A stretch of DNA of 54,106 bases from Pseudomonadota bacterium (GCA_027487685.1 JAIYDC010000133.1:137325-191430); one strand, 5' to 3'; positions 1 through 54,106 are shown, counted from the stretch's first letter. Notes: generated by a model not told the origin, from the sequence alone. A program made the numbers and translations.

Positions 1-675
1 TTCGGAGATCTTCTTCGGATAAATGTGCCTCTCAAAAATAAAAATTATTCAATCAATCAATACTTAAAACTTTTCGTGTCAAAAGTCTGGAGAGCGAACA
101 CTAATCTCCCGAAGCTAGGTCTTTCTCGAAAGTTTATCTTCGTCCCACTCCAAGTAAGTACAGACACTCAAACGATCATTCATTCAAAGTACAAAAGTAC
201 TCAGGAAGTTATCAAAGTCATTGAAGAAGCTTACTTACAGCTCCCGGACTCATTTCAAGCAGAGTACGCGCTCGTCTTTAAGCAGCATCCGATGGAAGCG
301 CATCTCTCTTACATTTTCGCAGCTTCCTCCATCGTTAGTAGTGCAGAAACAAGTGGATTGCTTGAGGATTGCTCCATCGTTGTTTTAGTTAACTCAACAA
401 CGATCGTGGATGCACTGAAAAAACTAAAGCCAATAATTGCCCTCGGTGATAGTCATTATGAGATCCCCGGAATTCTTAAAAAATCCGACGACAACATGCT
501 CTCCAGAGATATTCAAACCTGTCTCACAGACGCAAAGAGCTCGGATCCCAAAATCGTGCAGTCATTCCTAAATTACTTACAATATAATTATCAAATCAAC
601 GGAAATATTTTTTATTACGATGACAGTACGGTTCAGCAAATAAAAGATAGAATGTATGTTAGATCTAATCCTTAG
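1..675 (+). CDS. Capsule polysaccharide synthesis protein (Capsule_synth family), 5' end missing
   Basis: The reading frame is open to the left edge (no stop in frame before base 25), so the GTG at 25 is probably internal and this is the C-terminal part of a longer protein. The visible 216+ residues carry the pattern of the KpsC/KpsS-like Capsule_synth family: a 'FVPLQVSTDTQ' strand followed by a lysine/HP motif (FKQHPME) and, later, a 'VVLVNSTTIVDAL' loop and 'PIIALGDSHYEIPGI', which resemble the nucleotide-sugar-binding second half of these transferases. Family members add Kdo or other sugars to the lipid anchor or chain of capsular polysaccharide in the cytoplasm. The gene overlaps the next one by 20 bases, which suggests a polysaccharide operon. 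The exact sugar cannot be told. Confidence 0.72.
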   Translation, partial: FGDLLRINVPLKNKNYSINQYLKLFVSKVWRANTNLPKLGLSRKFIFVPLQVSTDTQTIIHSKYKSTQEVIKVIEEAYLQLPDSFQAEYALVFKQHPMEAHLSYIFAASSIVSSAETSGLLEDCSIVVLVNSTTIVDALKKLKPIIALGDSHYEIPGILKKSDDNMLSRDIQTCLTDAKSSDPKIVQSFLNYLQYNYQINGNIFYYDDSTVQQIKDRMYVRSNP

Positions 676-1879
676 CCCCTACTTCATTTTTCGTTACTTC
701 GCTGTGAGCTTCGTCCTCATTCAGCCATCTAAATTGTATGCTTTCTACAGTGGGGACAAGTACATTCTGGGGCAGTTCGTTATTCCGTTGATTTTTTATA
801 TTGCCTCACTCATGTGGAGAAGAGACGCTTTCAAGTTTAAGATCCACTTATCTCTTATGGTCGCTCAGTTGTTTGTCGTTTTAGTACACTCCCTTTGCGC
901 CGAGGTATATTTTGGAACTTACTTAGCTTTCTTTTTGCTTACTCCTCACTTTTGTTTATTTGCCGCCGATCTTGTTAACGACGAATCAAGTAAAAAATTT
1001 TTGGTCCGAGCGATCTCACTCTACGTCGTTGTGAGTTTTACCCTCTCGATGCTTGCCATGGCGTCCTACCCAGAGGGCATAACTCTAAAGCAGATTCTTT
1101 CGCCCCTAAACCTAGACAACCTCAACCGGGCATCGACCCTCGACCGCTATCATCTCCTCCTCTCAATAAACTACGGGGTGGAGTTGTTTGATCTCAACTA
1201 TATGGTTCTCGAAGGGGTTGCACTCACAGTCTACCCTCTGGTTTTGCTTAGCTTATGCTTTCTCTCACCTTCATTCTGGAAGGACAAATTCGTCATACCG
1301 GGAGTTGCCTGCTCTATCGCCTATATTCTTTTGAAAAGTTCGAGGGGAGAGCTCCTCTTCTTACTCCTCCTCGGAGGCTACCCTTTGGCGAGGATGATTT
1401 TTTCGAAAGTCCGCTGGCCGGCCCTCCTGATCATCGGGTTTGGATATATTCAGCTTGTCATGGATAATAAGACTCTCAATGGTCGCAACATCTTAAATGA
1501 CCTCTTCACCAAAAGCATCACCTTCTTCGGTAACGGTATCGGCTTTTCTGCGAAAGAGATTCTTCGCCTATCAGGCAATGACTACACATCGTTCCACAAC
1601 ATCCATTTCGAAATTTTAACCAACCTGGGGATCTGGATCTACGCCGGCTTTCTCTGTTTCACGGCATATTTCACCTATTGCGGCCAGTACAACCGAAACC
1701 GCCATTACTACCTTTGCTTATTGTTCGTGCTCATGTCCACGAACTTTGAGGTCTTTGACCTATACTTCGCTATCCCACTAGGAATCGTTGCGGCAGAGTT
1801 CATAACTCACCTTAGAGCAAAGCTTGCCGACAAGATAACTGGCATCCATCTGATGCGAAAAAAAATACAACTCGTTTAG
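656..1879 (+). CDS. Polytopic membrane protein, O-antigen polymerase/ligase-like (Wzy/WaaL type)
   Basis: A 407-residue protein with about ten hydrophobic segments spread over its whole length and a larger extracytoplasmic stretch around residues 140-190 and 265-310. The late segment GNGIGFSAKEI...SFHNIHFEILTNLGIW matches the layout of Wzy polymerases and WaaL ligases, where a conserved His-Asn pair lies in the large periplasmic loop just before a membrane helix. Such proteins link polysaccharide repeat units or attach them to a lipid carrier at the periplasmic face of the inner membrane. The ATG at 656 lies inside the end of the capsule gene, so translation is likely coupled. Polymerase versus ligase cannot be decided from sequence alone. 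Confidence 0.65.
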   Translation: MLDLILSPYFIFRYFAVSFVLIQPSKLYAFYSGDKYILGQFVIPLIFYIASLMWRRDAFKFKIHLSLMVAQLFVVLVHSLCAEVYFGTYLAFFLLTPHFCLFAADLVNDESSKKFLVRAISLYVVVSFTLSMLAMASYPEGITLKQILSPLNLDNLNRASTLDRYHLLLSINYGVELFDLNYMVLEGVALTVYPLVLLSLCFLSPSFWKDKFVIPGVACSIAYILLKSSRGELLFLLLLGGYPLARMIFSKVRWPALLIIGFGYIQLVMDNKTLNGRNILNDLFTKSITFFGNGIGFSAKEILRLSGNDYTSFHNIHFEILTNLGIWIYAGFLCFTAYFTYCGQYNRNRHYYLCLLFVLMSTNFEVFDLYFAIPLGIVAAEFITHLRAKLADKITGIHLMRKKIQLV

Positions 1880-1891
1880 TGGTTGCTCACC

Positions 1892-2533
1892 ATGCCCTTC
1901 GATAAAACCTACTGGGATAAAAACTACTCCGACCCAATGTCCATGGACGGTATAGGAAATGCTAGAGATCACACGCGCTACTTACAATCCTATCTCGCCA
2001 TCGAGCACGTCGACGTTAGCACCATCGTCGACCTAGGCTTCGGCTACGGCCACCTTTTCCGAGAAATGCTCCGAGCTTTTAAACCTCACACTGCCGTCGG
2101 AATTGAGCCATCGGCTTACGCTTTTAAGAAAGTTAAACCAGAGAAGCTTCGCCCAGTGCCATCAACGGATCTCCGACTGTACGAGGAGGACCTGCTCACA
2201 TGGTGCCGGACGAATCGTCGGGGAAATAAGTTTGATCTTGGGATCTGTACCTCGGTCTTTCAGTACCTCACAGACCGGGATTTAAAAGAGGTCATCCCCA
2301 TACTGGCCCAACGCTTAAAGTTCCTCTACCTGACCGTTCCCACAGACGTCGAGCTAGGCCGCCAATTGTCGGAACTAGAGTTCAGAGATGAGTATGCCAT
2401 CCACCGGAGCCGCGAAAAATATCAGCGACTCCTACGTCCTCATTTCACATTTGTCTCGGCAAGGGTATTAGAGAGTAAACATCACTTCACTGAAGAGACT
2501 ACACCATTCACGGACTTGCTTTACCGCTTCTAA
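1892..2533 (+). CDS. Class I SAM-dependent methyltransferase
   Basis: About 213 residues. The N-terminus MPFDKTYWDKNYSD is the usual lead-in of small sugar- or surface-polysaccharide-associated methyltransferases, followed by motif I (VDLGFGYGH, SAM-binding glycine loop), an acidic residue at the end of strand 2 (VGIEPS) and a motif-IV-like LGICTSVFQYL. I chose the ATG at 1892; a TTG at 1883 is in frame but adds only three residues and neither has a clear ribosome binding site. It begins 13 bases after the membrane protein and probably belongs to the same operon, modifying a polysaccharide or lipid precursor. The stop codon overlaps the stop of the convergent FkbM gene by four bases. The substrate is unknown. 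Confidence 0.72.
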   Translation: MPFDKTYWDKNYSDPMSMDGIGNARDHTRYLQSYLAIEHVDVSTIVDLGFGYGHLFREMLRAFKPHTAVGIEPSAYAFKKVKPEKLRPVPSTDLRLYEEDLLTWCRTNRRGNKFDLGICTSVFQYLTDRDLKEVIPILAQRLKFLYLTVPTDVELGRQLSELEFRDEYAIHRSREKYQRLLRPHFTFVSARVLESKHHFTEETTPFTDLLYRF

Positions 2534-3303
2534 ACTTTCTTTGTAAATGCCTTAAACCAACCCTTAACCCTTTCAACCAATGGGTAGGGATACCGGATCG
2601 CAAGCGTATCACCCTTCTCCCAAAAGAGCCGATAACCGTTATCATTCAAGAGGGCCTTGGCCGCGATAAAGTCCACGTCAGACAGATTCTTGCTCTCAAA
2701 GAAAACTACTTCTGGTGCCAGGCGCCCAAGATCGATAAGCTTGAGCACTTCAAAGTCGTAGCCTTCTGTATCGATACACACAACGTCGAGTTTTGAAACT
2801 CGATGCTTGGAGAGAAGGCCCTCCACGGTGATCGTCGGGACAGAAACTGTCTCAATCAACTCGTCTTGATTCTTTGGAATAGTAACGCCTTCTTCCTTCG
2901 CCTTCCGAAGGATGTAACCATTCTCTATGTGGCCCTCGAGGCTCTTCCGGTCAAAGCTCGAAAGCCCTGTCGCCCAGCGAGCCTTAGAGATCGCGACCCG
3001 ATAGAAAGGAAGCTGACCCTCAGTCTTTCCAAGTGCGACGTTCTCGAGGATCACATTCGGGTTCCCTGCGTAGGTTTTCGTAAGGCCTTGCTCAAAGACA
3101 TCCAACTGAGGCTCAACAAGGATCCCCGACCAGCCGTAGTTGGTGAAATACTCAAAGACCGGATCATTAGTCTTCCCGTCGTTGGCACCTACCTGGAGGC
3201 ACCGAACCGATTCTTTACGGGCGCGCTTCGTTTGCGCGTAATAGCGTAAGAAATCATAAGTACTAGTGAGTGGAGGTCGCAAGTGTCGCGGGTTATTTGC
3301 CAT
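2530..3303 (-). CDS. FkbM family methyltransferase
   Basis: The 257-residue protein has the FkbM family pattern: CLQVGANDGKTNDP (SAM-binding loop in the VGANDG form), GWSGILVEPQ with an acidic residue after strand 2, NVALGK, then VCIDTEGYDFEVLKLIDL, the conserved 'D.EG.e..vL.G' motif. FkbM enzymes O-methylate sugars or polyketides, and are common in surface polysaccharide clusters. It lies seven bases after the GT4 glycosyltransferase on the same strand, so the two are very probably cotranscribed. Its end overlaps the end of the plus-strand methyltransferase by four bases. The acceptor is inferred to be a glycan, but this is not shown by sequence. Confidence 0.85.
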   Translation of the reverse strand: MANNPRHLRPPLTSTYDFLRYYAQTKRARKESVRCLQVGANDGKTNDPVFEYFTNYGWSGILVEPQLDVFEQGLTKTYAGNPNVILENVALGKTEGQLPFYRVAISKARWATGLSSFDRKSLEGHIENGYILRKAKEEGVTIPKNQDELIETVSVPTITVEGLLSKHRVSKLDVVCIDTEGYDFEVLKLIDLGRLAPEVVFFESKNLSDVDFIAAKALLNDNGYRLFWEKGDTLAIRYPYPLVERVKGWFKAFTKKV

Positions 3304-3310
3304 GGGAGTC

Positions 3311-4411
3311 CTATAAAATGTTGTGGGTCTTAAGTACTAATTTGAGTTTTTCGTTCTGTGCCTCGGCAGCGAACTCGCGCGCAGTCGCCTGGTTCTGATC
3401 TTTAACAGCTTGGTAAAAGTCCCTTTCAAAAAGGCTCGCAAGCTTCCCGACGAGTCGATCTTTTGAGAGTTCTGATAGTATGAGCTCTCGCCCCGGGCCC
3501 TCAATGACCTCGGTTGCTCCAACTGTCGAAGAGGCAACCACCGGAATCCCGCAGGCCATGGCCTCAAGCACACTCCTCCCGAACTCTTCGATGTGTGCCG
3601 GTAGACAAAAGACGTCAAGAAGGTAGTAGTAATTTTTCACATCCATCAGCGTGGGTGCGAAGGTCACCCGTTCCGAGATCTGATCCTTGTATTTCTGATC
3701 AACATTCCCACCAGCGACGAAGAGGTACGCCTCGGGTCTGACTCTCAAAAGCTCTTTAAAGGCTTCGATCAAAAGCCCAAGATTACGCTTGCGGTAATTT
3801 CCCGAGGTCACGAGACCGATCACAAAGGCGTCCTGCGGAATTCCCATACGCTCGCGCCACTCAGACTTGAGTACCACCGGATCTTCGACCTGGAACTTTT
3901 TAAGATTTACTTCCGGGTAAATCACGACCGCTTTCGCAGCATCGAGGCCAAAACGCTTCACCAGATCTCTTTTCATCAGTTCCGAGTTACAAACCAGTAA
4001 ACGGTAAGTTCCATTCTGGAAGATATCGGTATGAATCCGGCCCACCTCGTGATCAACAGGCAAAGGCTTCTTTTCTACCAGCTCATGAGCGAGGTGAACG
4101 CAGTTGTGTATGTAAAGAACATCCTGGTGACGAAGATCCCCATGGCCCACCACCAGACCAGGCCGATGCTTCTTGATCCAGCGATCCACCTGCATCTGAT
4201 ATAAGCGTCGCCGAAAATGTCCTGAAAAGGGCCAACGGAGGGTTTTCACAGGAATGCCATGGAACTCTTGCACCATCGTAGTGTTGATCGTTTCAGCGAT
4301 GGCATAAGCCTCGTGGCCCAGCCCATTGAAAAACGTGAGCTCCTGTAGCACTTTTTTGGGAACACCTGAAGCGGTGTCGCGGAGATCTTTTCGACTGATC
4401 AAAACCTTCAT
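3311..4411 (-). CDS. Glycosyltransferase family 4 (GT-B fold)
   Basis: 366 residues with the GT4 arrangement. The N-terminal half starts MKVLISRKDLRDTASGVPKK, with a glycine-containing acceptor loop. The middle holds VIGLVTSGNYRKRNLGLLIEAFKEL (GT4 'K...l..a'). The C-terminal nucleotide-sugar site is HIEEFGRSVLEAMACGIPVVAS, the family's conserved 'E.fG...lEAmA.G.PVv' motif. Such enzymes transfer a sugar from a nucleotide donor, retaining the anomeric configuration, at the cytoplasmic face of the membrane. It is the first gene of a two-gene minus-strand unit with the FkbM methyltransferase, divergent from the helicase across 108 bases. Donor and acceptor are unknown. Confidence 0.85.
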   Translation of the reverse strand: MKVLISRKDLRDTASGVPKKVLQELTFFNGLGHEAYAIAETINTTMVQEFHGIPVKTLRWPFSGHFRRRLYQMQVDRWIKKHRPGLVVGHGDLRHQDVLYIHNCVHLAHELVEKKPLPVDHEVGRIHTDIFQNGTYRLLVCNSELMKRDLVKRFGLDAAKAVVIYPEVNLKKFQVEDPVVLKSEWRERMGIPQDAFVIGLVTSGNYRKRNLGLLIEAFKELLRVRPEAYLFVAGGNVDQKYKDQISERVTFAPTLMDVKNYYYLLDVFCLPAHIEEFGRSVLEAMACGIPVVASSTVGATEVIEGPGRELILSELSKDRLVGKLASLFERDFYQAVKDQNQATAREFAAEAQNEKLKLVLKTHNIL

Positions 4412-4519
4412 GACGCGAAATTCTATTCGCGACGGCCTGTCTAAGTCACTTAAATTTTATTTGCGCCCATCGACGTGGCAATTTCTTGACAGACGAGTCA
4501 TAAAGAACGAGTAAAGGGC

Positions 4520-6118
4520 ATGATTAAATTTTCCGACCTCCCTCTCCTTGAAACCATTCAAATGAATGTTGCTGCCGCGGGTTACGAGAACCCAACTCCT
4601 ATTCAGGAGCAGTCAATTCCATCACTTGTAGACGGGAAAGACCTCCTCGGCATCGCCCAAACGGGAACTGGTAAAACGGCAGCGTTCACACTCCCGATGA
4701 TCCAAAAGCTCTCCGCACGGGACTTTAGTCTCACGCCTAAAGAGCCGCGGTCCCTGATTCTTGCACCCACCCGGGAGCTCGCCGCACAGATCAAAGAACA
4801 AATCGATAAGTACGGCAAAGACCTCAAGGTCAAATCCGCCGTCATCTTCGGTGGTGTGGGCCAGGCCAGTCAGATCGCGAGCCTGCAAAATGGCCTCGAT
4901 ATCCTCGTCGCCACCCCAGGACGGCTCATTGACCTTATGAACCAGGGTTACTGCCGCTTGAGTAAAGTTGAAGTCTTCGTTCTCGACGAGGCCGACCGGA
5001 TGCTCGACATGGGCTTCATCCACGACGTCAAAAAAGTCATCTCCAAGCTTCCAGAGAATCGTCAGACGATGCTCTTCTCCGCTACTATGCCGGATGAAAT
5101 CGTCAGCATCGCCAACCGGATCCTGAAATCTCCAATTCGGATCGAAGTGACTCCTCCCTCAACCACGGTGGAACGGATTGAACAGCGAGTCTTCTTCTGT
5201 CAGAAGGTACACAAGTACCAGCTTCTGAAGAAAATCCTCCAGGAAGAGGGAGTGGATCTCACTCTCGTCTTTTCCCGAACCAAGCACGGCGCCAACAAAG
5301 TCGTCGAGTACCTTGATAAGTTCGGTATCCGCTCCGCCGCCATCCACGGCAACAAGTCACAATCCGCTCGTGAAGCTGCACTGGCGAACTTTAAAAGTGG
5401 CACCATGAAGGTCCTCGTTGCCACGGACATTGCGGCCCGGGGAATTGACGTCCAAGGTGTCTCCCACGTAGTGAACTTCGACCTCCCGGTTGATGCTGAA
5501 AGCTACGTTCACCGTATTGGACGTACTGCCCGCGCAGGTCGCGATGGGGTCGCAATTTCCTTCTGTGATGAAGGCGAGCGCGACGCGCTCTCAAGAATTC
5601 AGAAACTCATTAAGCTTAAGCTCCCGGTGGAATCTTTCGTCGGTGAGGCCGAATCATTCAAAGACACTCGGGCACCAAGACCATCAAGTGACCCTCGTTG
5701 GAAACCATCTGGCGCTCGCTCTGAAGGTTCACGTCGTCCGGAAGGCCAGAGGAATCAGTCCCAGGGCGGCCCTCGGCGTTCAGACGATTCCCGCAGATCT
5801 GAAGGTCAGCGGCGTCCCGATGATTCTCAAAGATCAGAAGGTCAGCGTACGTCCAATGATTCTCGCAGACCCGAAGGTCAGCGCACGTCCAATGATTCTC
5901 GCAGATCTGAAGGTCAGCAGCGGCCCGATGGCCAGCGAAGATCAGAGGGCCCCCGCAGACAGGACGGACAGAGACGTCCAGAAAGCACTCGGCGACCAGA
6001 CTCTCCGCAGAGTGGTGAACGGCCTCAAGGTGACCGCTCTAAGCCGGAATCGGGACAAGCCGAATCGGGCAAAGCGGGAAAAGGTAAATTGGGATTATTC
6101 TTTTGGAAGAAAAAATGA
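4520..6118 (+). CDS. rhlE: DEAD-box ATP-dependent RNA helicase, RhlE type, with repeat-rich basic tail
   Basis: All helicase core motifs are present: Q motif (GYENPTPIQEQ, near residue 21), Walker A AQTGTGKT (46-53), PTRELA, TPGRL, DEAD (about 156), SAT (about 185), and in domain 2 the ARGIDV and HRIGRTAR motifs (about 330-337). RhlE-type helicases unwind short RNA duplexes in ribosome assembly and RNA decay. After about residue 380 the protein changes into a low-complexity tail rich in Arg, Ser, Asp, Gly and Gln, built on a 12-residue repeat; such tails bind RNA. A ribosome binding site AAAGGG lies just before the ATG. The stop codon overlaps the next ATG (ATGA), so the small downstream gene is coupled. 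The rhlE name is by family resemblance. Confidence 0.9.
   Translation: MIKFSDLPLLETIQMNVAAAGYENPTPIQEQSIPSLVDGKDLLGIAQTGTGKTAAFTLPMIQKLSARDFSLTPKEPRSLILAPTRELAAQIKEQIDKYGKDLKVKSAVIFGGVGQASQIASLQNGLDILVATPGRLIDLMNQGYCRLSKVEVFVLDEADRMLDMGFIHDVKKVISKLPENRQTMLFSATMPDEIVSIANRILKSPIRIEVTPPSTTVERIEQRVFFCQKVHKYQLLKKILQEEGVDLTLVFSRTKHGANKVVEYLDKFGIRSAAIHGNKSQSAREAALANFKSGTMKVLVATDIAARGIDVQGVSHVVNFDLPVDAESYVHRIGRTARAGRDGVAISFCDEGERDALSRIQKLIKLKLPVESFVGEAESFKDTRAPRPSSDPRWKPSGARSEGSRRPEGQRNQSQGGPRRSDDSRRSEGQRRPDDSQRSEGQRTSNDSRRPEGQRTSNDSRRSEGQQRPDGQRRSEGPRRQDGQRRPESTRRPDSPQSGERPQGDRSKPESGQAESGKAGKGKLGLFFWKKK
5783..6000 (+). repeat. 36-base (12-residue) tandem repeats in helicase tail
   Basis: About six imperfect copies of a 12-codon unit with the protein pattern xxxDSRRSEGQR. 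The two central copies (both beginning TSNDSRR) are nearly identical at the DNA level, a sign of recent slippage or unequal exchange. Outer copies decay towards DGQRRPE. The unit is arginine-rich with regularly spaced acidic residues and would form a disordered RNA-binding tail. Copy number probably differs between strains. Confidence 0.85.
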
Positions 6119-6324
6119 AAACAGACTACACAAACCTCCCTGCATTACCGGACAAAAAGCTTCGCACACTCCGGAATAACATCAATAACCGACTGGACTT
6201 ACTTGAACGCGGAGGAGAAAAGCATCTTCCTCCGAGCCATATGCTCCATGGTCTCGACGAAGCCCAGTGCAAAGATCTTCTGACCAAAGTTCTTCAGGAA
6301 ATGAAAAAACGCGCTAGCGCGTAA
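6115..6324 (+). CDS. Small conserved-looking protein of unknown function, coupled to the helicase
   Basis: A 69-residue protein starting at the ATG that overlaps the helicase stop codon in an ATGA arrangement, the standard sign of translational coupling. It reads MKTDYTNLPALPDKKLRT and ends in a lysine-rich helix (LLTKVLQEMKKRASA). It has no signal peptide or membrane segment and looks mainly helical and charged. A TTG at 6103 is in frame, but the overlapping ATG is the better start. A 14-base palindrome (6309-6322) covers its last codons. No family is recognised; coupling to an RNA helicase suggests, weakly, a role with RNA. Confidence 0.6.
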   Translation: MKTDYTNLPALPDKKLRTLRNNINNRLDLLERGGEKHLPPSHMLHGLDEAQCKDLLTKVLQEMKKRASA

Positions 6325-6364
6325 CTCCTTTCGAAAGCCTTCCCCTCGACCTAGAGTTTTGACC

Positions 6365-6544
6365 ATGGCGGGTCGATCCTTTCTTATTATCATTTTGTCC
6401 CCAATCTTCTTCACAAGCGGCTGCTTCAGACCCGACGATACCGATTGGCACTTTTCAAAAGCATACTCTGATGACTCTATGCAATTCGCCACTGAATCAT
6501 CCTCCGCTTTCAGTGGATTCTTGTCCTCGCTTCTCGCGGATTGA
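6365..6544 (+). CDS. Small putative lipoprotein
   Basis: A 59-residue reading frame that begins MAGRSFLIIILSPIFFTSGC, a short basic start, a hydrophobic stretch and a lipobox-like TSGC. The mature part would be only about 40 residues, acidic and serine-rich, ending in SGFLSSLLAD. No strong ribosome binding site is visible; TTG at 6359 is an alternative start. It stands alone between the helicase operon and the next gene, so its reality rests on the signal sequence. No family is recognised. Confidence 0.4.
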   Translation: MAGRSFLIIILSPIFFTSGCFRPDDTDWHFSKAYSDDSMQFATESSSAFSGFLSSLLAD

Positions 6545-6577
6545 TTTAAGAAGTCGCCTTACCCAGGGAGGTTTATT

Positions 6578-7201
6578 TTGAACATTATTCCGCATCCGAT
6601 TCTTACTAAGCAGATTGACTCAATGACAGGCCGAGTTCTGGCCTTTGCACGGAAGCACCATGGGCCTGGCCGTGAGCGCGAAGCGTGGGTCGACTTTTTC
6701 AGAAGCGTGCCACCCCCCTATAGCGAAAGCCCACTCTTCCGAGATATTTTCCTTCCCTGGTATCTTTACTCCTGGGGGCCATCACCCGTCGCCATGACCT
6801 ACATTGAGAAGACACGCACCTCCCATGGTGCCATCACTCGGGCGGTGGTGGAGGGGGCCACACGAACAATGTACTCGTTCCACCTCGTTCAAGAAGTGAG
6901 GCCTGGGCATGCTGTGCTTCTGCGAGATGAGATCGAGAGCACAGAAGGCTGGGCCATTGGGCGGCGATGTTCCAGGACACTCGTTCCGGGAGACATCGTC
7001 TTCAGCAAGGTCATCGAAGCATTTGGCCTGCGTTTTCTTCTTGGGACTGCATCTACAGTCATTCCCAAATTCTATCTCTCGGAGATTCGAAGAGAGGCCA
7101 GATCGGGACAGGGTCAAGGTGCCGAACTTCAGCGGATCAATCTCTACTACAAAATACTGGGAGAAATACTCGTGCAGGAGGAAGCGATGCCATTCAAGTA
7201 A
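6578..7201 (+). CDS. Uncharacterised protein, resembles domains found with SEC-C motifs
   Basis: 207 residues starting at a TTG codon preceded by a strong AGGGAGG ribosome binding site six bases upstream, which decides the start. The order 'FRDIFLPWYLYSW...SFHLVQEVRPGHAVLLRDEIE...LVPGDIVFSKVIEAFGLRFLLGTASTVIP' resembles a domain often found upstream of SEC-C zinc motifs in bacterial proteins, with a beta strand, a 'rD' turn and a 'GD.vf..v' element. The SEC-C cysteines themselves are absent. No catalytic residues can be named. The gene ends eight bases before the end of the convergent cryptochrome gene. The assignment is only by pattern and is tentative. Confidence 0.55.
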   Translation: MNIIPHPILTKQIDSMTGRVLAFARKHHGPGREREAWVDFFRSVPPPYSESPLFRDIFLPWYLYSWGPSPVAMTYIEKTRTSHGAITRAVVEGATRTMYSFHLVQEVRPGHAVLLRDEIESTEGWAIGRRCSRTLVPGDIVFSKVIEAFGLRFLLGTASTVIPKFYLSEIRREARSGQGQGAELQRINLYYKILGEILVQEEAMPFK

Positions 7202-7209
7202 AGGTGTTC

Positions 7210-8328
7210 CTAGCTCTCGGCCCATTTACGAATATAGGTCCCCTCGGGGTCGTACTTCTCTTGCTGAAGATCAAGGTTGAAGCGACGTCCGCCGCGGGGA
7301 TCGAACTTAACGCCGGCGATATACTGCCAGTTACCCCAGTTCACAAAGACATCGTAGTCATGAAGGTGGGCCTCGTAGAACGCCCCGCCGATCTTCCAGT
7401 CAAGGCCCACCTCATAGATAAGGTAGCTCGCGAGAATCTGCCGGGAGCGGTTGGAAATGTAACCAGTGGCGGTGAGTTCGTTGTGAATCGCTTGGGCAAG
7501 GGGGTGAGAGAGCTTCTTCTCCCAGCCAGAGACATTTCTACCCCGAGAAGGCAGGATAAATGTGGCCCCATGCTGCCAGAAGAATTCCCGCCACAGAAGT
7601 TCCAGGGCGAGCCAGTTATCAGGGTCCCGGCGCAAGATCTCTTGATAGATCCAGCGGACAGAGATTTCACCGTTCGCAAGAAAGTTTGAGAATCGAGAAC
7701 TCGCATCCTGCGCCTCGAGGTAATTTCGAGTTTCACTATACGACTCGAGGTTGGACTCGAGGTAATGGGCAACCCGCGCGCGGGCGTTGGATTCACCTAC
7801 AGTCGCGAGGGTGGGGACTTCGAAGCGCTGGAAGCGGTACTCCGGAAGATCCAGCGCTCGTTCGGGATCCAGAAAAACTCGCTCGCCAGGAATAGAGGCC
7901 TTTGCGAACTTCTCAAGTTTCTTCCGAAACGGAGTGAATGTTGGAGAGAGTTCAGGACGGTCAAAAATCGTATTCGGCCTTGTCAGGTGGAGTGGAGTGT
8001 CTTTAAACCTTCTGAGCTCCTGATCTTCTTCCTCGGCACCCTGGGCTTCGGCGATGAGCGTGACCTCAAATATTTTTGATAGGTGCTCGAGGAGGAGCTC
8101 TGTTGTGCGAGTGAAATGTAGGGGAATAGGCCCGAGGCCTTTAGCGAAGGCGTTGATCGATGACTGGATAAAGGACTTCCGCGCGGGAGCGATTCGACTA
8201 GGTTCATCCCACTGGGGTGGAAGCATCGCCAAAACGAGGTATCGGTCAAAGGATTGTGACAAGGCGAGGCCCTCGTGATCATGAAGCCGCCGGTCGTTTC
8301 GAATGAGTACTACAGCTACTTTTTCCAT
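7210..8328 (-). CDS. DASH-type cryptochrome / photolyase family flavoprotein
   Basis: The N-terminal photolyase domain starts VAVVLIRNDRRLHDHEGL. The C-terminal FAD-binding domain holds LELLWREFFWQHG, TGYISNRSRQILASYLIYEVGLDW and DYDVFVNWGNWQYIAGVKFDPRGGRRFN, the diagnostic block of the CRY-DASH family (asparagine-rich N.GNWQY.AG motif and DPR.gR.FN). At 372 residues it is shorter than the usual 420-500, mainly in the linker between domains. Family members repair cyclobutane pyrimidine dimers, mostly in single-stranded DNA, using blue light, FAD and an antenna pigment. It is the last gene of a minus-strand unit after the DUF3253 gene, nine bases away. Confidence 0.88.
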   Translation of the reverse strand: MEKVAVVLIRNDRRLHDHEGLALSQSFDRYLVLAMLPPQWDEPSRIAPARKSFIQSSINAFAKGLGPIPLHFTRTTELLLEHLSKIFEVTLIAEAQGAEEEDQELRRFKDTPLHLTRPNTIFDRPELSPTFTPFRKKLEKFAKASIPGERVFLDPERALDLPEYRFQRFEVPTLATVGESNARARVAHYLESNLESYSETRNYLEAQDASSRFSNFLANGEISVRWIYQEILRRDPDNWLALELLWREFFWQHGATFILPSRGRNVSGWEKKLSHPLAQAIHNELTATGYISNRSRQILASYLIYEVGLDWKIGGAFYEAHLHDYDVFVNWGNWQYIAGVKFDPRGGRRFNLDLQQEKYDPEGTYIRKWAES

Positions 8329-8337
8329 CGGACTAAT

Positions 8338-8586
8338 TTAGCGGAACCGGTAGCGGATCGCACCCCGTGCTTCGTCAGGGTCTACCTCTTGTCCGGCCTG
8401 TGTCACGACGATCTTGCCCATCCGCACGAGCTCCCGCCCAACTGTGCGGATGCGTGGCATCTCTTCTCTCCAATGATCGGGAAAGAGAGCTCGGGACACT
8501 TCGGAGGGGCAGATGGACTTACCTTCGCCTCGGCGCAAAAGGAGTTCGATAATCCCATCGGCGATCGCCTTATCGGTAAGATTCAT
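8338..8586 (-). CDS. DUF3253 small protein
   Basis: 82 residues with the DUF3253 signature: ICPSEVSRALFPDHWREEMPRIRTVGRELVRMGKIVVTQAGQEVDPDEARGAIRYRF. The family is a small winged-helix-like protein of unknown function, often found near photolyase-type or nucleotide-related genes; here it directly precedes the DASH cryptochrome on the same strand. Its start overlaps the end of the epimerase gene by 17 bases, so the three genes are likely one transcript. A DNA-binding role is plausible from the predicted fold but is inference. Confidence 0.8.
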   Translation of the reverse strand: MNLTDKAIADGIIELLLRRGEGKSICPSEVSRALFPDHWREEMPRIRTVGRELVRMGKIVVTQAGQEVDPDEARGAIRYRFR

Positions 8587-9514
8587 GCCAGGCCATGAGC
8601 CGCTGAATCCCTTCTTCGAAATTCACTACAGGGGTCCAGCCGAGGAGACGCTTGGCCTTTGAGATGTCGGCCCAGGTGACGTCCATATCGGCCTTGACCT
8701 TCGCCTCGAACCTTGGTCTCGCGGTCTTTCCAGAGAAGCGCTCCATGAGGGCAATCATCTGGTTGAGTGTGTAGGGATTATTTCCCCCGCCAAGGTTCAT
8801 AATCTCGAAGCCCAGCTCTTTGGCAGCGAGGATTGTTCCTTCCGCGATGTCATCAATATAAGTAAAGTCCCGGGACTGAGTGCCGTCACCGAAAACGGGA
8901 AGCTCCTCATTCTTTAAAATCTTGTCGGCGAAGATGTAGGGCGACATATCGGGGCGCCCGGCGGGCCCGTAGACTGTGAAGTAACGCACGATGGAAACAT
9001 CAATCCCATAAAGGTGATGGTAGGTATAGGCCATAACCTCGGCCGCTTTTTTGGTAGCTGCGTAAGGGGAGATGGGTGTGTTGACCGGGAGATCTTCCTT
9101 AAACGGCATCGGCTGGCCTGCATAGAGGGAGGACGTGGAGGCGAGAACGAACTTCTTCACCTCATGGACCCGCATGCACTCAAGAAGATTTAATGAACCC
9201 AGACCGTTTGTGGTCATGTAAAGAGTGGGGTTCTCCATGGAATACCGGACTCCGGCACGGGCCGCGAGATTAAAGACCACATCAAAGCGGTGCTCAGAGA
9301 AGAGGTCAAGAAGGGCCTTCTTATCTTCGATGTCGATATTTCTAAACGTGAATTTTTCGTCTTTTAGGCCAGCGAGGCGGTTATGCTTTAGTTTAACGTC
9401 GTAGTAATCATTGAGGTTATCAACACCAACGACCTCAACACCACGGCGAAGAAGCTTCTCAGTCGTTTTTGCACCGATGAACCCGGCCGCTCCTGTAAGT
9501 AAGACTTTCTTCAT
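8570..9514 (-). CDS. NAD-dependent sugar-nucleotide epimerase, UDP-glucuronate 4-epimerase type
   Basis: A short-chain dehydrogenase-fold enzyme beginning MKKVLLTGAAGFIG (Rossmann GxxGxxG), then GVDNLNDYYDVKLKHNRL, VFNLAARAGVRYSMENP, and the catalytic YxxxK in SPYAATKKAAE. The 'DNLNDYYD..LK..RL' and 'AGVRYS' blocks are typical of UDP-glucuronate 4-epimerases of the CapI/GalE group. It would interconvert UDP-glucuronate and UDP-galacturonate for surface polysaccharide. I start at the ATG at 9514 where homologs begin; an in-frame ATG at 9526 adds four residues. It is divergent from the sulfatase-fold gene across about 45 bases and leads a unit with DUF3253 and the cryptochrome. Confidence 0.85.
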   Translation of the reverse strand: MKKVLLTGAAGFIGAKTTEKLLRRGVEVVGVDNLNDYYDVKLKHNRLAGLKDEKFTFRNIDIEDKKALLDLFSEHRFDVVFNLAARAGVRYSMENPTLYMTTNGLGSLNLLECMRVHEVKKFVLASTSSLYAGQPMPFKEDLPVNTPISPYAATKKAAEVMAYTYHHLYGIDVSIVRYFTVYGPAGRPDMSPYIFADKILKNEELPVFGDGTQSRDFTYIDDIAEGTILAAKELGFEIMNLGGGNNPYTLNQMIALMERFSGKTARPRFEAKVKADMDVTWADISKAKRLLGWTPVVNFEEGIQRLMAWHESYR

Positions 9515-9559
9515 GCTGATGATCATAGCAAGGGCGCAGCAAATATGTCATGATGAATC

Positions 9560-11170
9560 ATGTTCAAAAAGCTCTCCAGGCACGTTGTCTTGGCCGCACT
9601 TTTTTTCACTATGACCCTAACGCAGCAGGTTTTATTCTACTACGTAAAAGGGTTTCCGATCGTCTGGTTAACCGCCGGAAAGTACCTCGGAATATTTGCC
9701 TTTTTCGTGGTGGCGACGTTCATCCGCCAGAATTCTCTGCGCTTTATCTTTCTTTCGTTCGTCTTCCTGGTCAACGCTTTCCAGATGGGCCACCTCTCTT
9801 ACTTCGGGACTCAGCTCCTACCCAACGAAATCTACCTCTTCATCACACAGTTCCATGAGGTCCAGGGAACGCTTCTGGTTGAAGCCGAGCACGTCTTTCT
9901 TCCCCTCCTCTTTACGGCAGTTCCGGCCGCCATAGGATTTTTCGCGATCCGCAAAATGAAGAACCTCTACGGAAGCAAATTCCTCGGCATCCTCTTTTGC
10001 CTCTACTTTGTTTATAACCCGGCGAGGACCTTTGTTACGGGCAACACCTGGGGCCGGCAGCCCTCCACACAAGAGCTGGCCGGGATGAATGTCTATCTTT
10101 CGTTCTCCTACTTCCTGGGACGAATTCTTCCGCAGAAATTGTTTCGAGGATCAAGTACAGGAGAAACAAACACATCGAGTTCCCTTACTCTCGCTGACGC
10201 AGGTGAATCCCGTTGGGATCACGTAGTCTTCATTTTGGGAGAGAGCTTAACACCAAACCATATGTCACTCTTCGGCTACGATCGTCCGACGACGCCGTTC
10301 CTCCTCTCTCAGGTCAAAAATCCAAACTTTATCCACCGTCGCGGTCTCTCAGGTGGGGTCTCTACAGACATTGCTGTCGCTTTCTTCCTTAATATGGGCT
10401 TCGGAGAGGCCGGAATCGTTAAAGCGGCCAAGGGGAAGCATTGCCTTTTTAAGCTCGCGAAGGCGAAGAAGTTCAGTACCCATTTTCTCTCTGCCCAGAG
10501 CGCGGAACAGCTCCGCTACATCGCCCCCTATCTCTGTGCTAGCTCCCTCGATGACTACCGCTCACTCGAGGACATCTCACCTGGCTTCGTCGACGAGCAG
10601 TCGGTGGATGATAAAGTCCTCTTGCCGGAGTTAGAGAAACTCCTCAGCTTAAAGAAGCGGCAGTTTATCGTCCTTCATCAGCGGGGATCCCATGCGCCAT
10701 GGATACGGCGATCGCGAGCTGAGAATCAAAAATTTCCACACGACTCGAAAGTGAACTACTACGACAACTCTGTGATCGAGTTCGATCTCTTTATGAATCG
10801 CCTTGATGAAATCCTTCGCCGCTCGGATAAGAAGATTCTTGTGGTTTACATTTCTGATCATGGTGAGGCATTGGGCGAAAATGGGAAATGGGGCCATGGC
10901 ACGCTCTCGCGCCCGGCCTTCGAAGTCCCGGTACTGATTTTTAGTCATAACCGGGTGCTGCCCCCGCTTGCGAAAGAGCTTCCCCAAAACTCTCCTCACT
11001 TCAATGTCTCGCTCCTCCTTGCACGTGAGCTCGGCTATATGCCTAATACTCCCGTGAGTGAGCCTCCGAAGGATTACGTCATCTACGGTAATGACATTGA
11101 TGGCTTTGCGGGGCGAGCGAAGATTTTATGGGAGCCGGGTAACAGCTATGATTTTAAAGTGGTCGACTGA
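9560..11170 (+). CDS. Sulfatase-fold membrane enzyme, phosphoethanolamine-transferase-like
   Basis: 536 residues. The first about 160 hold four or five membrane helices, followed by a periplasmic alkaline-phosphatase/sulfatase domain: VVFILGESLTPNHMSLFGYDRPTTPFL (metal-binding Glu and the 'GYdr.TTP.l' motif), GVSTDIAVAF with the probable catalytic Thr, FIVLHQRGSHAPW, and YISDHGEALGENGKWGHGT with the metal-binding Asp-His and His. This matches EptA/OpgE/CptA-type enzymes that move phosphoethanolamine from phosphatidylethanolamine to lipid A, glucans or core sugars. The window also carries psd, which makes phosphatidylethanolamine. The 3' end overlaps the convergent trmO gene by 45 bases. The acceptor is unknown. 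Confidence 0.82.
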   Translation: MFKKLSRHVVLAALFFTMTLTQQVLFYYVKGFPIVWLTAGKYLGIFAFFVVATFIRQNSLRFIFLSFVFLVNAFQMGHLSYFGTQLLPNEIYLFITQFHEVQGTLLVEAEHVFLPLLFTAVPAAIGFFAIRKMKNLYGSKFLGILFCLYFVYNPARTFVTGNTWGRQPSTQELAGMNVYLSFSYFLGRILPQKLFRGSSTGETNTSSSLTLADAGESRWDHVVFILGESLTPNHMSLFGYDRPTTPFLLSQVKNPNFIHRRGLSGGVSTDIAVAFFLNMGFGEAGIVKAAKGKHCLFKLAKAKKFSTHFLSAQSAEQLRYIAPYLCASSLDDYRSLEDISPGFVDEQSVDDKVLLPELEKLLSLKKRQFIVLHQRGSHAPWIRRSRAENQKFPHDSKVNYYDNSVIEFDLFMNRLDEILRRSDKKILVVYISDHGEALGENGKWGHGTLSRPAFEVPVLIFSHNRVLPPLAKELPQNSPHFNVSLLLARELGYMPNTPVSEPPKDYVIYGNDIDGFAGRAKILWEPGNSYDFKVVD

Positions 11171-11776
11171 AAATCGGAACCGCACGTTCAAACCAGCGAC
11201 ACTCATCCCGAACTCAGCGTCGTTTGAACCACGACCCTGATTAGGCCTGGGATCGAGGGCAATAACCTTCTCAATCAGGTCGGCCTCCTCTACACTCTCG
11301 CACTCCCAGCGAACTTGATAAACTGTGGGCGCCTCTAAAAAAGGTGAGCGCGCCTCCACACTGTCCGCGTATGGAACGTAAGGCTTAATATCCAAAATCG
11401 GTGTTCCATTCACGAGATCCACTCCCCTCACCCAAAGGATGACCTCCCTTTCGGTGACCTCCAGACGATCGAACTTCACAAGGGAAAGACCCAGTCGGTT
11501 AGGCCGGTGGGGAGAGCGCGTGGCAAAGACACCAAGTTTTAACTTATTCTCAAAGCGCGGCGGTCGTACCAGTCCATTCACTGGCCCAGCGGGAATCTGA
11601 TCAAACTCGAAAATCAGCCAGAGGTGACTCGAATTCTCAATTCCGCGAAAGGCCTCGGAGAAAAAATCATCCTTGGGAAAGGCCAGCTTTCCCCACGCCT
11701 CTTCCACCAAAAGCGATTGGCGGGGGACTCCGAACTTGTCCACGAATGGTGTCTGGATGCGGCAAAGCGGTTTCAT
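11126..11776 (-). CDS. trmO: TrmO/TsaA family tRNA m6t6A37 methyltransferase
   Basis: The protein starts MKPLCRIQTPFVDKFGVPRQ and has the family blocks FRGIENSSHLWLIFEFDQ, KLGVFATRSPHRPNRLGLSLVKFD and DLVNGTPILDIKPYVPYADS. Those are the hallmark SAM-binding and catalytic segments of TrmO (formerly TsaA/YaeB), which N6-methylates t6A37 of threonine tRNAs using SAM through a beta-barrel fold unlike other methyltransferases. At 216 residues the length is normal, with the small C-terminal domain present. Its last 15 codons lie antisense to the end of the phosphoethanolamine-transferase-like gene. Confidence 0.93.
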   Translation of the reverse strand: MKPLCRIQTPFVDKFGVPRQSLLVEEAWGKLAFPKDDFFSEAFRGIENSSHLWLIFEFDQIPAGPVNGLVRPPRFENKLKLGVFATRSPHRPNRLGLSLVKFDRLEVTEREVILWVRGVDLVNGTPILDIKPYVPYADSVEARSPFLEAPTVYQVRWECESVEEADLIEKVIALDPRPNQGRGSNDAEFGMSVAGLNVRFRFSVDHFKIIAVTRLP

Positions 11777-11955
11777 CTATAATTCCAGTCCACTAGACCT
11801 AAAGGGGTCTCTCATATTCTTACACTTTCTTGCAACGCAAGTTTGTGGTTGAAAGGTTACCAGTCATTTGATTAATTTCAACTCTAATTTTAAATAACTC
11901 CTTGATTTAATTAGAAGTCGTCGCAGCACATGGTGCCTTATTGCACCGAAAACTT

Positions 11956-11971
11956 CGGCACGGCGCTTGCT
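11956..11971 (+). promoter_or_regulatory. RpoN (sigma-54) type -24/-12 promoter before the serine protease pair
   Basis: CGGCAC-N5-TTGCT, with the GG (11957-11958) and GC (11969-11970) pairs 12 bases apart as required. Only the first base differs from the TGGCAC-N5-TTGCW consensus. It shares GGCACnnnGCTTGCTT with the promoter at 36319-36334. Expected transcription start is around 11982. An imperfect activator-like inverted repeat (CTTGC-AAC-GCAAG, 11829-11841) lies about 120 bases upstream, a suitable distance for an enhancer site. Confidence 0.7.
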
Positions 11972-11980
11972 TTACCTAAG

Positions 11981-12027
11981 CTTGAGTTTACTCCATGGAA
12001 CCGGAGCAAGCGCAGCTAAACCTCAAG
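11981..12027 (+). promoter_or_regulatory. Leader hairpin reaching the ribosome binding site of the first protease
   Basis: CTTGAGTTTA (11981-11990) pairs with TAAACCTCAAG (12017-12027) with one bulged C, and CTCC (11991-11994) with GGAG (12003-12006) nests inside. The 3' arm covers the first bases of the AAGGAA ribosome binding site (12025-12030) of the gene at 12042. If transcription starts near 11982 the hairpin would form at the 5' end of the mRNA and could limit translation or protect the message. A 16-codon frame from the ATG at 11995 ends on the protease start codon (ATGA), but has no visible ribosome binding site. Confidence 0.4.
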
Positions 12028-12041
12028 GAAGATGGTGAATT

Positions 12042-12656
12042 ATGAGTGCTTTGATCAATTGGACCAATTTTAATTCGAGTGTTTTGATTGAAGTCACGAG
12101 ACCAGGGGGCGTTTACACCTGCACTGGTGTTGCCATCAATAAAACCACGATCCTCACCGCGGCCCATTGTCTAGAGGGAGAAATCCTCAAGGTTCGAATC
12201 TCAACCGAGGCCTGCTACGACAGGGAGGGCAAGTTTCTAGAGGTTGATGCTTTCGAGCTCCACCCCGAGTACAACCGCCGTGACTCGAATTACCGCTCAG
12301 ACCTGGCCAAGATCACGCTGCGCCATGCCCTTCCGACAGGGACGAACTTCTATCCCATTATTAAAAAAGACCAGAACCTCTCCGGGAAAATCCTCCGGCT
12401 CGGCTTCGGTGCCCGCGGCAATAAAAATGTTCGCACCCTCGTTCTTCCTGAGGTCCGCAAAATTCGCCCGATGGAAAAAGTTCTAGAGCTTAACGACACC
12501 TACTCCTACTCTGGAGACTCAGGAGGCCCTGTCTTTATGCAGTTCGATGGACAGATGTACCTCGTGGCCATTCACTCGACGCTCTCGTTTGGCCCAGAGG
12601 GCAAACACTCCTATAACCCACTGCTTTCGTCCCACCGCGAATGGATAGCTAGCTAA
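12042..12656 (+). CDS. Trypsin-like serine protease (S1 family) without signal peptide
   Basis: 204 residues with a complete S1 triad: His42 in TAAHCL, Asp87 in SDLAKI, Ser160 in GDSGGP. It is a close paralog of the next gene, with the same block order through HST(L/F)SFGP and NPLL. Unlike that paralog it starts directly at the equivalent of the mature N-terminus (MSALINWTNFNSS versus AAFDDWEKFNSS), with an in-frame stop just upstream (12036-12038), so no signal peptide is encoded. The ribosome binding site AAGGAA lies 11 bases before the ATG. Either the enzyme acts in the cytoplasm or is inactive in export, or the signal was lost after duplication. Probably driven by the RpoN-type promoter at 11956. 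Confidence 0.88.
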   Translation: MSALINWTNFNSSVLIEVTRPGGVYTCTGVAINKTTILTAAHCLEGEILKVRISTEACYDREGKFLEVDAFELHPEYNRRDSNYRSDLAKITLRHALPTGTNFYPIIKKDQNLSGKILRLGFGARGNKNVRTLVLPEVRKIRPMEKVLELNDTYSYSGDSGGPVFMQFDGQMYLVAIHSTLSFGPEGKHSYNPLLSSHREWIAS

Positions 12657-12667
12657 GAATCTGTAGA

Positions 12668-13339
12668 ATGCAACAGATGAACTTAATCCTTAACGTGGTG
12701 GTACTCCTCATGACAGTTCCGGTGCTGGCCGCCTTCGACGATTGGGAAAAGTTCAACTCAAGCCTGGTTATAGAGGTGCGCCGATCAAGTGGCCTCTTCA
12801 CCTGTTCAGGGGTTGCTGTCTCATCCACGGTCATCGTCACTGCGGGCCACTGCCTGGAGGGAAATATTCTAGGCGTTCGAGTCTTCACCGGTGCTCGCTA
12901 CAATCCAACAGACCTCTCCTTAGAGGTGAAAAGCTATCGGGTTCACCCGGGCTACAATCCGAAAACATCACGCTACATCTGTGACCTAGCAAAGATCAAC
13001 CTTGCCCAGAAGCTTCCTCGGTCTATTCGAGTGCACCCTATCTACCTTGGCTCGAACCTCCGCGGAGAGATCTTCCGCTTCGGCTTCGGTGAACGCAGTG
13101 GCCGCAACGCCCGCACCATCATCACGCCTACGCTCAAGTATCTGAACGCCGCTGAGGAGGTCTTAGAGCTCTACGACGACTTCTCTCGCTCTGGAGACTC
13201 CGGAGGTCCGGTCTTCTTAAACAGTGGAGATGATGTCCAGGTCATGGCAGTCCATTCGACCTTCTCCTTCGGACCAGCAGGGAACTTCTCACTTAATCCT
13301 CTCCTCCGAAACCATGTCAGCTGGATCTACGACAATTAA
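12668..13339 (+). CDS. Exported trypsin-like serine protease (S1 family)
   Basis: 223 residues. The start MNLILNVVVLLMTVPVLAA (ATG at 12677; 12668 is also possible) is a clear Sec signal peptide with an A-x-A-like cleavage site. The S1 triad is His61 (TAGHCL), Asp106 (CDLAKI) and Ser178 (GDSGGP). It lies 11 bases after the signal-less paralog and is clearly its tandem duplicate. Secreted trypsin-like proteases are numerous in predatory Bdellovibrionota, where they digest prey protein; that role here is inference. It is likely cotranscribed from the RpoN-type promoter upstream of its paralog. Confidence 0.88.
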   Translation: MQQMNLILNVVVLLMTVPVLAAFDDWEKFNSSLVIEVRRSSGLFTCSGVAVSSTVIVTAGHCLEGNILGVRVFTGARYNPTDLSLEVKSYRVHPGYNPKTSRYICDLAKINLAQKLPRSIRVHPIYLGSNLRGEIFRFGFGERSGRNARTIITPTLKYLNAAEEVLELYDDFSRSGDSGGPVFLNSGDDVQVMAVHSTFSFGPAGNFSLNPLLRNHVSWIYDN

Positions 13340-13392
13340 GAATTTTCTTTTTTAGTTTGATTAAAATTAAAGCTCTTACTACACTCGTCAGC

Positions 13393-13989
13393 ATGGATAA
13401 GATCATTTGCCTCGGAAAGAACTACCTAGAACATGCCTATGAGATGAAGGAGGAAACACCAGAGAAACCGGTACTCTTCCTCAAACCTCCGAGTGTTCTC
13501 ATTGAGCCGAAAGATAAAGGGTCCCTGCGTCTGCCTTGGGAGCGCGGGTCGATTCACCATGAGTGCGAGGTGGTGTTTAAGCTGTACAAGAAGAACATCA
13601 TCGGCGTGGGTTTAGGACTAGACTTGACGCTCCGGGATCTGCAAAAAAAACTCAAAGAAAAAGGTCATCCTTGGGAAATCTCCAAGACCTTTAAAAATTC
13701 AGCAATTGTGACACCGATTAAAGGTCTTCGTGACTTTCCCAAAGACTGGCAGGAAACGCCCTTCACACTCCGGATCAATGGCGAACTAAGGCAGGAGGGG
13801 CGTCTCTCTGAAGCACGAATGCGCGCCGACGAAATCATCCACTACATCAACGAGTTCTTTCCCCTGCAGGACGGTGATCTGGTTTTCACCGGGACACCCA
13901 AGGGCGTGGGCCCACTCCATCCAGGAGACTTAGTCGAGCTTACCTATGGCCCCATTTCCCATTCGTTCCGGCTGGTGGATCTTGGATAG
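13393..13989 (+). CDS. Fumarylacetoacetate hydrolase (FAH) family protein
   Basis: About 198 residues from the ATG at 13393 (MDKIICLGKNYLEHAYEM), where FAH proteins of the YcgM type usually begin; a TTG at 13357 is in frame but gives an atypical extension. Conserved blocks are IHHECEVVFKL with two metal-binding Glu residues, GLDLTLRDLQ...PWEISKTFKNSA, and DLVFTGTPKGVGPLHPGD. The family hydrolyses or decarboxylates acyl-pyruvates and related beta-diketones with Mg2+ or Mn2+; several members act as oxaloacetate decarboxylase or acylpyruvase. The precise substrate is not set by sequence. The next small gene overlaps its stop codon. Confidence 0.88.
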   Translation: MDKIICLGKNYLEHAYEMKEETPEKPVLFLKPPSVLIEPKDKGSLRLPWERGSIHHECEVVFKLYKKNIIGVGLGLDLTLRDLQKKLKEKGHPWEISKTFKNSAIVTPIKGLRDFPKDWQETPFTLRINGELRQEGRLSEARMRADEIIHYINEFFPLQDGDLVFTGTPKGVGPLHPGDLVELTYGPISHSFRLVDLG

Positions 13990-14155
13990 GCGCCAGCTCT
14001 CCCATGATATTTTAAATCATATAGAGCGCCTTAGGATCATGCACGATCTGGCCCGGGAACAAGACTATTCAGTGATAAAAAAAGAAGAGCTACTTACAGA
14101 TCTCGGGGAGACCATCCGGCTCCTGGAGGCCAACCTTAGAGAGCTCGCTCAATAG
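13982..14155 (+). CDS. Small helical protein with a histidine-kinase-like HDxxN motif
   Basis: 57 residues, best start TTG at 13982 (eight-base overlap with the FAH gene); an ATG at 13946 is an alternative. The sequence RRQLSHDILNHIERLRIMHDLA resembles the phosphoacceptor helix of two-component kinases, where a His is followed by Asp and then Asn (HDxxNHL). A second helix, EELLTDLGETIRLLEANLREL, would complete a two-helix hairpin. No ATPase domain follows. It could be an orphan dimerisation/phosphotransfer-like domain or only a helical protein with a chance resemblance. The end overlaps the end of apaG by seven bases. Confidence 0.5.
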   Translation: MDRRQLSHDILNHIERLRIMHDLAREQDYSVIKKEELLTDLGETIRLLEANLRELAQ

Positions 14156-14550
14156 ACATCGATGAATTCGGCCGGTACTTCAAAGCGAAAAACCGGGGTG
14201 TCGATTTTGAATGTCTGGCCTTCCTCATCCACCATCAGAAAATGACCCCACATTTCTCCATCGAGTGTTGGTAGGGGACAAAAGCTCTGGTATTCGAAAG
14301 ACTCACCTGGCCGAAAGAAAGGCGTCGCACCGACAACCCCAGGGCCCTCTACGTACTTCAGCAGTCCTTTGCCGTCTTTGATGTTCCACTTGCGTGATCG
14401 AAGCTGTGCGGTCTTACTGCCGGTATTGGTTATAAGAATCGTATAACGGAAAAGATAATTAAGCTGCATCGGATTTGACTGATCGAAATCGAACTCAGTG
14501 TTAACTTCAATACGAAAACTATTACTCAGGGAAATAAATGGATTAGTCAT
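14149..14550 (-). CDS. apaG: ApaG (CorD) domain protein
   Basis: 133 residues from the ATG at 14550 (MTNPFISLSNSFRIEV). It has the ApaG pattern: F.Y.ItItN.g...aqL.sR.W.I.D..G, then VEGPGVVGATPFFRPGESFEYQSFCPL and MWGHFLMVDEEGQTFKIDTPVF. ApaG is a fibronectin-III-like beta-sandwich protein linked to ApaH and cobalt/magnesium resistance; its biochemical role is unsettled. A longer reading frame upstream overlaps msrB and was not used. It starts one base after msrB ends, so the two form an operon. Confidence 0.93.
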   Translation of the reverse strand: MTNPFISLSNSFRIEVNTEFDFDQSNPMQLNYLFRYTILITNTGSKTAQLRSRKWNIKDGKGLLKYVEGPGVVGATPFFRPGESFEYQSFCPLPTLDGEMWGHFLMVDEEGQTFKIDTPVFRFEVPAEFIDVY

Positions 14551-14551
14551 A

Positions 14552-14944
14552 TTATTTTTCTTCGGCCGGTTTAAATTCAAGTGAGACAGAGTTAATACAC
14601 CAGCGCTTGCCGGTGGGTGCTGGGCCATCGTCAAAGACATGGCCCAAGTGAGAGCCACAGTTGGCGCAGAGGGCCTCTACCCTGTGCATATTATAGGCGT
14701 AGTCATCCTTTAAGGAGACGTTACTATTGTTTTTCACGTCTGAGAAGCTGGGCCACCCGCTGCCCGAATCAAACTTGTGTTGAGAACTAAAGAGCTCGTG
14801 CCCACAGGCAGAGCAGAGGTAGCTACCCGTCTCGTAATGCTTATTGTATTTGCCGGAAAATGGAGACTCAGTCCCACCAAGGCGGCAGACGCTGAACTGC
14901 TCGGGGGTCAACTTCTTTTTCCACTCATCGTTGGAGTTACTCAT
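14552..14944 (-). CDS. msrB: Peptide-methionine (R)-S-oxide reductase
   Basis: 130 residues with the full MsrB signature: four zinc-binding cysteines in CSAC (Cys44, Cys47) and CANC (Cys93, Cys96), the FDSGSGWPSF block, HLGHVFDDGP, and the catalytic Cys116 in RWCINS. The enzyme reduces methionine-R-sulfoxide in proteins with thioredoxin. There is no signal peptide, so it is cytoplasmic. It leads an operon with apaG and is divergent from the DMT transporter gene. Confidence 0.96.
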   Translation of the reverse strand: MSNSNDEWKKKLTPEQFSVCRLGGTESPFSGKYNKHYETGSYLCSACGHELFSSQHKFDSGSGWPSFSDVKNNSNVSLKDDYAYNMHRVEALCANCGSHLGHVFDDGPAPTGKRWCINSVSLEFKPAEEK

Positions 14945-15023
14945 CTTGGGTCCCGTGTTTGAAGTTCCTTTTCATAAGTTAACCATACCTGCTAGGATAC
15001 GGAAAGTTAACAAGGGTCAAACG

Positions 15024-15908
15024 TTGAGTTCAATAGAAGTCTATGCCCTGGCGATCGGCGCCAATCTAACGTACTCCACCGCTAGTATGATCTTTGCCAT
15101 CTACGCAAAGAAGTTTTCGTCGATGTGGATTAATCAGATCAAGGTTTCGTGCGCCTTTGTGGCGTTCCTGATCGCCATGGTCGCTACAAATCAGCTCGTG
15201 ACGGTTTCCCCCATGGAAGTTGGATATCTTGTCCTCTCGGGCTTCGCCGGTCTGTGCCTGGGAGACATCTTCCTCTACCGTGCCTTTACCACCCTGGGGC
15301 CGGCACGATCCCTTGTCCTTTACAGTTTTCAGCCTTTGATGCTTGGGCTCTATGGGTACTTTTTCCTGGGTCAACTCTTCACGCTCAATCAGACGCTCGC
15401 GGTCATCTGCATGATGATCTGCATTTTCATTTTCATGCTCGAACGCAACAGGACCACTGGATCTTGGGATCTCCGGAGCTTCGTATGGGCATTTTTAGGC
15501 ATAACACTTGATGCCATCGGCGTTATGCTGACCCGCCAAGGCTATGAATTAAACCCCGGGCTTGAAACTTTTCAGGTTAACGTTATCCGCTGCACGGGGG
15601 CCTTAGGTGGTTTCTTATTGATTTCTCCTAAGAGCTACTATTTTGTCGCTCGAGACGTTTTGTCCCTGCGAAAACGGGAGATCTCACTTCTTGTGGGAGC
15701 AGCGATCTGCGGTTGCTTCCTTTCGCTAACGCTTTATCTGGCTGCTCTCAAATTTGCCCACGTTGGAACACTTACGGCCATTGCTATCACCGGTCCTGTC
15801 TGGGTCTCGCTCTTGGAATGCCTCTACCACCGTAGACTCCCCAATATTTACTTAACAGGGGCCTTCCTGTTTTTTATGACTGGGTTCTACCTGATGGTCA
15901 TCGCTTAG
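15024..15908 (+). CDS. EamA/DMT-family membrane transporter
   Basis: About 294 residues with ten hydrophobic helices in two five-helix halves, the EamA layout (for example YALAIGANLTYSTASMIFAIYAKKF at the start of the first half and AFLGITLDAIGVMLTRQGY at the start of the second). I start at TTG 15024, preceded by an AAGGG ribosome binding site seven bases upstream; a longer frame to 14844 runs antisense through msrB and is unlikely. DMT permeases export amino acids, nucleobases or other metabolites; the substrate cannot be told. The end overlaps the convergent exported-protein gene by 11 bases. Confidence 0.8.
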   Translation: MSSIEVYALAIGANLTYSTASMIFAIYAKKFSSMWINQIKVSCAFVAFLIAMVATNQLVTVSPMEVGYLVLSGFAGLCLGDIFLYRAFTTLGPARSLVLYSFQPLMLGLYGYFFLGQLFTLNQTLAVICMMICIFIFMLERNRTTGSWDLRSFVWAFLGITLDAIGVMLTRQGYELNPGLETFQVNVIRCTGALGGFLLISPKSYYFVARDVLSLRKREISLLVGAAICGCFLSLTLYLAALKFAHVGTLTAIAITGPVWVSLLECLYHRRLPNIYLTGAFLFFMTGFYLMVIA

Positions 15909-17265
15909 AAAAATACGTCTTACCGTCTTTTTCGAGAAACTGAACGCATTTCATCTCATCTTTGCGGAAACCACGAATAAGAACGCGGTATCCATGATAG
16001 GGCATAAAACGTGCCTGAAAGAGATTTCCATACTTCTTTTCATCCAGGAGATCTCCTGCCCCTGAGACAAAGACACGATCACGGTAATCGCGCTCATTAT
16101 CACGAAAGAGGGCCTCGATTTTCTCGGCGTAACCTGGATTCATTCGAGTCACATAGCGCTCATTTAAGTTCGTAGGATGAAACTGAGGTCCTGCAAGCTC
16201 GGCACTGGATCGGAAGGCGATGGAAGCACGCTGGGGATACGCGAGCCGAAGTTCTTCGAGGAGACGTTCGACGAGAAGAGCTCGTTTGGTAGCGATGGCC
16301 AGATTCTTTTCATCGCTCTTAGGGTCCAGAACCTTTTCGCCTGCGACCTTGGCATAGAAGGGAAGTCGCGATGAGGTTACAGTGACCGAGACGTCCGTAA
16401 TGATAAGATCCTCAGCTTTTGCAAGAAAGCCACTGATCATTTCCTTCACAGGGATGACCTCCCCCTGCTGAATGAGCGTCCGGTCTTCCCCGCGGTGAGC
16501 GGGCAAAAATTCGTGGAGAAGGTTTTTCTTGTCAGCCTCGCACTCAGAAGGGAGTTTTTTTAAGATATCGAAGTCAGGGTCAAGGCCTACGTAGATAGTT
16601 CCTGCTTCTGTGAACTCGATGCCATAAATGTAGGACGGACCTGCGGGGACAGGATCGCAGATGTGTAGAGACGTATTGTCTTTTTGAAAGACCGCTTTGA
16701 AAACTTCGAAAGCAACATAGTTTTTGAGATAAATGATCTGCTTTTTATACATCGCTGCACCATCAGTGCCGTAATTGGAACCATGCACACCTTCTAAAGA
16801 CAATTTCCGGTACCGGAGCTCGTTCTCGCACGTCTCTTTGCGTTCCGCCGCAGATGCAGGGGTCCCCGTATAGCCCTGGCAGTCACGGACATCGGGACGA
16901 AAGCGCTCGACGTAGAATAGTGCTATGGCCGCGAGCCGTGTTCGACAATCGTTCGCTTCCCTTTGGCACCCATTGTTAGCGGACAGTTCTCGCACATCAC
17001 GGAGGAAGGCCTCTTTAACTTTCGGATTCTCTGCCAGGGCCTTGTGATAACCATTGACGATCAGATTTTCGACCTTTGAGGCCAGACGCTGCATCTCTTC
17101 TGACGGCACAGGTCCCTGCTTACTTTTGACCTGGGTACATGTCTTTAAAAACTTCTTCTTGTAGTACTCGAGTCCATCAATCTTGTTCTCAGGAGTGAAA
17201 TAATCCTGTTGGGCCAAGAGGCTCACTGACCAAAGCAAGACCACAAGGAATGCGGACATTTTCAA
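15898..17265 (-). CDS. Exported protein of unknown function
   Basis: 455 residues beginning MKMSAFLVVLLWSVSLLAQQ, a typical Sec signal peptide. The mature part has several cysteines (KTCTQ, NNGCQREANDCRTR, RDCQGY, KETCENE, HICDP, SECEAD) that suggest disulfides in the periplasm. The segment near residues 290-335 (NLAIATKRALLVERLLEELR) faintly recalls the 'N..LS..RA..V...L' helix of OmpA-like domains, but the rest of the motif is not clear. No enzyme motif is recognised. It stands alone, divergent from metH across 144 bases. Confidence 0.75.
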   Translation of the reverse strand: MKMSAFLVVLLWSVSLLAQQDYFTPENKIDGLEYYKKKFLKTCTQVKSKQGPVPSEEMQRLASKVENLIVNGYHKALAENPKVKEAFLRDVRELSANNGCQREANDCRTRLAAIALFYVERFRPDVRDCQGYTGTPASAAERKETCENELRYRKLSLEGVHGSNYGTDGAAMYKKQIIYLKNYVAFEVFKAVFQKDNTSLHICDPVPAGPSYIYGIEFTEAGTIYVGLDPDFDILKKLPSECEADKKNLLHEFLPAHRGEDRTLIQQGEVIPVKEMISGFLAKAEDLIITDVSVTVTSSRLPFYAKVAGEKVLDPKSDEKNLAIATKRALLVERLLEELRLAYPQRASIAFRSSAELAGPQFHPTNLNERYVTRMNPGYAEKIEALFRDNERDYRDRVFVSGAGDLLDEKKYGNLFQARFMPYHGYRVLIRGFRKDEMKCVQFLEKDGKTYFSKR

Positions 17266-17350
17266 ATAAACTCCTTAACTTTGTATTCTTATCGGTTCTG
17301 TACCGGCTGCCTAAACATTTTTTAACTAGTTAATATCACAGGCTTTCTGC

Positions 17351-17380
17351 TTGACTTTTCTTCTAAATAATTTTTACACT
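17351..17380 (+). promoter_or_regulatory. Sigma-70-type promoter of metH
   Basis: TTGACT (17351-17356) and TACACT (17375-17380) separated by 18 bases, about 30 bases before the metH start. No SAM or cobalamin riboswitch pattern could be recognised in the 144-base intergenic region, which is too short for a cobalamin riboswitch together with this promoter. Confidence 0.55.
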
Positions 17381-17409
17381 AGCGTATTCAATATTGAGGA
17401 AAAACGATC

Positions 17410-20400
17410 ATGCATAAAATTGAACAAATCTTAAAAGATCGCGTCCTGATTCTCGACGGTGCGATGGGGACGATGATCCAAAAGTATAACCTCGAGGACT
17501 CCGACTACCGCGGAGAGCGCTTCCGCGACTGGAAACATCCTGTGAAGGGAAATAACGATCTTCTCGTTCTAACTAAACCGGCAGTGATCGAGGAAATCCA
17601 TAAGAAGTATCTCGAGAGTGGCGCCGACATCATCGAGACTAATACTTTCAGCTGTACCCGGATCTCCATGGCCGACTACCACATGGAAGAACTTGTTCCT
17701 GAGCTCAACCTTGAAGCCGCACGGATCGCGCGCCGTTGCGCCGATGAATACACGCAAAGAGATCCCACACGGCCACGGTTTGTAGCCGGCTCCATCGGGC
17801 CCACCACCAAAACGGCTTCTCTTTCCCCAGACGTGAATAATCCCGGCTTCCGTGCCGTCGACTTCGACCAACTCGTTGCCAACTATTATGAGCAGACAAA
17901 GTATCTCGTCGAAGGTGGCGTAGACATTCTCCTGGTTGAGACGGTGTTCGATACCCTCAACTGTAAAGCGGCCCTCTTCGCTATTGCTGACTATTTTGAA
18001 AAAGAGAATAAAACGCCACTCCCAGTGATGGTTTCCGGAACCATCACGGACGCCTCGGGCCGGACACTGTCAGGGCAGACGATTGAAGCTTTCCTCTACT
18101 CCGTTTCTCACTACCCGCTACTCTCCATCGGCATCAACTGCGCCCTTGGTGCCGAGCTTATGCGACCTTACATCGAAGTCCTCGCGAAAGAATCTCCCTT
18201 TAACATCTCAGTCTATCCAAACGCGGGCCTTCCCAATGAATTTGGACAATACGACGAAACACCGGCCCATATGGCCGGCACACTCAAGGAGTGGTTCAAC
18301 AACAAGTGGGTCAATATTGTCGGCGGCTGCTGCGGAACGACTCATGAACATATTCGCGCGATAGCTGAGGCAGCGAAGACTTCGGCACCGCGACCATTAC
18401 CTACCCTAGAGCATCTCCCCAAGTGGTCAGGTCTAGAACCGCTTAAGATCTTCCCTGGTTCTAACTTCATCAACATCGGGGAGAGGACTAACCTCACCGG
18501 TTCCATCGCCTTTAAGAAACTTATCGTGGAAAAAAACTACGAGGAGGCCCTGCGCGTCGCCAGAGAACAGGTCGCGAACGGGGCGCAGATCATCGACATC
18601 AACATGGATGAAGCGATGATTGACTCTGAAGCAGCGATGGTCAATTTCGTTAACCTTATTGCCTCTGAACCTGACATCGCGCGAGTTCCGCTGATGATCG
18701 ATTCATCAATATGGAGCGTCATTGAGGCGGGACTCAAACGCATCCAAGGCAAGGCCATCGTCAACTCCCTCTCACTTAAAGAGGGTGAGGAAAAGTTTGT
18801 GGAGCAGGCATTTCTAGTGAAGAAGTACGGCGCCGCCTGCGTCGTCATGGCCTTCGATGAGCGCGGTCAGGCCGACAATCTCGAGCGTCGGATTGAGATC
18901 TGCACCCGCGCCTATAAAATCCTCACCGAACGCGTACGCTTCGCACCGGAAGACATCATCTTTGACCCAAATATTCTCACCGTTGCGACAGGTATGGACG
19001 AGCATAACAACTACGCCGTCGATTTTATCGAAGCGACGACCTGGATCAAGAAAAATCTCCCCTACGCGAAAGTCAGCGGCGGGATCTCGAACCTCTCCTT
19101 CTCCTTCCGCGGAAACAACGTCGTCCGGGAGGCGATGCACTCGGCCTTTCTGTATCACGCAATCAAAGCCGGCCTTGACATGGGCATTGTCAACGCGGGT
19201 GCACTTCCGGTGTACATCGATATTCCTAAGGATCTTCTCGATCACGTCGAAGATGTCATCTTTAACCGACGGGCGGATGCTACCGAGCGATTGATCGACC
19301 TGGCCGGGAAGGTTAAGGGCGGAGTTAAAGCAGAAAAAAAGGACGACGAATGGCGCTCCCTTCCTGTAGGGAAGCGGCTTGAATACGCACTCATCAAAGG
19401 CATCGTCGATCATATCGACGCTGATACCGAGGAGGCCCGCCGGAGCGTCACTCGCCCCTTGGATGTGATCGAAGGACCGCTGATGGCCGGGATGAACGTC
19501 GTTGGGGATCTCTTCGCTGAAGGAAAAATGTTTCTTCCTCAAGTCGTAAAATCCGCGCGGGTCATGAAGAAGGCGGTCGCCTATCTTCAGCCCTACATTG
19601 AGGCGGAGAAAACTGGTCAGGTCATTCAGCGCGCGGGAAAAATTCTTCTCGCTACAGTTAAAGGTGATGTCCATGACATTGGTAAGAACATCGTAGGTGT
19701 GGTCCTCGGATGTAACAACTACGAGGTGATTGACCTTGGAGTCATGGTGCCGGCCGAGAAGATTCTTGAAGAAGCCAAGCGCCAAGGCGTCGACGTCATC
19801 GGTCTTTCGGGGCTGATCACTCCTTCCCTCGACGAAATGGTTCACGTGGCGAAGGAAATGGAGCGACTCGGGTTCACCGTTCCGCTGCTCATTGGTGGGG
19901 CCACCACCTCCCGGGTTCACACGGCCGTTAAAATTGATCCGCATTATAAGAGTACCATCATCCACGTCGCCGACGCCTCCCGAGCGGTTCCTGTGGTTGA
20001 GCGGCTCTTAAATGAAAACACAAAGGCCAAAACTCATACCGAGCAAAAGGTTGAGTACGAAAAAATGCGCGTGGCCCATGCGGCGGCCCAGAGAGAAGAG
20101 AAGTACCTTACTCTCGAACAAGCACGGGCGAATCGAGTCAAAATCGACTGGAACATGACTGAGATCAGAAGACCGGTTAAGCTCGGAGTTACGGTTCTTG
20201 ATGACTACCCAATCGCCGAGCTCGTGCCCTATATCGACTGGACTCCATTCTTCATGACCTGGCGGCTTCGTGGAGCTTACCCCGCCATCCTCGATGACCG
20301 CACCTACGGTGAGGAAGCGCGGAAGCTCTTCGCTGACGCCGAGGCCATGCTTAAAGAGATCGTGAAGGATAAATCCCTTCGGGCCAGCGCAGTCTTTGGT

Positions 20401-21141
20401 CTCTTCCCCGCCAACGCAGTTGGCGATGACATCGAAGTCTACGCCGTCACCGATAAGCTTCAGGAATGGAGCTGCGACAAGCATGGAAAGCACTCGAAGA
20501 CCGTTTCCGAGGGAAATCCAAGTCAGGTCCAGGCCATGCTTCATATGCTAAGGGCACAGCGCCAGATGGAAGAGGCGAGCTCTCCAAACTCAGCTCTCTC
20601 TGACTTCGTGGCCCCTAAGGAAACCGGGAAACTTGATTACATCGGAGCCTTCTGCGTCACCTCGGGGATTGGTCTTGACGAGCTCTCACACAAGTATGAA
20701 CAGCAGCAGGACGATTACAACTCGATCCTTGTCAAGGCGCTGGCCGATCGCCTCGCCGAGGCCTTTGCCGAACGATTGCACCAGCGGGTGCGAAAAGAAT
20801 ACTGGGGTTATGCAGCGACAGAAACTTTGACCACAGTAGAACTCGTACGGGAAACGTATCAAGGTATCCGCCCAGCACCTGGCTACGCTGCGTGCCCGGA
20901 TCATCTGGAGAAGAAAACATTGTTTGATCTTCTCGACATCCAGAAGAATATTGGAGTCTCGCTCACTCACTCCATGGCGATGGTGCCACCTTCTTCTGTA
21001 TCAGGCTGGTACTTCGCCCATCCGGAAGCGCGCTACTTTAATGTAGGTCGCATAGGCCGTGACCAGCTTGAGGATTACGCTCGTCGAAAGGACGTTAGTT
21101 TAACTGAAATGGAAAAATGGCTCTCGGCCAATTTGTTTTAA
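17410..21141 (+). CDS. metH: Cobalamin-dependent methionine synthase
   Basis: 1243 residues, the usual full length, with all four modules in order. The homocysteine domain (1 to about 325) has zinc-binding Cys in GINC (about 243) and GGCCGT (about 304). The methyl-tetrahydrofolate domain (about 345-620) starts [13 protein letters not shown]. The cobalamin domain (about 650-890) has the axial histidine in DVHDIGKN (about 755) and [13 protein letters not shown]. The SAM-dependent reactivation domain (about 900-1243) includes the [12 protein letters not shown] block. The enzyme methylates homocysteine to methionine. GAGGAA precedes the ATG. metF follows at once, giving a folate-methionine operon. 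Activity implies that B12 is made or imported. Confidence 0.98.
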
Positions 21142-21149
21142 AGGACGTT

Positions 21150-22106
21150 ATGGCAAAAGTAACTGATCACATTAAGAATGCAAAATCCACCCTTTTCTCC
21201 ATGGAGATTCTCCCACCGAGCACCGGCGAGAGCATCCAGAAGCTCTTCGAGAACCTAGAGCCACTGATGGAGTTTAAACCAAAGTTTATCGACGTAACCT
21301 ATCACCGTGAGGAGTACGTGTTTAAGAAGATGCCAAACGGCCTTCTTGAGCAAAAGTCGATCAAGAAGCGCCCCGGAACGGTGTCCATCTGTGCGGCGAT
21401 CATGCACAAGTACCACGTTGATACGGTTCCGCACATTATCTGCGGAGGCTTTACCAAGGAAGAGACAGAGTACGCACTCATCGACCTAAACTTCCTCGGG
21501 ATCGACAATGTCCTCGCCCTTCGGGGAGATTCGATCAAGGGGCAGAAGAGCTTTGAGCCTACCCCTCGCGGTCACAATTTTGCCTCAGATCTTGTCTCCC
21601 AGATTCATTCGATGAATAAGGGTATCTACCTCTCTGAAGAACTCATGAATCCAACCCCGACGACCTTCTGCATTGGTGTCGCAGGGTACCCAGAAAAGCA
21701 CTTCGAAGCGCCCAATCTTAAGACAGACCTGAAGTTTCTAAAGCAGAAGATCGAGAACGGCGCCGACTATGTGGTTACGCAGATGTTCTTCGACAATAAG
21801 AAATACTTCGAGTTCGTTGATAAGTGCCGCTCTGAAGGCATCAACGTCCCGATCATCCCAGGGATCAAGCCAATCACATCGAAGTCCCAGATCTACAACT
21901 TACCGCGGAACTTTTACATCGATATGCCCGAGGACCTCATCGACGCCCTCGATAGGTGCCGGTCGGAGAACGAGGTCAAGGCAGTTGGGATTGAATGGGC
22001 GATCATGCAGTCAAAAGAGCTCATGGCAAAGAAAGTGCCGTGCCTACACTTTTACTCCATGGGGAAATCCACAGCGATTCATCAGATCGCCTCAAAGCTC
22101 TACTAG
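21150..22106 (+). CDS. metF: 5,10-methylenetetrahydrofolate reductase
   Basis: About 318 residues from the ATG at 21150, which has an AAGGACG ribosome binding site; an upstream in-frame ATG lies inside metH. Blocks FSMEILPPSTGE, YHREE, LIDLNFLGIDNVLALRGDS, FCIGVAGYPEKH, GADYVVTQMFFDN and IIPGIKPI are those of MetF, an FAD TIM-barrel enzyme that makes the 5-methyl-THF used by MetH. The gene begins eight bases after metH. Its TAG stop shares the palindrome CTAG with the TAG stop of the convergent DCC gene. Confidence 0.96.
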   Translation: MAKVTDHIKNAKSTLFSMEILPPSTGESIQKLFENLEPLMEFKPKFIDVTYHREEYVFKKMPNGLLEQKSIKKRPGTVSICAAIMHKYHVDTVPHIICGGFTKEETEYALIDLNFLGIDNVLALRGDSIKGQKSFEPTPRGHNFASDLVSQIHSMNKGIYLSEELMNPTPTTFCIGVAGYPEKHFEAPNLKTDLKFLKQKIENGADYVVTQMFFDNKKYFEFVDKCRSEGINVPIIPGIKPITSKSQIYNLPRNFYIDMPEDLIDALDRCRSENEVKAVGIEWAIMQSKELMAKKVPCLHFYSMGKSTAIHQIASKLY

Positions 22107-22483
22107 CCCTTGGGGCAAGTGCCGCACTCGGAATCTTTCTTTTTTGACAGCTCACGGAGTTCTTCTACTTTCTGGTAGAAGAACTCTTTAACTTTTTTTC
22201 CCTGCTCGTTCTCTAAGAGCCAGGCGAGCTTCGAGACAGCAGGAAGTGTTCGAATGAGGTAATCAACCACCTCAGGCCCCACGAGGACATCACGATCGAC
22301 GGTGACGAGGTGAACTTTTTCCAGGCAAGTGACTGGGTCCAACTCCGGAAGCTCGAGGTAAACCTCTGGATCGCGCGCTGAGACAAATGTTAGATTCCGA
22401 TCAAGATGCTCTAACCCCTGCTTAAAGCGTAGGCAGAGAGGGCAATCCGGGTCATAGAGAACAACAGGCAAATGGAATTTCAT
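22103..22483 (-). CDS. DCC (DUF393) family thioredoxin-like protein
   Basis: 126 residues opening with VVLYDPDCPLCLRFKQGLEHLD, the family's conserved D-x-x-C-x-x-C (Cys14, Cys17), then FVSARDP and a helical C-terminal half. A C-terminal CGTC pair adds a second possible redox or metal site. DCC proteins are small thiol-disulfide oxidoreductase-like proteins of mostly unknown partners. No signal peptide is present. It is divergent from the PhoX-type gene across 46 bases. Confidence 0.78.
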   Translation of the reverse strand: MKFHLPVVLYDPDCPLCLRFKQGLEHLDRNLTFVSARDPEVYLELPELDPVTCLEKVHLVTVDRDVLVGPEVVDYLIRTLPAVSKLAWLLENEQGKKVKEFFYQKVEELRELSKKKDSECGTCPKG

Positions 22484-22529
22484 CTCAACCTATACTATCA
22501 TGGTAAAAAGTTTTTCCCAGAAGGTCATA

Positions 22530-24074
22530 ATGAACAGACGAAATTTCCTACAGTTTCTTGGCGTCTCCGGCGTCCTAGCGACTCTTCCCTCATGCTCGAC
22601 AAATTCAGCACTCACCCCCTCAGGTACTTCCCTGCCCGGTCTCGGCACGACCCTCGAGGATAGGCTCATCACCGCAGACGGCCTTGCTTACGATGTCCTA
22701 GTCCGCTGGGGTGACCGTATCAATGGGACGGAGAAGTTCGGCTTTAACAACGACTTCATTGCGTTCCATCCCCTGGCCTCTGACCGAGGTCTCCTGTGGG
22801 TTAATCACGAATACGTGACGCCACTGTTCATCAAGGGTAACGATCGGACTAAAGCGAACGTCGATCAGGAACTTCTTGAGGTAGGTGGATCTATCGTGGA
22901 AGTCAAACTCGAGAAGGGGAAGTGGGCGTTTGTCCCAGACTCGGCCTACAACCGCCGCCTGACCGGAAACACGAAGATTCCATTTGCGGGTGGGCGGAAG
23001 GTCGGTGGGACAACATTTGCACTCGGGACAATGGGAAACTGTGCCGGGGGCAAGACTCCTTGGGGCACATTCCTCACCTGCGAAGAAAACTACGATATCT
23101 TCTGGGGTGATGTTGATCGGAAAGGCAAGAAGACTGCGAGCTGGCTCGCATGGGATAAGCACTACCCTCGTAACCCACAACACTACGGCTGGGTGGTGGA
23201 AGTTGAACCCAAGACCGGAGCGGCCAAGAAGCTCGTTTCCCTGGGTCGGTGTGCTCATGAATGTGCGGCCGTGACTAAAGGGAAGAATGGACGCGTCGTC
23301 GCTTACACAGGAGATGACAGCATTAACGAGCATCTCTATAAATTTATCTCCGATAGTGGTGATTCCCTGGAGCAGGGTAAGCTCTATGTTGCGAACCTAG
23401 AGAAAGGCCAGTGGCTGTCTCTCGACATTGCCGACCAGCCCGTTCTTAAAGAAAAATTTAAAGACCAGACTGAAATTCTCACTTACGTCAGGGAAGCGGC
23501 TAAACTCGTCGGTGCAACTCCTCTCGATCGGCCCGAGGATATCGAGTTCGATCCGCTCACGGGCCATGTCTTCGTGGCGCTCACAAATAACAAAGTTGTG
23601 AAGAACTTCTATGGCAGTATCCTTAAGATTATCGAAGATAACGATGACCCAGCATCACTTACGTTCAAGCACGAAACATTCCTCACAGGTAGCGGCGAGT
23701 CCTTTGCCTGCCCGGATAATATGGTCTTCGATCCGAAAGGAAATCTTTGGTTTACGACGGACATGGCGGGAACAGAAATGAACAAAGGTCCTTACGAAAA
23801 ACTTGGGAACAATGGTCTCTTCGTTTTCCTCCGAAGTGGTCCGAACCAGGGAAAAATCATACGCGTGGCCTCAGCGCCGGTTGATGCAGAATTCACTGGA
23901 CCTTGCTTCTCCCCCGACTATAAAACGCTCTTCCTATCTGTTCAACATCCTGGAGAGACATCGCCATCACTTAATAAGCTTACAAGCCACTGGCCAGACG
24001 GCGGCGTTCCGAAACCAAGTGTTGTGACGCTCACGGGCCCTCTCCTTGATCGCATCGTAGAGGGAAAAGTATGA
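22530..24074 (+). CDS. PhoX-type (DUF839) exported protein with Tat-like signal and lipobox
   Basis: About 514 residues from the ATG at 22530, with AGAAGG five bases upstream. The start MNRRNFLQFLGVSGVLATLPSC combines a Tat-like RRNFLQ motif with a lipobox-like Cys. The body follows the PhoX beta-propeller: GLLWVNHEY, TMGNCAGGKTPWGTFLTCEEN, FVALTNN, and DNMVFDPKGNLWFTTD. PhoX enzymes are calcium/iron alkaline phosphatases; many DUF839 relatives have no proven activity, so phosphatase is probable but not certain. The stop overlaps the start of the ferredoxin gene (ATGA), indicating coupling. Confidence 0.8.
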   Translation: MNRRNFLQFLGVSGVLATLPSCSTNSALTPSGTSLPGLGTTLEDRLITADGLAYDVLVRWGDRINGTEKFGFNNDFIAFHPLASDRGLLWVNHEYVTPLFIKGNDRTKANVDQELLEVGGSIVEVKLEKGKWAFVPDSAYNRRLTGNTKIPFAGGRKVGGTTFALGTMGNCAGGKTPWGTFLTCEENYDIFWGDVDRKGKKTASWLAWDKHYPRNPQHYGWVVEVEPKTGAAKKLVSLGRCAHECAAVTKGKNGRVVAYTGDDSINEHLYKFISDSGDSLEQGKLYVANLEKGQWLSLDIADQPVLKEKFKDQTEILTYVREAAKLVGATPLDRPEDIEFDPLTGHVFVALTNNKVVKNFYGSILKIIEDNDDPASLTFKHETFLTGSGESFACPDNMVFDPKGNLWFTTDMAGTEMNKGPYEKLGNNGLFVFLRSGPNQGKIIRVASAPVDAEFTGPCFSPDYKTLFLSVQHPGETSPSLNKLTSHWPDGGVPKPSVVTLTGPLLDRIVEGKV

Positions 24075-24364
24075 AAGAAACTGCGATCCGATCAACCCTC
24101 GAGGTCTACGTTTGCAATTTCGGTAAATCATGCTCGAAGTTCGGCTCACCCGAGCTTGCGGATGGGCTCAAAAAGTGGGCCAAGGAAGAACACCAGGGAG
24201 CAATTAAGGTCGTCCGAAGCGGATGCTTAGGCCAGTGTGACGACGCCGTCGCCGTCGCGTGCTATCCAGAGCGAAAATTTATTCTGGGTGCAAGGCCGAA
24301 TGACTTTGAGGAATTAAAGAAGGGCCTCGTAGAGGCCCTTGAGAAGCTAGATTCTATAAATTAG
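24071..24364 (+). CDS. Thioredoxin-like [2Fe-2S] ferredoxin
   Basis: 97 residues with the four-cysteine pattern of the small thioredoxin-fold ferredoxins: VCNFGKSCSKFGS and, later, VVRSGCLGQCDDAVAVACYP. These hold one 2Fe-2S cluster as electron carriers. The order 'Cys-x5-Cys ... CLGQC' fits the family, although the usual first spacing varies. It is translationally coupled to the PhoX-type gene, an uncommon pairing. A hairpin near its 3' end also serves as a likely terminator for the opposite strand, and its stop overlaps that of the convergent carboxypeptidase by four bases. Confidence 0.82.
   Translation: MKETAIRSTLEVYVCNFGKSCSKFGSPELADGLKKWAKEEHQGAIKVVRSGCLGQCDDAVAVACYPERKFILGARPNDFEELKKGLVEALEKLDSIN
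24310..24340 (-). terminator. Probable intrinsic terminator of the carboxypeptidase gene
   Basis: Read on the minus strand, AAGGGCCTC (24340-24332), loop TAC, GAGGCCCTT (24328-24320) form a perfect nine-base-pair stem, followed by a T-rich CTTTAATTC run. It starts 21 bases after the carboxypeptidase stop and lies inside the convergent ferredoxin coding region. Confidence 0.6.
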
Positions 24365-25704
24365 AGTCCGAAAGTTTTGATCCCATTCACCGTTACCCTC
24401 TCGAATCGGCGTGTGGTCTTACCTTCGAAGGTCACGTCGTAGACTCCGTTATTGAGAATGACGTAATAACTGCCATCCGGATTAATCCGGTAAGTCTGAG
24501 CAACTTTTGAATCACCAGCACGAGAAACTTTAACCACCTGAAATGCGCCGTCCGTTACTACACCCTGAAGACTTGGGCCTTCAAGACGTGAAAAGAGGTG
24601 CATCCATCCCGCACGGTTGCGGGCCACGGTCTTGTCCCGCATTTTTGCATAGTCCGGATGGAATCCATCCCCAGTACTGTTGATCTCAATCACGTAAGGG
24701 ATGACCTGGTGCTCGGTGTACATCCAATCAATGTCACCGCCGTCGGCATTATAAAGAAGCTCCCAAGCTGTTCCCGGTTTGTAATCGAGCTTTTTGCCAA
24801 TCTCTGCACCGATGGCCTCCACCGCCTCCTCGGCGGGTGTCCGCCGAGGTCGGCATCCAAATGGATAGATCACGATCTCAGAGTATGAATGATATGAAAT
24901 ATTGAAAACCGGTTTAATCGCGGAAACAAAATTCATCATTGCCGCGGTCTCTGGTTCCGAGGCCGGAGCGGTTCCTCGGTAATCTTGTGCCGATTGCCAA
25001 CTGCTCGATCCATTGCAGGAATTCCATCCTGTAGGGTAGTTCCGATTAAGGTCTACACCAAATCCTCCTCGAGTGTTCTTGCGCCACATGGAGTCCTCCA
25101 GCCACATCTTCTGATTGCCGTCGAGGTTGAACATCGGAATCACCCAGATCTCCGTGTTATTCACCCAACGTGTAACATCGCGGTCATGGCCGTAGCGGCT
25201 TGTCAGATAATCAATCATGTCCGTGGTGATCTCTGGAGTCATGATCTCTCGAGCGTGGTGCATAGCATTTACAAGAACAACCGGCTCAACCTCGTCCGTC
25301 TCTGCATTATCAGAGATCTTCATTGCCAGGATCTCACGGCCCTCAAGAGTCTTACCGATCACTCTAACATCAGTGATATCCGGGAAACGGGCGTGAGTGG
25401 ACCGGACAAAGTCCTCGATCTCATCTGGATTCTGGTAGCGGCTATCAGGTGCGGCCACAAGTGAGCGCGGGAAAGAAAAACGTATGGTGGTTTTGCGTGT
25501 TCCGAGGTCAGCTAATTCTGACGGAGTCAGGAGGGCTTCGATCTCCATAGTCTTGTAGTTTATTCCCGTAACGTCGAGTTCGTTTTGTTTAAGATAGTCT
25601 TTAATATCTTGTGTGAGTTCGAAACGGACAAGCTGGGAATCAGAGGCAAGTGCCGCTCCAGCGATCAAAAAAAGAGAGGCGAAGGCGGATTTCCAGGTCT
25701 TCAT
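24361..25704 (-). CDS. Exported zinc carboxypeptidase (M14 family)
   Basis: 447 residues from the ATG at 25704 (AAGGAG nine bases upstream; GTG at 25713 is too close to it). A signal peptide (MKTWKSAFASLFLIAGAALAS) and an N-terminal propeptide-like segment precede the peptidase domain. Zinc ligands are in HHARE (H..E) and YHSY. The substrate-binding arginine block is RKNTRGGFGVDLNRNYPTGW, and the catalytic Glu is in VIEINS. It resembles carboxypeptidase T/A-type enzymes that remove C-terminal residues. A short beta-sandwich-like domain follows at the C-terminus. It is a probable secreted digestive enzyme. Confidence 0.9.
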   Translation of the reverse strand: MKTWKSAFASLFLIAGAALASDSQLVRFELTQDIKDYLKQNELDVTGINYKTMEIEALLTPSELADLGTRKTTIRFSFPRSLVAAPDSRYQNPDEIEDFVRSTHARFPDITDVRVIGKTLEGREILAMKISDNAETDEVEPVVLVNAMHHAREIMTPEITTDMIDYLTSRYGHDRDVTRWVNNTEIWVIPMFNLDGNQKMWLEDSMWRKNTRGGFGVDLNRNYPTGWNSCNGSSSWQSAQDYRGTAPASEPETAAMMNFVSAIKPVFNISYHSYSEIVIYPFGCRPRRTPAEEAVEAIGAEIGKKLDYKPGTAWELLYNADGGDIDWMYTEHQVIPYVIEINSTGDGFHPDYAKMRDKTVARNRAGWMHLFSRLEGPSLQGVVTDGAFQVVKVSRAGDSKVAQTYRINPDGSYYVILNNGVYDVTFEGKTTRRFERVTVNGIKTFGL

Positions 25705-25811
25705 TGAATGCACTCCTTTGCAAAGTGCCTATTAGGAGATCAGAAGATACGGTCAGCTGTAAACCGCAGGTACTGAGAGTAAGAAGATGTTAGCGGAGTA
25801 ATATGGACGGA

Positions 25812-27101
25812 TTAGGCGGTGAGTCCCGGTTTCTCAGAGTAAAGAGTTTGGAGTTCCTCACGGTAGGGCGCGATTTTATCTTCCTTATAGCCCCCCTTCT
25901 CCATCGCCTCGACCAGGGTAGAGATGAAGCGATAGTCGCGGATCTTCTTGTTCCAAAGTTCAAGGCCGATTTTAATGATGAAGCCAGGATCGGTAAATTT
26001 CTTACTACTCACAAGGAAGTCAGCAACCAGGTAATCTTCTCCATCCTTCGCATCTTTATCAAATCGGCTTAGAAATTTCTCTGCTTCGTCACACATTTCA
26101 TTTTCTACAAGAAGCGTGATGACGGCCCTGAGGAATTTCGTAAACTCCGAACAAGATACGGCGATATTATCAAAGTATTGGAATGCGGTATCCTTGTCTG
26201 AGTTCATGAGGCAGTACTTCCCCGCGATGTACATACCAGCTCCGATGTAGTTCGTCAGAACCTGAACTCGTACATCGAGGGATGTAAAAATCTCATAGAA
26301 CATCTGCATGTCCTGATAGTTACCGGTGCGGACAGCAAGACGGATGATCTGTGCTAAGCGGTCGGGATTCGCTGGGAAGAACTTCGCAATTTTTTTCACG
26401 ACCTGATAGGCTTCGAAAAACTTCTCCTCGCGCATGAAAACCTCGTAAAGACCTACGAGGCATTTGTAGTGAATGTTGTTGAAGTTTAGGCCCTCGTTAT
26501 ACGAGCCAGCAGCTGTATCCACGTGGTTCTTCAAGTACTCGGCTTGCCCGATATAAAAATATGCGAGCGCTGGTTTAGGATGCATGCCCCGAGCGACATT
26601 AAGAACAGCGATGGCATCGTCGTACTTCCCGGCAGCGAGAAGTATCTTCCCCTCTTCGATCTTCTTAATGTAATCAGAAGGCATCACTTTCTGAGTAACC
26701 GTCGAGATCAAATTCTCCTGGATACTCTGGATCGTGTAAGGCTTGATGATGAAGGAATCTACGTCTTCCTCCGCAGCTTTAGCGACAGCGGTCTGAGAGA
26801 TATTAGACGTCACAAGAACTAGGCAAAGCTCTTTCTTGCTGGGGTACTTTTCCCGTAAGATTTTAAACAGATCGAACCCCGATCCACCTCCAATAAAGTA
26901 GTCGGAGAGGACGAGACCAATGCTTTTTGTCTGGATGACTTCCTGGGACTCTAGAAGAGTCCCCACTGAGTGTATAGAGCTGCGCTTCGCCCCAAGATCG
27001 ACCATCGTCTTCAGGAGCCGACTACGTGAACTAGGGTTCTTATCTACGATAAGAACTTCGTTCGCTTCAAGAAATTTTTTCAGAACTTCTTTCTTGTCCA
27101 T
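25812..27101 (-). CDS. Response regulator receiver domain with TPR-like helical repeats
   Basis: 429 residues. Residues 14-135 are a receiver domain with Asp20 at strand 1, phosphorylation site Asp67 (VLSDYF), Thr98 and Lys120-Pro121 all in place. From about 145 the protein is helical with TPR-like units (GKILLAAGKYDDAIAVLNVARGMHPKPALAYFYIGQAEYLKN and similar). No DNA-binding or enzyme output is seen, so the output is likely protein contact through the repeats. It is the third gene of a minus-strand operon, two bases after the previous gene. It is the only one of the three with an intact phosphorylation site. Confidence 0.85.
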   Translation of the reverse strand: MDKKEVLKKFLEANEVLIVDKNPSSRSRLLKTMVDLGAKRSSIHSVGTLLESQEVIQTKSIGLVLSDYFIGGGSGFDLFKILREKYPSKKELCLVLVTSNISQTAVAKAAEEDVDSFIIKPYTIQSIQENLISTVTQKVMPSDYIKKIEEGKILLAAGKYDDAIAVLNVARGMHPKPALAYFYIGQAEYLKNHVDTAAGSYNEGLNFNNIHYKCLVGLYEVFMREEKFFEAYQVVKKIAKFFPANPDRLAQIIRLAVRTGNYQDMQMFYEIFTSLDVRVQVLTNYIGAGMYIAGKYCLMNSDKDTAFQYFDNIAVSCSEFTKFLRAVITLLVENEMCDEAEKFLSRFDKDAKDGEDYLVADFLVSSKKFTDPGFIIKIGLELWNKKIRDYRFISTLVEAMEKGGYKEDKIAPYREELQTLYSEKPGLTA

Positions 27102-27103
27102 CG

Positions 27104-27832
27104 TCAGAAACCTGCCGCCTTAGAAAGAAATTTTGTAATATTACCTTGCTTCATATTGAGATAATCCAAAAATTGCTTCCAATGCCTTCGGTACTTTTCG
27201 TCGACTACGAAGACCTGACCACTCGGACACTTCTCATCAAAATATCCGGGTATTATAAAGCTGTGGTACCGGTCTTCAAGTACGACCGCGAACTTCAGCA
27301 CCCCAAAAGTTCCTCTCGAAAATTCTTGCTCTAGCGATAGGTACAAATTATCCTCATTTATCTCCGAAGGGACTACGAGGAAATTATAATCGGAAACGCA
27401 GATTTCTATCTTAATTTCATTCGGATCGATCATCTCTAACAGACTCTGTTGATAATCATTGAAGTTAAAAAGGAGTTTCGAGATTCCTGACAAAATCCGT
27501 CCAGTCTCATGCTTCTGAAAGATGTTGGCGATCGCTTGCTTCTGAGACAGTTCTTTATCAGATCCAAAGGGGTGACCTACGCAAGTAAAGATCGGTAAGA
27601 AGGTGAGGTTTTTTGTACACCAATCCATTAACTGGTAAATGATTCCGTCGGACAGGTAATAATTTGAGATAACTAAATCAAATTCAAACTTAGAGAGTAG
27701 ATCCCTCGCCTGACCCATGTCGGCAGCGACGAAGCAGCGAGCACCATGGCGGGCAAGTTCATTCGCCAGAGGATTCAAGAATCCCGGGTCACTGTCGGCA
27801 ATAAGGATGGCGTTACCGTCTAGACGAATCAT
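27104..27832 (-). CDS. Pseudo-receiver protein with PilZ-like C-terminal region
   Basis: 242 residues. The N-terminal 120 fold like a receiver (ILIADSDPGFLNPLANELARHG; acidic Asp13 and Asp15), but the position of the phosphorylated Asp is Asn57 (VISNYYL). It is therefore probably not phosphorylated, or mimics one state. The C-terminal half (IEICVSDYNFLVVPSEINEDNLYLSL...GVLKFAVVLE) has the strand order of a PilZ-like barrel, but no RxxxR motif for c-di-GMP is evident. The last residues, KQGNITKFLSKAAGF, match the end of the upstream protein. It starts with an ATGA overlap with that gene. Confidence 0.7.
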   Translation of the reverse strand: MIRLDGNAILIADSDPGFLNPLANELARHGARCFVAADMGQARDLLSKFEFDLVISNYYLSDGIIYQLMDWCTKNLTFLPIFTCVGHPFGSDKELSQKQAIANIFQKHETGRILSGISKLLFNFNDYQQSLLEMIDPNEIKIEICVSDYNFLVVPSEINEDNLYLSLEQEFSRGTFGVLKFAVVLEDRYHSFIIPGYFDEKCPSGQVFVVDEKYRRHWKQFLDYLNMKQGNITKFLSKAAGF

Positions 27833-30228
27833 AGTCCTTTCACCAGTTTGAGGAACTCGTCGACGTTACCTTGGCGGGTCTTATAAAGTTCCATAAACTT
27901 TCCGAAGGCAAAAACGTTCTCCGCCGATAGTGTAACTGTAACATAAGTGCCTCCTTCCCCGTCACTGTCCAATCCCGAAACCACTCCCGGTAGGGTAAGA
28001 TTTGTATCTTTCTTATTGAGCTTAAAGGACAGATTAAGACTAACCGCTGCTTGAGGCGTAAGACCGGGATCTTGTGCGAGAAAGACGATGGTGTCATCAA
28101 AGAAATCGTTAAGCTCCGAGGTGATGCGCTTCTGCTGAGAGGAGATCGTGCATGATACGCGAGCGTCTCCTGTTATGTCCTGAAGCCCTGCCTCGTCAGT
28201 AGCAACTTGGGTGACCTTCCTCGCAGCATCATTGCGTGCCTTCTCGAGTGGAAGGATCTCTGCTGTCCTCTCTGCGATAGGTTTTGGGTCAGTATCTGCA
28301 GGGTAAGATGATATATCTCCCCGACCCCGACGACGACCAGGTTGGTCGCCATACTCATCATCAAAATTACTTGTTCCTGAGTCCCCACCGTTGCGGTCTT
28401 TTCGTCGCCCCTCTTTTTCATAAAGGTCGTCCTCAGTCGTCTCCTCGTAGGTATCGGAATAGGTCTCGGCTTCCCTCATGACTCGGTTCGGAGTTCGTGC
28501 TTCTCGATCGAGAGGTTTCCCATAGTGTGATGAAAGTGTTTCCGTGGCTTTTTTTCTAGCTATCTCTTCTGGAGTTTCACCCTCCGGGCCTAGACCATCT
28601 TTGTGACCGTAATGAGAGTCGATTTTATCCGTCGAAGACTTACCACTTGGGTTCTCCGACGATGCTTCCCTACTATTCTTTCCGCCGTAATGAGCGTCAA
28701 TTCGATCCGTCGAGGACTTACCACTCGGGTCCTCGTCGGACGATACTTCTTTACTATTCTTTCCGCCATAATGGGATTTTAAATGATCGGTATCACCTTT
28801 CCCTGAAAGGTCGGAATCTTTCCCTTTAGCGTCTTTCTCTGATGCAGATCTATCCTTTCCATCATAGTACTTTGGAACCTTGTCAGTTTCAGTCTTGCCC
28901 GTTAAATCTTTGGCCTCTTCTTCACGAAAGGCTTGACGCTTCTTCGGGTCTTCTTCGTCTGCCAAATACTTCTTCGGTTCATTGTGATTCTTGTAATACT
29001 TCTGATGGTCCATCTCATCCTTGGACTCAAGCAGCGGGGAATCCACTGAACCACCCGCCTTAGCACCTTCAGAATTACCGCCTAATGCTTCCTCTTTTCC
29101 TTGCTTACCGCCCCAGAACTTTGAATCTTTTGAAGTATTCGACTTTCCCTCTAAATTATCATCAGAGATTTGATCATCAAAATCAGTTTTGCCGGACAGG
29201 TTCCCTGACCTATCGGCAGCTGTCGAATTTTTTCCTTTGAGATTGCTACCGTCGATCTGATCAGTGTTCGATTTTCCCTCAAGGTCTTCGAGGTTCTCAG
29301 CTTCTTTACGGAAGACCATCTCTTTGTCGAAGCTCTCGATAATGAATGGTTCTTTTGTCTTCGCGTAGATCGAGTTCTTGCAGATCGTGAGGACTCGATC
29401 CTTGGCATTTATCCGACTGAAGATCTGCTTACTATTTTTAAAAAAGAGATTGAAATTATCGCCTGATATGAGCCAGATGTTCTCCTTCCAAACGAAGTCG
29501 GGCTTTTGATCTCCGGAGAAAAACCATGCGCCTTCATTCGGGACGTAAATTTCTTTTTCTTCTTCCTTTATCTCATAGCGCCAAAGACCAGGTTTTAACT
29601 CATTCCACTGGCCCACGTAAGGGCTTGGCCCCATGATCCGGACGAGCCATTTGCCGAGGATTTTTTTACAGTCTCCGGTGGCCTTGATAAGCCAAATGTC
29701 ATCCTCAAGCTCCAGAGGCTCGATAATAATTGGTGTATCGTTGCTTTTTTTATCACCGTTACCTGAATTCCCGTCAGCAGAATTTGAACCAGAGACCTTC
29801 GCGGAAGACGCCTGTTTCGCATTACTCATTTTTGACTGAGCGTTCAATGACTTCATCCAGAAGTCGATCTTAAACTTCAGGGCCTTCGTATTAATCGTCG
29901 GCTCGATAAAGTCTTGAATACCCAGCTTAGCAATGGCCTTCTCGAAAGTTCGATCACCGCTAAAGTTAACAACAACGATCTTAGTAACAATATCCTTCGC
30001 AACCTTCTTGCGGACCTTCAGAAAGGTTGCAATCTGGATGAGGTCATTTTTATCTTTTAAGGAGGTCACTATCAGTGCTGCTGGTGTCGTTGAAAGGAAC
30101 GTGGCCAAGTCATTTGCGAGAGCATAGTTCTCAACCCCAAAACTTGGGCTCAACTTCAATGCTTCAGATAACGTTTTGTATTCCTCTCGGAAGAGAAACT
30201 TAACGACAGGAATAGACGAATCGCTCAT
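27829..30228 (-). CDS. Large multi-domain receiver-like protein with repeat linker and PilZ-like end
   Basis: 799 residues. Residues 1-130 look like a degenerate receiver (strands FLFRE, ALIVTS, KIVVVNF and a 'DFIEPTINTKALKFKI' end, where the usual Lys-Pro is Glu-Pro), without a clear phosphorylation Asp. Residues about 180-310 form a tryptophan-rich region (WLIKATGD, GKWLVRIMGPSPYVGQW, FVWKENIWLI). Residues 310-640 are a charged, low-complexity linker with repeats ending in SHYGGKN. The final 130 residues (VSCTISSQQKRITSELNDFF...SLNLSFKL) resemble a PilZ-like barrel and end RQGNVDEFLKLVKGL. It is the first gene of the operon; its role is unknown. Confidence 0.72.
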   Translation of the reverse strand: MSDSSIPVVKFLFREEYKTLSEALKLSPSFGVENYALANDLATFLSTTPAALIVTSLKDKNDLIQIATFLKVRKKVAKDIVTKIVVVNFSGDRTFEKAIAKLGIQDFIEPTINTKALKFKIDFWMKSLNAQSKMSNAKQASSAKVSGSNSADGNSGNGDKKSNDTPIIIEPLELEDDIWLIKATGDCKKILGKWLVRIMGPSPYVGQWNELKPGLWRYEIKEEEKEIYVPNEGAWFFSGDQKPDFVWKENIWLISGDNFNLFFKNSKQIFSRINAKDRVLTICKNSIYAKTKEPFIIESFDKEMVFRKEAENLEDLEGKSNTDQIDGSNLKGKNSTAADRSGNLSGKTDFDDQISDDNLEGKSNTSKDSKFWGGKQGKEEALGGNSEGAKAGGSVDSPLLESKDEMDHQKYYKNHNEPKKYLADEEDPKKRQAFREEEAKDLTGKTETDKVPKYYDGKDRSASEKDAKGKDSDLSGKGDTDHLKSHYGGKNSKEVSSDEDPSGKSSTDRIDAHYGGKNSREASSENPSGKSSTDKIDSHYGHKDGLGPEGETPEEIARKKATETLSSHYGKPLDREARTPNRVMREAETYSDTYEETTEDDLYEKEGRRKDRNGGDSGTSNFDDEYGDQPGRRRGRGDISSYPADTDPKPIAERTAEILPLEKARNDAARKVTQVATDEAGLQDITGDARVSCTISSQQKRITSELNDFFDDTIVFLAQDPGLTPQAAVSLNLSFKLNKKDTNLTLPGVVSGLDSDGEGGTYVTVTLSAENVFAFGKFMELYKTRQGNVDEFLKLVKGL
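28594..28815 (-). repeat. Repeats of the SGKSSTDxIDxHYGGK type in the receiver-like protein
   Basis: Three clear copies of a unit with the pattern SGKSSTDRIDAHYGGKN, separated by short acidic spacers. Related shorter units (LSGKTDFDD, LEGKSNTDQ, LTGKTETDK) occur further upstream in the same gene between about residues 310 and 480. The DNA of the copies is also similar, with 'TCCGTCGA(A/G)GACTTACCAC' recurring on the plus strand, which points to internal duplication. Confidence 0.8.
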
Positions 30229-30351
30229 CGTGGTACCATTTTTAAAAGTAGAAAATTTACAATGACTTATCGGCTTTTTTGGACAATTCTTAACAATTTT
30301 GGAGAAGAGAGTTGAGTCTTACTCTCCTGGCAACCGGCAAAGTCTAACCCT

Positions 30352-30379
30352 TTGAAATTATAATGTGATGAGGTAGAAT
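30352..30379 (+). promoter_or_regulatory. Sigma-70-type promoter of mgtE
   Basis: TTGAAA (30352-30357) and TAGAAT (30374-30379) with a 16-base spacer, 26 bases before the mgtE ATG. The leader after the expected start is too short for an M-box riboswitch. Just upstream, GAGAGT and ACTCTC (30307-30326) form an inverted repeat of unknown use. Confidence 0.5.
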
Positions 30380-30404
30380 AGCACTACCACAAGCCTCAGG
30401 AATT

Positions 30405-31805
30405 ATGGAAGAGAACGAAGAAAACCAGGACCCCGAGAACCAGGACCTCCTCCAGGACCTTTCCGAACGCGGGAAGACGGCCGAACTGGTAGAAATGTTC
30501 GAAGAGCTTCCGACAATGGACGTCGCAGAGTTCATGGAAGAAAAGCCTATCGAGGAAGTCATCCGGTACCTTAAAAAACTGGACCCGGATGATCAGGGTC
30601 GAATCGCATCGGATTTCTCACTCGACCTTCAAATTAAACTCTTTCATTCTCTTGACCGGCGCTTCTTCGCAGCCATTTTTGGACAAATGTTCTCCGACAT
30701 TCGCGCCGATCTCTATCAGGAACTGACAAAGGAAGAGCAGATCGAGCTCCTGCCTTACCTGGACAAGACGGTGCGAGAAGACGTCATTATCCTTTCGGCT
30801 TACCCTCCCGATACGGCCGGCGGGATCATGACCACTGACTTCGCCACGATTTTTGCGGACATGACTGCTTATGAGGCCTTGGCCAAGATCCGTAAGGATG
30901 CGCCCTCCAAGGATATGATCTACTACATCTACGTCGTCGACCATTCGATGGTGATGAAAGGCCTCGTCACGTTAAAAGACCTCGTCATGCACGACCCGAA
31001 GGACAGAGTCCACGAGATGCTCAACGAGTTCTTTGTGTACGCTGAGGTGAATGAGGACCGGGAGTCCGTCGCCCAGAAAATTGAAAAGTACGACCTCGTG
31101 GCCATCCCGGTCCTAAACTCTCTGAGCCAACTAGTCGGGATCGTTTCCCACGAGGAGGCCATCGACATCATCCAACGGGAGAATACGGAGGATATCGAAA
31201 AACTCATGGGGATTATGCCCTCTGAGGACGATGAAGAATATCTTGCGACCTCATCTTTCCGACATTTCAAAAAGCGTGTCGTATGGTTGGTCTCTTTGGC
31301 GGCCATTGGCATCATCTCCGGAATGATCATCAACGAATACCAGGGTGTTCTCGAGCAGTTTATCATCCTTGCGATGTATATGCCCATGATGGCGGCCACG
31401 GGAGGCAATACTGGCGCTCAAGCCGCGACTGTCGTCATTCGGGCACTCTCACTGGGCGAGATCAGCGATGATGACTGGCAAAGGATCGTTGTCAAAGAAA
31501 TCCGTATCTCCTTCATGCTCTCTTTGTGTGTGGCGTTACTTACTTACCTCAAGATCGCCTTCCTCTCATTCCACTCTATGCTTCCTCCCGGGTTTAGCAT
31601 GGAGTATATCGCCGGGATTATTTCCCTTGCGATAGCCATTCAGGTCGTTTCTTCGGCCGTCATCGGAGCAGCTCTACCACTTGTCGTAAGACGCATGGGG
31701 GGAGACCCCGCCGTGGTGGCAAGCCCAGCCATTACAACTATTGTGGACATCACTGGTCTTCTCATCTATTTCACCATCGCATCTGCCACTCTGGGTGTTT
31801 CCTAA
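30405..31805 (+). CDS. mgtE: MgtE-type magnesium transporter
   Basis: 466 residues in the MgtE order. The acidic N domain (1 to about 135) contains helical repeats such as PIEEVIRYLKKLDPDDQGRI. A CBS pair (about 140-265) holds YPPDTAGGIMTTDF, the start of the cytosolic gate, and a second unit ending LVGIVSHEEAIDI. Five membrane helices (about 290-466) include AMYMPMMAATGGNTGAQAATVVIRAL, the conserved pore helix, and GGDPAVVASPAITTIVDITGL. The protein is a homodimeric Mg2+ channel gated by cytosolic Mg2+. Length and motifs are complete. Confidence 0.95.
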   Translation: MEENEENQDPENQDLLQDLSERGKTAELVEMFEELPTMDVAEFMEEKPIEEVIRYLKKLDPDDQGRIASDFSLDLQIKLFHSLDRRFFAAIFGQMFSDIRADLYQELTKEEQIELLPYLDKTVREDVIILSAYPPDTAGGIMTTDFATIFADMTAYEALAKIRKDAPSKDMIYYIYVVDHSMVMKGLVTLKDLVMHDPKDRVHEMLNEFFVYAEVNEDRESVAQKIEKYDLVAIPVLNSLSQLVGIVSHEEAIDIIQRENTEDIEKLMGIMPSEDDEEYLATSSFRHFKKRVVWLVSLAAIGIISGMIINEYQGVLEQFIILAMYMPMMAATGGNTGAQAATVVIRALSLGEISDDDWQRIVVKEIRISFMLSLCVALLTYLKIAFLSFHSMLPPGFSMEYIAGIISLAIAIQVVSSAVIGAALPLVVRRMGGDPAVVASPAITTIVDITGLLIYFTIASATLGVS

Positions 31806-31844
31806 AATCAATTTCGACATTAAAATGAATCATCAGGAGAAATT

Positions 31845-33218
31845 ATGAAGGTCGTGATCTTGTGTGGTGGATCTGGAACTAGGCTCTGGCCTATTTCCAG
31901 GACTCTTTTCCCTAAGCAGTTTGTAAAACTCTTTGAGAATGAGTCGCTCTTCCAGAAAACAGTTAAGCGGAATGACTCAGCCGCCGAGTCCTTTACCGTC
32001 GTGATCAACCAGGAGCAATACTTCATGGGTTTAGATCAGATCGAAGATCTTGCCCTGGTGAAACCTCGAAATTTTATTCTAGAACCAGCCGGTAGAAATA
32101 CTGCTCCAGCCATAGCCCTTGCAGCCTTTGCTGCAAATCCTGAGGAAATTCTCCTCGTGGTCCCGTCTGACCACTTGATCGAAGACCAAAAGAGCTACGA
32201 AGCCGCTATTCTGCGAGCTCGAGAATTGGCCATGAATGATCGTCTTGTCACTTTCGGGATCAGACCTGGCCATGCCGAGACTGGGTACGGCTACATTGAA
32301 GCCGCTGGAAGCAAGGTCTTATCCTTCAAAGAGAAACCCGACCTAGAAACCGCGAAGGCCTACATTCAGGCAGGCAACTATTACTGGAACTCAGGTATGT
32401 TTTGCTTCCGCGCCCGCGTTTTTCTGGATGAGCTTAAGACCTACGCACCGGATATTTTTGAGCAGGCAAGCCGTACTTTTGAACATTCCCGTAGGGATCA
32501 GGCCATCCGGCCTCAGCTCGACGACATGAAGGCAATCCGCGCCGAAAGCATCGACTACGCAGTGATGGAAAAATCCCAGAAGGTCAGCGTTGTACCTGCG
32601 GATATTGGCTGGAGCGATCTAGGCTCCTTCGACTCACTCTACGATACTCTTCCCAAGGACCAGGACGGTAACACGTTATCGGGCAATACCATACACCTTG
32701 GCTCACGCAATAACTTGGTCATCTCTGACGACCGGTTGATTTCCACAATCGACATCGAAGACCTCATGATCGTGGATACCAAGGACGCTATCGTCATTGC
32801 CAAAAAAGGCTCAACACAAAAGGTTAAGGAACTCGTAGGCGAAGTTAAGAAACGCAAACCGGAGATGGCGAACGTCCACATGACCGCCCACAGGCCGTGG
32901 GGAACTTACACAATCCTGGACGAGGGCCGTGGCCATAAAGTCAAACAAATCACGGTTCGACCGAACGCGAAGCTCTCCCTTCAGTACCACCATCACCGCT
33001 CGGAACATTGGATCGTGGTAAGTGGAACCGCCACCGTTACAATTGACGACAGAACCTTCGATCTGCAGAAAAACGAATCGACATTTATCCCCATGGAAGC
33101 GAAGCATCGCCTGGCCAATAACCAGGCCGAAGATCTTGTCCTGATCGAGGCACAGGTCGGATCCTACCTCGGGGAAGATGATATCATCCGCCTTCAAGAC
33201 GACTACAAGCGTAACTAG
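31845..33218 (+). CDS. manC: Mannose-1-phosphate guanylyltransferase / mannose-6-phosphate isomerase (type II)
   Basis: 457 residues with both catalytic parts. The nucleotidyltransferase begins MKVVILCGGSGTRLWPISR and contains FKEKPD (motif FVEKP type) and the late YAVMEKS and GWSDLGS blocks. The C-terminal cupin isomerase has HRPWGTYTILDEG, QITVRPNAKLSLQYHHHRSEHWIVVSG and HRLANNQAEDLVLIEAQVG. The enzyme makes GDP-mannose for surface sugars. AGGAGAA precedes the ATG, 39 bases after mgtE, so cotranscription is possible. It may serve the polysaccharide genes at the start of the window. Confidence 0.93.
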   Translation: MKVVILCGGSGTRLWPISRTLFPKQFVKLFENESLFQKTVKRNDSAAESFTVVINQEQYFMGLDQIEDLALVKPRNFILEPAGRNTAPAIALAAFAANPEEILLVVPSDHLIEDQKSYEAAILRARELAMNDRLVTFGIRPGHAETGYGYIEAAGSKVLSFKEKPDLETAKAYIQAGNYYWNSGMFCFRARVFLDELKTYAPDIFEQASRTFEHSRRDQAIRPQLDDMKAIRAESIDYAVMEKSQKVSVVPADIGWSDLGSFDSLYDTLPKDQDGNTLSGNTIHLGSRNNLVISDDRLISTIDIEDLMIVDTKDAIVIAKKGSTQKVKELVGEVKKRKPEMANVHMTAHRPWGTYTILDEGRGHKVKQITVRPNAKLSLQYHHHRSEHWIVVSGTATVTIDDRTFDLQKNESTFIPMEAKHRLANNQAEDLVLIEAQVGSYLGEDDIIRLQDDYKRN

Positions 33219-33252
33219 TTGATATCTATACGCTGGACTTTGTGTTTTGAAA

Positions 33253-33293
33253 CTTGCTATCTTAAGCAAGAATACACACACAGAGGGTATAAT
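33253..33293 (+). promoter_or_regulatory. Hairpin/operator and -10 element before the LmbE-type gene
   Basis: CTTGCT (33253-33258) and AGCAAG (33265-33270) form an inverted repeat, followed by a consensus -10, TATAAT (33288-33293), in the context GGTATAATGA. The same ten bases recur at 53417-53426. No good -35 is seen, and the inverted repeat occupies that place, as expected for an activator or repressor site. Confidence 0.4.
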
Positions 33294-33369
33294 GATTCGA
33301 TCAGTTTTGGTCTTGATTGCGTTTTGTTACGTCTTAACAACGCTCACAAGATTTTAAGGATTAGGTGAA

Positions 33370-34182
33370 ATGGACTTCACCAAGCTCCTTACTCCGATCT
33401 CTGAGCTCTTCACCCCTTCGAAGCTGCTCCTGAAAAAACCTGTTCCCTTTACAGTCATGCTCCTCTCTCCCCATCCCGATGACGAATCCATCTCCGGCGC
33501 TCTGGCCATGAGACTCTTAATTGAAAACAATGCTCACGTTGTCAATGTGGCCGTAACCTTGGGCTCGAACAAGTCACGGCAGGAAGAACGACGTAGGGAG
33601 CTTGAGCAGGCTTGCGAAGTCCTCGATGTCGAATGCGTCTACCTCTCAGAGGATTGGCGTACTAAGGAGCGTGAGCTTAAGGGGCTCATCCAAAAATATG
33701 CGCCATCTCTCATCCTGGCCCCCCACGGAAAAGATTTTCATCCGGCCCATGTAAGGACGTCAGAACTTTGTAGAAAAGTTCTCGCGACACTCAAGAAAGA
33801 AACAATCATCGTCGCCTGGAGCGAGTTCTGGGCGCCCCAAGTGAAGCCAAATCTTTTGTTAGAGGTTCCTACCGAAATTCTTGAACTGCAGATGAGGGCC
33901 CTAGCGATGCACGTTGGAGAAGTTGCCAGAAACCCTTACCACCTAAGGCTTCCTGGGTGGATGGTCGATAACGTCCGACGTGGCGCTGAGATTATCTCGG
34001 GCAAAGGTGCTGAAGCTCCTACTTTTCCGTTTGGAGTACTCTATCGTGTTCAGTTGTTAAAAAACGGCAAGTTCAGTTCTCCCCGAAAAATGCCATCGGT
34101 CCTCAATGCCAATGCTGACCTTGCTCAAATTTTTAAATTAATTCTCGACGCTGCATCAGGATCAAGAACTAAAGTAAAATGA
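33370..34182 (+). CDS. PIG-L/LmbE family N-acetylglucosamine-type deacetylase
   Basis: 270 residues with the family zinc site: HPDDE in LLSPHPDDESISGAL near the N-terminus and a second block HGKDFHPAHVRTSEL in which HPAH supplies the third ligand. PIG-L-type enzymes remove acetyl groups from GlcNAc in diverse molecules (GPI precursors, mycothiol, bacillithiol, chitooligosaccharides, cell-surface glycans). Facing nagB tail to tail, it may feed deacetylated amino sugar metabolism, but the substrate is not clear. The last 58 bases overlap the end of nagB on the other strand. Confidence 0.85.
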   Translation: MDFTKLLTPISELFTPSKLLLKKPVPFTVMLLSPHPDDESISGALAMRLLIENNAHVVNVAVTLGSNKSRQEERRRELEQACEVLDVECVYLSEDWRTKERELKGLIQKYAPSLILAPHGKDFHPAHVRTSELCRKVLATLKKETIIVAWSEFWAPQVKPNLLLEVPTEILELQMRALAMHVGEVARNPYHLRLPGWMVDNVRRGAEIISGKGAEAPTFPFGVLYRVQLLKNGKFSSPRKMPSVLNANADLAQIFKLILDAASGSRTKVK

Positions 34183-34847
34183 GGGTGATCCTTGAGGAAG
34201 GTGGCAGGGCATGCCGGATCATCGTGGTGATTCATAAGGTACTTAATGGCGTCCGCCTTGGATTTTCCAGTCGCCAGGAGTAGAAGGCCTTTGGCCTCGC
34301 GGATAGTCCCGATCCCCATCGAGAGAGCTTTTTGCGGGATGATGTCCGTAAACTGGGCCCGGTTGGCGCTGATTGTTTCCTCCGTGAGCTGAACGAAGCG
34401 AGTTCGTGAGGTTTTATGGGAGCCAGGCTCGTTGAAGCCAATATGCCCATTTTGTCCGATCCCTAAGAGTTGAAAATCAACGCCATGACTTTCTTTAAGT
34501 AGTGCTTCGTACCGCTCTGGACCATCACTATCCCCTGCAGGTGGAAACGCAATTTGAGATTCTGGAATCGAGAGTGGCCTTAAGAGATGAGTCCGAATGT
34601 ACTGTTTGAAGCTAGCGGGATGACCTTCGGGGAGGCCCAAGTACTCGTCGAGCAGGAAAAAAAAAGCTTGGGAGAGCGGTGGCCGTGATGTGCGAACAAG
34701 TTCGCAAAAACGAGCATATACGGGTTCCATCGTTCGGCCCGTGGCCAGACCAATGACCGCGGTTGGGTGGGCCAGAATTTTCTCGAGTACAAGGGAAGCA
34801 ACCGTTTCTACGGCCTCTTCCCGAGACGCGGCCTGAATTATTCTCAT
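34125..34847 (-). CDS. nagB: Glucosamine-6-phosphate deaminase
   Basis: 240 residues with the NagB/6-phosphogluconolactonase fold and deaminase-specific motifs: VIGLATGRTMEPVYARF (phosphate loop), FFLLDEYLGLPEGHPASF, and LLGIGQNGHIGFNEPGS. The enzyme converts glucosamine-6-phosphate to fructose-6-phosphate and ammonia, letting amino sugars enter glycolysis. At 240 residues it lacks the long C-terminal allosteric part of the E. coli enzyme, as in many other bacteria. It has its own promoter at 34881-34909 and diverges from the sigma-54 activator gene. Confidence 0.94.
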   Translation of the reverse strand: MRIIQAASREEAVETVASLVLEKILAHPTAVIGLATGRTMEPVYARFCELVRTSRPPLSQAFFFLLDEYLGLPEGHPASFKQYIRTHLLRPLSIPESQIAFPPAGDSDGPERYEALLKESHGVDFQLLGIGQNGHIGFNEPGSHKTSRTRFVQLTEETISANRAQFTDIIPQKALSMGIGTIREAKGLLLLATGKSKADAIKYLMNHHDDPACPATFLKDHPHFTLVLDPDAASRINLKI

Positions 34848-34880
34848 ATTGATCCTTCAAGTAAAAAAGAGGTCCTTTAG

Positions 34881-34909
34881 ATAGTAAGCGCTCCTTAGAT
34901 CTGGGACAA
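34881..34909 (-). promoter_or_regulatory. Sigma-70-type promoter of nagB
   Basis: On the minus strand TTGTCC (34909-34904), a 17-base spacer and TACTAT (34886-34881), followed 33 bases later by the nagB start. The palindrome at 34928-34944 lies just upstream of the -35. Confidence 0.55.
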
Positions 34910-34927
34910 GTGTACGCTCCTGTAAAA

Positions 34928-34944
34928 AATTCGGATTCCGAATT
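34928..34944. promoter_or_regulatory. 17-base perfect palindrome between nagB and the sigma-54 activator (operator)
   Basis: AATTCGGA-T-TCCGAATT is a perfect inverted repeat with a single central base. It lies about 20 bases upstream of the nagB -35 and 43 bases before the activator start codon, a position suited to control of either gene. The binding protein is unknown; autoregulation by the adjacent NtrC-type protein or an amino-sugar regulator is possible. Confidence 0.55.
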
Positions 34945-34986
34945 CGGTATTTGAAATCAGAACTAATCCGTTGTTAAAACCACTCT

Positions 34987-36309
34987 ATGAAACCAAGCCT
35001 GTCCTTCCTCGTTATCGAGGACGATAAGTACGCTCGTTTGAACCTCAGGGAAATTCTAAGGCCCTACGGCATCGTTGATGAAGCCCCTAACCTTGAGCTG
35101 GCCCGAGAACGGGTCTCAAATGGCCTGTATGATATTGTTATCACAGATATAGAGCTTGGTGACGACATAGGCGTTGACCTTATAGGTCCGATTGTCCGAA
35201 GGGGGTTTCACTGCATCGTTGTAAGCTCTTACGAATGTGAATCGACGATCGAAAAGGCTTACACCCTCGGGGCACGTCACTACTTGTCCAAAGTGAAACT
35301 CAAAGAGCAACTCCCGGTGTATATCCGAAAGTTTTTGGACGCCCGGGAAGCGAAGCTCGAAAAAATCCTTCTAGATGAGTTCATCACCAGAGATCCGGGC
35401 CTCATCACCGACCTCAGGCGGCTTGGGGACATAAACTGGAAAGGACAGTCCCTCTTTATTTCTGGTCCTACAGGAACTGGGAAATCACTCCTAGGTAAGC
35501 TCATCCATGAGCTCACCCATCCGGAGGCGAATCTGGTTCATCTTAACTGTTCTGAAGTCGCGGAAAATCTCCTGGAGTCAGAACTCTTTGGTCATGAGAA
35601 GGGTGCCTTTACCGGTGCTGACCAGAGTAAAGACGGCAAACTTAAGCACGCTCACGGTGGGACTCTCTTCCTTGACGAGGTAGCGACCATGCCGCTCTCG
35701 ATGCAGCAAAAGCTTTTGAAGGCACTTGATGAGAGAACGTTCTATCCTGTCGGCTCCACGGTCCCGGTCAAGGCGGATTTTACTTTGGTCACGGCCACCT
35801 GCGAGGACCTTAAGGAAAAAATGGCACGAAAAGAATTCCGAGAAGATCTTTATCATCGGATCACTGGATTCCGATTCCACCTGAAGCCCTTGAGCGAGCG
35901 ACCTGGAGATATCGAGATCCTCGTGAAGCACTTTCAAAAACTCTCTCCACGCCGTTTTGCTATAAGACCAGGGGCCCTCGAACTCCTGAAAAAGCACAGC
36001 TGGCCCGGCAACATCCGCGAGCTCCGGAAAACCTGTGAGCGTTTTTCACAGAGCGGGGCAGGGATCGTGGATGAGGCCATCGTCTCCGAGGCGCTTGGAA
36101 TCTCTGCCTCTCGCCCGATCCCTTCCCCGGACTGGGAGTCACATGTGTTCGAAGAGGGCCTTCGATCCTATATTGGAACCATAGAGCGAAGAGCTGTAGA
36201 GGAGGCCCTCCGAAGAAATAATGGGAAGATCACTGCTTCCATCAGAGACCTCAAGATTTCAAGTTCAGCGTTCTATCGAATCCTCCAGGAGCATCAACTC
36301 CAGTTCTAG
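34987..36309 (+). CDS. NtrC-family sigma-54-dependent response regulator
   Basis: 440 residues with three domains. The receiver (1-120) has Asp12, Asp13, phosphorylation site Asp54, Ser80 and Lys102. The AAA+ domain has Walker A GPTGTGKS (160-167), the sigma-54 contact loop GAFTGA (206-211), Walker B GGTLFLDE (224-231) and an arginine-finger region. The C-terminal Fis-type helix-turn-helix is NNGKITASIRDLKISSSAFYRIL (about 412-434). All features needed to activate RpoN promoters are intact. No sensor kinase is adjacent. A strong -24/-12 promoter begins ten bases after its stop codon, so its likely target is the operon that follows. Confidence 0.95.
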   Translation: MKPSLSFLVIEDDKYARLNLREILRPYGIVDEAPNLELARERVSNGLYDIVITDIELGDDIGVDLIGPIVRRGFHCIVVSSYECESTIEKAYTLGARHYLSKVKLKEQLPVYIRKFLDAREAKLEKILLDEFITRDPGLITDLRRLGDINWKGQSLFISGPTGTGKSLLGKLIHELTHPEANLVHLNCSEVAENLLESELFGHEKGAFTGADQSKDGKLKHAHGGTLFLDEVATMPLSMQQKLLKALDERTFYPVGSTVPVKADFTLVTATCEDLKEKMARKEFREDLYHRITGFRFHLKPLSERPGDIEILVKHFQKLSPRRFAIRPGALELLKKHSWPGNIRELRKTCERFSQSGAGIVDEAIVSEALGISASRPIPSPDWESHVFEEGLRSYIGTIERRAVEEALRRNNGKITASIRDLKISSSAFYRILQEHQLQF

Positions 36310-36318
36310 TTTTGATTT

Positions 36319-36334
36319 TGGCACAATGCTTGCT
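36319..36334 (+). promoter_or_regulatory. RpoN (sigma-54) -24/-12 promoter
   Basis: TGGCAC-N5-TTGCT, a full consensus match with GG (36320-36321) and GC (36332-36333) 12 bases apart. It starts ten bases after the activator's stop codon and 56 bases before the next gene's ATG, placing transcription start near 36345. Enhancer sites would then lie inside the 3' end of the activator gene. Confidence 0.85.
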
Positions 36335-36374
36335 TCTTGGTGTTACATCTGAAACAAACCAGGAGCATAATCAG

Positions 36375-36722
36375 ATGTCATTGCAAGATCAAACCATACA
36401 CCGTTATCGTCTCTTCTTCCCCCAGGAAACTCTCCGACAGATCTCCGAAAGAACCGGTATCCAGATCACCCGCGTGTTTAGGCTTCTAAATGGAAAGCCG
36501 ATGAAGCTCGGTGAGTTTGAAGCGTTCGAAGGGGCGATACAATTAAAGCTAAGTGAGAACAAAAGTTTCGGTCGTCTCAACTCACTCCTTGAGGAAAGCT
36601 CTTCGCTTCTAACAAACGATGAGCTCTCACGACTAGCAAACTACGTCGAGAGGAAGATCGAAAACAAGAAGTACACCCGAACATACCTGCAGCCTCTGTT
36701 AGATGCTGCGGTCATCGCTTAA
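36375..36722 (+). CDS. Small HTH-like regulator, first gene of the RpoN operon
   Basis: 115 residues from the ATG at 36375, with AGGAG nine bases upstream; a longer frame from 36312 would run through the promoter. The segment LRQISERTGIQITRVFRLLNGKPMKLGEFEAFEGAI has the shape of a helix-turn-helix followed by a 'l..g..ml..efe.f..al' tail as in XRE/Cro-like repressors. The C-terminal half is helical (LSRLANYVERKIENKKYTRTYLQPLL). It may set the level of its own operon. It ends ten bases before the next ATG. Confidence 0.7.
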   Translation: MSLQDQTIHRYRLFFPQETLRQISERTGIQITRVFRLLNGKPMKLGEFEAFEGAIQLKLSENKSFGRLNSLLEESSSLLTNDELSRLANYVERKIENKKYTRTYLQPLLDAAVIA

Positions 36723-36732
36723 GGAGAATTCA

Positions 36733-37209
36733 ATGAAAGGCTTATCATCACTAGAGCGCATCATTCTTGAATGCGTCGGCGTACGCCCCCTTACCTACGA
36801 GGAAATCCTTCGTCAAACAGGCCTGATGGAGAACGTCTGCTTTAATCTTCTTCAGGCCCTTATCATCAAGGGCCTCCTCCGGTCCGAGGCCGGCCATTAC
36901 AAGATCTCTGACATCTCCCCCGCTACGATGGAGGATCTCAATGGTCCTGAAGCACGGAAGGCAGAATCTCTGGAGCTTATCGAAGCCGTCCTCGAACAAG
37001 AGTCAGATCGGGTTTTTCGGTTCCTGAAGATTGCTCTAGATCCTCGCGATGAAAAAATCTTCCTTGCCATGCTCTCAAACGTCGAATCGTTTCTAAAGGA
37101 TGCTCATCGGCGGTCACAGTCGACTGTTCCAGTGAAGAATCGGCGAGTAGTATTCTGGGGCGTCGGCGAAGTAGATCGCTTGCTCAAGCAAATTATGATC
37201 GGAGGTTAA
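36733..37209 (+). CDS. Winged-helix-like regulatory protein of unknown function
   Basis: 158 residues from the ATG at 36733, preceded by AAGGAGA. The N-terminus (MKGLSSLERIILECVGVRPLTYEEILRQTGLMENVCFNLLQALIIKGLLRSEAGHYKIS described here only in part) reads as a winged helix: helix, a helix-turn-helix at TYEEILRQTG and a small wing ending GHYKI. The rest is helical, with EAVLEQESDRVFRFLKIALDP. No ligand-binding motif is recognised. It is the second gene of the RpoN-driven operon, one base before the lipoprotein gene. It resembles DprA/MarR-like winged helices only in general outline. Confidence 0.65.
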   Translation: MKGLSSLERIILECVGVRPLTYEEILRQTGLMENVCFNLLQALIIKGLLRSEAGHYKISDISPATMEDLNGPEARKAESLELIEAVLEQESDRVFRFLKIALDPRDEKIFLAMLSNVESFLKDAHRRSQSTVPVKNRRVVFWGVGEVDRLLKQIMIGG

Positions 37210-37210
37210 G

Positions 37211-38587
37211 ATGAAAATACTACTTATTGCCCTGCTACTTCTTTCCTGTGGCAAGAAGGAAGAACCCAAGGCACTCGACTACTCGGACAGCGACGGGGAC
37301 CAAAGACTCAACCACCTAGAGCAGGGTCTGGACAAACATGTCGCTAACTTCGAAGGTCTAGGCCCTGTCGACGGTATCCTTAGGATTCATGGAGACCGCC
37401 TTCTTGAGACAGAGTTTACGAACCAGCATCCGCTCGGAGATCGGATTGCTGATCTTCTTGTCCGAAGCGAAAATCGCATCATGGCCGACGGATTCCTTGA
37501 TGAAAATTCGCGGCTTCACTTGGTGCAGAAGTTCCCCTCTAATGCGAGTTCCACTAACGTCACTCAACTATCAATCAGATTTTCTGGGGCGTCGGCCCAG
37601 GCAGATGAGCTCATCTTAGTGACAACTGAGGCACGAGTCTTGATCGCGAAATGGGCCAGGGAAATGAAATTTAATCTCTCGGCAGAACAGCTCCGGGCCC
37701 TGACTCGGGGAGACGCTTACCTTGCAGTCAGGCGTCGACCGGCACGAGGAAAGTTTTTCAGTGAGGATGCAGAACAATCCATTCGAGAGAAGAGCTATCG
37801 AGTTTATCTACACGATGGAAATACCGGCTCAGCTTACTATGTTTCGCGAGAGCTCCCCTTTGAGGAGTTTCTACGAGCAAAAGAGATTGCCCCTTTTGTT
37901 GTGACTTCCGAGGACACTTTCTTTTTTAGCGACCCACTCGTGCCGGAGGAGGGATGGTTCCTACGGGAATTGCGAAACGGAGATAGGATCGTTATGCATT
38001 CTCGATTTGATGAACTCCGGGCACGATTTCTCTCTCGCTTTACAGCGCATAGGATAGTGCTTGAGCGCATTAACGGAGTGCCAACATCCTCTTTAGCACT
38101 TGGAAATAGTGCTGGAGCGAAGGTCTATCTCCGAATCCGATCTGGTGAGCAAGTCACCCGGAGATTTAAAGAATTTAGGGAAGTGAGAACTCATGCGCAA
38201 AAGGAAGGAAGCAGGGAGGGAAGCGGTGGCGCCTATGTTGATTGCACACATTTTCTGCGCAAGATCGATGATGAGCAAATGAAATCAACGACTCTCGCTG
38301 AGTTTATGACCCATCTGGTAAACGGAGTTGAATTTCTAGCAAAGGCGACGGTTACAGATGGTGTTGACGCCCATGGCGGATATTGGGAAGTGATGCTAGA
38401 TAACCTTTCTCCTCAAAAGGAACTTACTCTGTCATCGAGGGCCGAGGATACCTTCACCGTAACCGGCGAATACCGCAACAACTGTCGGGGCAAAGTCCGG
38501 AGTCGAAGAGGAGATGCAAGGGAGCGGGTAAACTCTGAAGGGAAATTGAGCTTTCTGCTAGAGAGCTATGTTGAGAAGCTCGACTAA
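37211..38587 (+). CDS. Large lipoprotein with calcium-binding-like motif, last gene of the RpoN operon
   Basis: 458 residues starting MKILLIALLLLSCGKK, a clear lipobox with Cys13; GGAGG precedes the ATG. Next comes DYSDSDGDQRLNHLE, the DxDxDG..n..E pattern of thrombospondin-type-3/dockerin-like calcium loops. The remaining 400 residues look beta-rich with paired cysteines (VDCTHFL, NNCRGK) and no known domain. Position one base after the regulator gene, in an operon that starts with a strong RpoN promoter, suggests it is the effector of the module and is made under a specific signal. Its function is unknown. Confidence 0.82.
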   Translation: MKILLIALLLLSCGKKEEPKALDYSDSDGDQRLNHLEQGLDKHVANFEGLGPVDGILRIHGDRLLETEFTNQHPLGDRIADLLVRSENRIMADGFLDENSRLHLVQKFPSNASSTNVTQLSIRFSGASAQADELILVTTEARVLIAKWAREMKFNLSAEQLRALTRGDAYLAVRRRPARGKFFSEDAEQSIREKSYRVYLHDGNTGSAYYVSRELPFEEFLRAKEIAPFVVTSEDTFFFSDPLVPEEGWFLRELRNGDRIVMHSRFDELRARFLSRFTAHRIVLERINGVPTSSLALGNSAGAKVYLRIRSGEQVTRRFKEFREVRTHAQKEGSREGSGGAYVDCTHFLRKIDDEQMKSTTLAEFMTHLVNGVEFLAKATVTDGVDAHGGYWEVMLDNLSPQKELTLSSRAEDTFTVTGEYRNNCRGKVRSRRGDARERVNSEGKLSFLLESYVEKLD

Positions 38588-38598
38588 TCAACATACAA

Positions 38599-38631
38599 TA
38601 GAGCTTATGAAGCTTTGCCTCATAAGCTCTA
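38599..38631 (+). repeat. Perfect 12-base-pair hairpin spanning the endonuclease-family start codon
   Basis: TAGAGCTTATGA (38599-38610) and TCATAAGCTCTA (38620-38631) are perfectly complementary around a nine-base loop. The start codon ATG (38607-38609) lies inside the 5' arm. There is no T-run after it, so it is not a standard terminator. In RNA it would hide the start codon. Confidence 0.8.
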
Positions 38632-39380
38632 ATATCCGCTTTGATAATCCCGCCGATGGGGCCAACTCCTGGCCCCATCGGCGCTCTATTCTAGCTGAAA
38701 CTCTGCTCGCCCATGCTCCCGATGTTATAGCAACTCAAGAGGGCCGCTTCGCCCAGCTCAAGGACTTCGAAACTCTTCTCCCGGGGTATCAGATTGTCGA
38801 CCATCACCGTTCCTGGATTAAGGAACGGATGTACCCAACTTTTTTTATCCGTAAGGACACTTTTGAAATCCTAAAGAGCGAGGACCTATGGCTATCAGAG
38901 ACTCCGGAAGTGGCCGGCAGCGCCTCCTTCGGGAGCACCTTCCCGCGGCTTATGACAGCACTGCGACTTCAGCCGAAGGGTTCTGAACTTAATCTTGTCT
39001 TCGTTAATACCCATCTGGATCACGTGAAATCACAAACCCGTGCAGCTCAAGCTCGAGTCCTCATGGGGGAAGTGTGTAAGCACCTTTCGCCTCCGGCCGT
39101 ACTCGTCGTTATGGGTGACTTTAATGACTCTCCTTCAAGTGAAGTTAGGACAATCGTCATGGAAGCCTTTCCAAACCTCATCGATACTTGGGGCGCCTGC
39201 AATGTACTTGAAGAAACCTCTCACCATGCCTTCAGGGGAGAATGCCAGAGCGGTGCGCGGATCGATTGGATCCTGGCCGACAAAAGCCTCACTGTTGAAA
39301 GCTGCATCTTAGACAAGCGGACCATTGATGGCCGCTATCCTTCAGATCATTTCCCTGTGGTTTGTCACCTTAAGGCTTAA
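38607..39380 (+). CDS. Endonuclease/exonuclease/phosphatase family protein
   Basis: 257 residues from the ATG at 38607; an ATG at 38568 inside the lipoprotein gene is the alternative. Family motifs are the N-terminal NIRFDNPADGANSWPHR (metal-binding Asn), ATQEGRF (catalytic Glu), NTHLDH, VMGDFNDSP and YPSDHFPV (the terminal Asp-His). These give a DNase-I-like fold acting on phosphodiesters or phosphomonoesters. The 'D..DG.N.WP.R' start matches the group often annotated as exported endonucleases/phosphatases, but no signal peptide is present here. Two strong hairpins cover its first 26 codons, hinting at translational control. Its end overlaps psd by 11 bases. Confidence 0.85.
   Translation: MKLCLISSNIRFDNPADGANSWPHRRSILAETLLAHAPDVIATQEGRFAQLKDFETLLPGYQIVDHHRSWIKERMYPTFFIRKDTFEILKSEDLWLSETPEVAGSASFGSTFPRLMTALRLQPKGSELNLVFVNTHLDHVKSQTRAAQARVLMGEVCKHLSPPAVLVVMGDFNDSPSSEVRTIVMEAFPNLIDTWGACNVLEETSHHAFRGECQSGARIDWILADKSLTVESCILDKRTIDGRYPSDHFPVVCHLKA
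38651..38683 (+). repeat. Perfect 14-base-pair hairpin inside the endonuclease-family coding start
   Basis: CGCCGATGGGGCCA (38651-38664) and TGGCCCCATCGGCG (38670-38683) are perfectly complementary around a five-base loop (ACTCC). It is GC-rich and would be very stable in RNA. It lies in codons 15-26, which encode the conserved DNPADGANSWPHR block. Confidence 0.9.
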
Positions 39381-40299
39381 GGGCCACCTCAGCGCCGAGC
39401 TGGAGATAGGTCTCTATCCCCTTCGCCGTATTGGCCGTGATGTCAGCAGATGGCCTCCACGCACCCTTCTCTCCGAGGAGTACAACCGTTGAGCCACCAA
39501 ACAGAAAGTACCCCTTCTCTTCACCACGAAGGAACGACTTGTTCCATCGATGAGTCTGGATAATTTTTCCGACACAGATAGCACCCACTTCGATATAGGC
39601 CAGTCGTCCGAAATTTTCCGTCTGAAGAATGGTAACGTGACGTTCGTTTTTGATGAAAATCTGATTCTTGAAGCGCAGTGCGAGTGGGTTCACAGAATCA
39701 TAAGCACCAGGAATCCGATAATTATCCAGGACCTTTCCGCCATCCGGGTAGTGGTAGCGATGGTAGTCAACAGGGCAGAGCCGGGCAATCAGGAGGGGCC
39801 CCCCCTCGAAAATTTTTGCGACCTGGTCGTTCCCTACCAGATCTTTTGCCTTTAGAAAGTTACCCTTGACCGGGTAGATGTTTTTTTCGGTGACCGCATC
39901 AAAGCCAACATAGCGGGCCTCGGCGAAGGCCGGCATCTGGTGAGGTTCAGATACAAAGTTACGCTTCCCAAGCTTAAACCGGCGGATAAAAAATTCGTTA
40001 AACGTCCGGTACGAATCCCGAGGATCAAGGGAGGGCCTTGTGCCCGGCTCGTAATCATCCATGTTGATATTAAATTTATCGATGAAAGGTCGCACCTTCT
40101 TATGGCTCGAGGGTAAATCCTGGAAGGTCCCATAAAGCTGACTGAAGTATTTGTTGGTGAAAACTCCACCCACACGCTGGCCTGCGCCAGAGGTATAGAG
40201 GAAGCGGATGAACCAATCTCCGTAAACCTTTTCGACCTCGGTCTGACCCGACAGGCGATTGAAATATTTTATTTCAGGGGGATTGCTGACGGTTGTCAT
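39370..40299 (-). CDS. psd: Phosphatidylserine decarboxylase
   Basis: 309 residues. The C-terminal FGGSTVVLL holds the autocleavage site (Gly-Ser270) that yields the pyruvoyl group, in place of the more common LGST. Upstream are RTFNEFFIRRFK, LCPVDYHRYHYP with the family's Asp-His pair, and FGRLAYIEVGA. The enzyme converts phosphatidylserine to phosphatidylethanolamine at the inner membrane. It belongs to the longer PSD type of about 300 residues. Its promoter faces that of htrA at 40334-40361, and its product could supply the phosphoethanolamine donor for the enzyme at 9560. Confidence 0.95.
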   Translation of the reverse strand: MTTVSNPPEIKYFNRLSGQTEVEKVYGDWFIRFLYTSGAGQRVGGVFTNKYFSQLYGTFQDLPSSHKKVRPFIDKFNINMDDYEPGTRPSLDPRDSYRTFNEFFIRRFKLGKRNFVSEPHQMPAFAEARYVGFDAVTEKNIYPVKGNFLKAKDLVGNDQVAKIFEGGPLLIARLCPVDYHRYHYPDGGKVLDNYRIPGAYDSVNPLALRFKNQIFIKNERHVTILQTENFGRLAYIEVGAICVGKIIQTHRWNKSFLRGEEKGYFLFGGSTVVLLGEKGAWRPSADITANTAKGIETYLQLGAEVALKP

Positions 40300-40312
40300 A
40301 GGGGAATTCCTC

Positions 40313-40341
40313 TTGGGGGTTTTATGGAAACATACTATACT
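40313..40341 (+). promoter_or_regulatory. Sigma-70-type promoter of the htrA-like gene
   Basis: TTGGGG (40313-40318), a 17-base spacer and TATACT (40336-40341), 36 bases before the ATG. The -10 overlaps the -10 of the psd promoter on the other strand. Confidence 0.5.
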
Positions 40342-40361
40342 TTGGGGGCCAATTTAGTCAA
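40334..40361 (-). promoter_or_regulatory. Sigma-70-type promoter of psd
   Basis: On the minus strand TTGACT (40361-40356), a 16-base spacer and TATAGT (40339-40334), about 35 bases before the psd ATG. It overlaps the plus-strand promoter, so only one can be occupied at a time. Confidence 0.55.
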
Positions 40362-40376
40362 AGTAAGGAGTCGGAT

Positions 40377-41411
40377 ATGAGGACCTTTCTATTCATGTTG
40401 GTGAGCTTCATTTCTTGCATGGCCTGGAGTGCACCACTTCTCCCAGTTGAAGAAAAGACCATCGAAATTTACCGGACCGCGGTCCCCAGCACAGTCAACG
40501 TTTCAAACATCAGGCTTGCCCGCAACATGTTCTACGGAGAGGTGGAGATCCCTCAAGGAGCAGGTTCAGGCTTTGTTTACGATGCCCAAGGACACATCAT
40601 CACGAACTATCATGTGGTCCAAGGAGGAACCTCTTTCGTCGTCAGGTTTCATAATGATCCGAAGCAGTACAAGGCGAAGATCGTCGGTGTCGCTCCTGAG
40701 AAGGATGTAGCAGTCCTGAAGCTTGAAGACCGCCCTGGCAAGCTGTCACCAATTGTCTTCGGTTCTTCCAAGGAATTGATGGTTGGCCAGTACTCCTTTG
40801 CCATTGGATCACCCTTTGGTCTCGACTACACCTTAACTACCGGAGTTATTTCTGCCCTTGGACGAAAGATCGATGGAATCGGTGGTGTAAAAATCAATGA
40901 CATGATTCAGACCGACGCTGCCATCAACCAGGGGAACTCAGGTGGTCCACTGCTCGACTCGAGTGGGCAGTTGATAGGAATGAATACGGTGATCTTCTCC
41001 ACCAGTGGCTCGAGTGCAGGTCTTGGCTTCGCGGTCCCAGCTGACACGATCAAGGTCATTGTCCCGCAACTGATTCAACACGGTAAGCTCATCAGACCAG
41101 GTCTTGGTATAGGAATCGTTCCTGATAGCATGAAAGAGCGCATCCTCGGAGGTGAAGACAAGGGAATCATAGTTTCCTATGTCGACGAGAAGGGTTCTGC
41201 AGCGAAAGCGGGCCTTAAGGGAATGACTCAAGATCAGTACGGCCGAACTTACCTTGGAGACATCATCCTGAGCGTTGATGGCCAAGAAGTAAATAACCTG
41301 GATGACATCTACCAGGTGCTTGAAAAGCACAAGATAGGAGACTCAGTCATGGTGAAGTACCGCCGGGAAGGAAAAATCCTTGCAACAAAGGTTCTACTAC
41401 AGGCCCTTTAA
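40377..41411 (+). CDS. Periplasmic HtrA/Deg-type serine protease with one PDZ domain
   Basis: 344 residues. The signal peptide is MRTFLFMLVSFISCMAWSAP. The protease domain has His79 (TNYHVV), Asp110 (KDVAVLKL) and Ser188 (GNSGGPLLDSSGQLIGMNT). A single PDZ domain follows (about 245-340: GIIVSYVDEKGSAAKAGLKG, GDIILSVDGQEVNNLDDIYQVL). One PDZ and about 340 residues fit the DegS/HhoA-like size, not the two-PDZ DegP. Such enzymes degrade or sense misfolded envelope proteins. Expression starts from a promoter overlapping that of psd. The last 15 bases overlap the convergent aminotransferase gene. Confidence 0.93.
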   Translation: MRTFLFMLVSFISCMAWSAPLLPVEEKTIEIYRTAVPSTVNVSNIRLARNMFYGEVEIPQGAGSGFVYDAQGHIITNYHVVQGGTSFVVRFHNDPKQYKAKIVGVAPEKDVAVLKLEDRPGKLSPIVFGSSKELMVGQYSFAIGSPFGLDYTLTTGVISALGRKIDGIGGVKINDMIQTDAAINQGNSGGPLLDSSGQLIGMNTVIFSTSGSSAGLGFAVPADTIKVIVPQLIQHGKLIRPGLGIGIVPDSMKERILGGEDKGIIVSYVDEKGSAAKAGLKGMTQDQYGRTYLGDIILSVDGQEVNNLDDIYQVLEKHKIGDSVMVKYRREGKILATKVLLQAL

Positions 41412-42548
41412 GTTCGATGCCGCTTGCCGGAGTGTTGCTTCTTTTTTCGCAAAACAAAAACGCAGGTAACGCTCCCCTTCCCGGGACTTGAGGTAAAAGG
41501 CCGAAGGGGGGACTGTTGCCACTTTATTCTCTTGAATAAGCTTCATAGCAAAGTCAACGTCTGAGAGCTTGGTCTTGGTGCCGATCGGCACCATCATAAA
41601 ATAAGTCCCCCGAGGAATCTTAAAGTCGAGACCTAGGGCCGTGAGTTCACGGTGGAAGAAGTCACGCTTGGTCTTGTAAAGCTCCACGAAGCCCGGAAGG
41701 TAGGAAGGAAGTTGCTTAAGGCCCTCGGCCACGGCCTCCTGAATCGGAGTTGAGACAGAGAATGTTACATACTGATGAATGAGTCGGCAGGCACGAGTCA
41801 CACTGCCATTAGCGCAGATCCAGCCGATTTTCCAACCGGTCAGACCGAAGGTCTTGCCGGCGCTAGAGACAGTGATCGTACGCTGGAACATTCCATCAAG
41901 TGTTGCCGTAGGAATGTGCTGGGCCCCATCGAAGAGAAGAAACTCATAGACTTCATCGGAGAGAAGGTAGAGGTCATTTTTTATGCTGAGCTCGCAGACA
42001 TCAAGAAGTTCCTGACGGGACCAGACCTTGCCCGTTGGGTTGTGCGGATTGTTGAGAATCAGGAGTTTCGTCCTCGGCGTTATCGCACGAGCGAGCTCTG
42101 CCTTATCGACAGTAAAATCTGGTGCGTGCATAGTGACCGGTACGGGGATCCCACCGGCCATCTTTATGGAGGCGACATAGGAGTCATAGAAGGGCTCGAG
42201 GACAACCACCTCATCACCGGGGTTCACGAGGGCGTTAATAACGACGTAGATCGCTTCAGTAGCGCCCACTGTAATAGTGACTTGTGACTCTGGATCATAG
42301 TTCAGACCATAGAGTTCTTTATAGTAGTGAGAAACCTGCTCGCGAAGATGGAGCGAGCCAGGAAACGGGGCGTACTGGTTGTGCCCTTCCTGCATCTTCC
42401 GGTAGGCGATGTCTTTGAGCCACTCAGGACCATCGAAATCTGGAAATCCTTGTCCAAGGTTGACTGCTCCGTGCTCTTTAGCGAGCCGGGAGATGACGCC
42501 GAAGATTGAATCCTTAAAATCCGCGATGCGAAGAGCTGTGTCTTTCAT
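41397..42548 (-). CDS. PLP-dependent aminotransferase, class I/II (methionine/kynurenine type)
   Basis: 383 residues with the fold-type I motifs: NLGQGFPDFDGPEWL and QYAPFPGSLHLREQ near the N-terminus, NPHNPTGKVW, LLSDEVYEFLLFDG, SSAGKTFGLTGWKIGW with the PLP-binding Lys, and the C-terminal RYLRFCFAK with the carboxylate-binding Arg. 'NLGQGFPDFD' and 'NQYAPFPG' are typical of the YbdL/kynurenine aminotransferase group, which acts on methionine, glutamine or kynurenine with 2-oxo acids. It lies 32 bases downstream of the ABC permease genes on the same strand. Confidence 0.92.
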   Translation of the reverse strand: MKDTALRIADFKDSIFGVISRLAKEHGAVNLGQGFPDFDGPEWLKDIAYRKMQEGHNQYAPFPGSLHLREQVSHYYKELYGLNYDPESQVTITVGATEAIYVVINALVNPGDEVVVLEPFYDSYVASIKMAGGIPVPVTMHAPDFTVDKAELARAITPRTKLLILNNPHNPTGKVWSRQELLDVCELSIKNDLYLLSDEVYEFLLFDGAQHIPTATLDGMFQRTITVSSAGKTFGLTGWKIGWICANGSVTRACRLIHQYVTFSVSTPIQEAVAEGLKQLPSYLPGFVELYKTKRDFFHRELTALGLDFKIPRGTYFMMVPIGTKTKLSDVDFAMKLIQENKVATVPPSAFYLKSREGERYLRFCFAKKEATLRQAASNLKGL

Positions 42549-42580
42549 GGGTTTTCCTTTTGGGGGGACTTATAACAAAT

Positions 42581-43603
42581 CTAATCCTTCGGGTCCATAG
42601 CGTCGCGAACACCCTCGCCAATTAGAGAGAGCATCGTGAGAGTGAGGAAGAGAGCAAGCGACGGGTAGGCGGCAAGCCACCAACCTTCGGAGAAATGCTT
42701 CTGTGCCTGGTTCAAGAGCTCACCCCAGCTTGGCGTCGGAGGTGTCAGCCCGAAGCCGAGGTAGTCGAGGCTGGCGAGGGCGGTGATATTACCTGCGATG
42801 ACGAAGGGAGAGAAGGTGATGATGGGAGACAGAGAATTGGGAAGAAGGTGCTTGAAGAAGATTCGGGGATGGCCTGCGCCTAGGGCCCGCGCGGCCTCAA
42901 CGAACTCTTTTTTTCGATTCTTCAGGTATTCCCCACGCACATAGTAACTAATGGAGATCCAACCGAAGAGGCTCGAAAGAAGAATCAGGAGCAAGAGCGT
43001 TGGCTGAAAAATGGAAATGATAATAATAAGGAGGAAGAATTGTGGGACGGTAGAAAGAACTTCGACAATTCGCTGACCCCAGAAGTCAACGCTCCCGCCA
43101 AAGTACCCCATCATGCCGCCAAGGACGGTTCCAACGGCAAAGGTGAGAAGCCAGACCGCGACAGCGAAGGTCATGGAGTAGCGAAGCCCATAGAGAAGTC
43201 GAGTCATAATGTCGCGACCTCGGTCGTCGGTGCCAAGCCAGTTGTCCTCAGAAGGGGCGGCAGGATAGACGGAGACCGTCTTGTTTGACTCGAAAGGGTC
43301 CCATTTAATGACCGGCCAGAGGATCTTATCGCCGCGGTTAGTGTCGAGATCAATTTCTCGATAATTCGTCACCATGGTCTTCTCGACACCGAACTCTGTT
43401 GGGTGATAGGTCACCAGAACAGGGAAGTAGGATTTTCCCTGATACCGGAGGTAAAGAGGTTTACTGTTGGCCCAGAACTCAGCGGTGAAGCTAAAAAAAA
43501 GGGCCAAAAGGATAAGCCAAGTGGAAGCAACGGCCAGTCGATTGGCAGTGAAGCGGTTCCATTTTTTTCGCGAATCTTCGTTTCGAATCAGGCGTGCGAT
43601 CAT
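42581..43603 (-). CDS. Peptide/nickel-type ABC transporter permease (DppC/YejE-like)
   Basis: 340 residues with an extended N-terminal periplasmic part between helices 1 and 2, as in YejE, followed by GTDDRGRDIMTRLLYGLRYSM and the EAA loop EFVEAARALGAGHPRIFFKHLLPN that contacts the ATPase. Six or so membrane helices are visible. It overlaps the partner permease gene by four bases (ATGA). With the upstream permease and binding protein it forms an import system for peptides or similar molecules. No ATPase gene follows; the next gene is an aminotransferase. Confidence 0.9.
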   Translation of the reverse strand: MIARLIRNEDSRKKWNRFTANRLAVASTWLILLALFFSFTAEFWANSKPLYLRYQGKSYFPVLVTYHPTEFGVEKTMVTNYREIDLDTNRGDKILWPVIKWDPFESNKTVSVYPAAPSEDNWLGTDDRGRDIMTRLLYGLRYSMTFAVAVWLLTFAVGTVLGGMMGYFGGSVDFWGQRIVEVLSTVPQFFLLIIIISIFQPTLLLLILLSSLFGWISISYYVRGEYLKNRKKEFVEAARALGAGHPRIFFKHLLPNSLSPIITFSPFVIAGNITALASLDYLGFGLTPPTPSWGELLNQAQKHFSEGWWLAAYPSLALFLTLTMLSLIGEGVRDAMDPKD

Positions 43604-44631
43604 GTGAAGTCGATCCTTGGGTCAACGAGGACATAGGCAAAATCAGAGAGAACATTTCCGAGGAGGAAGAGCGCACTCTGGAGAAATACAAGTCCCATGA
43701 TGACATTGTAGTCTCGGGCCAAAACACTCTTGTAAGAAAGTAGACCGATGCCATCGAGCTGAAAAATGGTTTCCAGAAGAAGTGAGCCAGCAAAGAAAAC
43801 GGACAGAAAACCACCGAGGCCCGTGACAATCGGGATCATGGCGTTTTTAAGGGCATGCTTCATGTAGACGACTTTTTCGTCGACACCTTTAGCGCGGGCG
43901 GTACGAATGTAGTCTTTCTTTATTTCTTCAATTAACGAATTCTTCATCAGGATCGTAAGGCTCGTAAAGGAGCCAATGGTGTAGCAAAGAAGAGGAAGGG
44001 CGAAGTGGTGTATGCGATCAAGGATCTGTTCACCGCTTGAGAGATCCTCGTAGTTCTCTGAATAGATGCCCCCGACGGGGAACCATTCAAAGACACTCCC
44101 TCCCGCGAAATAGACCACCAGGAGAATGGCCAGCATGAACGGTGGGATCGAATAGAAAACGAAGAGGAGGAAGCTACTGGCGACGTCGAAAGGCCCACCT
44201 TTCCTGATCGCTTTCATAATCCCAAGAGGGATCGAGACAAGGTAGCTAAGAATTAAGGAGACGATGCCAAACTGAAGGGAAACCGGAAACTTACTGGTAA
44301 TGACTTCGATCACTGGTTCTTCGTAGGTGAAGCTCTCACCGAAGTCGAGGGTGGCAATGTTTTTAAGCCAGAGAAGGTAGCGAACGTGAAGAGGTTTATC
44401 AAAGCCGTACTGCTTCTTCAGGGCCTCAACTACTTCATCGGATACCCCTTGGGTACCACCTCGGCTCTGGACGCTCCCCTCGGAAGCTCCACCACCACCG
44501 AAGCGCATTTGTTGGAGCTTCTGCTCGATGGGTCCACCCGGCGCCATATTAATGATAGCGAAGACGACCAGGGTCACGCCAAAAAGCGTAGGAACGATGA
44601 TCAGAAGCCGGCGCAGGAAGTACTTTAGCAT
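43600..44631 (-). CDS. Peptide/nickel-type ABC transporter permease (DppB/YejB-like)
   Basis: 343 residues starting MLKYFLRRLLIIVPTLFGVTLVVFAIINMAPGGP, the standard DppB/OppB opening, followed by a glycine/serine-rich insert before YGFDKPLHVRYLLWLKN as in YejB. The EAA loop is DYIRTARAKGVDEKVVYMKHALKNA. It starts three bases after the binding-protein gene ends. Both permeases resemble the YejB/YejE branch more than OppB/OppC, a system linked to import of microcin C-like or peptide compounds; the substrate here is not known. Confidence 0.9.
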   Translation of the reverse strand: MLKYFLRRLLIIVPTLFGVTLVVFAIINMAPGGPIEQKLQQMRFGGGGASEGSVQSRGGTQGVSDEVVEALKKQYGFDKPLHVRYLLWLKNIATLDFGESFTYEEPVIEVITSKFPVSLQFGIVSLILSYLVSIPLGIMKAIRKGGPFDVASSFLLFVFYSIPPFMLAILLVVYFAGGSVFEWFPVGGIYSENYEDLSSGEQILDRIHHFALPLLCYTIGSFTSLTILMKNSLIEEIKKDYIRTARAKGVDEKVVYMKHALKNAMIPIVTGLGGFLSVFFAGSLLLETIFQLDGIGLLSYKSVLARDYNVIMGLVFLQSALFLLGNVLSDFAYVLVDPRIDFT

Positions 44632-44634
44632 AGC

Positions 44635-46245
44635 TTATTGCACCTTCCAGAATTCCTGACCGACGCCGTACTTAAATGTATCCTTAGGCTTAACCACCTT
44701 TTTTGAGTGGCCGTAGAGGGTGTACTTATTATTGAACCACCAGATGTAGGGATAGTCGGCAGAGATGAGCTCATGGACGCGGTTTAAGAGTGGAATACGC
44801 TGCTCTTTTTCATACAGCTTCCGTGACTGGTCGATCAGCTTGTCCACTTCTGGATTTGAATAGCTGATGAAGTTTGAGCCTGCTCCAGCAATCGAGCTTG
44901 AATGCCAGATCTGTTTAGGATCCCATTCGACACCCCCTCCACCCCAGGCCAGGCGGACGGACTCAAAATTACGTTCATCCAAGAGCTTTACGAATGAGTT
45001 CCATTCGACGTTCTTAAGATTAATCTCAACCCCAACCTTACTCGCGTCTTCTTTAAAAATGGTGAGATATTTCATCATGTCCGGGACCGGATCAAGGATC
45101 GTGAACGACAGTTGAGTTTTCTTTCCATTAATCTTTTTGTCGAGGATTCCGTCCTTGTCGGAATCAGTCCATCCTGCACGATTGAGGATCTTCAGGGCCT
45201 CGTTGGGATCATAGGCAACGGGTTGTACATTCGAGTTAGCGTAATCGGACTGAACATAAATAGGTCCGGTTGCGGGTGCCGAAAGATTGTACTCGAACTT
45301 ATCGGACATGAGCGGACGGTTAAAGAGCATCGAGAGGGCCTTCCGGACTTCGCGATCACGCAGGAATGGGTGCTTCATATTAAAGGCGATAAAGTTATAG
45401 CCCTTGGGTGATTTATTCTCGGTTTTGACCTTAACAATTTTCTTTTCCCACACGTCCCCCACTGTTTTCTTGATGAACCCTTCCGGTCTGAAAGATTGGA
45501 AGTCAAGGTCACCTTTTTTTAAGAGCTCGAGAGCTACGTTCTCCTCCTGGACCATGCGGAGGTTGATTTTCTTGATCGTATTCCGCTCTGCTTCACTGGG
45601 GACTGTGCGGGCCCACCAGTCAGGGTTTTGCACCATGATGAGTTTCTGACCCTTGTCATACTTTGAGAGTAAGTAAGCGCCTGTCCCGACGAGCCTTCGC
45701 CCAAACGATTTTTTGTTCTCGGGGTTGGTGTAGAAATGCTTAGGTAGGACCGTAAGTCCCGCGCAGACTTCAAAATTCATGAAGTAGTCGTCAGCTACGG
45801 TAAACCGAATGCGGTACTTATCGAGAACTTCAACCGACTTGATTGATTCATAGTAAGGCCTGATTTGAACGGCCTTCCAGTCGTCACTAAAGATCACATC
45901 GTAGGAGAACTTAACATCATCTGCCGTGAAATCTTTGCCGTCGTGCCACTTAACACCCTCACGAAGCTTGAACTCGAAGACCTTTTTGTCAGGAGAGATG
46001 GTCCACTCCGTCGCCAGAGAAGGTTTCCATTCGTAGCTGTCGAGGTCTCGATCGAGGAGTGACTCAAAAATGTAGGCATGAACTGCCGTCGAGTACCCGT
46101 CCGACGAAGAGAGCGGACTTAGCGTCGTCGGTTCACCACCGATGTTGTACGTGATGGAACCGCCACCGGATTTCGCCTTCTCCTGACAGGAGGCAAGAAC
46201 CAAGAGAAGAGGAATGATCACTAACTTAAGAGTTCTGAACACCAT
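44635..46245 (-). CDS. Peptide ABC transporter substrate-binding lipoprotein (SBP_bac_5)
   Basis: 536 residues. A lipobox signal (LVIIPLLLVLASCQEK) is followed by the family motifs NIGGEPTTLSPLSSSDGYS, WTISPDKKVFEFKLREGVKWHDGKDFTADDVKFSYD and GTGAYLLSKYDKGQKLIMVQNPDWW. It would capture oligopeptides in the periplasm and pass them to the permeases encoded directly downstream. The segment NRAGWTDSDKDGILDKKING is a calcium-like loop common in the YejA-type proteins. It heads the transporter operon. Confidence 0.92.
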   Translation of the reverse strand: MVFRTLKLVIIPLLLVLASCQEKAKSGGGSITYNIGGEPTTLSPLSSSDGYSTAVHAYIFESLLDRDLDSYEWKPSLATEWTISPDKKVFEFKLREGVKWHDGKDFTADDVKFSYDVIFSDDWKAVQIRPYYESIKSVEVLDKYRIRFTVADDYFMNFEVCAGLTVLPKHFYTNPENKKSFGRRLVGTGAYLLSKYDKGQKLIMVQNPDWWARTVPSEAERNTIKKINLRMVQEENVALELLKKGDLDFQSFRPEGFIKKTVGDVWEKKIVKVKTENKSPKGYNFIAFNMKHPFLRDREVRKALSMLFNRPLMSDKFEYNLSAPATGPIYVQSDYANSNVQPVAYDPNEALKILNRAGWTDSDKDGILDKKINGKKTQLSFTILDPVPDMMKYLTIFKEDASKVGVEINLKNVEWNSFVKLLDERNFESVRLAWGGGGVEWDPKQIWHSSSIAGAGSNFISYSNPEVDKLIDQSRKLYEKEQRIPLLNRVHELISADYPYIWWFNNKYTLYGHSKKVVKPKDTFKYGVGQEFWKVQ

Positions 46246-46264
46246 AGAGGCTCCTTCAAGGGCT

Positions 46265-46960
46265 TTATTTTTTGTAATAGAGGGCAGGATCCAAAGACCA
46301 GCGGTCTAGCTTCAAATTATGATTCTCGATCCGGTAGGCCTCGAGCTTCGTGTCGATTTCATTGAGCCGGGCCTCGGATGTTTTAAACTCCGTGAATGAG
46401 CGGGCCTTGTCTTCTTCGAGGGAGGCAAGTTCTTTTTGCCACTCAATCTCAAGCTTTTGCCGCAGGATCTCGAAGCGTTTGTTAACCACATCGACTTTCT
46501 CGACGTGGCCCGTGAGCTCCTTCTGATGCCGATCTTTCTTGGCCTGCATCGCCAGGCGCTTTTTTAAGAGAACCTCCACCAGCTCGCCTGCCACTTTCAC
46601 CGTTTCTCGAAGATCCTCGCTATCGAAATGTAAGTATGAACCCGTCGTGAAGTGGACTTTCCGGACACAGGTGTCATATTGAGGAATTCTAAGGAGAAGA
46701 TAGTCATTGGTACGACCCTCGACTAGTCCCGTGCAGCGCTGGTCAGGATAGCTCTCATTCCAGAACTCAATCCGATCTTTTCTGTTTAAAAATTTTATGT
46801 TCGCGAAGTCTGTTCGAATCCGCGCCAGCTTCGCCGTCTCATTCAGGCGAGAGATGCGGCCAGCAAAATGGCTCCCGTACTCGTACTGTGTAGACTCCAG
46901 CGGCGCAGCGAACGCCGGAGCAAACAGCAAAATCATTAAAGGAATTAGGAACTTGGGCAT
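46265..46960 (-). CDS. Exported coiled-coil protein of unknown function
   Basis: 231 residues with a signal peptide (MPKFLIPLMILLFAPAFAA). The first half looks beta-rich, with two cysteines (DQRCTGL, YDTCVRK) that may bond; it resembles a small barrel. The second half is a long, highly charged helix from about 120 to 210 (KKRLAMQAKKDRHQKELTGH... and EIEWQKELASLEEDKARSF), likely a coiled coil. It lies 19 bases upstream of the binding-protein gene on the same strand. No family is recognised. A flagellar or envelope-spanning role would be only a guess. Confidence 0.72.
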   Translation of the reverse strand: MPKFLIPLMILLFAPAFAAPLESTQYEYGSHFAGRISRLNETAKLARIRTDFANIKFLNRKDRIEFWNESYPDQRCTGLVEGRTNDYLLLRIPQYDTCVRKVHFTTGSYLHFDSEDLRETVKVAGELVEVLLKKRLAMQAKKDRHQKELTGHVEKVDVVNKRFEILRQKLEIEWQKELASLEEDKARSFTEFKTSEARLNEIDTKLEAYRIENHNLKLDRWSLDPALYYKK

Positions 46961-47002
46961 ACTCAGATTATGCCATGGACCGGATTTTTTTCGAGGAGAG
47001 AA

Positions 47003-47677
47003 TTATTCCTTTCGGAGGATAATACTTGAGCGGAACTCTTTTTCGTGGAGCGGTTCTTCGTACTTCAGCACACGCATACCAGGGAAAAGCCGGAGTAGCT
47101 CCTGCTCCCTAAGGGAGTCATCCTCGGGGTTACCGTCACGTGCCTGCCGGGTCTTTTCACGACTCGTAAAGGACTCATAGATGAGAATGCCCCCAGGCTT
47201 GAGCCATGACTTGATCTTTTCAACGAGAGACCGGTCAACATAATAAAAGCAGACGATAGCGTCGAAGGACCCAGGTGCTATCTTATAATCACTGAGGGAG
47301 GCGACGACACCCTTGAACTTGACTCCAAACTCCTGGGCCAGGAGGTAGGCCTTTTTAACTGCGACAGAGCTAATATCGATACCAGTAACCTTGTATCCCT
47401 TCTGTGCTAGGAATACGGCGTTACGCCCCTCCCCCATTCCCATATCAAGTACGCTTCCCTCATAGGGAATATATTGATAGTTCTCCGCCAGAAACGGTGC
47501 AGGGGATTTTCCGAAGACAAACGTTGGTCGCGAGTACTTCTCGTCCCATTGTGTCTTTGAGTCCTGAGATGTCTTAACTCCCGTGAGGTGCTGGAACCGG
47601 CTACCTGAGATCGGTTCCCGTGCCGAGAAGGCAAGAGACGAGAGGCCTAGGATGATGCAGAGAAAGGGTATCTTCAT
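47003..47677 (-). CDS. SAM-dependent methyltransferase with an N-terminal signal peptide
   Basis: 224 residues from the ATG at 47677. The start MKIPFLCIILGLSSLAFSAR is a convincing Sec signal peptide. The body is a TehB-like methyltransferase: WDEKYSRPTFVFGKSPAPFLAEN, then SVLDMGMGEGRNAVFLAQKGYKVTGIDIS with motif I and the acidic residue, and FDAIVCFYYV. An exported SAM enzyme is unusual because SAM is cytoplasmic. Either the hydrophobic start is not cleaved and anchors the enzyme facing the cytoplasm, or the true start is later. The next in-frame Met codons lie inside the core fold, so a shorter start would destroy it. Confidence 0.75.
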   Translation of the reverse strand: MKIPFLCIILGLSSLAFSAREPISGSRFQHLTGVKTSQDSKTQWDEKYSRPTFVFGKSPAPFLAENYQYIPYEGSVLDMGMGEGRNAVFLAQKGYKVTGIDISSVAVKKAYLLAQEFGVKFKGVVASLSDYKIAPGSFDAIVCFYYVDRSLVEKIKSWLKPGGILIYESFTSREKTRQARDGNPEDDSLREQELLRLFPGMRVLKYEEPLHEKEFRSSIILRKE

Positions 47678-47723
47678 TTCTCTAGAAGCTAACACTAATC
47701 TGGGTTTATGGGAAGCCTACGCC

Positions 47724-48203
47724 TTAAGACTCTGGAGTCTCGTCGAGGAGCGGATCGCTGTCTTCCATAGAAGCTGAGGAGGTTTCCATGAAGACGGTTT
47801 CTTCGTTATCGTTGCGCTCGGAAACGACTCCGAGCTCGGCGTCCAGGTATAGGTTCAGTGTAGCGAGAAGCTTTTCCATCCGCCGGATCTTTCGATCGAT
47901 GAAGTCTTCCACCGTATTCGGCATATCCTGAGTCGCAAAGAGATACCAATTCGTCTCTTCGGCCAGTGAATAGTACTGGTCAAGGGTGGTAATGAGCTCG
48001 CTGCTGCAATAGGAGAGATCCATGATGGAGGTGTCTTCGTAGCGGTTGCGGAAAATCCGTGGGAAATGATCCCGGGTACGCCGAAGGGCAAAGATCTCTA
48101 GGTATTCGGTCTTCCGATCCCGGATCCGGGAGAACAGGTTATTTGCATCGATTTTTAATAACACGAGAACCCGCTGGGTCGCTTCGTCGTTCTTACTTTT
48201 CAT
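47724..48203 (-). CDS. Helical protein of unknown function, coupled to the receiver-like gene
   Basis: 159 residues from the ATG at 48203, which overlaps the stop of the previous gene (ATGA). It is largely helical: KIDANNLFSRIRDRKTEYLEIFALRRTRDHF, LITTLDQYYSLAEETNWYLFATQDMP and IRRMEKLLATLNLYLDAELG. The C-terminal 35 residues are acidic and disordered. No signal peptide or catalytic motif is visible. It is probably a partner of the upstream protein. No family is recognised. Confidence 0.65.
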   Translation of the reverse strand: MKSKNDEATQRVLVLLKIDANNLFSRIRDRKTEYLEIFALRRTRDHFPRIFRNRYEDTSIMDLSYCSSELITTLDQYYSLAEETNWYLFATQDMPNTVEDFIDRKIRRMEKLLATLNLYLDAELGVVSERNDNEETVFMETSSASMEDSDPLLDETPES

Positions 48204-48664
48204 ACCACGGCCCCAAGGCCCGCGCGGCGGCCGCCAGGCCATTTAATGTTTCTCTCTGAATTCAATAAATGATACCGGGCGATCCGTGCCGTTAACAACC
48301 GGGAACTTATGGGATACTTGAGGAAAAAGAAATTACGGGTCATGGCGAAGGTCTTGGAGTCGTTGAGCCGGGAATAGCTAGAGAGGAGAAGAAACGTGAG
48401 CCGCCGGGACTTCAAAAGGTACTTCAGGAGTCCTCGGGCCTGGTTCGTATAAAGCCGAAGCTCTCTTGAATCAGCGACAGACGCCAATACAGTTATCTTA
48501 GTCTGCTCAGTCAGAGAAAGTAGGCGCTGGAGCTCGTCGATTCGCACCGGGACCAGGATTAAGCCGAGTTCTCTAAATGAACGATCGAGAGTGTAAAACG
48601 CTGCTGGTAACGTTTCATCGAGAGTTAGGAAAAAAATTAAGGTCGGGTCTTCGCGCTCATCCAT
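48200..48664 (-). CDS. Degenerate receiver-like protein
   Basis: 154 residues from the ATG at 48664. The order of strands (TLIFFLTLD, ITVLASVAD, LTFLLLSSYS, NFFFLKYPISSRLLTARI) matches a response-regulator receiver, and the last segment carries the Lys and Pro region of such folds ('LKYP...LL.aRI'). No phosphorylatable Asp sits at the expected strand-3 end with the usual neighbours; VAD is the nearest. It ends in KWPGGRRAGLGAVV, a basic tail. It is coupled to the helical protein that follows. The receiver relation is by pattern only. Confidence 0.55.
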   Translation of the reverse strand: MDEREDPTLIFFLTLDETLPAAFYTLDRSFRELGLILVPVRIDELQRLLSLTEQTKITVLASVADSRELRLYTNQARGLLKYLLKSRRLTFLLLSSYSRLNDSKTFAMTRNFFFLKYPISSRLLTARIARYHLLNSERNIKWPGGRRAGLGAVV

Positions 48665-48778
48665 GACCTCTTTTCGGAAACACAAAAAGGAACTTGATCA
48701 CAAAGTTTTTTTCCTCCAAAGTAGTGCATTTTCTGATTGCTAGAATCTATCTAATCGAATTGTGTATCGCGCAAATCA

Positions 48779-49627
48779 CTACTGGCCGCTAGCTGCTGAT
48801 CCTGTTCCGACTCGATCTCCAGATAGATTGCGTGTCGGTTCTCTTGGAGGGATAGTGCGATCGGCCGTGTTAGTCATTCTAGAATTATTGATACGATCAT
48901 TTAAGCAATTAGAAGTTAAATTTAGATTGTGACATAGCGGAGTAATCGCGCCCGAACATTGGTTGTTTTGTCGTCCTTGTTCAACAAGATTTAAGGTTTC
49001 AGTCAATTCTTCTAGAGTCCAAGTTTCTGCCCCCCGACATCTTTCAAGCAAAGCTCGTGAGCGGGATACATGGTCTTGTTGATTGGTGGCGCCAGCGTAA
49101 GTGTCATATTGACTCTTAAGAAAAACAGCAAAAATTATCAGACCAAGTCCGTAAAATGCTATTGTTGCAGGATCTGCGTAAGCGTTTTGAATTAGAAAGT
49201 TCTTAAAGACCAGACTTTTCTGTGGCTCTAGTACCTCGACAACTTTCTTTATCTCACTGAAGGAGGACCTTATGTTAAGTTTTTTTTCCCTCTTTCCCCA
49301 ATAAAGAGTCAGAAAACTATCTTCAGAGAGGGTTACCTTTATGTTCTTCTCCGGGTTGATCACTATCGATCTGCCGGTGACTGAGTAGGTGGGAAGATCT
49401 TGATCATAAACGTTTTTATTCAGAAGATAGCTACCAAGTTCATCAGATAGATCGGGCGCCGTTGATTTTATGTGATTAACAACATCTTTAAACTTTTTAA
49501 AGTTCTTGAGTAGTTGAAGAGAAGATGAGTTCAATTCGACGCCTGTTTGTGAACTAGCATTAACGTGGGGATGAGTGAAAAAAATAGAAACCAGAACATA
49601 GCTTATCAAACGGTATATAATTAACAT
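48779..49627 (-). CDS. Exported orphan protein, AT-richer than neighbours
   Basis: 282 residues from the ATG at 49627, which has AGGAG eight bases upstream. A signal-like start (MLIIYRLISYVLVSIFFTHPHVNAS) is followed by a mature region with basic and serine-rich parts, and a hydrophobic helix (DPATIAFYGLGLIIFAVFLKS) near residue 170. The C-terminal part has four cysteines (ERCRGAE, NNQCSG, PLCHNL, SNCLND). Codon use favours A/T more than in neighbouring genes, which may mean recent acquisition. No family is recognised. Confidence 0.6.
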   Translation of the reverse strand: MLIIYRLISYVLVSIFFTHPHVNASSQTGVELNSSSLQLLKNFKKFKDVVNHIKSTAPDLSDELGSYLLNKNVYDQDLPTYSVTGRSIVINPEKNIKVTLSEDSFLTLYWGKREKKLNIRSSFSEIKKVVEVLEPQKSLVFKNFLIQNAYADPATIAFYGLGLIIFAVFLKSQYDTYAGATNQQDHVSRSRALLERCRGAETWTLEELTETLNLVEQGRQNNQCSGAITPLCHNLNLTSNCLNDRINNSRMTNTADRTIPPREPTRNLSGDRVGTGSAASGQ

Positions 49628-49807
49628 ACAAGATGCTCCTATTTCATCACTATCGGCATAAGAACACTGACCTTGAATCAATGTTATTCTTGAGCGAATT
49701 TGTCACATCTCAATTTAAAAGCGACGAGCTTGCTCAATAAGCCGAAATACAAAATGTGGAGACAAAGTTCTATTGAAGTCCCTAGAAAAAAAGGAGCTCA
49801 AAAATCA

Positions 49808-50551
49808 TTAAGACTTGATCACTCTCAAGACCTTTCTGACAAATCCAATCAACATCCCTAGGCCAAGTGAGGCAAGGCCGCCCCCTCCGCCCGTTGTAGC
49901 AGACGCGGTCGTTCCACAGCTTAGCGGACTTTTTCCCTCACTACCTGCCGAATACGCCAACGGGGATATAAATCGGGTGAGCTGACGGTTCTCAGTCTGA
50001 GCATGAACGTCTTTCATCCCGTCGAGGTCATCCTCTTGAAGGCCATTGTAGGGGTACTGAAGGGTCGGGGCCATGACCGCCAGCATGTTCTCTGAGTGGT
50101 CAAGTCCCAGGGTGTGGCCCAGCTCGTGAACTAATGTTGTAGCAAGGTTTATGTTATTGATTGCTGAGTACGGGGAATTGAAAGCGCTGTGGCCTCCGTT
50201 GATGACGATTTCCGATTTCGCGAAGTAAGGCCCATTGGTATATCGGATCGCCACGGCCAGTACCGACTGCGGGTCCATCTTTGTTTCGGCGGCGAAGTTA
50301 CTAGACCAGCGGATCACGTTGTTTGTACCACTGCTCGCAAGGTCCCAAAGACTCAACTCCGTCTCCCGCTCCCACTCTTCCACTGCCGCAGCCGCGAGTC
50401 GGTCGAGGAGTGCCTTCCGCGTCGGGTCCTTCTCAAGTATCGTGAACTTAACGGGGAGACTGGCCCAGTAAAAACCATTGGTGAAATCCTGAGTCAGGTT
50501 GTAACCCCATGCCGGGGCCGCAGCGAGCACGAGAAGGAGCCATCTCATCAT
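49808..50551 (-). CDS. Exported matrixin-type zinc metalloprotease with C-terminal membrane anchor
   Basis: 247 residues from the ATG at 50551 (AGGAAG six bases upstream; a GTG at 50581 is in frame). A signal peptide MMRWLLLVLAAAPAWG is followed by a zincin domain with the full matrixin motif VHELGHTLGLDHSEN (three zinc His) and the downstream 'VMAP' Met-turn. After about residue 205 comes SCGTTASATTGGGGG, a hydrophobic helix LASLGLGMLIGFV and a basic end RKVLRVIKS. Such a linker-helix-basic tail looks like GlyGly-CTERM or MYXO-CTERM sorting tails. The gene follows a small exported protein closely and is probably cotranscribed. Confidence 0.85.
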   Translation of the reverse strand: MMRWLLLVLAAAPAWGYNLTQDFTNGFYWASLPVKFTILEKDPTRKALLDRLAAAAVEEWERETELSLWDLASSGTNNVIRWSSNFAAETKMDPQSVLAVAIRYTNGPYFAKSEIVINGGHSAFNSPYSAINNINLATTLVHELGHTLGLDHSENMLAVMAPTLQYPYNGLQEDDLDGMKDVHAQTENRQLTRFISPLAYSAGSEGKSPLSCGTTASATTGGGGGLASLGLGMLIGFVRKVLRVIKS

Positions 50552-50583
50552 AGTTTTCTTCCTGAAAATATGTTTGATCACGC

Positions 50584-50892
50584 TTAGAGCTCTTCAAGCC
50601 AACAGAGCTTTCCATTCCGCAGCTGCACCCGGTAGTCCTTGTCCACAGCGAGCTTAAATGGTCCGTTTTGTAGGACCTCGAGCACGACCTGCTCGTCCGC
50701 TTCGCCTTTGAGTGTTCGCAAGTTTTCGAATACCACCTTGTTCGTAGAAAAAATGTCTGTTGCACCCAGTGGTTCGATGATTTCCTTGACCCGTGCCTCA
50801 AGCTGCACTAGACAGTTAGAGACTCCCACTGTCAACGTTGCCATCGCTGGTAGGCAAAGAATGAGTGCACTGACTGCTACAAATGTTTTCAC
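50584..50892 (-). CDS. Small exported protein preceding the metalloprotease
   Basis: 102 residues: a signal peptide (MKTFVAVSALILCLPAMA) and a mature part of about 84 residues with two cysteines (SNCLVQ, KLCWLEEL) that may form a disulfide. The mature part is beta-rich with alternating hydrophobic residues (EQVVLEVLQNGPFKLAVDKDYRVQLRNGK read here as strands). It ends 32 bases before the metalloprotease start, on the same strand. An inhibitor or chaperone of the protease is a reasonable guess, not shown by sequence. Confidence 0.65.
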   Translation of the reverse strand: MKTFVAVSALILCLPAMATLTVGVSNCLVQLEARVKEIIEPLGATDIFSTNKVVFENLRTLKGEADEQVVLEVLQNGPFKLAVDKDYRVQLRNGKLCWLEEL

Positions 50893-51091
50893 GCCTGACT
50901 CCCTGGCACTTTTTGCTTCTGGGAATGTTCACTAGCATCCTGCCGGTGTTCCCTTGCCAAGATGATTGCACGGAAGGTGCCAAAGGCGCAGAGAGGCTAA
51001 ATTGCCTCAATTACGATCCGGACTGGACGAGTCAGGGACAAAAGGTAACCCTTTAAAATGCAAAGGACACCGCTAACTGGTGCATTTGGGG

Positions 51092-51121
51092 TAAAAAAAA
51101 GGGCCTCCCGAAGGAGGCCCT
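51092..51121 (-). terminator. Strong intrinsic terminator of groESL
   Basis: On the minus strand AGGGCCTCC (51121-51113), a TTCG tetraloop and GGAGGCCCT (51108-51100) form a perfect nine-base-pair stem followed by eight T (51100-51093). It is 32 bases after the groEL stop. The rest of the 260-base gap 50893-51152 shows no other gene. Confidence 0.93.
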
Positions 51122-51152
51122 GATTGTGCTTGAGGTCAGGCGCAGTAGCTAA

Positions 51153-52841
<1,689 letters not shown>

Positions 52842-53129
52842 TTACTGAAGGACGCCGAGGATTTCATCCTCTTTCATGATCAGGTAGTTCTCGCCTGATA
52901 CTTTAACTTCAGTTCCGGAGTACTTTCCGAAAAGAACTTTGTCTCCCTTCTTAACGTCGAGGGACTTAACTGTTCCGTCCTGAAGCCTGTAACCGTTGCC
53001 AACGGCAACGACTTCACCCTGGGCAGGCTTTTCCTTGTGATTGTCCGGGATGATGATCCCGCCAGCTGTTTTAGTTTCTTCTTCAAGTCTCTTGATGAGA
53101 ACTCGGTCCTGAAGCGGCTTTACTGTCAT
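52842..53129 (-). CDS. groES: Co-chaperonin GroES
   Basis: 95 residues, the standard length: [44 protein letters not shown] (mobile loop in KTAGGIIIP), [34 protein letters not shown]. It is the lid of the GroEL chamber. GGAGG lies just before the ATG. It is the first gene of the groESL operon, behind a region with three perfect palindromes and no CIRCE element. Confidence 0.98.
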
Positions 53130-53148
53130 AGATCCTCCATTCGAATAA

Positions 53149-53187
53149 ATTTTTGCTATGCAAAAATAGTTGAGAAAAATATTTTTC
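53149..53187. repeat. Two perfect palindromes in the groES leader
   Basis: ATTTTTGC-TAT-GCAAAAAT (53149-53167) has 8-base arms around three bases, and GAAAAATATTTTTC (53174-53187) is a 14-base palindrome. Both lie between the promoter region and the groES ribosome binding site, so they could be operator sites or RNA hairpins that melt with heat. Confidence 0.6.
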
Positions 53188-53203
53188 GATTTTGCATTTC
53201 AGA

Positions 53204-53231
53204 AGATGTGTCTGGCCAGACAAGTGTCAAG
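53204..53231 (-). promoter_or_regulatory. Heat-shock (sigma-32-like) promoter of groES with overlapping palindrome
   Basis: On the minus strand CTTGACA (53231-53225), a 13-base spacer and ACACATCT (53211-53204), close to the CTTGAAA-N13-CCCCATNT consensus. A perfect 14-base palindrome TGTCTGGCCAGACA (53209-53222) fills the spacer. This is part of the 323-base gene-free stretch 53130-53452; the remainder (53232-53418) shows nothing clear. Confidence 0.45.
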
Positions 53232-53418
53232 GTTGGCCCGGAAAAAAATCCTTCGCCTTGGATGGACCCGTTGGGCCATCCCATACCCCCTGAGTCTCCT
53301 ATTCAGCTAAAAACCTCTAAGAAGAGACCTGTAAGAAATTCTTGCCGCCACGCATACATGATTCTAAATGCTTAAACCCATTAAGTTCGACGCAATGAAT
53401 CCGAAGAGAACAAAAAGG

Positions 53419-53424
53419 TATAAT
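53419..53424 (+). promoter_or_regulatory. -10 element of the lipoprotein gene
   Basis: TATAAT in the context GGTATAATGA, the same ten bases as at 33286-33295. The nearest -35-like hexamer (ATGAAT, 53395-53400) is weak. An ATG at 53423 overlaps this element and so cannot be the start codon if it is used. Confidence 0.45.
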
Positions 53425-53452
53425 GACACTAGGCATTCTCAAGGGAATGATA

Positions 53453-53956
53453 ATGCTGACGACGCTAACTCATAAACTTTGTCCGCTCCTGACGCTGCTG
53501 GTTGCAACCATGAGCTGCGGTAAAAAGATTGCGGACACAAAGTCCGGGCCGGAACAACAAATCCAAAATCAGGTTACTCCTAAAACCTATATCCTCGAGC
53601 TCGACGGCACCAAAGCTTCAATCATGAATCACCCTTTGCCGCGAGCGGCCCGTTTTGAGATTCCAGATCGCCTCAAGGTGCGTAGGGGTTCTACCGCGGG
53701 GAAAGCGGTTGAGATCGCCTATGACGTAAATAAATTCGATAGTGAAGACTTTGAATTCCGTTGCAACTATGTTCCCTCGGCGAACCCCTCCGAATTCGTC
53801 CTCAAGAAATGCGTCGACTACGACGGTGACGATTTTGGTGACCTTACAGGTCACCAATTCTCTCTACGGACAAATGAAATTATTCAACTCCGCTTCACTG
53901 GGGCGCCAGCACGTGATCTCACAGTCGAAGTAATCTACTCCATGGATTGGATCTAG
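53453..53956 (+). CDS. Lipoprotein of unknown function
   Basis: 167 residues from the ATG at 53453, six bases after AAGGGA. The signal sequence ends in a lipobox, CPLLTLLVATMSCGKK, giving a short polar anchor segment rich in Lys, Asp and Gln. The mature part is beta-rich (TYILELDGTKASI, ARFEIPDRLKVRRG, EIAYDVNKFD, LTVEVIYSMDWI), with two cysteines (FRCNYV, KKCVDYDGDD) and an acidic DYDGDDFGD patch that could bind calcium. No family is recognised. Its SCGKK anchor resembles the lipoprotein at 37211. Confidence 0.7.
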   Translation: MLTTLTHKLCPLLTLLVATMSCGKKIADTKSGPEQQIQNQVTPKTYILELDGTKASIMNHPLPRAARFEIPDRLKVRRGSTAGKAVEIAYDVNKFDSEDFEFRCNYVPSANPSEFVLKKCVDYDGDDFGDLTGHQFSLRTNEIIQLRFTGAPARDLTVEVIYSMDWI

Positions 53957-53982
53957 TTTCTCATCTACTTTTTATTTTGAAT

Positions 53983-54106
53983 CTAGGGCTTGGTCGATGC
54001 AGGAGCGCGACTGCGACCTGACTGATAAAGCCGCGAGACGGTTTCCTTGTAGGATGGATCAAGGTCTTCAAAGCGGCGCGCGTTCACGAGGAGTCGGTAG
54101 CCCTCA
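53983..54106 (-). CDS. C-terminal end of a protein cut by the right edge
   Basis: The last 40 codons of a minus-strand gene, ending in TAG at 53985-53983. The residues read EGYRLLVNARRFEDLDPSYK and then a basic, Ser- and Pro-rich tail ending STKP. The frame stays open to the right edge. Too little is present to assign a family. It converges with the lipoprotein gene, with a 26-base gap. Confidence 0.55.
   Translation of the reverse strand, partial: EGYRLLVNARRFEDLDPSYKETVSRLYQSGRSRAPASTKP

Follow-up and report, generated by a model that had tools for sequence, protein, structure and literature searches.

What do three receiver-like proteins accomplish when they are encoded one after another, and when at least two of them lack the residue that would be phosphorylated? 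This question is raised by a locus in the stretch of DNA analyzed here (54,106 nucleotides, hereafter the window), which belongs to a 3.8 Mb genome (G000, contig C145) whose nearest named relatives are MAGs of the Bacteriovoracaceae, the family of the predatory Bacteriovorax. A sequence-only reading of the locus had proposed a non-enzymatic signaling complex, in which one phosphorylatable protein would act together with two pseudo-receivers. Most of the observation proved correct. The trio is a local extension of a pair that is phylum-wide and consists of the third protein (C) and of the C-terminal domain (Ct) that the first two proteins (A and B) have in common. The reading that we favor, at a probability of roughly 0.6, is that the locus provides a module for protein–protein interaction, or adaptor pair, that operates independently of phosphorylation and has Ct and C as its core.

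Domain anatomy and loss of catalytic residues

The minus strand carries A (799 aa), B (242 aa), and C (429 aa) in succession. All three are real ORFs at the positions originally proposed, and their description as overlapping or abutting was accurate: the sequence ATGA forms a 4 nt overlap of A with B, and 2 nt separate B from C. Each of them is under purifying selection, as judged against the nearest relative (pN/pS: A, 0.162/0.763; B, 0.080/0.723; C, 0.046/0.738). No RNA families or tRNAs were found in the window, and promoter and terminator scans showed no excess over shuffled sequences. The features of the locus are listed below in window coordinates, with their basis in brackets.

27829..30228, minus strand: gene A, 799 aa; putative pseudo-receiver, all-beta domain M, disordered linker, and PilZ-like Ct (ORF and predicted structure)
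29809..30228, minus strand: A residues 1–140, predicted receiver fold with every catalytic position replaced (AF2 pLDDT ~90, VIA Z 13)
29314..29736, minus strand: A residues 165–305, conserved all-beta domain M (AF2 pLDDT ~93)
28249..29313, minus strand: A residues 306–660, long linker, predicted to be disordered (pLDDT 30–45)
28594..28908, minus strand: A residues 441–545, degenerate repeats of the SGKxxTDxxxxHYGGK type within the linker (sequence; counted in relatives)
27832..28185, minus strand: A residues 682–799, Ct domain, six strands and a C-terminal helix, predicted PilZ-like fold (AF2, Foldseek)
27832..27876, minus strand: terminal motif RQGNVDEFLKLVKGL on the C-terminal helix of A (sequence, relatives)
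27104..27832, minus strand: gene B, 242 aa; pseudo-receiver and Ct-type domain, accessory (ORF and predicted structure)
27467..27832, minus strand: B residues 1–122, pseudo-receiver with D13, S14, N57, V at T87, and Q at K109 (predicted structure, VIA, residue comparison)
27107..27421, minus strand: B residues 138–242, Ct-type domain ending KQGNITKFLSKAAGF (hhalign, predicted structure)
25812..27101, minus strand: gene C, 429 aa; receiver and TPR adaptor, the best conserved of the three (ORF, Pfam, alignment)
26697..27065, minus strand: C residues 13–135, receiver with D20, K21 (the CheY D13 position), D67, T98, K120, and P121 (Pfam, alignment)
27039..27041, minus strand: codon of Lys21 of C, where the metal-ligand acid is missing (alignment with relatives)
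25842..26669, minus strand: C residues 145–420, TPR and TPR-like helical repeats (Pfam at 149–203, the remainder by alignment)

The model of B (mean pLDDT 83) consisted of a receiver fold, a six-strand barrel, and a long C-terminal helix, and its receiver was superimposed on solved receivers by VIA with Z-scores up to 18.7 (116 residues, 1.6 Å). The catalytic positions of B read D, S, N57, V, Q, K and vary among its relatives, which supports a pseudo-receiver in which the receiver fold was kept and the catalytic residues were lost. Of the proteins that occupy the B slot at other loci, L108 has the complete set of five catalytic residues, and in L107 D, D, D, and K are retained while the T position is occupied by Ser; the B lineage therefore probably degenerated from working receivers.

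The head of A (about residues 1–144) was modeled by AF2 as a receiver-like fold (pLDDT ~90) and matched solved receivers in VIA with Z-scores up to 13. No receiver match was obtained for this domain by sequence, either with Pfam on 27 members or by profile comparison with C, and since the sequence by itself is unrecognizable as a receiver, the assignment of the fold comes solely from the predicted structure. With positions placed by the predicted topology, the acceptor position is Leu57, hydrophobic in 27/27 relatives, and the position of K109 is Glu or Asp in 24/27. Together, the model and these residues support a pseudo-receiver at the head of A, with a predicted receiver fold minus the catalytic residues. 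The receiver-like folds claimed for A and B were thus recovered, that of A by prediction, and the claimed loss of the acceptor Asp held for both.

Among the top Foldseek matches of A were the TadZ/CpaE atypical receivers (4myr, 4lda, 4dad, 4n0p), which are among the solved structures nearest to its N-terminal domain. TadZ/CpaE receivers continue into an ATPase domain, whereas A has no ATPase domain there and continues into the beta domain and the disordered linker. Domain M had no Pfam or PDB relative in sequence searches and evolves least within A, while the linker, which accounts for ~355 residues of disorder predicted by AF2, is its fastest-evolving part.

In C, the receiver was recognized directly by PF00072 (E 2.9e-10; 40.7 bits vs. 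a cut-off of 30.2), and TPR_16, TPR_19, and TPR_14 scored above the Pfam cut-off at residues 149–203, in agreement with the TPR-like repeats first noticed in this protein. The receiver is not the intact one that had been ascribed to C, as the DD, D, T, K set is incomplete. The second acid of the DD pair, which in receivers binds the metal directly (PMC12632262), is Lys21 in C, and the corresponding position in 56 relatives was never Asp (Lys 33, Pro 6, Ala 4, Thr 4, Ser 4, Arg 2, Gln 2, and Glu 1). Since the metal-ligand Asp is absent in all relatives with a residue there (56/56), C is a pseudo-receiver. A, B, and C each lack at least one catalytic residue and are accordingly all pseudo-receivers by the definition that requires the loss of any one of five (PMC12632262). 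The notion of one phosphorylatable member acting with two pseudo-receivers was not supported: the direct metal ligand is missing from C throughout its relatives, and its family often carries Lys at position 13 or Glu at position 57, changes that render E. coli CheY independent of phosphorylation (PMC4671073). The remaining positions of the C family were Asp in 55/56 relatives at D12, Asp in 48/57 and Glu in 9/57 at D57, and conserved in 57/57 at T87, 57/58 at K109, and 58/58 at P110. Such strong retention of D57, T87, and K109 would be unexpected if phosphate chemistry had been wholly abandoned.

The substitutions found in the C family have counterparts in the laboratory. In Escherichia coli CheY, D13K and D57E are constitutively active, while D13K is poorly phosphorylated and D57E is not phosphorylated (PMC4671073). 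Judged by its residues, the receiver of C seems to lean towards an active state. The equivalent substitutions D13K and D58E in EpsW of Myxococcus gave no constitutive activity (PMC4671073), so that a "locked on" state is not derivable from sequence alone. We infer that C probably goes unphosphorylated, although a single acid might still allow weak phosphorylation.

A different account, in line with the sequence-only proposal, would make C a working response regulator, in which D67 is phosphorylated with the help of one acid and another metal ligand and toggles the binding of Ct, with A and B as unphosphorylatable partners. The high retention of D12, D57, T87, and K109 would suit such a protein and sets the C family apart from most pseudo-receivers, in which D, T, and K are each down to ~65% (PMC12632262). 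We nevertheless consider this account unlikely, as the direct metal ligand is non-Asp throughout the family, mostly Lys and only once Glu, and the acceptor itself is Glu in nine relatives. Moreover, an unsystematic look recognized no histidine kinase gene adjoining the pair, and the surroundings differ between families.

The shared C-terminal domain and its relation to PilZ

The recognition that A and B end in the same pattern (RQGNVDEFLKLVKGL and KQGNITKFLSKAAGF, respectively) was a genuine discovery by eye. Comparison of the C-terminal domain of A with B by hhalign profiles gave a probability of 97.7% with E 1.4e-12, and the shared pattern therefore reflects homology, not chance. The homology extends (98.9%, E 2e-17) to stand-alone proteins of ~125–170 aa in other members of the phylum. 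Across 35 A-type members, the Arg, Phe, and Gly of the motif do not vary. A relaxed form of the motif was terminal in 33/35, 10/12, and 10/11 family members and was found in 0/1173 other ORFs (≥100 aa) of the same loci. Only the window has the exact GN spelling.

The Ct of both A (residues 689–798 in the model) and B was predicted as a six-stranded barrel followed by a C-terminal helix. Foldseek matched A to the PilZ domains of 4xrn, Alg44, and VCA0042 (E ~6e-4 to 2e-3), matches that carry no query range and were assigned to Ct and not to M by topology and length. Structure prediction hence yielded both receiver and PilZ-like folds in the models of A and B, and the regions described as PilZ-like retained that description as far as the predicted fold is concerned. 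As c-di-GMP-binding sequences they did not. The motifs RxxxR and [DN]xSxxG are absent from nearly all Ct members, and PF07238 (PilZ) gave no match above cut-off in the window proteins and matched only 2/35 relatives, with E 0.0065 at best. Profile comparison with the PilZ domains of the same genome was weak for Ct and B (2–31% probability) and gave no match for domain M. Neither Ct nor M matched anything meaningful among solved structures by sequence, and no PilZ structure was among the VIA matches listed for the A and B models, which were filled by receiver chains. Ct is thus supported as PilZ-like only as a fold, on the strength of the models, and without the c-di-GMP motifs.

There are proteins of the same genome with a recognized PilZ domain, and one of them is also a receiver-PilZ protein. 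This response regulator (contig C85, 237–244 aa) resembles B in its length and in the order of a receiver followed by a PilZ-type barrel, but it keeps DD, D, T, and K together with a Pfam PilZ match above cut-off, whereas in B the catalytic residues are gone, and so is the PilZ motif. If Ct sensed c-di-GMP through a divergent site and had C as its effector, the pair would constitute a second-messenger switch. We regard this as improbable: the predicted fold, the Foldseek matches, and the presence of such PilZ proteins in the genome would be consistent with it, but the near-complete absence of both motifs, the marginal Pfam result, and the weak profile similarity argue against it.

Conserved pairing of Ct and C

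C is the most widespread of the three proteins, being present in 109/290 genomes of the phylum and in many families (E up to 1e-40); a tblastn search of C against plasmids gave no match. The loci compared comprised 60 from GTDB genomes, one of which was a false match, and 20 from distant families. Of the 78 C loci whose upstream sequence was readable, 69 had a Ct or B ORF directly upstream of C, mostly at a spacing of −7 to +14 nt. One further locus had B in between and another was fused, which raised the count to 71/78. The other seven C loci had no upstream Ct and included five lone C copies and two distant ones; four of the five lone copies adjoin a methylglyoxal-synthase-like gene. These five indicate that C can stand apart from Ct. 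Elsewhere in the C loci, no Ct matches were found save for A genes upstream of a B.

The carrier of Ct in front of C differed between lineages. The Bacteriovoracaceae and some other groups have A in this place, more distant lineages have Ct as a stand-alone gene, and B takes the place where it is inserted. G034 has Ct as a gene of its own, placed between A and C (L059, L100). A single ORF of 1215 aa joins A and C in Halobacteriovorax sp. bin_209 (L080; also the same stretch in G021), a fusion seen in one MAG only. Within the genus (26 genomes), A and C were both present in 22 genomes, both absent in 3, and C occurred without A in 1 (Fisher p 0.0015, a value that takes no account of relatedness or incompleteness). 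B, found in 7/26, is a dispensable extra in a minority of genomes. What stays constant is thus Ct together with C, A being the tethered form and B an accessory. A non-enzymatic complex remains the best reading in view of the pairing, the A–C fusion, and the degenerate receivers of A and B, although not as a trio, since the conserved unit is a pair. Word searches of the literature without a locus tag found no description of the Ct–C pair, which is weak evidence of absence.

It is very improbable, and already weakened, that A, B, and C have unrelated functions and are neighbors through local synteny alone: the entire genus neighborhood is syntenic (MgtE, M14 peptidase, and others), but the Ct–C pair persists in other families amid wholly different surroundings, and A and C are fused in one genome.

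A proposed phosphorylation-independent adaptor pair and known systems

According to the adaptor-pair reading, the receiver of C, with its metal ligand lost and in an active-like state, would present the TPR array as a standing docking platform. Direct binding of Ct to C, to which the A–C fusion and the gene pairing point indirectly, is likely and would involve the barrel and the conserved C-terminal helix with its motif [RK]QxxIxxFLxxxxG. In the Bacteriovoracaceae, A would hold Ct on a long flexible tether behind the pseudo-receiver and the beta domain, and because Ct sits at the end of this tether, we propose that A could link C to whatever its folded head binds. Where B is present, it may act as a second pseudo-receiver–Ct subunit at the same site of C, and so diversify the complex or compete. 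Control would then come from expression, localization, or ligand binding by the partners, and not from phosphotransfer nor, judging by the motifs, from c-di-GMP. Only tentatively, and with more doubt than confidence, we extend this to a pair spanning the Bdellovibrionota, in which C has fixed CheY-locking substitutions (Lys at D13, Glu at D57) and would form a permanent docking platform for a PilZ-like partner devoid of c-di-GMP motifs, with an expansion to up to three pseudo-receivers in the Bacteriovoracaceae.

By what means pseudo-receivers are turned on and off is still an open question (PMC12632262). The C family offers dozens of natural receivers with the "locked-on" substitutions of the laboratory, in a phylum of predators. 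As C is nearly always found beside one defined candidate partner domain, Ct, the two make a testable protein pair. A ready evolutionary series is also available, from the canonical or near-canonical B-slot receivers (L107, L108) to degenerate ones and from stand-alone to tethered Ct.

Of the known systems, FrzS–SgmX of Myxococcus xanthus also brings together a pseudo-receiver protein and a TPR protein without phosphorylation: the pseudo-receiver of FrzS, a protein with a coiled coil, binds SgmX, which has 14 TPRs (PMC11580455; PMC12632262). At the present locus, in contrast, the TPR protein includes a receiver of its own, its partner has a PilZ-like domain, and the two genes form a pair. The resemblance, drawn from receiver and TPR content only, is best explained as analogy and not homology. 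In Bdellovibrio, the TPR protein SgmX1 (Bd2492) is situated at the invasive pole (PMC3983030), and phosphorylation of the RomR receiver was reported to be lost (PMC6428892). Bd2492 was described as TPR only and RomR as a receiver with a C-terminal region. This hub shares with A, B, and C the same phylum, a receiver that would go without phosphorylation, and a TPR protein, and by analogy with FrzS–SgmX (PMC11580455) and with this hub (PMC3983030; PMC6428892; PMC11025332) a role of the Ct–C pair at the cell pole or in predation may be suggested, doubtful as it is.

Domain M and the linker of the 799-residue protein A

Within protein A (pseudo-receiver, domain M, disordered linker and PilZ-like C-terminal domain, Ct), two features were delimited:

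29314-29736, minus strand: domain M, all-beta and strongly conserved, with invariant D, W, P, W and W
28594-28908, minus strand: degenerate GK[ST]xTD / HYGGK repeats within the linker

Domain M (29314-29736) matched no known family and was also present in A paralogues without Ct (L014:8673-10022). The GK[ST]xTD repeat reached eight copies in one relative (locus L099) and was absent from others. Across the whole window (1-54106), no match to Rfam reached the gathering score, and tRNA genes were likewise not found.

Receivers at the position of protein B

At the position of B, the 242-residue accessory protein encoded between A and C, the protein at L108:5232-5972 carried a receiver with all five catalytic residues (D, D, D, T, K), and that at L107:5182-5961 kept them except for a T to S replacement. 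These two proteins are likely forms preceding receiver decay.

Separately, a receiver-PilZ protein of the same length as B, with all catalytic residues present, was encoded on contig C85 of the window's own genome (L160:1051-1764).

Arrangements of A and C across genomes

The receiver-TPR protein C was also found as a lone copy without Ct in five loci (L086, L087, L089, L092 and L093), at approximately position 6000 (near the start in short loci). A methylglyoxal-synthase-like gene lay just upstream in four of these five. In genomes G016, G024 and G007, lone C and A were located on separate contigs.

A natural in-frame A-C fusion was found at L080:3610-7257 (L052:5108-8755), in which A lacked only its final residues and C only its initial ones.

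The window's own genome also contained a second A-C pair, more divergent than that of the window (L013:2-1471, contig C132; L015:2-2116, contig C33). A contig break interrupted this pair, and the two contig ends shared 74 identical bases; genes resembling an Mla-type ABC transporter followed downstream of the pair.
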